From positions 1 to 36,708 of the IMG/VR virus record IMGVR_UViG_3300007735_000683: a stretch of DNA of 36,708 nucleotides. One strand, written 5' to 3'. The stretch is from a virus. Below the pieces are notes generated by a model, which worked only from the letters and a program-made list of their open reading frames with translations, did no database searches and had not been told where the DNA came from. Both the position numbers and the translations under genes were made by a program. Shown in pieces: positions 1 through 36,708 of this stretch. The first letter of the stretch is position 1. Each line of letters begins with the position of its first letter.

Positions 1-111
1 AGGGAAAAGCTGCGTCAGGACTTGGAAAAAGAAATCCAAAAGAACAGGGACGACATCATGCACAACAAGCAAGAAATTGCCGTAATTAACACTCGGCTGG
101 AGAAGAAATAA
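1..111 (+). CDS. 3' end of membrane-anchored coiled-coil protein (partial)
   Basis: This reading frame is open from the contig edge to a TAA at 109-111. The 36 visible residues are highly charged and helical and equal the C-terminus of the complete protein at 34629-34931. The stop overlaps the holin start as TAATG, so the two genes are translationally coupled. It is cut by the contig edge, not by a mutation. Confidence 0.85.
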   Translation, partial: REKLRQDLEKEIQKNRDDIMHNKQEIAVINTRLEKK

Positions 112-127
112 TGGATTGGCTCAAACA
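1..127. repeat. Left copy of exact 127-bp terminal direct repeat
   Basis: Bases 1-127 are identical to 34821-34947; the first mismatch is at base 128 (A here, G at 34948). The repeat covers the 3' end of a small coiled-coil gene and the first codons of the holin. An exact match of 127 bases that starts at the contig edge and ends at a variant base is what a k=127 assembly junction would leave, so it is probably not a biological terminal repeat. Confidence 0.9.
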
Positions 128-596
128 AATCGCACCGACCATTGCCACGGCTCTTGGCGGTCCCCTGGCTGGCATGGCGGTATCGGCTATCAGCAAGGCC
201 ATTGGTGTGGACCCCGAGCAAGTGGGAGACTTGATCAGCAACAACAAGCTCACCGCCGACCAAATTGCCCAGGTCAAGTTGGCTGAGATTGAATTGCAAA
301 AGCAAGCGCAAGAACTCGGCTTGAACTTTGAGAAGCTCGAAGTTGAAGACCGCAAGAGCGCTAGAGATATGCAGTCTGCTACTCGGTCCATGATGCCGCC
401 AATACTGGCTGCTGCTGTGACACTCGGATTCTTTAGCATCATGGTGATGATGTTCTTCAACAAGATAGACGCCAACAACCCCGCCATCCTGATGATGCTG
501 GGGTCACTTGGTACAGCTTGGACCGGGATAATCGCTTATTATTTTGGCTCCAGCGCTGGCTCACAAGCCAAGACTGATTTACTGAGTAGAAAATGA
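111..596 (+). CDS. Holin, GTA/3TM holin-like family (copy 1)
   Basis: A 161-residue protein resembling the 3TM holins of gene transfer agents and many podoviruses (Holin_3TM type, recognised from memory). Residues 1-30 form an amphipathic Gly/Ala-rich helix, about 40-90 is a charged helical region, and two hydrophobic segments lie near residues 95-117 and 123-145. The tail has the Tyr-Tyr-Phe-Gly-Ser-Ser signature followed by a Lys-containing polar end. Holins form lesions in the inner membrane that release or activate the endolysin, and an M15 endolysin lies about 0.8 kb downstream. The start follows the previous stop as TAATG. The copy at 34931-35416 differs at four residues by my alignment. 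Confidence 0.85.
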   Translation: MDWLKQIAPTIATALGGPLAGMAVSAISKAIGVDPEQVGDLISNNKLTADQIAQVKLAEIELQKQAQELGLNFEKLEVEDRKSARDMQSATRSMMPPILAAAVTLGFFSIMVMMFFNKIDANNPAILMMLGSLGTAWTGIIAYYFGSSAGSQAKTDLLSRK

Positions 597-781
597 TGGC
601 AACAAAACCTAAATCGTCAGTCAATGCGGCTGGCAACTACACCAAGCCGACCATGCGAAAGGCTATGTTTGAGTCAATCAAGGGCCGAGCAGTGCAGGGC
701 ACAGCGGCTGGTGAATGGTCTGCGCGTAAAGCGCAGTTGTTGGCAAAGAATTACAAAGAAAAAGGCGGTGGATACAAATGA
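593..781 (+). CDS. Small basic protein of unknown function
   Basis: A 62-residue Lys/Arg-rich protein whose start overlaps the holin stop (ATGATG; the second Met at 596 is an alternative start). It resembles a conserved small phage family with the pattern Lys-Pro-Lys-Ser-Ser-Val-Asn-Ala-Ala-Gly-Asn-Tyr-Thr-Lys-Pro and a Gly-Gly-Gly-Tyr end; no function is known to me. It has no membrane segment. It belongs to the three-gene cassette that is missing from the second copy of this region (35417-35561). Confidence 0.75.
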   Translation: MMATKPKSSVNAAGNYTKPTMRKAMFESIKGRAVQGTAAGEWSARKAQLLAKNYKEKGGGYK

Positions 782-921
782 GCAAAACCAAACCACACTA
801 CCTGCCAGATGGCAAGTTGTACAAGGGTGAAACGCACAAGGCTGGCAGCAAGTTGATGACAGGTGCAAAGCACACACCAGCCAGCAAACCCCTGTCGCAC
901 ACACCACCCAAAAAAAAATGA
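778..921 (+). CDS. 47-aa small basic protein
   Basis: This short gene starts with ATGA over the previous stop and ends with ATGA over the next start, so it sits in an unbroken translationally coupled chain. The 47-residue product contains Tyr-Leu-Pro-Asp-Gly and Thr-Gly-Ala-Lys-His-Thr, a pattern I recall from small phage proteins found near lysis or structural genes. It is Lys/His/Pro-rich, without a membrane segment. The function is unknown. It is part of the cassette absent from the right-end copy. Confidence 0.7.
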   Translation: MSKTKPHYLPDGKLYKGETHKAGSKLMTGAKHTPASKPLSHTPPKKK

Positions 922-1151
922 AAGCCCCACAGAAAAGCCTCAAAGACTGGGGCGATCAAAAATGGAGGACCAAAAGTGGTAAAAAATCTTCTGATACGGG
1001 TGAACGATACCTTCCAGAGGCTGCTATCAAAAGTCTCAGCCCTGCTGAGTACGCTGCGACAACACGCGCAAAGCGCATGGGCGCGGCTGCGGGGAAACAG
1101 TTTGTAAAACAGCCTAAAGCGATAGCAAAGAAAGTGGCGGCATACCGATGA
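918..1151 (+). CDS. DUF5872-like small basic protein
   Basis: A 77-residue, strongly basic protein. The order Lys-Asp-Trp ... Lys-Trp-Arg-Thr-Lys-Ser-Gly-Lys, then Gly-Glu-Arg-Tyr-Leu-Pro-Glu and Tyr-Ala-Ala-Thr-Thr-Arg, matches my memory of the DUF5872 family common in aquatic phages and some bacteria. The biochemical role is unknown; nucleic-acid binding is a guess from charge alone. ATGA overlaps couple it to both neighbours. It is the last gene of the cassette missing from the right-end copy. Confidence 0.75.
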   Translation: MKAPQKSLKDWGDQKWRTKSGKKSSDTGERYLPEAAIKSLSPAEYAATTRAKRMGAAAGKQFVKQPKAIAKKVAAYR

Positions 1152-1435
1152 AAACTCCAGCCTGGCAACGCAAAGAAGGTCAAAACCCCAAGGGTGGGCT
1201 GAATGCTGCTGGACGGGCAAGCCTCAAAGCGGCTGGGCAAAACATCAAGCCACCCGTCAAGTCTGGTGACAACCCTAGACGCGCCAGCTTCTTGGCACGG
1301 ATGGGCGGCAACGATGGCCCCGAGTATAAGGATGGTAAACCCACCCGGTTGCTGCTGAGTCTCAATGCCTGGGGTGCCAGCTCCAAAGCAGACGCCAAGG
1401 CCAAGGCCAAGGCAATCTCGGCGAGGAACAAATGA
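1148..1435 (+). CDS. DUF6321-like basic protein (copy 1)
   Basis: A 95-residue basic protein with the hallmark start Ala-Trp-Gln-Arg-Lys-Glu-Gly-Gln-Asn-Pro-Lys-Gly-Gly-Leu and a central Arg-Arg-Ala-Ser-Phe-Leu-Ala-Arg-Met-Gly. I associate this with DUF6321, frequent in phages of aquatic bacteria and without assigned function. The C-terminus is a Lys/Ala-rich helix. The start overlaps the upstream stop (ATGA) and its stop overlaps the endolysin start. The copy at 35562-35849 differs mainly in one six-substitution patch after the Met-Gly. Confidence 0.8.
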   Translation: MKTPAWQRKEGQNPKGGLNAAGRASLKAAGQNIKPPVKSGDNPRRASFLARMGGNDGPEYKDGKPTRLLLSLNAWGASSKADAKAKAKAISARNK

Positions 1436-1860
1436 CACCTCACTTCACGCTTGCCGAGTTGACGCACACTGACCACCGCAACCTGGACAACACGCCAAAC
1501 GCACAGGAGCTGCTCAACCTCAAGAAGCTGGCTGAGTTTCTGGAGAAGGTCAAGACAGCACTTGGCGGTAAGCCTGTGATGATCAACTCAGCGTTTCGCT
1601 CCAAGGCTGTCAATGATGCTGTAGGCAGCAAGGATACCAGTCAGCATAGGCAAGGACTAGCCTGTGATTTCAGAGTGCCTGGGATGATTCCTGACGCTGT
1701 GGTGAGGGCAATCATTGCGGCTAACCTTCCGTTTGACCAGATCATCAGGGAATTCTCAGACCCAGTGTCTGGTGGTGGCTGGACTCACATCAGCATTGCT
1801 GACAGGCCCAGAGGACAAAGGCTTATCATTGACAAATTAGGCACCCGCCTTTTTGTCTAG
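1432..1860 (+). CDS. Endolysin-like M15 zinc peptidase (copy 1)
   Basis: A 142-residue single-domain peptidase of the M15A type (Peptidase_M15_3), which cleaves peptide cross-bridges of peptidoglycan. The zinc site is intact: His72 and Asp79 in the Ser-x-His-x-x-Gly-x-Ala-x-Asp motif, and His119 in Trp-Thr-His. The conserved Ser-Ala-Phe-Arg-Ser lies at 53-57. There is no signal peptide, so it would depend on the holin for release. The start overlaps the previous gene by ATGA. The second copy at 35846-36274 has the same catalytic residues and two substitutions. Confidence 0.93.
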   Translation: MTPHFTLAELTHTDHRNLDNTPNAQELLNLKKLAEFLEKVKTALGGKPVMINSAFRSKAVNDAVGSKDTSQHRQGLACDFRVPGMIPDAVVRAIIAANLPFDQIIREFSDPVSGGGWTHISIADRPRGQRLIIDKLGTRLFV

Positions 1861-1870
1861 GAAAAACACC

Positions 1871-3349
1871 ATGTTGATGCCACTCAAAATCCCAGCAGGC
1901 GTGTACCGCAACGGCACCGAGTACCAATCTCTTGGGCGCTGGTTCAATGCCAACCTGGTACGCTGGTTTGAGAACACACTCAGACCTGTTGGCGGCTGGC
2001 GCAAGCGGTCAGCAAGCCAGATGACGGGGAAGTGCAGGGGCATCATCAACTGGCGGGACAACAGCTCAACCCGGTGGATTGTGGCTGGCACCAACACCAA
2101 ACTGTATGTGATGAACCAAGCGGGTACGCTGAAGGACATCACACCCACGATATTCACACCAGGTGCTGCCGATGCGTCTTTGCTTGTTGGCTATGGCTAC
2201 GGCAACTATGGCTCATTTGCATATGGTGTGGCTAGGCCGGACACTGGCGCCATCATTAACGCAGCCACCTGGTCAATGGACACCTGGGGGGAATACTGGG
2301 TGGGCTGCTGCAACAGCGATGGTCAGTTGCTCGAGTGGCAGCTTGGGTTCACAACGCCAACGAAAGCGGTGGCAATTGTCAATGCACCCACCAACTGCGC
2401 GGCGGTGATGACAACCTCTGAGCGTTTTGTCTTTGCTCTGGGTGCCAGCGGTAATCCTCGCCTGGTGGCATGGTCTGATCAGGAGGACAACACCACCTGG
2501 ACACCAGCAGCCAACAACCAGGCAGGCAGCTTTGAGTTGACAACTGTCGGCTCTATTCTGGCGGGTAAGCGGGTGCGAGGCGTCAACCTGATATTCACTG
2601 ACGTTGATGTCCACACCAGCAGCTACATTGGTCAGCCGTTCGTCTTCTCATTTGAGAAGGCTGGCTCTGGTTGCGGCTTGATTGGACCCCAAGCTGTAGC
2701 AGCTATCGACACCGCTGCCATCTGGATGAGCAGGTCAGGCTTCTGGATTTACGATGGCTACGTCAAGCCACTTCCAAGTGATGTCGGTGATTTTGTGTTT
2801 GGCAACATGAACTTTGAGCAGGCCAGCAAGGTCTACGCTGTACACAACAGCAAGTTTGGTGAAATCTGGTGGTTCTACACCAGCGCAGCCAGCACCGAGA
2901 ACGACAGTTACTGCATCTACAACTACAGGGAAAATCACTGGAGCCTTGGAACATTGGCAAGAACGGCTGGAGTTGACAAAGGAGTGTTTAATACGCCTCT
3001 GATGGTCAGCTCTGATGGCTACATCTATGAGCATGAGGTAGGGTTTGCCTACGACTCGCAGACCATCTTTGCTGAGTCAGGTCCGGTGGAGATTGGCAAT
3101 GGTGAGCAGATCATGCAGGTCCGCAAGGTGATACCTGACGAGTCCAACCTTGGTGATGTCAGCATCAGTTTCAGCAGCCGTTTTTACCCGACAGCCACTG
3201 AAACGACTTACGGGCCCTTCACCAGCGCCAACCCAACAGACGCCAGGTTTAGTGGACGCCAGGTCAAGATGAAGGTGACAGCAGACAGTTTGAGTGATTG
3301 GCGGGTCGGGGTGATGCGTTTGGATGCAGTGCCAGCCGGGAAGCGATGA
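1871..3349 (+). CDS. Tail hub / beta-propeller-like virion protein
   Basis: A roughly 492-residue beta-rich protein. The opening (Tyr-Arg-Asn-Gly-Thr-Glu-Tyr ... Gly-Arg-Trp-Phe ... Leu-Val-Arg-Trp ... Pro-Val-Gly-Gly-Trp) and the end (Phe-Ser-Gly-Arg-Gln-Val-Lys ... Trp-Arg-Val-Gly-Val-Met-Arg-Leu) match a podovirus structural family I associate with P22 gp10-like hub or stabilisation proteins. That assignment rests on memory of the pattern and is tentative. I chose the ATG at 1871 over an upstream TTG at 1853 because AGGAAAAA lies just before it. A partial sibling copy starts at 36285. Confidence 0.7.
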   Translation: MLMPLKIPAGVYRNGTEYQSLGRWFNANLVRWFENTLRPVGGWRKRSASQMTGKCRGIINWRDNSSTRWIVAGTNTKLYVMNQAGTLKDITPTIFTPGAADASLLVGYGYGNYGSFAYGVARPDTGAIINAATWSMDTWGEYWVGCCNSDGQLLEWQLGFTTPTKAVAIVNAPTNCAAVMTTSERFVFALGASGNPRLVAWSDQEDNTTWTPAANNQAGSFELTTVGSILAGKRVRGVNLIFTDVDVHTSSYIGQPFVFSFEKAGSGCGLIGPQAVAAIDTAAIWMSRSGFWIYDGYVKPLPSDVGDFVFGNMNFEQASKVYAVHNSKFGEIWWFYTSAASTENDSYCIYNYRENHWSLGTLARTAGVDKGVFNTPLMVSSDGYIYEHEVGFAYDSQTIFAESGPVEIGNGEQIMQVRKVIPDESNLGDVSISFSSRFYPTATETTYGPFTSANPTDARFSGRQVKMKVTADSLSDWRVGVMRLDAVPAGKR

Positions 3350-3555
3350 TGAAGGTTCCAACCCCACCGCCAACCTATACGCCAGTGGCAGAGGCCCAGC
3401 GTAACTTCCTGATTGAGACGGCAGATCGGCAAAACCGCAAGATCAATGCTGACGTTGAGATTGCCTCAAGCAAGCTGATTCTGACATCGCCAAACGGGAG
3501 CAGGTTCAGTGTGGTTGTCAGTAACGCAGGAGCATTGTCGGCAACGGCGCTATGA
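3346..3555 (+). CDS. 69-aa hypothetical virion-region protein
   Basis: A small protein starting at ATG 3346 (a second ATG follows at 3349), overlapping the hub stop. A Pro-rich start is followed by a helix and a beta-hairpin-like end with Leu-Ile-Leu-Thr-Ser-Pro-Asn-Gly-Ser. It ends in an ATGA overlap with the next gene. I do not recognise the family; its place between the hub and the ejection genes suggests a minor tail component or assembly factor. Confidence 0.65.
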   Translation: MMKVPTPPPTYTPVAEAQRNFLIETADRQNRKINADVEIASSKLILTSPNGSRFSVVVSNAGALSATAL

Positions 3556-3911
3556 CAGATATTGAGAGACTAAGGCCCGAGATAGAAAAAGCCTTAGAAT
3601 ATTCGTTAGATACTCACACATTTGATGATGTCGTTGAGTTGGTCCAGCAAGCCAAGATGCAACTTTGGCCTGGAAAGAGTTCGGTGATTGTGACGGAGAT
3701 TGTTCTCCACCCACAACAGAAATGCCTCAACTACTTTTTAGCAGCAGGCGAGATGGACGAATTAGCACTGATGACGCCAATGATCGAGTCCTGGGGCAAG
3801 GGACTTGGATGCACTCGCGTCACACTCGCAGGACGCAAGGGATGGCAGCGCACATTCCTGGCGAGTCAAGGTTACACACCGCAATGGTGGATTATGAGTA
3901 AGGAGCTATAG
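3552..3911 (+). CDS. Small GNAT-like protein next to ejection genes
   Basis: A 119-residue protein with alpha/beta pattern. The sequence Gln-Leu-Trp-Pro-Gly, a central strand ending Thr-Glu-Ile, and a C-terminal Gly-Cys-Thr-Arg-Val-Thr-Leu-Ala-Gly-Arg-Lys-Gly-Trp ... Gly-Tyr match a phage family I recall as GNAT-like. T7 gp13 (internal virion protein A) also has a GNAT-like fold and sits beside ejection genes, so a comparable role is possible. Catalytic acetyltransferase activity cannot be shown from this. The start overlaps the upstream gene (ATGA). Confidence 0.65.
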   Translation: MTDIERLRPEIEKALEYSLDTHTFDDVVELVQQAKMQLWPGKSSVIVTEIVLHPQQKCLNYFLAAGEMDELALMTPMIESWGKGLGCTRVTLAGRKGWQRTFLASQGYTPQWWIMSKEL

Positions 3912-3912
3912 C

Positions 3913-5628
3913 ATGGCTGACATATCAATTTCAAACGCCTATCAACAGGTCTTAGGCCGCACACCAAGTGCTGAAGAAATTGCCTATTGGCAGTCTCAGT
4001 TTGGAAGCAGTGTTGACCCTGTTGAACTGTCCAACTTCAGCGTAGCAGCTCAACCAGAACTTAAAGCAGCAGCGCCAACAAATACAGCAGTTCGCGATAT
4101 GTACCAGCAAGTGCTGGGCAGAGCGCCTGACGCCTCTGGCTTGCAGTACTTTGCTGACCGTTTTGGAACGTCTATTGACCCTACAGAGTTGGGCATCTTC
4201 AAAAGCATGGCGGCTGAAGAAATTGCGGCTAATGCAGCAAAACAAACAGCCGCAGCGACACAAGCACCAACGCAAGCTCAACTCCAAGCGGCAGCGCAAC
4301 AGGCAGAGGCAGCTAGAGCCGCAGCGACAGCCACCACAACAACTGGAATGTCTATCGCAAATGCCTATCAGCAAGTCTTAGGACGAGCGCCATCTGCCTC
4401 TGAAGTAGCTTACTGGACAAGTCAGTTTGGTGCTGACGTTGATCCTACTGAGCTGTCTAAATTCAGTGTGGCAGCTCAACCAGAACGAGCAGCAGCGCCA
4501 ACAACGAATAATGCTATTCGGCAGATGTACCTGTCAGTCTTGGGGCGTGAACCTGACGCATCAGGGCTGAAATACTTTTCTGACCGTTTTGGCGCTGACG
4601 TTGACGCCAATGAACTTGGCATATTTAAGGGAATGTCAACGCAGGAGATCAACGCTAATGCAGCTAGGAATGCTAAAACTACAGCTACTACTGCTGGCGC
4701 AATCACTAGGCCAACAACACCAACGCAAGTCACAGGCACCCAGCTTGCACCAGCGAGTGTGACCAACACTGCTATCACGGGTACGCCTTACACAAACATC
4801 TACACGCCAGCAACGATTCAGCAGAATGCGCCTACGCTGGCGCAAATCAATGCTGCATCTCAATCGGCAAACCCCTATCAGTCACTGATGGCTCTGACGC
4901 CACAACGCACAATCTCACCAGCCTATGCGGGAATGTTGGGGCAGACAGCTGCTAACACCAACCTTGGCGGCTACAACCCAGCCATTTACAACCCAGCGGC
5001 GGCAACGACAGCAGCAACGGGTTTGCTGAACACTACTGGTGGTGGTGGTATCAACGCTGGTGATGCGCGTGGGCCGGGAAGTGGCAACACTAGTACTGGT
5101 CAAACTGGATATGGGACCGTAGCCAATTTAGCTGGGGAGGCGCAACGGTATGGGTTTAACAATCTTGGTGGTTTTATAGCGAGTGCAATACCAGTAGGTG
5201 GAACTTACAACAGAACTGATTTGACAACTGGACTGCCAGTAACCGGAAGTTTTACTACCGCAGATTTAGCTGCACTAGGTAATAGAAGCGCTATAGCAGC
5301 AATAAATGCTCAGAATCAAGCTATAGCGCAAGATGCAGAACAGCAAAGTAGCGGGTCTCCATTTGACAATGGCGATAGTGGCAGAACTTCTGGCGGTAAC
5401 TATGGTGGTGACGCCTACGGTGGTAGTTATAACTTTGCCAAAGGCGGCATGGTCAATATGAATCCGCAGATGCATAACCCACCTGGTCCTGACGATGGTT
5501 ACGCTGCCCTGGACAACGGCGAGTACGTCATCCGAAAGAGTGCAGTCAAGAAGTACGGGTCAAACATTTTTGAGCAAATCAACGCAGGCAAGATTCCAGC
5601 GCAGCGTTTGAAATCTCTGTTGGAGTAA
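3913..5628 (+). CDS. Virion protein with four DUF4214-like repeats
   Basis: A 571-residue protein with an AAGGAG site just upstream. Four modules of the form Tyr-Gln-Gln-Val-Leu-Gly-Arg-x-Pro ... Tyr-Trp/Phe ... Phe-Gly start near residues 9, 63, 151 and 205. Modules 1/3 and 2/4 are the closest pairs with a period of 142 residues, so a two-module unit was duplicated. These resemble DUF4214. Residues about 115-140 are Ala/Gln-rich and 230-480 are low-complexity. The C-terminus has Phe-Ala-Lys-Gly-Gly and Gly-Pro-Asp-Asp-Gly-Tyr, a tail I have seen on phage structural proteins. The likely role is a structural or ejection protein. Confidence 0.75.
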   Translation: MADISISNAYQQVLGRTPSAEEIAYWQSQFGSSVDPVELSNFSVAAQPELKAAAPTNTAVRDMYQQVLGRAPDASGLQYFADRFGTSIDPTELGIFKSMAAEEIAANAAKQTAAATQAPTQAQLQAAAQQAEAARAAATATTTTGMSIANAYQQVLGRAPSASEVAYWTSQFGADVDPTELSKFSVAAQPERAAAPTTNNAIRQMYLSVLGREPDASGLKYFSDRFGADVDANELGIFKGMSTQEINANAARNAKTTATTAGAITRPTTPTQVTGTQLAPASVTNTAITGTPYTNIYTPATIQQNAPTLAQINAASQSANPYQSLMALTPQRTISPAYAGMLGQTAANTNLGGYNPAIYNPAAATTAATGLLNTTGGGGINAGDARGPGSGNTSTGQTGYGTVANLAGEAQRYGFNNLGGFIASAIPVGGTYNRTDLTTGLPVTGSFTTADLAALGNRSAIAAINAQNQAIAQDAEQQSSGSPFDNGDSGRTSGGNYGGDAYGGSYNFAKGGMVNMNPQMHNPPGPDDGYAALDNGEYVIRKSAVKKYGSNIFEQINAGKIPAQRLKSLLE

Positions 5629-5632
5629 CACC

Positions 5633-6778
5633 ATGAGCAAAAGCGGCAGCAGTCAAACAAGCACAACATCAATTGACCCGCAAATCAAAGCGGCTTACCT
5701 GCAGAACTTGCAGCAGGCGCAGGGTGTAGCCTCTGCATTACCCGTCAGGGAGTTTGCGGGATTTAACCCAATCTACCGTGCTGGTGAGCAGCAGCTGGTG
5801 AATACTGGTCTGGCTGGGCGTGGCATTGACACCACCAACATTGCCGCTGACTACGCCAATCAAGCAGCGCAGTTTCAGCCCTACTACACAGGCAACGTCA
5901 ATGCCGGGATGACCAACCAGTTTGGTGCTGTGGGGTACACGCCAACTGCTGTCACTGCTGCTCAGAGCAACATGAGCAACATTGGGCAGTACATGAACCC
6001 GTACACCAACCAGGTCATCACCAACAATTTGAGCGATATTGAAGCCGCAAGACAATCTGCTGTGCAACAGATGGGTGAGGCTGCAACCAGGGCAAAGGCG
6101 TATGGAGGTACACGCCAGGGTGTGGCGGAAGCTGCCACAAACAAAGCCTATGCGGACAAGGCGGCTCAGATGTCTGCACAGCTACGCCAACAAGGGTTTG
6201 ACACCAGCGCCAACCTGATGCAGCAAGACCTAGCGCGGCAGCAGCAGGCTAACCTCCAAACGGCACAGCAGGGCACTGGTGCAGCGCAGTATGGTGCTGG
6301 TGCCATCAACCAGGCAATGATGGGCAATGCAGCAGCGCAGAACGAAATGCAACGCTACAACGCAAGCCTGGCCCAGCAGAGTGACCTTGCCAACCAGCAA
6401 GCCTACGCTGTCGCCAATGCTCAACGTCTGGCTGCAGCAGGCCAGCTAGGTGCCTTTGGTCAGCAGCAGCAAAACCTGGGAATGTCAGGCGCACAGGCCG
6501 TGATGAACGCAGGACAAGCGCAGCAGCAATTCACGCAGCAGCAACTCGATGCGTTGCGCGGGATTGGCGTAGAGAAACTGGGTATTGCTCAAAGTGGATT
6601 GTCTGCATCACTGCCTAATCTTGGTCAGACTGCTACAACACCAACCTACAAGAACCCATTGGCAAGTGGACTTGGTGGTGCTTTGGGTGGTTACCAGCTT
6701 GGTGCTGCACCTGGAATGACTGCAATTGGCGGTCCAATGGGTGCTGGCATTGGTGCATTGCTTGGACTGTTGAGCTAG
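5633..6778 (+). CDS. Putative internal virion / ejection protein A
   Basis: A 381-residue Ala/Gln/Asn-rich protein, almost wholly helical by composition. The segment Met-Asn-Pro-Tyr-Thr-Asn-Gln-Val ... Asp-Ile-Glu-Ala-Ala-Arg-Gln followed by Gly-Gly-Thr-Arg-Gln-Gly-Val recurs in podovirus structural proteins next to ejection genes. The last 35 residues are Gly-rich and hydrophobic and could insert into a membrane. GGAG sits 8 bases before the ATG. It likely forms part of the genome-ejection apparatus; the role is inferred from context and composition. Confidence 0.65.
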   Translation: MSKSGSSQTSTTSIDPQIKAAYLQNLQQAQGVASALPVREFAGFNPIYRAGEQQLVNTGLAGRGIDTTNIAADYANQAAQFQPYYTGNVNAGMTNQFGAVGYTPTAVTAAQSNMSNIGQYMNPYTNQVITNNLSDIEAARQSAVQQMGEAATRAKAYGGTRQGVAEAATNKAYADKAAQMSAQLRQQGFDTSANLMQQDLARQQQANLQTAQQGTGAAQYGAGAINQAMMGNAAAQNEMQRYNASLAQQSDLANQQAYAVANAQRLAAAGQLGAFGQQQQNLGMSGAQAVMNAGQAQQQFTQQQLDALRGIGVEKLGIAQSGLSASLPNLGQTATTPTYKNPLASGLGGALGGYQLGAAPGMTAIGGPMGAGIGALLGLLS

Positions 6779-6787
6779 GAGATAAAC

Positions 6788-8173
6788 ATGGCTGAATTTA
6801 ATTTAGAAGGGTTGCTTGGCAATGCCTTTGGCGGTGGTGGTGGTAACTTCCTGGACGAGTACCTGACACCAGAGCAGAGGGCAATGATGCAGCGCAATGC
6901 AATGCTGGCAGCGTCAGCAGCCTTGCTGAAGGCTGGCGGGGAAAACACCAGGCGCATAGGCATTGGTGAGGCTCTAGGTGGCGCGTTTGAGGCAGGCCAA
7001 GCCGGGTACGAGAAAGCGCAGACGGGTGCGCTGACGCAGATGGCGCTGAAGCAGAAGTTAGGTGAGGCAGCAAATTTGAAAAAGATGCGTGACCTGATTC
7101 CAACTTTATTTTCACAACCACTTGCAACTGCTCCTGTTCCAACAACTGACCCAGGGGTGACATTTGGATATTCTCCTGACAGTACAGTAGCAACTCAACC
7201 AAAACCAACCATAAATTTGGAATCTTTGAGACAGCTTGCTGCTTTGTCACCAGACCCACTGGCAACATTAACCAGTATTTCAGATTTAATTCCCAAAATG
7301 AGAACGGCAGGTTTTCTGGGAGTGTCTGGCTCTCAAGATAACCCATTTGCAATTTATGCTAATGATGAGACACTTCCAAATACTGTTAGGAACATTGCAA
7401 AACAATATGCCTCTAGTTTTTCCTCTGGTGTGCTTGACCCATCAAAAGTAGATGACAGGATTAAATCTCTTGGGGAGATGGCGCAACGCGCTTTAACTAG
7501 TCAACAAGCAGCAGACGCCCTTAATGAACAAAGACTATTCCAACGAAACTTTCAAACATCTCAAGCAGATGCTCTTAAAGTACAAAGAGACGTGATGGCT
7601 AATTTAGCTGCACAGGGACTAGCAAATTCAAAGGAAGGTAAAGCATTACAAGCACAAATTGCTCAAGGGAATTTAGATTTAAAAGCAGCTCAACTAGCGG
7701 CAGAGCCTCCAAAATATAGTTACTTACAAAAGAAAGAGATTGATGAAATTCAAAAAGAAAAACAAGCAGCTGAAAAATCTCAACAATCAGCTGACTTAGC
7801 TGCTAGAGCAGTTCCGTTAATTGAAAAAGCATATGGCAGTGTATTAGAGTCTGGAGTAAAAGGTCTTGCAGGGTTTGCCGGGTTTAGCACAGAAGCTAAA
7901 GATGCAAATGACAAATTAAACCTTATAAATCAACAGTTAGCGTTGATGACCCCAAAATTTGGTGGCCCTACATCTGATGCAGATGCCAAAAGATATGACA
8001 CTGCGGTAGGTGACTTAGGAAACCCAAGAAAATCAATTGAATCTAAAAAAGATGCTTTAAAAACAATCCAAGAGTTAGCGGCAAAACAAAGTGCTTTTGC
8101 AACGCAAAAAGAAAATTATTTTGATGAGAAGAAAACTCTTAAAGGATTTACACAAAATCCATTTGGAAACTAA
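6788..8173 (+). CDS. Putative internal virion / ejection protein B
   Basis: A 461-residue helical protein with AGGAG before its ATG. The N-terminus has a Gly-rich patch, then Leu-Thr-Pro-Glu-Gln-Arg-Ala-Met-Met-Gln and Gly-Glu-Ala-Leu-Gly-Gly-Ala-Phe-Glu-Ala-Gly-Gln-Ala-Gly-Tyr, typical of podovirus internal virion proteins as I remember them. Base composition changes inside the gene: the first ~97 codons are GC-rich like the neighbours, the rest (from about 7080) is AT-rich. Line 7681-7740 has 23 G/C of 60 by hand count, against 37 of 60 at 5701-5760. This suggests a recombination boundary within the gene. Confidence 0.65.
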   Translation: MAEFNLEGLLGNAFGGGGGNFLDEYLTPEQRAMMQRNAMLAASAALLKAGGENTRRIGIGEALGGAFEAGQAGYEKAQTGALTQMALKQKLGEAANLKKMRDLIPTLFSQPLATAPVPTTDPGVTFGYSPDSTVATQPKPTINLESLRQLAALSPDPLATLTSISDLIPKMRTAGFLGVSGSQDNPFAIYANDETLPNTVRNIAKQYASSFSSGVLDPSKVDDRIKSLGEMAQRALTSQQAADALNEQRLFQRNFQTSQADALKVQRDVMANLAAQGLANSKEGKALQAQIAQGNLDLKAAQLAAEPPKYSYLQKKEIDEIQKEKQAAEKSQQSADLAARAVPLIEKAYGSVLESGVKGLAGFAGFSTEAKDANDKLNLINQQLALMTPKFGGPTSDADAKRYDTAVGDLGNPRKSIESKKDALKTIQELAAKQSAFATQKENYFDEKKTLKGFTQNPFGN

Positions 8174-8175
8174 TC

Positions 8176-10380
8176 ATGGCAACTAAAGAACCCACGCTAA
8201 AAGACATTTATTTGCTTGCTCAAAATCCATCTTTAGCTTCAAAGTTTGATGAGGTTTATGGGCCTGGAGCAGCAAATCAAGTTCTTAACAGTCAATCTAG
8301 AACTAATTTGATGACAGAAACCCGTCTGTCGCAACCAGTACCAAGGGCATCTTCCGCAAGCAATTATGCAGGAGCTGTTGCTAGAGGGTTAGTCGGTCCT
8401 GCTGTGGGTGCAGCATTAGGTGCTGCTGGTGGACCTGTTGGAATGTTAGCGGGACAGCTAGCACTTCCTGCTTCTGATGCTCTAACTAATTTGATAAATA
8501 TAGCACTTTCTGGAACTGAAAAACTGACAGATGCAAAAATGCCGCGCATGATGTCAACATCAGAAGGGCTGCAAAATTTGTTAACTGCAATAAAAGTTCC
8601 ACAAGCAGAAACGCCAATGCAACGGGCGGTCCAATCTGGAGCAGGTGCAGTTGGTGGAGTAGCCGCCAGCCTTCCAGGTCTAACACGCATGGCAACAACA
8701 GCCGTGACCCCAATGGGTAGAGCTTTGTCAGCGCAGGCGGCACAACAGCCTGCAGGTCAGTTAGCTGTAGCTGCACCAGCTGGGGCTGCTGGTCAATTGA
8801 CTGCTGAATTGTCTAAACCATATCTTGGAGATTTAGCGTCTACGGTTGCAGGTATGGGGTCAAGTGTTCTTGTTGGTGGATTGGGAATGCCAAAGCAACA
8901 ACGACCACCAGCCCCAATGACACAAGCTGATATCAGGGCTGCACTTGTTGCACAAAAAGCTAAAGACCTTGGGTTCACTGGAGAACTTTCATTAACTCCT
9001 GGTCAAGCTGGAACAAATAAAACAGCTCAACTTTTTGAGGCGGTTGCATCTACGTTGCCAGGTTCGGCTGGACAATTTAGAAAGAAATATGCAAAGCAAT
9101 CAGACTATGCAGAAAACCTGATCAATCAAATTGCCAATATGTTTGGTGGTATGCCAAAAGAGCCAGATGTAGCATTTTCATCTAGCGCACAAGCAATAAA
9201 AAACGCAACGTATAGAAATAAAGAATCAATTGGCAGCAGCATCAGAAATGTTGCATCTCAATCAGATATTGATTTAATGCGGACTCCAGACTTCCAAAAT
9301 CAGATTTTGGCTGCTAGACAAAAGTTGCAGGCTTTACCGCCAAGTATGCGTAAAGAACCATTGTTTCAGTCATTTGAAGAATTTTATTTTGGCAAGCAAA
9401 ATGATGATTTATTAGCAAAAATTTCTGAAACAATGAAGGGCACTGGAATGAGTCCTACTAATGCCAATTATAAAAAGACAGAAGCACAGGTACGCCAGGC
9501 TCTTTTAGACTCTGGAGTTCCAGAGTTTGAATATTTAGGTTATCAACAAAAAGGTTTGCTGCCTGGAGCAGACTATCAAGACCAGCGTGTTCTGTTTAGT
9601 GATTTGGCATTTAAAAACAAAGGCACAAAAATTGGAGAGGCTTTCAAAACTTTGAGAGATGCTTTAGATAACGCCAGAGATCAAAGTTTTATAAAAGATG
9701 GAATGATAGATCAAGTTGCAGAGTTAAAAAGACTAAGGTCATCTTATGGTCAAGCAAAGGAATTGAATGAAAGATTGGAGGTTGCTGGTGACAAAACAGC
9801 AACAAATTACATTTCCAACAATCAAGACAACATTGCAAATTTAGTTATTCCTTTAATGACAGCAGAGGAAAAACTTGCTTTAACTCAAGGAATATTGGCA
9901 GACATAAAGTTAAAGTCTCAAAACAATGCAGGTGACTTAGACATTACAAAGTTTGGCAAAGCTGTTATACAAACAAATGAGAGAACTCCATCTACACTTA
10001 AAAATATCTTAGGAGAAGAGCAAGCAACAAACTTAGTCAATCTTGCTGATATTGCACAATCAGCATTAAAGTCTAAAGTCCCAACATCAGGGAGTTCTGA
10101 ACGATTAAACATGATCAATTTGTTGACATCAACACCAGCAAAATTTGGTGCTGCAATGGCAAGTGGAACAGCATTAACAGGTGAGCCTATTCTTGGGACT
10201 GCCCTGGCTCTTGGAACACCTGCCTTGGCGTCAAAGATGTATTTGTCACCAACAGTACAAAATTTATACGACAAGTTGCGTATCAGAGACCCATTGTTAA
10301 ATTACATGGCAAACCCATTAGACCCAATGAGTCAATATATGCAAACTCCAGGTCTTTTGTATTCAGATTACGGCAATTAA
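8176..10380 (+). CDS. Putative large internal virion / ejection protein C
   Basis: A 734-residue protein starting 2 bases after the previous stop, with GGAAA before the ATG. A long hydrophobic Gly/Ala segment lies near residues 68-110, and a second Ala/Gly-rich segment near 165-240; the remainder is charged and helical. Size, position and the membrane-active-looking segments fit an ejection protein that enters the cell envelope with the DNA. I do not recognise a catalytic motif. The whole gene is AT-rich (line 9841-9900 has 20 G/C of 60), continuing the block that starts inside the previous gene. Confidence 0.6.
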   Translation: MATKEPTLKDIYLLAQNPSLASKFDEVYGPGAANQVLNSQSRTNLMTETRLSQPVPRASSASNYAGAVARGLVGPAVGAALGAAGGPVGMLAGQLALPASDALTNLINIALSGTEKLTDAKMPRMMSTSEGLQNLLTAIKVPQAETPMQRAVQSGAGAVGGVAASLPGLTRMATTAVTPMGRALSAQAAQQPAGQLAVAAPAGAAGQLTAELSKPYLGDLASTVAGMGSSVLVGGLGMPKQQRPPAPMTQADIRAALVAQKAKDLGFTGELSLTPGQAGTNKTAQLFEAVASTLPGSAGQFRKKYAKQSDYAENLINQIANMFGGMPKEPDVAFSSSAQAIKNATYRNKESIGSSIRNVASQSDIDLMRTPDFQNQILAARQKLQALPPSMRKEPLFQSFEEFYFGKQNDDLLAKISETMKGTGMSPTNANYKKTEAQVRQALLDSGVPEFEYLGYQQKGLLPGADYQDQRVLFSDLAFKNKGTKIGEAFKTLRDALDNARDQSFIKDGMIDQVAELKRLRSSYGQAKELNERLEVAGDKTATNYISNNQDNIANLVIPLMTAEEKLALTQGILADIKLKSQNNAGDLDITKFGKAVIQTNERTPSTLKNILGEEQATNLVNLADIAQSALKSKVPTSGSSERLNMINLLTSTPAKFGAAMASGTALTGEPILGTALALGTPALASKMYLSPTVQNLYDKLRIRDPLLNYMANPLDPMSQYMQTPGLLYSDYGN

Positions 10381-10397
10381 CTTTTGAAGGAACCAAA

Positions 10398-10712
10398 ATG
10401 AGCAAACTATCTCGGGACGACAACGGTCAGATCACAATCTTTGGAGCACTTGGCACCACCCAGGTGATGACGGTGACCGCCACCAGCGCTCAGTCCACGG
10501 CAGTGGCAACTGGCGTCACCATACTGCGGCTGGCGAATGGCTCTGCAGCGCATTGCCACTTTGCCATTGGCTCCAACCCCACCGCCAGTCTGACCACCTC
10601 ACCCATGCTGCCTGCAAACGCCGTTGAGTATGTGAGCTGCTCGAGTGGTGACAAGGTGGCTCTGATTCGAGGTGCAACTGCCACCGATGTGTCCATCACG
10701 CAGATTTCGTAG
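10398..10712 (+). CDS. Small beta-rich virion-associated protein
   Basis: A 104-residue Thr/Ala/Ser-rich protein with AAGGAA before the start. The pattern of short hydrophobic strands, a Cys-His pair and Asp-Lys-Val-Ala-Leu-Ile-Arg near the end resembles small phage structural proteins that are sometimes called decoration or tail proteins. The function is unknown. Composition returns abruptly to GC-rich here (37 of 60 at 10501-10560), unlike the preceding gene. Confidence 0.6.
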   Translation: MSKLSRDDNGQITIFGALGTTQVMTVTATSAQSTAVATGVTILRLANGSAAHCHFAIGSNPTASLTTSPMLPANAVEYVSCSSGDKVALIRGATATDVSITQIS

Positions 10713-10721
10713 GGGCGCGTC

Positions 10722-12884
10722 ATGGGACTGTTGGATGATGAGTTAGGCGCTGCGTTTGGCGTTTTCCCTCAGATGAAGCCCAGGCGCAGGTTCCAAGACC
10801 CAGAAGCATCAGCCAATGTTCCGCTGGATATCACCCGAGGGCGGCTGGCTGGATTGCTGGGGTTAATCCCTGACACATTGAACTTCATGGGCCGCAGCCC
10901 TATGCCAACTGAGATGTTCGGTGAGACGCAGTACGAGCCAGCGCAGCAGCTGCCCTATGGCTCCGAATATTATCTTGAGAATCTGCCACTCAAGCCAACG
11001 TCCAGGATTGGTGAAGTTGCTGGGCAAGCAGGTGCCTTTGTGCCTTTGAACCCGATGCCAGCAGCCAGAGCAGTTGCAGCTGGTGCCAGGGCGCTAGGGC
11101 CAACGGCAGTGCGGATGGGCGAGGGTTACCTGCAGCGGCAGGGGTTGATGCCTGGAGCAAAAGAGCCAGGAATGTCTTTAAGCAGTTTGATGGACAACCC
11201 GCAAGGATTAGCCAATTCAATTACAGAACAAAAAGTTCTTGCTGCACAAAATAAGGTAATGAAAAGCAAAGCATATGACGATTTGTCAAGCAAGCAAAAA
11301 GTTCAAGCGTTAGATTCAGTCAGAGCAAAAATTGAAAAAACTGGTGTTGTCAGAAAAAAATCTGATTTAATGAAAGTTGTTAATGGCGAAGAAGACATTG
11401 CTGATTCAATATTAACTAACGAGGCATTTAAGATTACTGGAGTAATTCCAAAATCAGTTGTTGATGATGCGTTGCTAACCAGAACCAGGATGAAAGCAGA
11501 ACCAGCAACAACCCCTGGTGCGAATGCAAGTAATCAAGAATGGAAAGCATGGGGCGAAAAACATGGCGTAAACATGACGCTAACTGAACCAAAATCGTTA
11601 GGGATTACTGATTTGACCAGCAAACGTGAAGTTCAGATACCAGGTGGTTTGGAAGGCACATTTACAATTCCAGATATGTTCTGGATGAAAGCCAACAATA
11701 TTGACCCAGCATCATTGCCAAAAGAAACCCATGATGCGTTGATGAAAAAATTGATACGGACGCACAAAGTAGAAAACCCAGATCAAGTTGACGTTTTCAA
11801 TCGGTTAAATTTTGCTTTGTTGTCCCCCAATGCACCGCTAACCCCCAACGAGTTTTTAGCTCAGCGGCTCCGTTTGACCAACATGGATGAGTTGCAGGCA
11901 TTGGCTGGGCGAGTCGATGAGCCTGGACTAGGTAGGACAGCACAAGAACAAACGGGAGTGCAAGCAGCTGCTCGAGGCGGCATGGGCGTGTTAGGCACTG
12001 CTAATCTAGGCAACCAGGCAATGCTGGCAAAGTTGATTCTGCAAAAACCAGAAATGTTCCAGATGGCCCCCGGCGAGACAATGCGAGATGTGACCATCAG
12101 GGTAATGAACCAGGTGCCTGGGCTAGGTCCGAAAACAGCATCACTTGGCACCCCTTGGCTAAACTTGGAAAAGGCCAATACGTCAGCAGTTGACCTTCAT
12201 ATGATTCGTCACTCATTCAATCGGATGTTAGATGACCCGGTAGTTGGTGAAGCGTTTGTCAAACGGATGGCAGGAAAATTAAAAGTAGAGCCAAACAAAA
12301 CAGCAATTTTAGAAAAACCTGCCCAAGAGGTTGAAGATGCCGCAATTGATGTTATTGGCGGTTCATCATTGGCAAAAATGTATCGGACAAAATCTGGTGA
12401 ATTGAATGCAATCCCAGACATTGCAACGCCTGACAAATTGGCGTATGAGCCAAAACAAATACAAGATTTCAACCCTTTTTACAAACGAGTGGTTGACTAT
12501 GTAGATGAGTCAAGGGGAATGAATCCTGAGTTGGAGTTGTTTCCAGAGCAATGGCGCAAGTGGGACATTTACCGCCAGCGCATAGAACCGCATGAATTTG
12601 CCCATCCTGACTACCGATCATTGCCGCGGCAGTCCTGGACTGAAATGCGGGATGCTTTGACTGCTCACAAGCAAGCTGGCTACACACAAGCTGACAATCC
12701 AGTGATGGCACCAACTGATTGGCGCAAGCTGTATTACGGCAGCATACCCCCATTAGGTGTAGGTGCCGTGATGCAAGACAATGAAATGCCCGAGGCCGTG
12801 CGCCAGTACATGGCAGACCCAGTACCAAGTCTATTGCAAGATGAAGATGAACGCAAGAAACTAGGTGGCTTGCTGTACCGCTAA
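10722..12884 (+). CDS. Large protein with HhH-GPD glycosylase-like motif
   Basis: A 720-residue protein, last gene of the ejection-type block. Residues 1-150 resemble N-termini of large phage virion or polyvalent proteins. Near the middle, Val465-Pro-Gly-Leu-Gly-Pro-Lys471-Thr-Ala473 is followed by Ala489-Val-Asp491-Leu-His-Met-Ile-Arg496. This matches the helix-hairpin-helix and Val-Asp-x-His-x-x-Arg signature of HhH-GPD DNA glycosylase/AP lyases. Lys471 and Asp491 occupy the positions of E. coli Nth Lys120 and Asp138. No Fe-S cysteine cluster is visible. Codons about 150-600 are AT-rich (20 of 60 at 11341-11400) inside GC-rich flanks. It may act on DNA delivered with the virion; this is a hypothesis. 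Confidence 0.6.
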   Translation: MGLLDDELGAAFGVFPQMKPRRRFQDPEASANVPLDITRGRLAGLLGLIPDTLNFMGRSPMPTEMFGETQYEPAQQLPYGSEYYLENLPLKPTSRIGEVAGQAGAFVPLNPMPAARAVAAGARALGPTAVRMGEGYLQRQGLMPGAKEPGMSLSSLMDNPQGLANSITEQKVLAAQNKVMKSKAYDDLSSKQKVQALDSVRAKIEKTGVVRKKSDLMKVVNGEEDIADSILTNEAFKITGVIPKSVVDDALLTRTRMKAEPATTPGANASNQEWKAWGEKHGVNMTLTEPKSLGITDLTSKREVQIPGGLEGTFTIPDMFWMKANNIDPASLPKETHDALMKKLIRTHKVENPDQVDVFNRLNFALLSPNAPLTPNEFLAQRLRLTNMDELQALAGRVDEPGLGRTAQEQTGVQAAARGGMGVLGTANLGNQAMLAKLILQKPEMFQMAPGETMRDVTIRVMNQVPGLGPKTASLGTPWLNLEKANTSAVDLHMIRHSFNRMLDDPVVGEAFVKRMAGKLKVEPNKTAILEKPAQEVEDAAIDVIGGSSLAKMYRTKSGELNAIPDIATPDKLAYEPKQIQDFNPFYKRVVDYVDESRGMNPELELFPEQWRKWDIYRQRIEPHEFAHPDYRSLPRQSWTEMRDALTAHKQAGYTQADNPVMAPTDWRKLYYGSIPPLGVGAVMQDNEMPEAVRQYMADPVPSLLQDEDERKKLGGLLYR

Positions 12885-13096
12885 GGATGCGGGCAATCAT
12901 CTGGCACAAACGCCAGGCAGTGGACGGCTGCGTACTTGGTCCTGGTCTGCACCCAGCGGTCGATGTAGGTGTCTGGCATCAGCGCCAGGCTACGGCTGAT
13001 TTGGGATGGCCCAATGTTGAGCGCAAACGACAGTTCCAGCGCGGTCATGCCATCAGGCGCTTGAGCCAAGGCGTCACGAATGCGTTTTGATATCAC
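12881..13096 (-). CDS. Small helix-turn-helix protein
   Basis: A 71-residue protein on the minus strand that converges on the preceding plus-strand gene; the two stops overlap. A winged-helix-like region is visible: Leu-Glu-Leu-Ser-Phe-Ala-Leu-Asn-Ile-Gly-Pro-Ser-Gln-Ile-Ser-Arg-Ser-Leu, consistent with a DNA-binding recognition helix. I chose GTG at 13096, which overlaps the upstream TGA by four bases and has GAGGAT eight bases before it; GTG at 13099 is an alternative. It is a candidate regulator, the last gene of the leftward operon. Confidence 0.7.
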   Translation of the reverse strand: MISKRIRDALAQAPDGMTALELSFALNIGPSQISRSLALMPDTYIDRWVQTRTKYAAVHCLAFVPDDCPHP

Positions 13097-13188
13097 CACG
13101 GCGCATCCTCAAAATTCTCAGGGTTGAACGGGATGGGTTTGGCTGGCTGCGCTGGTGGCAACTCGGTAGGAAAGGGCCAGTTATCCAT
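13093..13188 (-). CDS. 31-aa Pro-rich peptide
   Basis: A tiny gene with an excellent AAGGAG site (13196-13201 on the minus strand) seven bases before its ATG. The 31-residue product is Pro-rich with three Trp/Phe clusters and an acidic end. Its stop is coupled to the HTH gene start, and its start overlaps the end of the 25-aa ORF. The function is unknown. The tight coupling on both sides is the main support that it is expressed. Confidence 0.5.
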   Translation of the reverse strand: MDNWPFPTELPPAQPAKPIPFNPENFEDAPW

Positions 13189-13258
13189 TGTTTCGCTCCT
13201 TGAGTTTGGCTTCAATGTACTCACGCAATTCGTCAAACTCATCGTCTTCAGTGATCAT
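13181..13258 (-). CDS. 25-aa acidic peptide
   Basis: A short ORF with AGGG seven bases before ATG. The product is acidic at the start (Glu-Asp-Asp-Glu) and helical (Leu-Arg-Glu-Tyr-Ile-Glu-Ala-Lys-Leu-Lys-Glu). It overlaps the end of the 75-aa gene upstream and the start of the 31-aa gene downstream. Its coding status rests on spacing and the ribosome site only; it could instead be a leader that positions ribosomes for the next gene. Confidence 0.4.
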   Translation of the reverse strand: MITEDDEFDELREYIEAKLKERNNG

Positions 13259-13475
13259 TTTTTTCCCTTAATGCTTTTTCAATAGCCTCGTATGTTTCCT
13301 TACCCCACACTGATCTGCCGTAAGGGTAGAGGTGTTTTATTTCCTCATCCGTCAGCCCCTGCCACGGGCGTTGTGGTGCTTTCTTGCCATCTATGTGTAT
13401 TACTTTAATGCTGTCAAACGCCTGCTTGCCTTTGCTAAAAAAATCTTTTTCTTTGCCAGTGCTGTTGTCCTTCAT
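13248..13475 (-). CDS. 75-aa hypothetical protein of leftward operon
   Basis: The start at 13475 overlaps the upstream stop (ATGA) and follows GGGGGA. The 75-residue product is charged, with Leu-Thr-Asp-Glu-Glu-Ile-Lys-His-Leu-Tyr-Pro and a C-terminal Ala-Ile-Glu-Lys-Ala-Leu-Arg-Glu-Lys-Asn helix. This end is common in small early phage proteins, but I cannot assign a function. An upstream in-frame extension to 13562 exists but would overlap the whole TM peptide gene, so I reject it. Confidence 0.6.
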   Translation of the reverse strand: MKDNSTGKEKDFFSKGKQAFDSIKVIHIDGKKAPQRPWQGLTDEEIKHLYPYGRSVWGKETYEAIEKALREKNDH

Positions 13476-13594
13476 AGCATCCCCCACAAGAATCCAGCCA
13501 GCCCTGCAATGCCGACCAGAGCAAGCAAAAACACAACCACATGGGCAACCAAGTATGCCCACATCATCAGTTCATATTCATCGTTGTCATTCAT
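13472..13594 (-). CDS. 40-aa single-pass membrane peptide
   Basis: A short gene with AGGGGATT before ATG. Residues 1-9 are acidic and polar; residues 12-40 form one long hydrophobic segment with a Gly-x-x-Gly pattern. The product would span the inner membrane with its acidic N-terminus probably outside the hydrophobic core. The stop couples to the next gene by ATGA. Possible roles include host-interference or superinfection exclusion, as for other early phage micro-membrane proteins; this is speculation. Confidence 0.55.
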   Translation of the reverse strand: MNDNDEYELMMWAYLVAHVVVFLLALVGIAGLAGFLWGML

Positions 13595-13595
13595 T

Positions 13596-13808
13596 TCAAT
13601 CCCCTGCTGCCAAGGTGTGCCGAGGCCACAGGAAGGCGCTGCTTTGAACAGCACCAGCATCCTTCAACTGCTCCACAGTCCACAGCTTCATTGGCGTTAT
13701 CTTGGTATGCCCTGGCGTAACGTAGCAGGGGAGGGTGTAATGCGGCAAGAGTTTGATGCCGTTTAAGATGAACACTGTGTGTTCTACCAATTCCAATCTG
13801 TCAGTCAT
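13596..13808 (-). CDS. 70-aa hypothetical protein of leftward operon
   Basis: ATG at 13808 is preceded by GAAGG, so I prefer it to the longer reading from 13850. The product has a beta-rich first half (Val-Phe-Ile-Leu-Asn-Gly-Ile-Lys-Leu) and a short helix (Trp-Thr-Val-Glu-Gln-Leu-Lys-Asp). No family is recognised. Its start overlaps the end of the neighbouring membrane-protein gene (stop at 13805-13807). Confidence 0.6.
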   Translation of the reverse strand: MTDRLELVEHTVFILNGIKLLPHYTLPCYVTPGHTKITPMKLWTVEQLKDAGAVQSSAFLWPRHTLAAGD

Positions 13809-14014
13809 AATTGCACCTTCTTTGTTTTCAAACCACGATGTGTAAAACACTGGATGCTGCCATCGTCTAACAGTTTCCAGCCTGCGTTCTCACCGCACAT
13901 TTTCTGAATCTTTTCCTCTGCTGTGTCCACCCTAGCCTCATGCTCAGATGGACCGTCCAGCAGATAGGATGCTGATAGCACCAAGGCCACCAGCCCAGCT
14001 GCCAGCCAATTCAC
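13805..14014 (-). CDS. Small membrane-anchored protein with two Cys
   Basis: A 69-residue protein with GTG start overlapping the upstream TGA. Residues 2-18 form a hydrophobic N-terminal segment, a membrane anchor or signal sequence. The rest would be exported: a helical acidic stretch, then a conserved-looking Met-Cys-Gly-x-Asn-Ala-x-Trp ... Asp-Gly-Ser-Ile-Gln-Cys-x-Thr module. I recall this Cys-containing module from other proteobacterial phage small proteins; the two cysteines could pair in the periplasm. The function is unknown. Confidence 0.65.
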   Translation of the reverse strand: MNWLAAGLVALVLSASYLLDGPSEHEARVDTAEEKIQKMCGENAGWKLLDDGSIQCFTHRGLKTKKVQL

Positions 14015-14160
14015 GATTCACCCCTGCCACGGCAAGTCAGGCACACACTGCCATCAAACTCGCCCTCGCCAGAGCCTTCACAGGAATCGCAGATGTCAGT
14101 TTCTTGCGGATCATAGTCATTGCTCATGTATTGAGCCAGGTCTTCGTCATAGTCGTTCAT
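14011..14160 (-). CDS. Small CxxC zinc-knuckle protein, first gene of leftward operon
   Basis: A 49-residue acidic protein with AAGGA before ATG 14160. The C-terminal half holds Cys-Asp-Ser-Cys-Glu-Gly-Ser-Gly and Cys-Leu-Thr-Cys-Arg-Gly-Arg-Gly, two DnaJ-type CxxCxGxG knuckles that probably bind one zinc. It is the first gene after the leftward promoter at 14211-14238. The role is unknown; such knuckles are found in small phage proteins that bind host factors. Confidence 0.7.
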   Translation of the reverse strand: MNDYDEDLAQYMSNDYDPQETDICDSCEGSGEGEFDGSVCLTCRGRGES

Positions 14161-14210
14161 GGTGTTGTCCTTGGTTAAGACCCTATGCACAGTGCGAGGG
14201 CTTGAGTAGG

Positions 14211-14238
14211 AGTCTAGCATTGTGCTAGTGACTGTCAA
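14211..14238 (-). promoter_or_regulatory. Leftward early promoter
   Basis: Read on the minus strand, TTGACA (14238-14233) is a perfect -35 box, followed by a 16-bp spacer and an extended -10, TGC plus TAGACT (14219-14211). Transcription would start near 14204, about 43 bases before the first ATG at 14160. The TGCTAGACT nine-mer is shared exactly with the rightward promoter. Confidence 0.75.
14214..14228. promoter_or_regulatory. Operator O1, inverted repeat CTAGCA-N3-TGCTAG
   Basis: A perfect 6-bp inverted repeat with a 3-base spacer lies between the -35 and -10 boxes of the leftward promoter and overlaps its -10. A near-identical core, TAGCA-N3-TGCTA, lies in the same position at the rightward promoter. 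A bound dimer would block RNA polymerase. The likely ligand is the YdaS-like protein at 14338 or the HTH protein at 12881; which one cannot be told from sequence. Confidence 0.7.
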
Positions 14239-14268
14239 GCACCTAAACAAAAATATTTACTATGACAA

Positions 14269-14280
14269 ACCCTTAAGGGT
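14269..14280. promoter_or_regulatory. 12-bp perfect palindrome in control region
   Basis: ACCCTTAAGGGT is a perfect 12-bp palindrome in the AT-rich centre between the two divergent promoters. It is different in sequence from the TAGCA/TGCTA operators, so it may bind another dimeric regulator. No gene covers it. Confidence 0.45.
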
Positions 14281-14299
14281 AAACACCTAGCCAAATTCC

Positions 14300-14330
14300 T
14301 TGACTTGACGCTATAGCAATCTGCTAGACT
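14300..14330 (+). promoter_or_regulatory. Rightward early promoter for leaderless mRNA
   Basis: The extended -10 TGC-TAGACT occupies 14322-14330. A TTGACT at 14300-14305 (19-bp spacer) and a TTGACG at 14305-14310 (14-bp spacer) are imperfectly spaced -35 candidates, so the extended -10 may matter most. Only seven bases separate the -10 from ATG 14338, so transcription should start on or next to the start codon and the mRNA would be leaderless. Confidence 0.65.
14314..14326. promoter_or_regulatory. Operator O2, inverted repeat TAGCA-N3-TGCTA
   Basis: A perfect 5-bp inverted repeat with a 3-base spacer overlaps the -10 of the rightward promoter. It has the same core as O1 and the same placement relative to the -10 element. 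This implies that one repressor controls both divergent transcripts. Confidence 0.7.
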
Positions 14331-14337
14331 CTTTCGC

Positions 14338-14544
14338 ATGGACAACAAATTGACAGCAACAGAGCGCCAAGAACTTGCCGACCTAGTCGGCTTAAATGAG
14401 CAGTGGCTTTATCAGTGCTTGACTGGTAGGCGGGACATGAGTCCAGCAGAGGCCATCCGAGTGGAGGCTGCGTCTGGTGGCAGCGTCACCCGCCAGATGC
14501 TGTGCCAGGGAACCTGGGCCAAGATTTGGCCTGAGTTGGCATGA
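14338..14544 (+). CDS. YdaS/Cro-like transcriptional regulator
   Basis: A 68-residue HTH protein. Residues about 10-34 form the helix-turn-helix (Leu-Ala-Asp-Leu-Val-Gly-Leu-Asn-Glu-Gln-Trp-Leu-Tyr-Gln-Cys-Leu-Thr-Gly-Arg-Arg), followed by Ile-Arg-Val-Glu-Ala-Ala-Ser-Gly-Gly-Ser-Val-Thr-Arg and a Trp-x-x-Ile-Trp-Pro-Glu-Leu end, a pattern I know from YdaS-antitoxin/Cro-like proteins of Burkholderiales phages. It is the first gene of the rightward operon, seems leaderless, and overlaps the methyltransferase start by ATGA. It probably binds the operators at 14214 and 14314. Confidence 0.8.
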   Translation: MDNKLTATERQELADLVGLNEQWLYQCLTGRRDMSPAEAIRVEAASGGSVTRQMLCQGTWAKIWPELA

Positions 14545-16004
14545 AATATTTGTCAGTCTGCTCTGGGATTGAGGCCGCAACAGTTGCGTGGCATCCACTT
14601 GGCTGGACGCCAGTTGGGTTTGGGGAGATTGAGAAGTTCCCATGCCAAGTGCTGGCGCACCACTACCCAGACATCATGAACTTTGGCGACATGACTCGCT
14701 TTAAGGAGTGGAATCTTGGATCAGATGTCAATGTTCTCGTTGGAGGAACTCCCTGCCAGTCATTTAGTGTCGCCGGACTCCGAAAAGGATTGGATGACCC
14801 GCGTGGCAACCTCATGCTTACCTACCTTGCCATTGCTGCAAAGCATCGGCCCCAGTGGTTGGTTTGGGAGAACGTCCCCGGCGTCTTATCCTCTAACGGA
14901 GGACTCGACTTTGCCTCCCTCCTTCGAGGGATGGGCCAACTCGGGTATGGGTTCGCATACAGGATTCTTGACGCTCAATACTTCGGAGTGGCCCAGCGAC
15001 GCCGTCGTGTGTTTGTTGTCGGATACCTTGGAAACTGGCGACCTGCCGCAGCGGTACTTTTTGAGCGCCACAGCTTGTCAGGGCATCCTGCGCCGAGCAG
15101 AAAAGCGCGGCAAGGTGTTGCCGCCAATGCTAGAGAAGGCGTTAATAGCAGTATCCCAGAAGTAATGTGTACATTGAGGGCAAGCGGTGCAGGATTTTCT
15201 AGTGTAGGTAATGCAGTTACCGAACATGAAACTTATATACCTGTAATGCACTCGGAACTATGCCCATCGCTCAAGGCGCGTGACGCAAAAGGCCCATCAA
15301 GTGACGGTGACGGTGACGGTGCAATACTTGTGCCAATGATGCAACAAATTGCCCTGCAAGATATTCGGGTAATTGAAAAAATGCAAAACGGGAAGGGCTG
15401 GAATGATGATGGCACGGCATACACGCTTGATACTTATGCAACTGAGGGCGTGGCGCAGCCGATCAACATTTACGGCGGCAACAAGCGTACAGATCGACCA
15501 GAAGGCGGTTTTTATATACGCATGGATGAAGACATTAGCAAGACATTGGACGCTGCTTCTGGCTTAAATCCAACCTGTTCCCAAGGTGGCACGGCGGTAA
15601 TGCAACCAATCCCCATTGACAGCATGAACCACATTGGCAGGGGCGACAAGCACAGCATGGGTGACTTTGTGGCAGGCGCACCCAGTTACACATTGACGAA
15701 GCACCACAGTCATGCGGTATGCCTAATGGATCAAGGCGGTAGCATGATGAGCATAGAAAATGACATGACAGGCACATTAAGGCGAGAAACGCATGGACAT
15801 GAGCCTGTTGTCATGCAACAAATGGTAGTACGGCGGCTCTCTGTAGTTGAGTGCGAACGCCTCCAAGGTTTTCCTGATAATTACACCAACATCAAAGAAA
15901 AATGCCCAGATGGTCCACGCTACAAGGCGCTTGGAAACAGCATGGCTGTGCCTGTGATGCATTGGATTGGTAAGCGCATTTCTCAAGTTGAAGGAATCGC
16001 ATGA
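14541..16004 (+). CDS. DNA C5-cytosine methyltransferase
   Basis: A 487-residue Dcm-type enzyme that transfers methyl from S-adenosylmethionine to cytosine. Motif I is Ser-Val-Cys-Ser-Gly-Ile-Glu (5-11); motif IV Pro71-Cys72-Gln73 holds the catalytic cysteine; motif VI Glu110-Asn-Val; motif VIII Gln152-Arg-Arg-Arg-Arg; motif IX Arg-Arg-Leu-Ser-Val-x-Glu-Cys-Glu-Arg-Leu-Gln-Gly-Phe-Pro and motif X Gly-Asn-Ser-Met-Ala-Val-Pro close the fold. Residues about 180-430 are the variable target-recognition insert. No cognate endonuclease is seen, so this is an orphan methylase, probably for escape from host restriction. A second gene is overprinted within it at 14716-15165. Confidence 0.95.
   Translation: MKYLSVCSGIEAATVAWHPLGWTPVGFGEIEKFPCQVLAHHYPDIMNFGDMTRFKEWNLGSDVNVLVGGTPCQSFSVAGLRKGLDDPRGNLMLTYLAIAAKHRPQWLVWENVPGVLSSNGGLDFASLLRGMGQLGYGFAYRILDAQYFGVAQRRRRVFVVGYLGNWRPAAAVLFERHSLSGHPAPSRKARQGVAANAREGVNSSIPEVMCTLRASGAGFSSVGNAVTEHETYIPVMHSELCPSLKARDAKGPSSDGDGDGAILVPMMQQIALQDIRVIEKMQNGKGWNDDGTAYTLDTYATEGVAQPINIYGGNKRTDRPEGGFYIRMDEDISKTLDAASGLNPTCSQGGTAVMQPIPIDSMNHIGRGDKHSMGDFVAGAPSYTLTKHHSHAVCLMDQGGSMMSIENDMTGTLRRETHGHEPVVMQQMVVRRLSVVECERLQGFPDNYTNIKEKCPDGPRYKALGNSMAVPVMHWIGKRISQVEGIA
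14716..15165 (+). CDS. Overprinted gene inside the methyltransferase (+1 frame)
   Basis: A 149-residue frame lies entirely inside the methyltransferase gene, shifted by one base. A TTG start at 14716 follows a perfect AAGGAG (14703-14708) by seven bases; ATG 14725 is an alternative. The protein ends with Leu-Ser-Ala-Thr-Ala-Cys-Gln-Gly-Ile-Leu-Arg-Arg-Ala-Glu-Lys-Arg-Gly-Lys-Val-Leu, which I recognise from a phage hypothetical family found with Dcm genes. The same bases encode a conserved-looking Ala-Val-Leu-Phe-Glu-Arg segment of the methylase. The function is unknown. Both frames appear to be under constraint. Confidence 0.7.
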   Translation: MDQMSMFSLEELPASHLVSPDSEKDWMTRVATSCLPTLPLLQSIGPSGWFGRTSPASYPLTEDSTLPPSFEGWANSGMGSHTGFLTLNTSEWPSDAVVCLLSDTLETGDLPQRYFLSATACQGILRRAEKRGKVLPPMLEKALIAVSQK

Positions 16005-16537
16005 CAACCTACAATCCCACCCAGGCCACGCAGTTGCCTACTTTCGGGACAGGCACCACGCCTGTCCCATCCTTTTCCAGAGTCATAGGCATTGACCCCG
16101 GAGCATCAGGCGCTATCGCTCTTTTGGTCAGCGGTGTCCTGGTCAGCGTACATGATATGCCAACAGTCACCGTGGAGCGCAACAAGTCCCAGAAACGGCA
16201 GGTCTGTCCAGCTGGACTCGCACTGCTGATGCAGCAGCTCTCACCGAACAAAGCCATTGTTGAGAAGGTAGGCGCAATGCCAGGTCAGGGTGTCTCTTCT
16301 ATGTTCAGCTTTGGGCGTTCGGTTGGCATCATTGAGGGTGTCTTAGCCGCCAAGCAGATACCTGTGACCTTTGTCACTCCGCAAGCCTGGCAGAAGTCTT
16401 CAGGTGCCGCAAGGGGCAAGGACGGGAGCCGCCAGAGGGTCATGGAGCTATTCCCGCGGGAGGCGCATCTCTTTGCACGGGTCAAGGACGATGGACGCGC
16501 TGACGCTGTTCTGATAGCACTGGCGGGGGCGATATGA
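16001..16537 (+). CDS. RuvC-like Holliday junction resolvase
   Basis: A 178-residue RNase H-fold nuclease that would resolve branched replication or recombination intermediates before packaging. Candidate metal-binding acidic residues are Asp32 in Ile-Gly-Ile-Asp-Pro-Gly, Glu88 in Ile-Val-Glu-Lys-Val, and Asp164/Asp168 in Asp-Asp-Gly-Arg-Ala-Asp-Ala. The Gly-Gln-Gly-Val-Ser-Ser-Met-Phe-Ser-Phe-Gly-Arg segment after Glu88 is typical of phage RuvC-like proteins. The first ~25 residues are a Thr/Pro-rich extension; a later start is possible. The start overlaps the methylase stop (ATGA). Confidence 0.88.
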   Translation: MTTYNPTQATQLPTFGTGTTPVPSFSRVIGIDPGASGAIALLVSGVLVSVHDMPTVTVERNKSQKRQVCPAGLALLMQQLSPNKAIVEKVGAMPGQGVSSMFSFGRSVGIIEGVLAAKQIPVTFVTPQAWQKSSGAARGKDGSRQRVMELFPREAHLFARVKDDGRADAVLIALAGAI

Positions 16538-16761
16538 CATCACTGCAAAGCACTGAGCGCCAAACGCTTAAGGCGCACATCCTCTGGCTTGGCAATGAGT
16601 TGGAGAAGTCCAGACGCCAGTGCAGCTCGAAGACGGAACTCCTCCAGCGGATGCTGGACCCGGACGATCTGGGTCATGCCGTGAGCCAAGAGGTGAGAGT
16701 CTTGGTGTACCAAATTCTTATTGAAGACAGTCACAACGAAAGAGCCGCATGGAACAGATAA
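16534..16761 (+). CDS. 75-aa helical hypothetical protein
   Basis: A small charged helical protein whose start overlaps the resolvase stop (ATGA) and whose end overlaps the nuclease start by 13 bases. No motif or membrane segment is visible. The leucine and glutamine spacing in residues 10-40 suggests a coiled coil. It may be a partner of the flanking DNA enzymes, judged by coupling alone. Confidence 0.6.
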   Translation: MTSLQSTERQTLKAHILWLGNELEKSRRQCSSKTELLQRMLDPDDLGHAVSQEVRVLVYQILIEDSHNERAAWNR

Positions 16762-17813
16762 CTCTTAGGCCAAGTGCAGCCGCACGATGGATTGCTTGCC
16801 CTGCGAGCGTTCAACTCAGCGCCAAGATGCCGCAGTCAGAGGCAGGTGCTGCTGCCCAGCGTGGCACTGCAATTCACTCTTTGAGTGAAAGCTGTTTCCT
16901 TACCTCGAGCACACCGGAGGAGTGGCTAAACATTGACGTGGATGGCGTCAGGATGGACGAGGAGGCCATCACCTACGCTCGCAAGCACCTGGACTACATT
17001 GAGACCGAAGAGCTGCGCCTGGGCAATGTGTTTGTGGAGCAGTTTGTCACGGCGTATGAGTCACCAGCAGTTAGGGTTGCGGGTACTGCTGACGTTCTTG
17101 GTTGGTCAGATGACACTGGCGAATTCATCATCGGTGACCTCAAGACCGGGAGAGGCTGGGTGGACGCTGACTCTGACCAGATGCGGATTTATGCTCTTGG
17201 CGGTATGCGTTTGGCGAAGAAGACCTTTCGCACAGTGACAATGACCATCGTGCAGCCAGTGCATGGCGTGAACCGCAGTCACACAATGACAGTGCCTGAC
17301 CTCTTGCGCTGGGAGGCGCAGGTGCTGATACCCGCTGTCCAGGCTGCGATGTCCACCAGTGCCGAGGCAGTGCCATCTGAAGCTGCTTGTCAGTGGTGTC
17401 CAGCGAAAGCAATCTGCCCAGCTCACATTGAGCCTTTCAATGTGATGTCTGTAGCGCAGGAACCACCAGCACTGAGTGATGAGCAGCTGACATCATTCCT
17501 GGACAACATCAGCAAGGTGGAGGCGTTCATCAAGGCATTGGAGACCTATGCCACCAAGCGCATCAAGGATGGTGCAGCATTACAAGGTTGGCAGATGGGG
17601 CCGAAGAAGTCTACGAGGAAGTGGACGGATGAGGCTGATGCTGCCACTGCACTGCACCAGGCGGGTCTGACATCAGCGCAAATTTACCCTAAAGAAATCA
17701 TATCTCCAGCAGTTGCTGAGAAGCTGCTTGGCGATAAAACAGTCACGGAAACTTTGACAACCAAGGTTTCCAGTGGACTCACACTTTGTCGTGCATTTGG
17801 CATTGGTGAGTAA
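16749..17813 (+). CDS. Cas4/RecB-like PD-(D/E)XK nuclease (DUF2800)
   Basis: A 354-residue protein of the DUF2800 type. Nuclease residues are His43 in Gly-Thr-Ala-Ile-His, Asp115 in Gly-Thr-Ala-Asp, Asp130 and Lys132 in Gly-Asp-Leu-Lys-Thr-Gly, then Gln144 and Tyr148. Cys17 plus Cys214, Cys217 and Cys223 match the four-cysteine Fe-S site of Cas4/AddB-like nucleases. It likely processes DNA ends as an exonuclease in replication or recombination together with the neighbouring SSB. The start overlaps the previous gene. Confidence 0.88.
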   Translation: MEQITLRPSAAARWIACPASVQLSAKMPQSEAGAAAQRGTAIHSLSESCFLTSSTPEEWLNIDVDGVRMDEEAITYARKHLDYIETEELRLGNVFVEQFVTAYESPAVRVAGTADVLGWSDDTGEFIIGDLKTGRGWVDADSDQMRIYALGGMRLAKKTFRTVTMTIVQPVHGVNRSHTMTVPDLLRWEAQVLIPAVQAAMSTSAEAVPSEAACQWCPAKAICPAHIEPFNVMSVAQEPPALSDEQLTSFLDNISKVEAFIKALETYATKRIKDGAALQGWQMGPKKSTRKWTDEADAATALHQAGLTSAQIYPKEIISPAVAEKLLGDKTVTETLTTKVSSGLTLCRAFGIGE

Positions 17814-17853
17814 GGCGAAAGCGTAATCTTCAACTTTTAAAAGGAAATTTAAA

Positions 17854-18441
17854 ATGCTTAATCTTTCAAATGGTAACGGCGGTGCCTACATCCGGTTTAT
17901 GTCGCAGACCCAGAAGTGGCAAAACTCGGACAAGGCGGACATCACATTGCCATTGATGGTGATGGACATGGACTCAGTGCGAACTGGGTGGCTGTTGTTG
18001 GCAGTGGGACAGCGTGATTGGCAGGAGGATGCTCAAGTTGGTGTCAAAGCCAAGCAGCCCACCCCTGACCACAAGCGTGGCTTTAGCGTTCGGTTGTTTA
18101 GCAGGCCGACAGGCGTGGTGGAGTGGTGCGCTAATCAAGTTGGTGCAAGCAAAGGTTTCCAGGCCATCTTCAACGAGTGTGAGAAGGCAGCTGGCGCAAA
18201 CCCTGGCAAGGTGCCAATCATCAGCTATGAGGGTGCTACGTCACTCAAGATTGGTAATGGCAACACTTCGATACCCAACTTCACATTAAAGAACTGGATT
18301 AACCGTCCAGCTGCACTGGACGCTGACCCGGCAGATGCTGACTTTGAGGAGCCAGCACCAGCACCAGTGCCAGTGCGCCAGGCTGCAAAGCCCAAGCCAG
18401 CACCAGCACCAGTGCAGGATGACGAGGAAATGTTCAACTGA
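17854..18441 (+). CDS. ssb: Phage single-stranded DNA-binding protein
   Basis: A 195-residue protein with AAAAGGAAA ahead of its ATG. The first ~155 residues are beta-rich with many aromatic residues, consistent with an OB-fold-like domain; the order after a DUF2800 nuclease is typical for phage SSB. The tail is a Pro/Ala-rich linker followed by an acidic Asp-Asp-Glu-Glu-Met-Phe-Asn end, the usual partner-docking tip of SSBs. A strong terminator follows, so this protein may be made in excess over the downstream helicase. Confidence 0.75.
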   Translation: MLNLSNGNGGAYIRFMSQTQKWQNSDKADITLPLMVMDMDSVRTGWLLLAVGQRDWQEDAQVGVKAKQPTPDHKRGFSVRLFSRPTGVVEWCANQVGASKGFQAIFNECEKAAGANPGKVPIISYEGATSLKIGNGNTSIPNFTLKNWINRPAALDADPADADFEEPAPAPVPVRQAAKPKPAPAPVQDDEEMFN

Positions 18442-18458
18442 ACCTAAACTGACAAAGG

Positions 18459-18485
18459 AACCCGGCCCGAGTGCCGGGTTTTTTT
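18459..18485 (+). terminator. Rho-independent terminator after ssb
   Basis: A perfect 8-bp stem AACCCGGC/GCCGGGTT (18459-18466 and 18473-18480) with a 6-base loop runs into seven T residues. It lies 18 bases after the ssb stop and just before the primase-helicase block, so the latter must rely on read-through, antitermination or its own promoter. Confidence 0.92.
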
Positions 18486-18492
18486 GCCCCCA

Positions 18493-18672
18493 ATGACACA
18501 AGAACAATGGAATTTGCTCCTCATTGCACTCGCGCAGCGGGTGTATCAGTTGGAGCAGAGGATACAAAAAATGGAAACTGCACACAATGGATGCAAAACT
18601 GATTGCAGCAGCACTAGGACGCGCAAAGCCAGCAGCAAACGGGCATTGGCTAGCGTCTTGCCCGGTGCTTGA
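18493..18672 (+). CDS. Possible 59-aa coiled-coil ORF overlapping primase start
   Basis: ATG 18493 is eight bases past the terminator T-run and lacks a clear ribosome site. The first 32 residues look like a short coiled coil (Leu-Ala-Gln-Arg-Val-Tyr-Gln-Leu-Glu-Gln-Arg-Ile). The remainder overlaps the primase-helicase start by 86 bases in another frame and is low in complexity. It may be a genuine small gene or simply a coupling leader for the primase start, which also lacks a good ribosome site. Confidence 0.35.
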   Translation: MTQEQWNLLLIALAQRVYQLEQRIQKMETAHNGCKTDCSSTRTRKASSKRALASVLPGA

Positions 18673-20674
18673 CCACGGACAGGGGAACGGGGACAGAAAC
18701 CCATCTTTGTCCATCTGTGACGAGGACGGAAAGCTCTTGCTGAAGTGTCACGGTGGCTGCTCCCAGCATGACGTTTGGGCAGCTGTCAGGGACATGGGGT
18801 TGCTGCCGCAGCGCAGTGAATGGGTTGAGCCTTTGGTGGTCAGGCCGATCAACGGGCATCACCCAGCACCAGTGCAAGTGCCAAGGCCAGTGCAATATCC
18901 ACCAGCGCCAGTGCAAATGCACCTGACGGACGAGTGGGAGTATGTTGATGAGCACGGCGTTGTGCTGTTCGTCAAGCAGAGATTTAAGACTTCAGACGCC
19001 AAGGGCAAGACCTACAAGTTGTTGCGGGTGATGGAGGACGGTACACGCCAGGCGTCAATGGTGGGTGCCAAGGTCATCCCTTATCGGTTGAGTGATGTGC
19101 TGTACGCCAGCCGCAAGCAGAAACCACTGTTCATCTGCGAGGGTGAGAAGGCTGCTGATGCCTTGGCGTCCATTGGCGTGTTCACCTCCACTTCGCACAC
19201 TGGTGCTGGGAGTTGGCCTGCCGCCAACAGTCACTGGTTTGCTGATATGCACATTGTCCTGGTCCCGGACAATGACGCACCAGGGTATCGGTATGCCTCT
19301 CTGGTGGCGTCAGCACTGCTCCCCATTGCCAAGAGCATTCGACTCTTGGCGTTACCTGTTGGGCATACTCAGGATGCGTTTGAGTGGGTGGCGGCTGGCG
19401 GTGATAAGGCTGCTCTGATGACGCTGTGTAAGGGTCTGCAGCCACTCGCTGATGCCGAGTCCATTGCCTATCAGCCACTAGCACCAGCAGAAGACCTAGA
19501 GCCAGTGGCAGAGCCAGAGCCAATGACAGACGAATTCTCACCAGAGCCAGCGTTGTTGCCAGAGGAAAGCAAGATTAGGATTGAGCCTTGGGATTCAATT
19601 GAGGATGAACCCGTAGAGTGGCTGATTCAAGATGTACTTCCACGCAGAGGTTTCAGCGCACTGTTTGGCCCACCAGGTTCATTCAAATCGTTCGTGGCCC
19701 TGGACATTGCACATTCCATTGCTACAGGTGCTGATTGGATGGGTAAGCCTGTGGCTACGCCTGGTGCAGTGCTGTATATCTGCGGTGAGGGGCATGGTGG
19801 CATTGGCGCAAGGATTAAAGCCTGCCGTATCCACCACAAGACTGAGCCTGGTGCCAAGGTCTTTGTCATCAGGCACCAGCTTAACCTTCGCAGTTCTAAG
19901 GAGGACATTCAGCAGCTGCACTTGGCTATCAGCAACCTTGTGGAACGGGAGCAGGTACGCTTTGAGCTGGTGCAGGTGGACACTTTAGCAAGAGCGTTTG
20001 GCGGTGGCAATGAGAATGATTCTTCGGACATGGGTGCCTTCATTGCCTCGCTTTCAAAGATTCAGCGGCTGTTGGATTGTGCATTGCAGATTGTCCACCA
20101 CGTTGGAAAAGATATTACTAAGGGTTTGCGGGGGCATAGTTCTTTGCTTGGTGCGTTGGATACTGAGTTGGAGTTACAGCGCTTAGATTCAGCGTTGCAA
20201 GATAATCATATTGCAGGGTCAGGTAATATTACTATCACCAAACAGAAGGATGGTTCTGATGGTGCAAAGTATGGGTTTCGCATGGTTAAAGTTAATCTAG
20301 ATAATGGTCGGTTGGGGTTTGATAATACTCAGAGTTTGGCGGTTGAGGCAGCGGAAATCGTTGTTAATACTCAGCAAATTGGCCTGAATCGGACAGGCCA
20401 GGGTAAGCACCAGGGCAAGGCAATGAGCGCTTTTTTGGAGTCTTTGAGGGAAACTGACCGCATCCAGACCACGAAGTTTGGGTCAAAACGGGTGGCTTTA
20501 GTCTCTCTTTGGCGGGAAAAAGTCTGGCGAAGTCTGGGAAAGACAGGCGAAATCAAGTCTCAAGACAGCGATTTTCGTTCAATTTGGAGGGCAGCAACAG
20601 GCTTGGAGGGTGTGACGCTGGATGGTGACTTTGCCTTTTTTACCACCAAAGTGGCTGAAAAGGAGCATTTTTAG
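18587..20674 (+). CDS. Primase-helicase (zinc ribbon, TOPRIM, RepA-like ATPase)
   Basis: A 695-residue fused replication enzyme. A zinc ribbon is suggested by Cys25, His30, Cys54 and Cys58. The TOPRIM domain has Glu185 in Ile-Cys-Glu-Gly-Glu-Lys and Asp228-Asn-Asp230. The C-terminal RecA/RepA-like ATPase has Walker A Gly361-Pro-Pro-Gly-Ser-Phe-Lys-Ser368, a Cys-Gly-Glu-Gly segment and a Walker B-like Val-Gln-Val-Asp-Thr-Leu-Ala-Arg. It would unwind the replication fork and prime lagging-strand synthesis. I chose ATG 18587; an extension to 18524 overlaps the small ORF. An iteron cluster follows at once. The last third, from ~20100, is more AT-rich. Confidence 0.92.
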   Translation: MDAKLIAAALGRAKPAANGHWLASCPVLDHGQGNGDRNPSLSICDEDGKLLLKCHGGCSQHDVWAAVRDMGLLPQRSEWVEPLVVRPINGHHPAPVQVPRPVQYPPAPVQMHLTDEWEYVDEHGVVLFVKQRFKTSDAKGKTYKLLRVMEDGTRQASMVGAKVIPYRLSDVLYASRKQKPLFICEGEKAADALASIGVFTSTSHTGAGSWPAANSHWFADMHIVLVPDNDAPGYRYASLVASALLPIAKSIRLLALPVGHTQDAFEWVAAGGDKAALMTLCKGLQPLADAESIAYQPLAPAEDLEPVAEPEPMTDEFSPEPALLPEESKIRIEPWDSIEDEPVEWLIQDVLPRRGFSALFGPPGSFKSFVALDIAHSIATGADWMGKPVATPGAVLYICGEGHGGIGARIKACRIHHKTEPGAKVFVIRHQLNLRSSKEDIQQLHLAISNLVEREQVRFELVQVDTLARAFGGGNENDSSDMGAFIASLSKIQRLLDCALQIVHHVGKDITKGLRGHSSLLGALDTELELQRLDSALQDNHIAGSGNITITKQKDGSDGAKYGFRMVKVNLDNGRLGFDNTQSLAVEAAEIVVNTQQIGLNRTGQGKHQGKAMSAFLESLRETDRIQTTKFGSKRVALVSLWREKVWRSLGKTGEIKSQDSDFRSIWRAATGLEGVTLDGDFAFFTTKVAEKEHF

Positions 20675-20683
20675 GCAAATAAT

Positions 20684-20787
20684 CACAAATCGTACAAATC
20701 GTACAAATGGCAGACGATTTGTGATTAAAGCACCAGTACAAATCGTCTCCAGGGTATAACCTGGACGATTTGTGCTGGACGATTTGA
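20684..20787. repeat. Iteron cluster ACAAATCGT with long hairpin
   Basis: Direct copies of ACAAATCGT lie at 20685, 20694 and 20738; inverted copies ACGATTTGT at 20714 and 20765, and an 8-of-9 copy at 20779. CACAAATCGT (20684-20693) pairs exactly with 20714-20723. The arms 20733-20753 and 20760-20778 form a near-perfect hairpin of about 18 pairs with a 6-base loop. It occupies the 136-bp gap after the primase-helicase. A candidate replication origin or a multi-site operator for the next gene. Confidence 0.75.
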
Positions 20788-20810
20788 GTTAGGCGAAAAA
20801 AGGTGGACAA

Positions 20811-21464
20811 ATGGTAAAACGTCAAACAGTGGTGGTTGAAGAGTCTAGTTTCATGCTAGATGAGTTCAAGGTCAAGGCTGAGTCTTTGGTGGCCCAGCTC
20901 GAACTGGTCAAGCAAGAGCATGATGGGAAGTGGGGCATCAAGCGCATTGAGATGTTGGTGGATGCTAACTTGCGGGTGAAGTTGCATCAGCAGATGGAGA
21001 GGGTCTACAACGCCCAACGGGACCGGGACATCGAGAAGATGGAGAAGGCTGTAGCGGGAATGATTAAGGGCTATGGTGTCCTAGACGCCTGGGCTGAAGA
21101 TAATAATATAGAGCAGAAACCAGATATCAATGCGGTTGAATGGGTGATGCAAGATAAGAGTATTATGGTTGTGGTGCAAACTCATAATGACGCTGTATAT
21201 TATCAACAGTTTCGGCCTGAGTTAAGCAATAGGCATATTTGGTCGATGGAAGAGTTAGAGTTATTATTAGAATCGGAAGTGATGAAAGATATTATCAAAG
21301 CCAAAGCGTTAATGCCAGGCACCAGGATGACCAGGATTGCGGCTGGTGGCATCACAGGCTTTGATGACCTTCCAGACTGCGACATTGACCTCAGCGGTGA
21401 ACTGGCAAACCCGTTGTTTAACTTCCAACACGCAAAGATGATGAAGGCTCCAGCAAGCCGCTAA
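20811..21464 (+). CDS. 217-aa hypothetical protein after iteron cluster
   Basis: The start follows AAAGGTGG. The first ~110 residues are a charged helical region that probably forms a coiled coil; residues 110-150 are strand-rich, and the last part has a Thr-Arg-Met-Thr-Arg-Ile-Ala-Ala-Gly-Gly-Ile motif and an acidic patch. No family is recognised. Codons around 21080-21300 are noticeably AT-rich compared with the flanks. Its position directly beside the repeat cluster suggests a DNA-binding or replication-linked role; nothing in the sequence proves this. Confidence 0.7.
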   Translation: MVKRQTVVVEESSFMLDEFKVKAESLVAQLELVKQEHDGKWGIKRIEMLVDANLRVKLHQQMERVYNAQRDRDIEKMEKAVAGMIKGYGVLDAWAEDNNIEQKPDINAVEWVMQDKSIMVVVQTHNDAVYYQQFRPELSNRHIWSMEELELLLESEVMKDIIKAKALMPGTRMTRIAAGGITGFDDLPDCDIDLSGELANPLFNFQHAKMMKAPASR

Positions 21465-21544
21465 AATGGACTCAGGTGGCGCTGCAAGGGCAATGTGAGC
21501 CTTGGGGTGCTTGGTGTAGGTTAAAACGATTGTGGAGCGTTCTG

Positions 21545-21976
21545 ATGCCAGGGAACCCGAAAGTACGACAAGACGTTTCGCTATTGGAGGACATTGACAG
21601 CGAGATCGTCCTGTCTATGTTTGAGGTTGGCAAGTCCAAGGCCGACATCTGCCGTGAGCTGGGCATCGGAAGGCGTGGATTGGACAAGTGGATAGACGAA
21701 AACGATTACGAGCCTATAATTACGCGCGCGCGGGTGGAGGCGGCAAGTTTCCTCGCAGCTCAGACATTGGATATTGCTGATGCAATTGAAGACGACAACC
21801 CGAGCAAGCCGATGCATCGCATCAGGACGCGCCAGTGGCTGGCGGAGCGCTGGGACGCGAAGACGTACGGCGCAAAGCAGGCAGCGGTCAGCATCAACAT
21901 CGGCAATTTGCGCCTGGACGCACTGCGCCAGCTTGAGGTGGTCGAGGACTTATCCACAGGCGAAACACCCTCTTGA
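21545..21976 (+). CDS. terS: Terminase small subunit
   Basis: A 143-residue protein. A helix-turn-helix spans residues 29-51 (Gly-Lys-Ser-Lys-Ala-Asp-Ile-Cys-Arg-Glu-Leu-Gly-Ile-Gly), followed by a helical region with Arg-Thr-Arg-Gln-Trp-Leu-Ala-Glu-Arg-Trp, a layout typical of small terminases that recognise the packaging site. It precedes the large subunit, separated by a structured 428-bp gap. ATG 21545 has GGAG seven bases upstream; the in-frame extension to 21476 lacks this. A DnaA-box-like sequence lies in its last codons. Confidence 0.82.
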   Translation: MPGNPKVRQDVSLLEDIDSEIVLSMFEVGKSKADICRELGIGRRGLDKWIDENDYEPIITRARVEAASFLAAQTLDIADAIEDDNPSKPMHRIRTRQWLAERWDAKTYGAKQAAVSINIGNLRLDALRQLEVVEDLSTGETPS

Positions 21977-22037
21977 TGACAGTGCCCTGTGGATAACTAC
22001 ACCTTTTGACGAAAACGCTTGTATAGGCTGTGGATAA
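21950..22037. other. Cluster of three perfect DnaA boxes
   Basis: TTATCCACA occurs at 21950-21958, and its complement TGTGGATAA at 21988-21996 and 22029-22037. All three match the strong consensus DnaA box exactly within 88 bases, one in the terS end and two in the gap. An AT-richer stretch (22038-22085) follows. It may be a host-DnaA-dependent origin, or a DnaA titration or regulatory site. Confidence 0.7.
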
Positions 22038-22112
22038 GCCATTTGCTTGTTAACATAATGGTCGTTGTATTAAGCATTCGGTGCATAACTGCCACTTTGT
22101 ACGCTTTTGGTG

Positions 22113-22225
22113 GCAGCGCAGCCAGGTGCCTGCCGACAGGCGCTCGAGCGCAGCCGCGGGGCGCCTGGCGCTGCTCCCAGCCGCCAGCCGCGCCGACCCC
22201 CCCCGTCCCGGCGCTTGGCGGGGGG
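22113..22225. repeat. GC-rich nested palindromes
   Basis: GCAGCGC (22113-22119) pairs with GCGCTGC (22168-22174), and adjacent CAGG with CCTG. Nested inside are GCCTG/CAGGC (22128-22132, 22137-22141) and the perfect 12-bp palindrome GCGCTCGAGCGC (22140-22151). A run of eight C (22197-22204) faces six G (22220-22225). The segment could fold into a multi-arm structure in single-stranded DNA or RNA. Confidence 0.65.
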
Positions 22226-22264
22226 CGACAGTTGCAGAGCCAAACACCTAGCGAATGAACAAAA

Positions 22265-22364
22265 CGCCACCCGCCAAACGCCACCCGCCAAACGCCACCC
22301 GCCACCCGCCACCCGCCAAACGCCAAACACTAAGCCCCCCCCCCGCCACCCGCCCAACGCAACC
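22265..22364. repeat. Heptamer tandem array CGCCA(CC/AA)
   Basis: Nine contiguous 7-bp units of CGCCACC or CGCCAAA fill 22265-22327; after a 16-base break with a C-run, three further units (one exact, two degenerate) fill 22344-22364. The opposite strand has regularly spaced G-runs that could form a G-quadruplex. Seven is not a multiple of three and no gene crosses it credibly. Confidence 0.85.
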
Positions 22365-22404
22365 CGTTTCCCAAAAAAAAATAAAAAAATGCATAATGTG
22401 AAAT

Positions 22405-23811
22405 ATGACTGACGCTAACCCGTTTATTGCCTTTGCCAAGTTGTACAAAAGCAACCCTGTGCTGTTTGTCAAGGAAGTGCTTGGCGTTAAGCCTGACCAC
22501 TGGCAGGAGGAGTTCCTCGGACACATTGCCGCCAACAACAGGCGTATCAGCGTCAGGTCAGGGCATGGTGTAGGCAAGAGCACGGCGGCGTCCTGGGCCA
22601 TCATCTGGTATCTGCTGTTGCGGTTTCCGGTGAAGATTGTGGTTACCGCCCCCACCAGCAGCCAGCTGTATGACGCCCTGTTTGCTGAGTTGAAGCGCTG
22701 GGTCAAGGCGCTACCCCCAACACTGCAGGAGCAGCTGGAGGTGAAGCAGGACCGCATTGAAGTGAAGGAGGCACCCACCGAGGCGTTTGTCAGCGCCAGG
22801 ACATCACGCGCAGAGCAGCCCGAGGCGCTGCAGGGTGTACACAGTGAGAATGTGATGCTGGTGGCTGATGAGGCCAGCGGTATCCCTGAGCAGGTGTTTG
22901 AGGCGGCAGCAGGTTCAATGTCGGGCCACAAGGCTGTAACTTTGTTACTAGGTAACCCGGTACGCAGCAGCGGTTTCTTCTTTGATACGCACAACAGATT
23001 GAAGGATGACTGGGTGACCATGAAGGTGAGCTGCGCCGACAGCCCAAGGGTGAGTGACGCCTACATGGAGGAGATGAAGGCCAGGTATGGCGAAGAGTCC
23101 AACGCCTATCGGATACGGGTGCTTGGTGAGTTTCCGCGCAGCGATGACGACACCGTGATACCAATGGAGTTGCTGGAGGCGGCTATCAACAGGGATGTTG
23201 CCATGAGTTCCATTGCCAGTGTGGTGTGGGGTCTGGACGTTGCGCGGTTTGGGAGCGACAGATCAGCACTGTGCAAGCGCCAGGGGAATGTGATAACTGA
23301 GATCAAGACCTGGAAGAATCTGGACCTGATGCAGCTCACTGGTGCTGTGATGGCAGAGTACCAGGCGCTGCAGCCAAGCCAGCGCCCCCATGAGATCATG
23401 GTGGATAGCATTGGGTTGGGGGCTGGGGTGGTGGACAGGCTGCGTGAATTAAAGTTACCAGCCATTGGCATCAATGTGGCAGAATCCCCGGCATTGGGGA
23501 GTACGTATCGGAATCTGAAGGCTGAGTTGTGGCACAAGGCTAAGGCTTGGCTGGAGAAACGGGATTGCAAAATTCCCAAGGATGAGAGTCTAATTGCAGA
23601 GTTGGCGACAGTGCGGTACTTCTTCACCAGTTCTGGGAAGATTCAGATTGAGGGTAAAGACGAGATTCGCAAGCGTGGCCTGGCGTCACCCGATAAGGCA
23701 GATGCATTTTGTTTGACCTTTGCCAGCGATGCGGGAACTGCGATGTATGGTAGTTTTGGCGGTACTAAGTGGGGGCAGGGTATTAGACGTAATTTAACGA
23801 GGGCAGCATGA
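22405..23811 (+). CDS. terL: Terminase large subunit
   Basis: A 468-residue packaging motor. The ATPase has Walker A Gly53-His-Gly-Val-Gly-Lys58-Ser-Thr60 and Walker B Met-Leu-Val-Ala-Asp155-Glu156. The RNase H-like nuclease begins with Asp278 in Gly-Leu-Asp-Val-Ala-Arg-Phe-Gly, followed by Met-Val-Asp-Ser-Ile-Gly-Leu-Gly and Ser-Pro-Asp-Lys-Ala-Asp-Ala. It cuts concatemeric DNA and drives it through the portal. No strong ribosome site is seen before ATG 22405; an A-rich tract lies 15-30 bases upstream. Its stop overlaps the next start by ATGA. Confidence 0.95.
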   Translation: MTDANPFIAFAKLYKSNPVLFVKEVLGVKPDHWQEEFLGHIAANNRRISVRSGHGVGKSTAASWAIIWYLLLRFPVKIVVTAPTSSQLYDALFAELKRWVKALPPTLQEQLEVKQDRIEVKEAPTEAFVSARTSRAEQPEALQGVHSENVMLVADEASGIPEQVFEAAAGSMSGHKAVTLLLGNPVRSSGFFFDTHNRLKDDWVTMKVSCADSPRVSDAYMEEMKARYGEESNAYRIRVLGEFPRSDDDTVIPMELLEAAINRDVAMSSIASVVWGLDVARFGSDRSALCKRQGNVITEIKTWKNLDLMQLTGAVMAEYQALQPSQRPHEIMVDSIGLGAGVVDRLRELKLPAIGINVAESPALGSTYRNLKAELWHKAKAWLEKRDCKIPKDESLIAELATVRYFFTSSGKIQIEGKDEIRKRGLASPDKADAFCLTFASDAGTAMYGSFGGTKWGQGIRRNLTRAA

Positions 23812-23966
23812 AATTTACAGCAGCAACCAAGAAAATTGCAAAGGTAATGGGCGAGTACAAGGACAAGAAGCTGATGAGCAGCTCAGGTCAGAAGGTCAAG
23901 AGCCGTGACCAGGCCGTTGCCATTGCTATGTCCGAGGCACAGAAAATGAAGAGGGGCATGAAATGA
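23808..23966 (+). CDS. DUF6496-like 52-aa protein
   Basis: A short Lys/Met/Ala-rich protein that overlaps terL by ATGA and the next gene similarly. The core Ser-Ser-Ser-Gly-Gln-Lys-Val-Lys-Ser-Arg-Asp-Gln-Ala-Val-Ala-Ile-Ala-Met-Ser-Glu-Ala matches my memory of DUF6496, a small domain common in phages and bacteria with no assigned activity. The charge pattern would allow DNA binding. Confidence 0.75.
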   Translation: MKFTAATKKIAKVMGEYKDKKLMSSSGQKVKSRDQAVAIAMSEAQKMKRGMK

Positions 23967-24403
23967 GAACCGTACCCAAAGAAATGAAACACGCCGTAAT
24001 GATTATCATGGGCGGTAAGGAGCCTGGTGATAGTTGTCCAGAGGCAACTCAGGATGTGACGCTGAATCTGAAGAACCGTGAGAAGGCGATTACTAAGGCG
24101 GCATACGGTCCTGAGAATCCCAAACTGCCCAACACCGAGTTCTGGATGCGTAAGGCAGAGAAATGGGATGTCAGCGCCAAGGATGCCAAGCAGAGCCGTT
24201 GCGGTAACTGCTCTGCGTTTAACCAGGACGAGGAGATGCAATCCTGCATTGCCGAGGGAATTGGTGATGAGGGTGACCCTTGGGCAGTGATTGAGGGTGG
24301 TGACCTTGGGTACTGCGAGATATTTGATTTTAAATGTGCAAGCAGCAGAACTTGCGATGCCTGGATTGTTGAAGACGAGGAAATGGACACCGAGCTGGAA
24401 TGA
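23963..24403 (+). CDS. Cys-rich protein of packaging cluster
   Basis: A 146-residue protein with a C-terminal cysteine cluster: Cys-Gly-Asn-Cys near residue 80, a single Cys near 94, then Gly-Tyr-Cys-Glu-Ile-Phe-Asp-Phe-Lys-Cys and Thr-Cys-Asp-Ala-Trp. The spacing suggests a bound metal or Fe-S cluster. I recall this family from aquatic phages, where it sits near terL or portal genes, with unknown function. The gene is coupled to both neighbours through ATGA. Confidence 0.7.
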   Translation: MRTVPKEMKHAVMIIMGGKEPGDSCPEATQDVTLNLKNREKAITKAAYGPENPKLPNTEFWMRKAEKWDVSAKDAKQSRCGNCSAFNQDEEMQSCIAEGIGDEGDPWAVIEGGDLGYCEIFDFKCASSRTCDAWIVEDEEMDTELE

Positions 24404-25086
24404 ACCCTCCCATTGTCATCAGCACCGTCCACGGCAGGGGTTTACCCGTGCTATTGGAGAGCATCAGGCAGTACGCGCCTGATGTCCAGGTGTATCTGAA
24501 GGGGCCAGAGCAAGTGATTGACGGTTACAACTGCACACTGGTGTTTGGTGATGCCAGCAACTTTGGTGATGATTACAACGCAGTTATCCGCAAAGCACTC
24601 AGTGATGGGCATGATGCTGTGGTGATAGCCAATGACGATATTGTTTTGACGCCCAGCAGCTACCGGGTGCTGCTGGATGATGTGGCGATTTGCAATGAGC
24701 TGCAGCAGAACCCTGGCCTGGTGGCGTCCAGGTCTGATGCCGTGAGGCCAATCCAGAATATTAGGTTCAATGATGGTGAGAAACTCAACGGCATGAAATT
24801 CAACCATGAGTCATTTGTCAAGCAGTTGTCTGTCGTGAGTCCGATATTTGCTTGGATGAGTTCAGAGGCGTTTGAAGATTGCCAGTTCCCGCCCATCAAT
24901 TACTTCAGCGATGATGTCATCTGCATTGATTTGGCGAAGAAGGGATACAAGCATTTTCTGAGTGCCAGCTATGTGCATCACATTGGCAGCAGCACCATAG
25001 GCCGAGATGCTTATGCGCTGACGCTGGCGGCTAAACCCTGGATTGAGTTAAATCGTCCTGAGTATGCGAAGGTTTGGTTTCAATGA
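24400..25086 (+). CDS. Glycosyltransferase-like protein 1 (GT-A fold)
   Basis: A 228-residue protein with the alternating strands of a GT-A glycosyltransferase. Val-Val-Ile-Ala-Asn78-Asp79-Asp80 sits where the metal-binding acidic motif should be, and Asp-Asp-Val-Ile-Cys-Ile-Asp-Leu-Ala with a later His-His-Ile-Gly-Ser fit a family-2-like active site. It lies between the terminase and portal genes, so it may decorate virion proteins or act on host surface sugar. Substrate cannot be inferred. Its stop overlaps the start of a 22-aa ORF. Confidence 0.75.
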   Translation: MNPPIVISTVHGRGLPVLLESIRQYAPDVQVYLKGPEQVIDGYNCTLVFGDASNFGDDYNAVIRKALSDGHDAVVIANDDIVLTPSSYRVLLDDVAICNELQQNPGLVASRSDAVRPIQNIRFNDGEKLNGMKFNHESFVKQLSVVSPIFAWMSSEAFEDCQFPPINYFSDDVICIDLAKKGYKHFLSASYVHHIGSSTIGRDAYALTLAAKPWIELNRPEYAKVWFQ

Positions 25087-25151
25087 GTCAATTTGAGTTT
25101 AGCGAAAATCAATCCCCAAGAGATTTGTACTTTTGGGGTATCAAGGAATGA
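25083..25151 (+). CDS. Possible 22-aa leader peptide before portal
   Basis: ATGA overlaps the glycosyltransferase stop, and the TGA falls 2 bases before the preferred portal ATG at 25154. The portal ribosome site lies inside it. The 22-residue product has three Phe/Tyr/Trp clusters and no known match. A CCCCAA/TTGGGG hairpin (25114-25119, 25133-25138) lies within. Most likely it couples translation of the portal to upstream genes. Confidence 0.4.
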   Translation: MSQFEFSENQSPRDLYFWGIKE

Positions 25152-25153
25152 GC

Positions 25154-27205
25154 ATGGAAAATCTAAACACCGACACCCAGGCCGTTGAGGTCATGGACCT
25201 GGACGAGCTGCAGGGCATCATCAGCATGGAGTTGACCGATGCAGTCAGCTACATCGACACTGACCTGAGTCCGATCCGCGCTAAGGGTACTGAGTACTAT
25301 CGCGGTGACCTGTTCGGCACCGAGGAGGAGGGGCGCTCTCAGGTGGTGGCTATGGAGGTGCGCGATACCGTCAGCGCCATGATGCCATCACTGATGCGTA
25401 TCTTCTTCAGCAGCGAGAACACAGTTGAGTTTGTGCCAACAGGTCCAGAGGACGTTGCCAATGCACAACAAGCCACTGACTACTGCAACTTCATCTTCAA
25501 CTCTGACAACAACGGTTTCCTGACCACCTACTCCACCTTCAAAGACAGCTTGGTGCGGAAGTGCGGCATCATGAAGTGCTGGTGGGAGGAGGATGAGACT
25601 GTTCGCATTGAGGAGTACTCTGGCCTCGATGACCAGACCCTGCAAATCCTGATGCAAGAGCAGACTGATGTGATGGTGATGAACACCTACCCTGACCAGG
25701 CAATGGGCCAGCTGCATGATGTGCAGATCAAGCGCAAGATCAAGGGTGGGCGGGTGCGGATTATGTCGGTGCCGCCAGAGGAATTGTTGCTAGACCGCCG
25801 TGCCAGGTCATTTGATGACTCAGCCATCATTGCCCACCGCCAGATGGCAACAGTGGCGCAGTTGATTGAGATGGGGTATGACGAGGACGAGGTGCGGGAG
25901 AACATCACCAGCAACGACCTTGACACCAACGAAGAGTATCTAGCGCGTCAGCCCATGAGCAGCTTTGGTGTGTCTGTGGAGTCTGCCAACCCCATGATGG
26001 AGCGAGTGCTGTACGTTGAGGCGTATTTGCGGGTTGATTACGACAAGGACGGTATCCCCGAGCTGCGGAAGGTCTGCTGCATCGGCAGCGGCTACAAGAT
26101 TCTCAGGAACCTGCCAGCAAGCTACATTCCCTTCATTGACTTCCCCTGCGACCCAGAGCCTCACACAAGTCCACTTGAGGCTATGTCCATCTTTGACATT
26201 ACGCATGATTTGCAAGAGATCAAATCAGAAATCCTAAGAAACACGCTGGACAGTCTGGCGCAGAGCATCCACCCCCGCACTGCTATTGTGGAGGGCCAAG
26301 TCAACATTGACGATGTACTCAACAACGAAACAGGAGCCATCATCCGCATGAGGGCACCCGGCATGGTTCAGCCGTTCAGTACTCCATTTGTAGGACAAGC
26401 CGCATTTCCAATGCTGGATTACATTGACCAAATCCGAGAGGACCGCACTGGCATGAGCAAGGCGGCAATGGGCTTGAATGCTGATGCGCTGCAATCCAGC
26501 ACCAAGGCGGCAGTGGCTGCAACTATCTCAGCCAGCCAAGGCCGCATTGAGTTGATCAGCAGGTTGATGGCTGAAGGTATGCGGAAGCTGTTCAAGTCAA
26601 TCCTGTTTCTGGTGACCACCCACCAGGACAAGGCTCGCATGGTGCGCCTGCGGAATGAGTTTGTGCAGATTGACCCCCGAGCCTGGAATGCTGCGATGGA
26701 CTGCTCCATCAACATTGGTATGGGCAATGGCGACACCAACGAGCGCGTGGCGGCACTGATGCAAATCAGCGCCAAACAGCAGGAAGTGCTGACCCAACTG
26801 GGTGTGGTGAATCCCTTGGTGACGCCAGCACAGTACAGCAGCACCCTGCGAAAGATTGTGGAACTGAACGGGTTTAAAGACCCTAGCCAATTCTTTAACC
26901 AGATACCCGCCGACTACCAGCCGCCTGCTCCACCAGAACCCAAGCCAACGCCAGAGGAGGTGCTGGCGCAGGTGCAGGCTCAGAGCATCCAGGCCGACAT
27001 CCAGAAGAAGGCGGCAGAGTTGGAACTCAAGCGTCAGCAGATGATGATGGACAACGACTTAAACCGGGACAAGATGTACCAGGAGATGGCGCTGAAGAAG
27101 TACGAGCTGGAGTTGAAGTACAACGTCCAGATCAACACGGCAGAAATCACGGCTCAACAGAACATTGACCGTGAGCTACTCAAACAACAAGGGACCTTTC
27201 AATGA
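25154..27205 (+). CDS. Portal protein (P22-like)
   Basis: A 683-residue portal, the dodecameric ring through which DNA is packaged and ejected. Long helical N-terminus, a central wing/stem region with Gly-Met-Ser-Lys-Ala-Ala-Met-Gly-Leu-Asn near residue 432, and a C-terminal Gln/Lys-rich helix from about 600 that would form the barrel. Length and order fit P22/SU10-type podovirus portals. I prefer ATG 25154 because AAGGA lies six bases upstream; ATG 25148 abuts that site. Its stop overlaps the next start. Confidence 0.88.
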   Translation: MENLNTDTQAVEVMDLDELQGIISMELTDAVSYIDTDLSPIRAKGTEYYRGDLFGTEEEGRSQVVAMEVRDTVSAMMPSLMRIFFSSENTVEFVPTGPEDVANAQQATDYCNFIFNSDNNGFLTTYSTFKDSLVRKCGIMKCWWEEDETVRIEEYSGLDDQTLQILMQEQTDVMVMNTYPDQAMGQLHDVQIKRKIKGGRVRIMSVPPEELLLDRRARSFDDSAIIAHRQMATVAQLIEMGYDEDEVRENITSNDLDTNEEYLARQPMSSFGVSVESANPMMERVLYVEAYLRVDYDKDGIPELRKVCCIGSGYKILRNLPASYIPFIDFPCDPEPHTSPLEAMSIFDITHDLQEIKSEILRNTLDSLAQSIHPRTAIVEGQVNIDDVLNNETGAIIRMRAPGMVQPFSTPFVGQAAFPMLDYIDQIREDRTGMSKAAMGLNADALQSSTKAAVAATISASQGRIELISRLMAEGMRKLFKSILFLVTTHQDKARMVRLRNEFVQIDPRAWNAAMDCSINIGMGNGDTNERVAALMQISAKQQEVLTQLGVVNPLVTPAQYSSTLRKIVELNGFKDPSQFFNQIPADYQPPAPPEPKPTPEEVLAQVQAQSIQADIQKKAAELELKRQQMMMDNDLNRDKMYQEMALKKYELELKYNVQINTAEITAQQNIDRELLKQQGTFQ

Positions 27206-27456
27206 CCGAGGAAGACGTTATCCGCAAAGGCAAGAAGTCAGAGCTACTGCTCCAAGACGAGGTTTTTACCAATGCCCTGCAGCAGTTGCAAGATATGCAG
27301 ATTTACAAGTGGAAGACAAGCCTTCCTGATGAATCTGCAAAACGTGAGCAGGCGTGGTTAATGATTCAAGTCATTGACAACCTGCGAACTGAACTGAAAA
27401 AGATGGTGGATAACGGCTGGATTGAGCGCAAGAAAATTGAGCGTTCAAAGAAATGA
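27202..27456 (+). CDS. 84-aa hypothetical between portal and scaffold
   Basis: A charged helical protein with Lys-rich ends and a central Trp-Lys-Thr-Ser-Leu-Pro-Asp-Glu segment. The start overlaps the portal stop by ATGA. There is no membrane segment. Small proteins at this position are common in phages of this layout; a role in head assembly is possible. Confidence 0.65.
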   Translation: MTEEDVIRKGKKSELLLQDEVFTNALQQLQDMQIYKWKTSLPDESAKREQAWLMIQVIDNLRTELKKMVDNGWIERKKIERSKK

Positions 27457-27469
27457 AAGGAACTGAAAC

Positions 27470-28411
27470 ATGGATAATTTAAATATTGCCAATGCGGCAA
27501 GTGCAATTGACGCGATGCTGCCATCGGAAGGTGGGGACCAGCAGGACGTTGAGTTGCAGGATGAGTTGACGGAAGTTGACTCAGCGGCTCCAGAAGAGGA
27601 ATTGCAAGACTCTGATGGGGAACAGTCTGATGAGACTGAGGCCAAGGAGGAGGAGGACAAGCCACCTGTGTTCACCGTCAAAGTAGACGGCAAGAATGTC
27701 GAGGTCACGCTTGAAGAACTCCAAAAGGGCTACAGTCGAGAAGCAGACTACACCCGCAAGACTCAGCAAGTGTCCGAGGAACGAAGAGCGTTCCAGGCAG
27801 AGGCTGAACTTGTGCGGACGGAGCGCCAGCAGTATGCTCAGTTACTGGGTTCACTCCAGGCGCAACTTCAGCAAAACGCTGCACCACAACTTGATATGGA
27901 TCGTCTTTACAGTGAAGACCCAATTGAGTGGGTGCGGCAAAAGGAACTTGCAAGAGATGCCGAGAAAGTACACGCTGCTATCGTTTCCGAAAAGCAGCGC
28001 CTCTCTCACATCCAAGCGCAAGAGCAATATCAGTCTATGCAGGCACACCTTGCACAACAGCAAGATGCCATGCTTAAAGCCATTCCCGAGTGGGCTAACC
28101 CCGACAAGGCGAAGGCTGAAAAGACGTTGCTAATTGAGTGGGGGCAGAAGCTAGGCTTTTCCTCTGACGAGCTGAAGAATATTTTTGACCACCGAGCTGT
28201 CGTTGCGCTGCGGAAAGCGGCACTGTACGACCAGATGATGACCAAGAGGGGCAACATCAGGCCAGCGGTCAACAATGGGCCTAAACCCGCCAAGCCAGGT
28301 GCAGCGGGGAGAATGGACAACACAACTGACTCAAGAAGGTCGCAACAACGTCTTGCTAAAACTGGTCGCGTCAACGATGCGGCTTCCGCAATTGAACACT
28401 TATTGAGGTAA
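27470..28411 (+). CDS. Scaffolding protein
   Basis: A 313-residue protein with AAAGGAA before its ATG. The first ~65 residues are very acidic; residues 67-98 contain Val-Lys-Val-Asp-Gly-Lys-Asn-Val-Glu-Val-Thr-Leu-Glu-Glu-Leu and Tyr-Ser-Arg-Glu-Ala-Asp-Tyr-Thr-Arg-Lys, a signature of phage scaffolds. The middle is a long coiled coil and the C-terminus is basic, as needed to bind coat protein. It lies directly upstream of the major capsid gene. Confidence 0.85.
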   Translation: MDNLNIANAASAIDAMLPSEGGDQQDVELQDELTEVDSAAPEEELQDSDGEQSDETEAKEEEDKPPVFTVKVDGKNVEVTLEELQKGYSREADYTRKTQQVSEERRAFQAEAELVRTERQQYAQLLGSLQAQLQQNAAPQLDMDRLYSEDPIEWVRQKELARDAEKVHAAIVSEKQRLSHIQAQEQYQSMQAHLAQQQDAMLKAIPEWANPDKAKAEKTLLIEWGQKLGFSSDELKNIFDHRAVVALRKAALYDQMMTKRGNIRPAVNNGPKPAKPGAAGRMDNTTDSRRSQQRLAKTGRVNDAASAIEHLLR

Positions 28412-28415
28412 TCAA

Positions 28416-29378
28416 ATGACTATCGTTACTAACACGTTCACGACATACTCTGCAAAGGGTATCCGTGAAAATCTTGCAAATATCATCTACAACATCTCAC
28501 CAGAGGAGACGCCGTTCCAATCCAACATTGGAAAAGATAGTGTGCAAAACACGCTGTACGAGTGGCAAACCGATGCGCTCCAAGCTGCGGCTACCAACGC
28601 GCAACTTGAGGGTGATGACATTGGCACTTATGACCCTGTTACCGCAACGGTGCGGATGCAGAACTACTGCCAAATCAGCCGCAAAACGGTTGTGCTGTCA
28701 GCCACCGAGGAAGTTGTCAACAAGGCTGGACGTAAGTCTGAACTTGCATACCAACTTGCAAAGAAGGGCGCTGAGTTGAAGCGTGATATGGAATTGGTGA
28801 TGGTCCAAAGCCAAGTTGCAAGTGCAGGTAGCACCAGTGCTGCCCGTACCACTGGCTCTGTTCTGGCCTTCATCAAGACCAATACTGATGTTGGAACATC
28901 TGGAGCTGACCCGTCTTACACAACGCTGCCAAACAGCTTGCGTACCGATGGAACTGTTCGGACCTTCACTGAAACCATTCTGAAGAATGTGATTCAAAAG
29001 ACCTGGACCAGTGGCGGTACACCAAAAATCCTGATGACAGGTCCGGTGAACAAACAGCGTGTGAGTGGTTTTGCAGGTATTGCTGCAACCCGCTACAACA
29101 TCGAAGGTGGCGCTAAGCCTGCCACTATCGTGGGGGCCGCGGACGTTTATGTCAGCGATTTCGGAAACGTGACCGTGGTTGCAAACCGTTTTCAACGTGA
29201 ACGTGATGGCTTGGTGTTGGACCCTGAGTACGCCTCTGTTGCGTACCTGCGTCCTTTCCAGCAGATTGAGCTGGCAAAGACGGGTGACGCTGAAAAGCGT
29301 TTGTTGATTGTTGAGTATGGCCTCAAGATCACAAGTGAGAATGCTCACGGTCTTGCTGCTGATTTGACAACGTCCTAA
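28416..29378 (+). CDS. Major capsid protein (SU10-like, DUF5309)
   Basis: A 320-residue HK97-fold coat protein of the SU10 MCP/DUF5309 kind. The N-terminus has Asn-Ile-Ser-Pro-Glu-Glu-Thr-Pro-Phe and a Glu-Trp-Gln-Thr-Asp-Ala-Leu motif; the C-terminus has Leu-Arg-Pro-Phe and Glu-Tyr-Gly-Leu. The scaffold is a separate upstream gene. GAGGT precedes the ATG. The stop at 29376 overlaps the next gene's strong ribosome site. Confidence 0.9.
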   Translation: MTIVTNTFTTYSAKGIRENLANIIYNISPEETPFQSNIGKDSVQNTLYEWQTDALQAAATNAQLEGDDIGTYDPVTATVRMQNYCQISRKTVVLSATEEVVNKAGRKSELAYQLAKKGAELKRDMELVMVQSQVASAGSTSAARTTGSVLAFIKTNTDVGTSGADPSYTTLPNSLRTDGTVRTFTETILKNVIQKTWTSGGTPKILMTGPVNKQRVSGFAGIAATRYNIEGGAKPATIVGAADVYVSDFGNVTVVANRFQRERDGLVLDPEYASVAYLRPFQQIELAKTGDAEKRLLIVEYGLKITSENAHGLAADLTTS

Positions 29379-29422
29379 AAGGAGGGGTGGGCCAGGGCAA
29401 CCTGGTCCACCTTCAAAAGATG
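29377..29422 (+). promoter_or_regulatory. Hairpin that bridges Shine-Dalgarno to a distant ATG
   Basis: A strong AAAAGGAGG (29377-29385) is 34 bases upstream of ATG 29420, too far to act directly. Between them, GGTGGGCCAGG (29386-29396) pairs with CCTGGTCCACC (29401-29411) in an 11-bp stem (one G-U) capped by a GCAA tetraloop. With the stem folded, eight bases remain between the ribosome site and ATG, an ideal spacing. It is not followed by a T-run, so it is not an intrinsic terminator. Confidence 0.65.
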
Positions 29423-29734
29423 GAAACACGAATTTTTGACAGAAACGAGACAACAGGCATCACCAGGCTCTGGCACTACAACCCAGAAACTGATGAGGCA
29501 ACCATTGAGACTCAGCAAGATGTCTCCAATGTGGTGGAGGAGAACAAGGACCAATTCAACGCCACTGACAACAAAGCCAACTGGACAGGCGAGTGGCACA
29601 AGGTGGCAAGCATTCCATTGAACATTTATTACGAGCTGCAGGCCAGCGGCAAGATCACAGATCAGGCTTACATGAAACGCTGGCTCAATGACCCAGACAA
29701 CAGATTTTTCCGAACAAGGCCAGGACAAGTATGA
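29420..29734 (+). CDS. 104-aa hypothetical after capsid gene
   Basis: I chose ATG 29420 by the hairpin-bridged ribosome site; GTG 29387 is in frame but sits one base from the AGGAGG and inside the stem. The product has Trp-Tyr/His-rich strands near the N-terminus, then Trp-Thr-Gly-Glu-Trp-His-Lys-Val-Ala-Ser-Ile-Pro-Leu and a C-terminal Asp-Pro-Asp-Asn-Arg-Phe-Phe-Arg-Thr, a pattern I recall from small genes after phage capsid genes. It may be a head accessory protein. Stop overlaps next start. Confidence 0.7.
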   Translation: METRIFDRNETTGITRLWHYNPETDEATIETQQDVSNVVEENKDQFNATDNKANWTGEWHKVASIPLNIYYELQASGKITDQAYMKRWLNDPDNRFFRTRPGQV

Positions 29735-30360
29735 CAATTATTGCGGTCTGCACCCCAGCGCGGGATATGGTTCACACCCAGTATGCCTATTGCCTTACCA
29801 ACATGGTGGCCTACCACGCCTGCAACACCGATGACCGCATCGACCTCAAAATCATGCAGGGTACGCTGATTCAGAATCAACGGGCAGAGCTGGCGCTGGA
29901 CGCCATGCGAGAGGGCTGCACCCACATCCTGTTTATTGACTCAGACATGACCTTCCCCCAGGACATGATTCAGCGGTTGCTGGCGCATGACCTTGACATT
30001 GTGGCAACCAACTGCGCCAGACGCAGGATGCCCACAGGCCCAACTGCCAAGATTGGCAACAAGCTGGTGTACAGCACTCTGGACAACCACGGGTTGCAGG
30101 AGGTAGACACCATTGGGATGGGGGTGATGATGATCAAAGCAGACGTCTTCCGCAAGATGGTTGAGCCTTGGTTTGAGACGCCCTGGCGCAATGACAAGCG
30201 AGGCTACATTGGCGAGGATGTCTTCTTCTGCCTCAAGGCCAAGGAAATTGGGTATAAAATCTACATCGACCATGATGTCTCCCGAGAAATAGGTCACATT
30301 GGGACCTTTGAATTTCGGCACGAGCATACCTGGGTAGTCAAGGATTTGCAGGAGGCATGA
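29731..30360 (+). CDS. Glycosyltransferase-like protein 2 (GT-A fold)
   Basis: A 209-residue protein with Ile-Leu-Phe-Ile-Asp70-Ser-Asp72-Met at the expected DxD metal site, a Cys-Ala-Arg-Arg-Arg segment and Gly-Glu-Asp-Val-Phe-Phe-Cys near the catalytic base position. It likely transfers a sugar from a nucleotide donor. It sits between the capsid and adaptor genes, so a virion protein is a plausible acceptor. It shares layout but little sequence with the protein at 24400. ATGA couples it to the gene before. Confidence 0.78.
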   Translation: MTIIAVCTPARDMVHTQYAYCLTNMVAYHACNTDDRIDLKIMQGTLIQNQRAELALDAMREGCTHILFIDSDMTFPQDMIQRLLAHDLDIVATNCARRRMPTGPTAKIGNKLVYSTLDNHGLQEVDTIGMGVMMIKADVFRKMVEPWFETPWRNDKRGYIGEDVFFCLKAKEIGYKIYIDHDVSREIGHIGTFEFRHEHTWVVKDLQEA

Positions 30361-30984
30361 ATGGCACTCTCCACCTACGCAGAGCTGAAAACATCAGTTG
30401 CGGATTGGCTCAATAGATCAGACCTGACAGCGGCAATTGCTGACTTTGTGACCCTTGCTGAGTCGCAAATTGAGCGCGTCCTGCGAAACAGGAATATGCT
30501 AACCCGAGGGACGGGCAACATTACCACCGAATACACCACGCTGCCCACCGACTTTCTTGATGGGTTGACGTTGAAACTGACGGGGACCAACCCCATCACA
30601 CCATTGCAATATGAGACTCTCAACAACCTAGACCAGCTGCAAAATACCACCTACCTGTCGGCAGGCAAGCCACTTTTCTATGCCATTGTTGGTAGCACTT
30701 TTAGAGTCTTGCCAACACCAGACACAACCTACGCCTACGAGCTTGACTACTACGCCAAGCTCGCCAAGTTGAGCGCAACCAACACGACCAACTGGCTGTT
30801 AACCCAGGCACCAGACATTTACCTGTACGGCTCACTGCTGCAGGCTGCGCCTTACCTGCAGAATGATGAGCGCATACCCGTCTGGGTGGCACTCTACACC
30901 AAGGGCATTGATGACTTACGCCTTGCTGACAACAGATCGACACAGGCCGGGACTATGCTCGCAAGAGCAAGAACACTAGGATAA
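30361..30984 (+). CDS. Head-tail adaptor (SU10-adaptor-like)
   Basis: A 207-residue protein starting right after the previous stop, with GGAGG six bases before ATG. Thr-Tyr-Ala-Glu-Leu-Lys ... Ala-Asp-Trp-Leu-Asn-Arg ... Leu-Ala-Glu-Ser-Gln-Ile-Glu-Arg and a later Tyr-Glu-Leu-Asp-Tyr-Tyr-Ala-Lys match a family of podovirus adaptors I associate with phage SU10. It would ring the portal bottom and link it to the tail hub. Confidence 0.78.
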   Translation: MALSTYAELKTSVADWLNRSDLTAAIADFVTLAESQIERVLRNRNMLTRGTGNITTEYTTLPTDFLDGLTLKLTGTNPITPLQYETLNNLDQLQNTTYLSAGKPLFYAIVGSTFRVLPTPDTTYAYELDYYAKLAKLSATNTTNWLLTQAPDIYLYGSLLQAAPYLQNDERIPVWVALYTKGIDDLRLADNRSTQAGTMLARARTLG

Positions 30985-30987
30985 ATC

Positions 30988-32613
30988 ATGGCAGATACCA
31001 CCACCACAAACCTACTACTGACCAAGCCAGAGGTAGGGGCCAGCACCGACACCTGGGGCACCAAGGTCAACACTGACCTAGACCTGGTAGATGCACTGTT
31101 TGCAGCGGCTGGCACAGGCACATCAGTTGGCCTGAATGTCGGCGCTGGCAAGACGCTGACAGTTGCCGGGACACTGACAGCCACAGGCACCACCAGCCTG
31201 ACATCACCAGCTGCAACCACCAGCATCACAACACCATCTACCACTTTTGCTTTGGTCAACACCACGGCAACCACAGTCAACCTGGCTGGCGCTGCCACTG
31301 CCGTAAACATTGGTGCTGCCACTGGCACTGCCACTGTTGCTAACACCACCCTAGCGGCAAAGGCCATCACAGCCAGCACCACCCTGGCGGTAACTGGGAC
31401 ATCCACACTGACGGGTGCAGTCACTGCAACCGCTGGTGTGACAGGTCCAATCACATCTTCTAACGTGGCAATCACTGGCGGCAGCATCACAGGCATCACC
31501 GACCTAGCAGTGGCTGACGGTGGCACAGGCGCATCAACAGCAGCCGCAGCACTCAACAACCTGCTGCCATCACAGACATCTGCCGCCAACAAGTACCTTC
31601 AATCTGACGGCACCAACGCAAGTTGGGATGCAGTCAGCCTGTCCACTGCTGACATCACAGGCACTCTGGGCGTTGCCAACGGTGGCACAGGCCAGACCAG
31701 TTTCACCAATGGTCAACTGCTGATTGGCAATAGCACAGGCAACACGCTGACACCCGCAACACTCACTGCTGGCTCTGGTGTGACTATCACCAACGGCAGC
31801 GGTGCCATCACCGTTGCATTCTCTGGGCCAGGCGCTGGCTCAGTCACCAGCGTAGATGTCTCTGGTGGCACTACAGGATTGACCACCTCAGGTGGTCCCA
31901 TCACATCCTCTGGAACAGTCACACTGGCAGGGACACTGGCAGTTGCCAACGGCGGTACGGGCGTTACGACAAGTACTGGCTCTGGCAACAATGTGCTGTC
32001 AACTTCACCCACTCTAGTTACGCCTTTGCTTGGCACTCCAACAAGCGGAGTTGCAACCAACTTGACAGGCTTACCCCTCACGACAGGCGTCACAGGCACT
32101 CTGCCCGTAGCCAACGGCGGTACAGGTCAAACCACGTTGGCGGCGGCTGGTATTGCCACACTTACAGGCACAGAGACACTGACCAACAAGACGCTAACAA
32201 GCCCAACGCTGACTACGCCTGTACTTGGTACACCATCAAGTGGCACACTTTCAGCTTGTACAGTTGATGGCACTGATGCGGTTGGTTTTAGAAATATCCC
32301 CGTTAACAGCCAGAGTGCGGCTTACACGGCAGTATTGGCAGACTCGGGCAAAGTAATCTTTCACCCATCTACTGATGCAAATGCTAGGACATTCACAATT
32401 CCTGCAAACAGTTCTGTTGCTTACGCAATTGGTACTGCAATCACATTCATCAACATGACCTCTCAAGTAGTGACGATTGCAATTACTACCGATACGATGT
32501 ATCTAAGTTCTGCTGGTACTACAGGTTCACGCAGCTTGGCTCAATATGGATCAGCAACCGCAATCAAAATGACTTCAACAACTTGGCTCATTTCCGGGAG
32601 TGGATTGACATGA
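30988..32613 (+). CDS. Tail fibre, repeat-rich
   Basis: A 541-residue Thr/Ser/Gly-rich fibre. The head-proximal start ([10 protein letters not shown] ... Trp-Gly) is typical for phage fibres. Four Val-Ala-Asn/Asp-Gly-Gly-Thr-Gly repeats occur near residues 178, 232, 322 and 377, and many shorter Thr-x-Thr strands suggest a trimeric beta structure. The C-terminus is less repetitive and compositionally different, from about residue 425. It would carry the adhesin encoded next, with which it overlaps by ATGA. Confidence 0.85.
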
Positions 32614-33458
32614 GCGGCGCATTACAAGCTGTTTTTCAAAACCAAAGGTCGTTTGGAACGCCAACAGTTGAATACCTCGTTGTTGCTGGTGGCGGTGGCG
32701 GTGGCTCTGGGGGCGGCGGCGGTGGTGGTGCTGGCGGTTATAGAACAGCATCAGGATTTTCTGTTTCTTCTGGGTCTCCCATTACAGTAACTGTAGGCGC
32801 TGGTGGGGCTGGTGCAGGAACAGACTCAAACGGAACAAGCGGCGCTAACTCTGTTTTTAGCACAATAACTTCTGCTGGCGGTGGTTATGGCGCTGGTGGT
32901 CCTGGTTCTACAGAGGTTGGCGGTAACGGAGGTTCGGGCGGTGGAGGACAATATGCTAATGCAGCAGGTGGAACAGGAAATACTCCATCAACCTCTCCAT
33001 CTCAGGGAAATAATGGACAACAAGCAGTAAATAGTATTGGTGGTGGTGGCGGCGGCGCAGGAGAAGTCGGTGGAACTGATGGAGCTGGTGAGGGTGGAGA
33101 TGGCACTGCATCATCTATCACAGGTAGTTCTGTAACAAGGGCTGGCGGTGGCGGTGGTGCGAATGCAGCTGCTCCTGCAGGAATTTCTGGTGGAACTGGT
33201 GGCGGTGGAGCAGGTGGTTTTGGTAGTTCATCACCAAACTGCAATGGATTCGATGGAACTGCATATACAGGCGGCGGTGGCGGCGGTGGCTGGCAATACA
33301 ACCTATCGCTTGGTGGGTCAGGCGGCTCTGGCATTGTTGTTATTCGCTACGCTGACTCTTTTCCTGCAGCATCCGCTACGACAGGATCACCAAATATTAC
33401 TGTTTCTGGTGGATATCGCATTTATCAATGGACTTCATCAGGTTCAATTACATTCTGA
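32610..33458 (+). CDS. Glycine-rich tail-tip adhesin
   Basis: A 282-residue protein made largely of polyglycine runs. A short N-terminus is followed by Tyr-Leu-Val-Val-Ala-Gly-Gly-Gly-Gly, then repeated (Gly)n tracts separated by variable residues. It ends with Ser-Gly-Ile-Val-Val-Ile-Arg-Tyr and a Ser-Gly-Gly-Tyr-Arg-Ile-Tyr strand. Polyglycine-II sandwiches of this kind carry receptor specificity in T4-like Gp38 adhesins (S16). It is coupled to the fibre gene and so is likely its distal tip or receptor-binding partner. Confidence 0.75.
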
Positions 33459-33466
33459 GGCACAAG

Positions 33467-33808
33467 ATGAGTCATTTTGCAAAAGTAGAAAACGGCATTG
33501 TTACCCAAGTTATTGTGGCTGAACAAGATGTAATCGACTCTGGCTTGTTTGGTACAGGCTGGGTGCAAACTTCATATAACACCTATGGTGGACAGCATCC
33601 TGAAGGCAGACCGTTGCGTAAGAACTATGCAGGGATTGGATTTACATACGACTTAGGCCGTGATGCGTTTATCCCACCCAAGCCATTTGCATCTTGGGCA
33701 CTGAACGAAACAACTTGCTTGTGGGATTCGCCTATTCCATATCCTACTGATGGTAAAAGGTATCAATGGGATGAGCCGACAACATCTTGGATTGAGGCAA
33801 ACATCTAA
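33467..33808 (+). CDS. Fibre-associated protein of unknown function
   Basis: A 113-residue protein with GAGG before ATG 33467. Met-Ser-His-Phe-Ala-Lys-Val-Glu-Asn-Gly-Ile-Val and later Gly-Ile-Gly-Phe-Thr-Tyr-Asp, Pro-Pro-Lys-Pro-Phe-Ala-Ser-Trp and Trp-Asp-Glu-Pro-Thr form a family I have seen many times behind tail fibre genes of aquatic phages. It may be a fibre chaperone or tip component; the role is not established. Confidence 0.72.
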   Translation: MSHFAKVENGIVTQVIVAEQDVIDSGLFGTGWVQTSYNTYGGQHPEGRPLRKNYAGIGFTYDLGRDAFIPPKPFASWALNETTCLWDSPIPYPTDGKRYQWDEPTTSWIEANI

Positions 33809-33810
33809 TC

Positions 33811-34008
33811 ATGGATGCAGACACTGATAAAAGGCTTGCCGTGCATGAAGCTATTTGTGCAGAGAGATACAACAACATAGACAAGTCATTGCGTGATGGG
33901 GACAAACGCATGACAAAGATCGAATGCCTTTTGTATGGGGTAATTCTTTGCGTGCTGTTTGGCCCCGGTGTAGCGGCTGAGTTTGTGAAGAAAGTATTAG
34001 GTTTGTAA
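33811..34008 (+). CDS. 65-aa single-pass membrane protein (lysis region)
   Basis: A helical charged N-terminal half, typical of XhlA-like proteins, is followed by one hydrophobic segment near residues 40-58 and a short Lys-containing end. It opens a run of membrane protein genes that ends with the holin. A role in lysis is inferred from place and topology. Its stop TAA overlaps the next small gene region (TAATGTG). Confidence 0.65.
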   Translation: MDADTDKRLAVHEAICAERYNNIDKSLRDGDKRMTKIECLLYGVILCVLFGPGVAAEFVKKVLGL

Positions 34009-34009
34009 T

Positions 34010-34156
34010 GTGGATTTCTTTGACATTCTTAGCAAAGCATGGCCCATACTGCTGGCAATCATCACGCTGATCATTGTGCTGGCTAAACTTGACCTGAGAG
34101 TGGCTGTGCTGGAGGAGAAAGTAAAACAGTTATTTGAAATGTGGAATAAGAAATGA
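34010..34156 (+). CDS. 48-aa membrane peptide (GTG start)
   Basis: GTG at 34010 opens a 48-residue product; the overlapping ATG at 34008 is in another frame and closes after 20 codons. Residues 10-26 form a hydrophobic segment (Ile/Leu/Ala-rich), then Lys-Leu-Asp-Leu-Arg-Val-Ala-Val-Leu-Glu-Glu-Lys-Val-Lys, a short coiled coil. I recall this pattern from many phage lysis regions. Its stop overlaps the next gene by ATGA. Confidence 0.7.
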   Translation: MDFFDILSKAWPILLAIITLIIVLAKLDLRVAVLEEKVKQLFEMWNKK

Positions 34157-34632
34157 TTGACCCGCTAACCGCATTTGCTGTGGCGCAGGGTGCAATCAAA
34201 GGCGTCCAGGCGGCAATCAAGATGGGCAAGGACATCAACGCCATCAGCGGCGACTTGATGAAATTTTTTGAGGCGAAGGATGTCGTTGCGAAAGAGTCGG
34301 TAAAGAAGAAGCCAAAAGGGTTTGGTCAGAGTGATACGGCAGTGGCTTTTGAAACAGTGATGCAACTCAAGCAGTTGCAGGATGCAGAGAATGAGTTAAA
34401 GCAGATGCTGATCTGGTCGGGCAACGATGATGTTTGGAATGCCTTGATGCTGGAGCGCAACCGCATGGTGGCAGAGCGTAAGAAAGCAGAGGCTGAAGTG
34501 GCTCACGCCAAGGCAATCAGGGCCGAAGAGATTAGCGACATTATTAACATTGGATTGTGGGCCTCGCTGGTGGCGTCTATAGTTGGCCTGGTGGCATATT
34601 TGACTTGGCAGATTGTGGGGGATGGAAGATGA
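34153..34632 (+). CDS. 159-aa protein with C-terminal membrane anchor
   Basis: Residues 1-30 are an amphipathic Ala/Ile-rich helix; a long charged, coiled-coil-like middle follows (Lys/Glu/Ala-rich); a hydrophobic segment lies near residues 132-155. The family is familiar from lysis regions of aquatic phages but has no proven role; spanin-like or holin-partner function is possible. ATGA couples it to both neighbours. Confidence 0.68.
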   Translation: MIDPLTAFAVAQGAIKGVQAAIKMGKDINAISGDLMKFFEAKDVVAKESVKKKPKGFGQSDTAVAFETVMQLKQLQDAENELKQMLIWSGNDDVWNALMLERNRMVAERKKAEAEVAHAKAIRAEEISDIINIGLWASLVASIVGLVAYLTWQIVGDGR

Positions 34633-34931
34633 ATGACGACAAAGGAGCACTAATCGAGAAAGCAACTTTTGCAATACTGCCGTTGCTGTTTAGTTGCGTT
34701 GTATATCTGATGAGCGCCCTGTCAAATTTGAGCCACGAGGTCACTATCCTCAACAGCAAGATCAGTTTGGTGGTGACATCTGACAACAAGCAAGCATCCA
34801 ACAGTGGCGCTGAACTGGCAAGGGAAAAGCTGCGTCAGGACTTGGAAAAAGAAATCCAAAAGAACAGGGACGACATCATGCACAACAAGCAAGAAATTGC
34901 CGTAATTAACACTCGGCTGGAGAAGAAATAA
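34629..34931 (+). CDS. 100-aa membrane-anchored coiled-coil protein
   Basis: One hydrophobic segment near residues 12-30 (Ala-Ile-Leu-Pro-Leu-Leu-Phe), then a polar linker with Leu-Val-Val-Thr-Ser-Asp-Asn-Lys and a long charged coiled coil. I associate this layout with DUF7201-like phage proteins. The topology (N-terminal anchor plus coiled coil) would fit an inner-membrane spanin subunit, but no outer-membrane lipoprotein partner is seen. Its 3' end equals bases 1-111 at the contig start. Stop overlaps the holin start. Confidence 0.72.
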   Translation: MNDDKGALIEKATFAILPLLFSCVVYLMSALSNLSHEVTILNSKISLVVTSDNKQASNSGAELAREKLRQDLEKEIQKNRDDIMHNKQEIAVINTRLEKK

Positions 34932-34947
34932 TGGATTGGCTCAAACA
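34821..34947. repeat. Right copy of the exact 127-bp direct repeat
   Basis: Identical to bases 1-127. The distance between the copies gives a unit length of 34,820 bp. To the left, this copy continues in the same strain; to the right, it runs into a divergent variant of the sequence at 128 onward. Confidence 0.9.
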
Positions 34948-35416
34948 GATTGCACCAACCATTGCCACGGCTTTGGGTGGCCCCCTGGCTGGCATGGCAG
35001 TATCGGCTATCTCCAAAGCCATTGGCGTGGACCCCGAGCAAGTGGGCGACTTGATCAGCAACAACAAGCTCACCGCAGACCAGATTGCCCAGGTCAAATT
35101 GGCTGAAATTGAACTGCAGAAGCAAGCGCAGGAGCTGGGCCTCAACTTTGAGAAGCTGGAGGTGGAGGACCGCAAGTCAGCAAGGGATATGCAGGCTGCC
35201 ACCAGGTCAATGATGCCGCCAATCCTGGCTGGCGCTGTGACCATTGGATTCTTCTCCATCATGGTGATGATGTTCTTCAACAAAATCGACTCCAACAACC
35301 CCGCTATCTTGATGATGCTGGGGTCACTCGGCACAGCTTGGACCGGGATAATTGCCTATTATTTCGGCTCCAGCGCAGGGAGCCAGGCCAAGACAGATTT
35401 ACTCTCAAGGAAGTGA
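34931..35416 (+). CDS. Holin, GTA/3TM holin-like (sibling copy)
   Basis: The second version of the holin at 111-596, with the same 161-residue length and four substitutions (near residues 122, 134, 138 and 148 of the hydrophobic C-terminal half, counted by eye and approximate). Most nucleotide differences are synonymous, which shows that both copies have been under purifying selection in separate genomes. The stop is followed by AAGGA and a different small gene. Confidence 0.85.
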   Translation: MDWLKQIAPTIATALGGPLAGMAVSAISKAIGVDPEQVGDLISNNKLTADQIAQVKLAEIELQKQAQELGLNFEKLEVEDRKSARDMQAATRSMMPPILAGAVTIGFFSIMVMMFFNKIDSNNPAILMMLGSLGTAWTGIIAYYFGSSAGSQAKTDLLSRK

Positions 35417-35418
35417 CC

Positions 35419-35565
35419 ATGAAACCAGGACTCTACGCAAACATCAACGCCAAGCAGGAGCGCATCAAGGCTGGCTCCAAAGAGAAGATGAACAAGGTTG
35501 GCAGCAAGGCAGCGCCGAGCGCCAAGGACTTTAAGCAAGCAGCTAAAACAGCCAAGAAGAAATGA
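35419..35565 (+). CDS. 48-aa Lys-rich protein (replaces three-gene cassette)
   Basis: ATG 35419 has AAGGA seven bases upstream. The product is Lys/Ala-rich with Gly-Leu-Tyr-Ala-Asn-Ile-Asn-Ala-Lys, then Ala-Gly-Ser-Lys-Glu-Lys-Met and Ser-Ala-Lys-Asp-Phe-Lys-Gln-Ala-Ala-Lys, a small conserved phage pattern I recall. It occupies the same slot as three genes at 593-1151 in the left copy and overlaps the DUF6321-like gene by ATGA. Confidence 0.75.
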   Translation: MKPGLYANINAKQERIKAGSKEKMNKVGSKAAPSAKDFKQAAKTAKKK

Positions 35566-35849
35566 AGACTCCAGCTTGGCAGCGCAAGGAGGGACAGAAC
35601 CCCAAGGGCGGGTTAAATGCTGCTGGACGCGCAAGCCTCAAGGCGGCTGGGCAAAACATCAAGCCACCCGTCAAGTCTGGTGACAACCCTCGACGCGCCA
35701 GTTTCCTTGCAAGGATGGGAAATATGCCGGGTCCAGAGCGCAAGAACGGTGAACCCACCCGGCTGCTGCTGAGTCTCAACGCCTGGGGTGCCAGCTCCAA
35801 GGCAGACGCCAAGGCCAAGGCCAAGGCAATCTCGGCGAGGAACAAATGA
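35562..35849 (+). CDS. DUF6321-like basic protein (sibling copy)
   Basis: The homologue of 1148-1435, with equal length. The two differ in one patch after Ala-Arg-Met-Gly (Asn-Met-Pro-Gly-Pro-Glu-Arg here) and agree elsewhere. Function is unknown. Its stop overlaps the endolysin start. Confidence 0.8.
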   Translation: MKTPAWQRKEGQNPKGGLNAAGRASLKAAGQNIKPPVKSGDNPRRASFLARMGNMPGPERKNGEPTRLLLSLNAWGASSKADAKAKAKAISARNK

Positions 35850-36274
35850 CCCCGCACTTTACTCTTGCTGAGTTGACGCACACTGACCATCGCAGCCTGG
35901 ACAACACGCCAAACGCACAGGAGATGCTCAACCTCAAGAAGCTGGCTGAGTTTCTGGAGAAGGTCAAGACAGCACTTGGCGGTAAGCCTGTGATGATTAA
36001 CTCAGCGTTTCGCTCCAAGGCCGTAAATGATGCCGTAGGCAGCAAAGACACCAGCCAGCATAGGCAGGGACTAGCCTGCGATTTCCGAGTGCCTGGGATG
36101 ATTCCTGATGCTGTGGTGAGGGCAATCATTGCGGCTAACCTTCCGTTTGACCAGATCATCAGGGAATTCTCAGACCCAGTGTCTGGTGGTGGCTGGACGC
36201 ACATCAGCATTGCTGACAGGCCCAGAGGACAAAGGCTTATCATTGACAAATTAGGCACCCGCCTTTTTGTCTAG
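35846..36274 (+). CDS. Endolysin-like M15 zinc peptidase (sibling copy)
   Basis: The homologue of 1432-1860 with the same zinc ligands His72, Asp79 and His119. Two residues differ, at 17 (Ser for Asn) and 27 (Met for Leu), outside the active site. Nucleotide changes are mostly third-position. Confidence 0.92.
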   Translation: MTPHFTLAELTHTDHRSLDNTPNAQEMLNLKKLAEFLEKVKTALGGKPVMINSAFRSKAVNDAVGSKDTSQHRQGLACDFRVPGMIPDAVVRAIIAANLPFDQIIREFSDPVSGGGWTHISIADRPRGQRLIIDKLGTRLFV

Positions 36275-36284
36275 GAAGAACACC

Positions 36285-36708
36285 ATGTTGATGCCACTCA
36301 AAATCCAAGCAGGCGTGTACCGCAACGGAACCGAGTACCAATCAATTGGAAGGTGGTTCAACGCCAATTTGGTACGCTGGTTTGAGAACACACTCAGACC
36401 CGTTGGCGGCTGGCGCAAGCGATCAGCAAGCCAGATGACTGGCACCTGCCGAGGCATCATCAACTGGCGAGACAACAGCTCAACCCGATGGATTGTTGCC
36501 GGGACAAACTCCAAGTTGTATGTGATGGACCAGACGGGAACCCTCAAGGACATCACTCCAACAATTTTTACCACGGGCAATGCTAATGCAACCTTGCTGA
36601 TTGGCTACGGCTACAACAACTACGGCAACTTTGCTTATGGTGTTGCACGACCAGACACTGGCGCAATTATCAACGCAGGCACCTGGTCAATGGACACTTG
36701 GGGCGAGT
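36285..36708 (+). CDS. Tail hub protein, 5' part (sibling copy, cut by contig end)
   Basis: The homologue of 1871-2294. The start ATG follows AGGAAGA, which supports the same start in the left copy. About 141 residues are visible; differences cluster in a surface-like loop region (Gly-Asn-Ala-Asn-Ala-Thr for Gly-Ala-Ala-Asp-Ala-Ser). The frame is open to the contig end. Confidence 0.8.
   Translation, partial: MLMPLKIQAGVYRNGTEYQSIGRWFNANLVRWFENTLRPVGGWRKRSASQMTGTCRGIINWRDNSSTRWIVAGTNSKLYVMDQTGTLKDITPTIFTTGNANATLLIGYGYNNYGNFAYGVARPDTGAIINAGTWSMDTWGE

Follow-up and report, generated by a model that had tools for sequence, protein, structure and literature searches.

In Streptococcus thermophilus phages of the 5093 group, the products of C5 cytosine methyltransferase (C5-MTase) genes show an "apparent total overlap," and the same total overlap has been cited for phage MM1 and Tn5252 (McDonnell and colleagues, PMC5601072). 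Both products were taken to be methyltransferases in these streptococcal reports, and only the overlap was remarked upon (PMC5601072). M.EcoHK31I is likewise composed of two polypeptides from one C5-MTase gene region (PMC3404938), and in ShiLan a hidden out-of-frame ORF that gene callers overlooked lies in a phage methylase gene (PMC11855218). The virus described here has, like the streptococcal phages and Tn5252, an ORF nested in a different frame of its C5-MTase gene.

The nested frame and its coordinates

The window (the whole stretch of DNA that was analyzed) is an IMG/VR virus record 36.7 kb long. It encodes an SU10-like portal and capsid alongside a replication/recombination block. The features discussed below are as follows:

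14541..16004, plus strand: Dcm-type C5 cytosine DNA methyltransferase, 487 aa, the enclosing frame (PF00145, E=1e-54; TIGR00675 dcm)
14703..14708, plus strand: Shine-Dalgarno (SD) sequence AAGGAG of the nested gene (homologue conservation, onset of low synonymous variation)
14716..15165, plus strand: nested overprinted gene (very likely genuine), +1 frame of Dcm, 149 aa, TTG start, TAA stop
14722..14736, plus strand: QMSMF, a pentapeptide resembling beta-sliding-clamp-binding motifs, hidden-protein residues 3-7
14737..14997, plus strand: N-terminal and middle part of the hidden protein, predicted to be disordered, over Dcm motifs IV to VIII (AlphaFold2)
14998..15162, plus strand: predicted C-terminal helical domain of the hidden protein, residues 95-149 (AlphaFold2 pLDDT, alignments A1-A3)
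15069..15794, plus strand: Dcm residues 177-418, a predicted disordered linker (AlphaFold2, pLDDT<50)
15831..15941, plus strand: Dcm motif IX (RRLSVVECERLQGFPD) and motif X (GNSMAVPV) (sequence; invariant columns in alignment A4)

The nested ORF lies wholly within the Dcm ORF, its stop codon occupies 15163-15165, and the spacer between AAGGAG and TTG is exactly 7 nt (14709-14715). Dcm is a PF00145 domain protein with motifs I, IV, VI, VIII, IX, and X all present, and over the nested ORF its frame carries PCQ (motif IV), ENV (motif VI), QRRRRVF (motif VIII), and AAAVLFER. An initial annotation, made from sequence alone, had reported a 149-residue nested frame with AAGGAG seven bases from its TTG, which held exactly, and had placed motif VI, motif VIII, and an AVLFER segment in the Dcm frame over the same bases, which held as well. 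Just 5′ of dcm, a small ORF (14338-14544) has a weak YdaS-like match that falls below the Pfam gathering score.

Open frame and synonymous constraint

Eighty IMG/VR homologues were fetched with the N-terminal 188 residues of Dcm; these are close relatives (at least 79% identical) and, given that query, were not selected for the second frame. The nested frame is open in all 80, with the upstream stop at the same position in every one, so that the outcome named in the initial annotation as refuting the gene, stops in the second frame of close homologues with an intact methylase, was not observed. None of the 59 de-duplicated homologues has a stop in the nested frame, where 6.8 per sequence would be expected if synonymous Dcm codons were drawn anew from the usage of the genes themselves (mean probability of no stop, 7e-5 per sequence). 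The +2 frame over the same codons contains 6.2 stops per sequence.

The check for reduced synonymous change in the methylase frame that the initial annotation had proposed came out in favor of the gene, with a strong reduction that coincides exactly with the second frame. In the window clade, the pairwise difference at four-fold sites is 0.58 in Dcm codons 1-58, upstream of the SD, takes values of 0.24, 0.21, 0.29, 0.10, and 0.10 in successive blocks over the nested ORF, and is back to 0.66 just past its stop. On a finer scale, synonymous variation drops sharply at Dcm codons 55-60, the location of the SD. Median values for four-fold columns are 0.066 inside the nested ORF and 0.61 outside it (Mann-Whitney p=7e-28, relatedness ignored). 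The SD region, TTTAAGGAGTGG, is retained in most of 60 de-duplicated homologues, and the frame has an initiation signal of its own, AAGGAG-N7-TTG in the window and a conserved SD with ATG or TTG in the homologues. We consider it very likely that 14716-15165 is a genuine overprinted gene translated from its own ribosome-binding site, a conclusion that as yet has no support from protein detection or ribosome profiling.

Selection on the hidden protein

In the part of Dcm that overlaps the hidden C-terminal domain (codons 165-200), Dcm codon positions 1, 2, and 3 have diversities of 0.316, 0.170, and 0.133, while upstream of the nested ORF the values are 0.154, 0.111, and 0.488. The most variable position over this domain is the third base of the hidden frame, and the four-fold difference there is near 0. 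Per-site changes in the domain amount to 0.374 for those silent in the hidden frame and nonsilent in Dcm, 0.137 for those silent in Dcm and nonsilent in the hidden frame, and 0.131 for those nonsynonymous in both; upstream, the Dcm-silent class reaches 0.566 and the other two are at approximately 0.075. Because hidden-silent changes outnumber Dcm-silent ones over the C-terminal domain, the hidden product is under selection as a protein. Sequence analysis thus shows amino-acid-level purifying selection on the hidden protein, which over the C-terminal domain is stronger than that on Dcm, and the same analysis shows that this selection holds in four sets of phage dcm genes. The constraint is uneven: the hidden frame dominates in the C-terminal ~40 codons, and both frames act on the N-terminal ~105. 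The initial claim of two constrained proteins in one stretch held, with this unevenness as an amendment.

Distribution and linkage to dcm

A tblastn search with the hidden product gave matches in 165 INPHARED records. Carriers include proteobacterial phages (of Sinorhizobium, Vibrio, Providencia, Enterobacter, Roseobacter, and Caulobacter, and the P1-like RCS47) as well as phages of Actinobacteria (mycobacteriophage Phoebus), Verrucomicrobia (Akkermansia phage Chantilly), Oscillospirales, and Streptococcus, and all of these phage relatives occupy the same +1 frame of a Dcm. Prophage and genome contigs extend the range to Acidobacteria and one Chloroflexi MAG. Among genomes of one class, 2 of 274 matched, including the centre genome, and the nested element is mainly phage-borne. 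Streptococcal hidden proteins are homologous to the window type (hhalign probability 99%, E=8e-19).

Searches that could not favor the hidden frame used as queries the Dcm N-termini lying 5′ of the hidden C-terminal domain. They recovered that domain in 78/78 proteobacterial-type loci and in 73 of 74 scorable Firmicutes-type loci, the missing one being a truncated Dcm. Conversely, 236 of 237 loci fetched by the hidden C-terminal domain alone have it in the +1 frame of a recognizable Dcm; no free-standing homologue was found in this set, the sole exception (L290) being a rearranged or decayed Dcm, and there is therefore no stand-alone member to anchor function. The synonymous-constraint signature recurs in 119 proteobacterial and P1-like sequences (0.55-0.72 outside, falling to 0.03-0.31 over the domain) and in 45 Firmicutes-type sequences, and in a weaker form in 40 streptococcal-type sequences (0.45-0.6 outside, 0.11-0.44 inside).

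The phage hypothetical family invoked in the initial annotation does exist: phrog_16143, a profile of 139 positions, matches hidden-protein residues 47-122 (E=4e-6), and the 165 INPHARED records contain further matches to the hidden product. This family is labeled DNA methyltransferase, a label that is silent on the overlapping frame, and the match implies that some hidden frames have already been called as genes. The description "commonly found with" Dcm needed amending, since the family is nested inside Dcm, in its +1 frame, in essentially every locus examined; the expectation that gene callers would miss the second product also held, as most annotations omit the hidden frame.

In Caulobacter phage CcrBL9 (L650) the open +1 frame of Dcm terminates in a divergent CSLSRALLTDPIPEKFYL... 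form of the hidden domain, a case that widens the family to a jumbo phage. The P1-type dmt of Escherichia phage RCS47 (L004, 877-4164) has a long intein-like insertion within motif IV, with GGTPC and CQAF separated by CFTAGHMVLCKNG...VVHN. At L136 and L151 the Dcm N-terminal frame stops soon past the hidden domain, and the hidden frame extends through the TRD and motifs IX and X of Dcm. The result is an AquI-like two-polypeptide split between the N-terminal part and the hidden domain plus C-terminal half that could be either natural or an assembly indel. Two frame switches at L239 (133-1524) bring the hidden C-terminal domain into the reading frame between motifs VI and IX of Dcm, with motif VIII in another frame, which may reflect a decayed gene or sequence errors. 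In Mycobacterium phage Thibault (L656, 1377-3178) an HNH endonuclease ORF interrupts Dcm, which is broken into frames, and the hidden C-terminal domain persists as a separately annotated ORF of 81 aa (gp104). Paenibacillus phage Shelly (L652, 1685-2389) has an annotated "g55 internal gene" of 234 aa that is +1-nested in a different Dcm type. It was considered as a family member on the strength of this nesting and its QLTLF N-terminus, but the profile comparison failed (E=0.18) and it was therefore left outside the family. This case suggests that +1 nested genes in phage dcm either have several origins or have diverged past recognition.

Predicted structures

An AlphaFold2 model of the hidden protein was built from 78 sequences (mean pLDDT 60). 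Residues 1 to about 90 are predicted to be disordered (pLDDT mostly <55), followed by helices predicted at 95-107, 118-131, and 137-148, with pLDDT of 84-95 from residue 110 on. The consensus of this C-terminal domain, LSqvLEtg.vPqrYFLSakACxGILRRAEkRGKxLPxxLxxAL, is conserved in alignments A1-A3. In the AlphaFold2 model of Dcm the catalytic core is mostly well predicted and residues 177-418 have pLDDT<50. Hidden helices 2 and 3 are encoded over the start of this disordered stretch of Dcm, and the disordered part of the hidden protein is encoded over the Dcm catalytic core; the layout predicted by the models is thus complementary, with the folded part of each protein over the disordered part of the other. 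The predicted fold of the hidden C-terminal domain had no significant PDB match (best E=2.5), and the hidden protein had no match in Pfam, NCBIfam, or PADLOC and no sequence relative in the PDB. Its best match in BFVD is the 81-aa Thibault protein, itself a family member.

An N-terminal clamp-like motif

The bacterial beta-clamp-binding consensus is QL(S/D)LF, a motif usually described at a C-terminus (PMC9690074). Hidden proteins carry similar peptides near their N-termini: QMSMF in the window, QLDLF in Phoebus, QLSLF in Lactococcus phage D7893, and QLTMF in many prophages. The motif is short, its exact consensus occurs in some members only, and the QMSMF of the window is a degenerate version of it. 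Using the regular expression Q[LMI][STDN][LMIFV][FLW], which was composed after the sequences had been inspected, the motif was found in 97% of the window clade, against 0.3% expected under synonymous randomization. Frequencies were 54%, 49%, and 40% in three proteobacterial-type sets and 83% in the streptococcal type, and the expectation across sets was 0.3-2.8% with synonymous Dcm codons randomized. No member of the Firmicutes-type set has the motif (0/78), so that this relaxed form is strongly enriched in three of the four sets, and roughly half of the P1-like members, RCS47 among them, lack it as well. In favor of the clamp reading, a Pfam scan of 20 window ORFs gave no match to a polymerase or clamp family.

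The motif lies mostly 1-9 residues from a start codon. Its position relative to the Dcm catalytic Cys varies, either upstream by 19 or 10-11 codons or downstream by 29-31 codons, and the Dcm peptides encoded over it are unrelated (SDVDVLV, ANAIDHVR, ELAANNGLR, TVSDDTIRG). Its recurrence at different Dcm registers indicates selection on the peptide as part of the hidden protein. However, the randomization null breaks all hidden-frame constraint, and the excess therefore demonstrates selection on the peptide rather than clamp binding. We lean, by a narrow margin, toward the inference that the hidden protein binds the clamp in the motif-bearing clades; binding to DnaN is untested.

Proposed function and alternative explanations

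Our main reading combines the overprinted gene with a docking, tether, and partner-binding model, to which we assign a probability of about 0.55; the function is inferred, without binding or translation data. The N-terminal peptide, Q[LM][STDN][LMF][FLW], would dock on the host DnaN beta-sliding clamp, the ~80 residues after it would serve as a flexible tether, and the C-terminal helical domain would bind a partner, most simply co-translated Dcm or hemimethylated DNA. The hidden protein may in this way recruit cytosine methylation to newly replicated phage DNA, as a separate-subunit analogue of Dnmt1-PCNA coupling, which is the precedent for linking a methylase to a clamp (PMC9690074). That coupling of the clamp to Dcm is the purpose of the protein is only inferred, contact with Dcm has not been shown, and we judge it clearly less likely than not. 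The bolder joint claim, that an ancient overprinted dcm gene of phages of Proteobacteria, Firmicutes, Actinobacteria, and Verrucomicrobia is a sliding-clamp adaptor that couples cytosine methylation to replication as in Dnmt1-PCNA, is offered as a tentative one that may well prove wrong.

Two alternatives would remove the need for a separately translated protein. The constraint could reflect a DNA or RNA element, or codon bias in dcm, with the open frame as a by-product; it is indeed visible at the nucleotide level and partly overlaps the conserved Dcm motifs VI and VIII. However, it starts at the SD codons and stops near the hidden stop codon, the free position in the C-terminal domain is exactly the third base of the hidden frame, there are zero hidden-frame stops compared with thousands in the unconstrained +2 frame, and the signature recurs in two deeply diverged sets in which synonymous sites elsewhere are near saturation. 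Frame-neutral nucleic-acid constraint is rejected by the codon-position and site-class analysis, and the explanation as a whole is all but excluded. Programmed frameshifting from Dcm, yielding the Dcm N-terminus fused to the hidden C-terminus, would suit a hidden frame that is same-strand and +1 and that runs on into the Dcm C-terminal half in a few metagenomic loci (L136, L151). Against it, an SD with an ATG or TTG start is conserved at fixed spacing in the window clade and the MM1 type, constraint begins at the SD, and in other clades the start shifts along Dcm, yet the N-terminal peptide stays; we regard frameshifting as very unlikely.

Other alternatives accept the protein and assign it a different role. 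It could be an obligatory second methyltransferase subunit, acting in target recognition or catalysis with no part for the clamp, given that M.EcoHK31I and M.AquI are two-polypeptide C5-MTases (PMC3404938), that the nested ORF of Streptococcus phage MM1 1998 is labeled "C5 methyltransferase beta subunit," and that the hidden protein strictly co-occurs with Dcm. This linkage is weak evidence, however, because nesting by itself forces co-occurrence; moreover, Dcm itself keeps motifs I-X, the hidden protein lacks motif IX, and the N-terminal clamp-like motif is left unexplained, all of which make the subunit role unlikely. Also unlikely is a host-takeover or regulatory factor acting on DnaN or DNA that inhibits or redirects host replication independently of methylation, with the dcm overlap merely reflecting its place of origin. 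The clamp-like motif fits such a factor, SocB is a bacterial replication inhibitor that binds the clamp (PMC9690074), and methylation need not take part. On the other hand, the protein was never unlinked from dcm in the 237 loci fetched by its C-terminal domain, though an inhibitor would gain from mobility, and its occurrence in prophages makes a strongly toxic protein improbable, unless lysogens do not express it.

Significance

In dsDNA phages, few long same-strand overlaps have been documented in which both proteins are under strong selection. The window-type overlap covers hosts of several phyla and lies in phage genes usually annotated as a single methyltransferase, among them the P1-type dmt present in hundreds of E. 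coli plasmid records. If the hidden frame is translated, a second product has been overlooked in many phage methyltransferase genes, mutants of these genes may have been altered in two genes at once, and their synonymous recoding would break a second gene. The clamp-like motif provides a directly testable hypothesis for how phage methylation might keep up with replication, and the predicted complementary layout of folded and disordered parts is a good natural case for how overlaps persist.

Comparison with known systems

The small polypeptide of M.EcoHK31I carries motif IX (PMC3404938), whereas in the window motif IX is in Dcm and none is found in the hidden protein; because Dcm keeps this motif, the M.EcoHK31I model is unmet on its defining feature. 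The ShiLan ORF is a homing insertion of sporadic distribution that encodes an HNH nuclease and is unrelated to the window family (PMC11855218). In contrast, the window ORF lies over the conserved catalytic core (motifs IV-VIII), is vertically conserved, and lacks an HNH motif; a ShiLan-type HNH insertion was rejected on the basis of this overlap and the absence of a Pfam match for the hidden protein. The hidden protein has an N-terminal peptide of the form Q[LM][STDN][LMF]F that resembles the motif of beta-clamp-binding proteins, and one hidden-protein clade lacks it.

In the streptococcal systems the hidden form is without the GILRRAEKRGK helices, and the relevant passage contains no selection test, clamp-like motif, fold, or distribution past streptococci (PMC5601072). 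The open-access literature searched yielded no report that treats the overlap as a broadly conserved family, analyzes selection on it, or notes the clamp-like motif (subscription papers were outside the search). The overprinted gene is very likely real and widespread, and was previously known only from a narrow corner of its range, the streptococcal phages.
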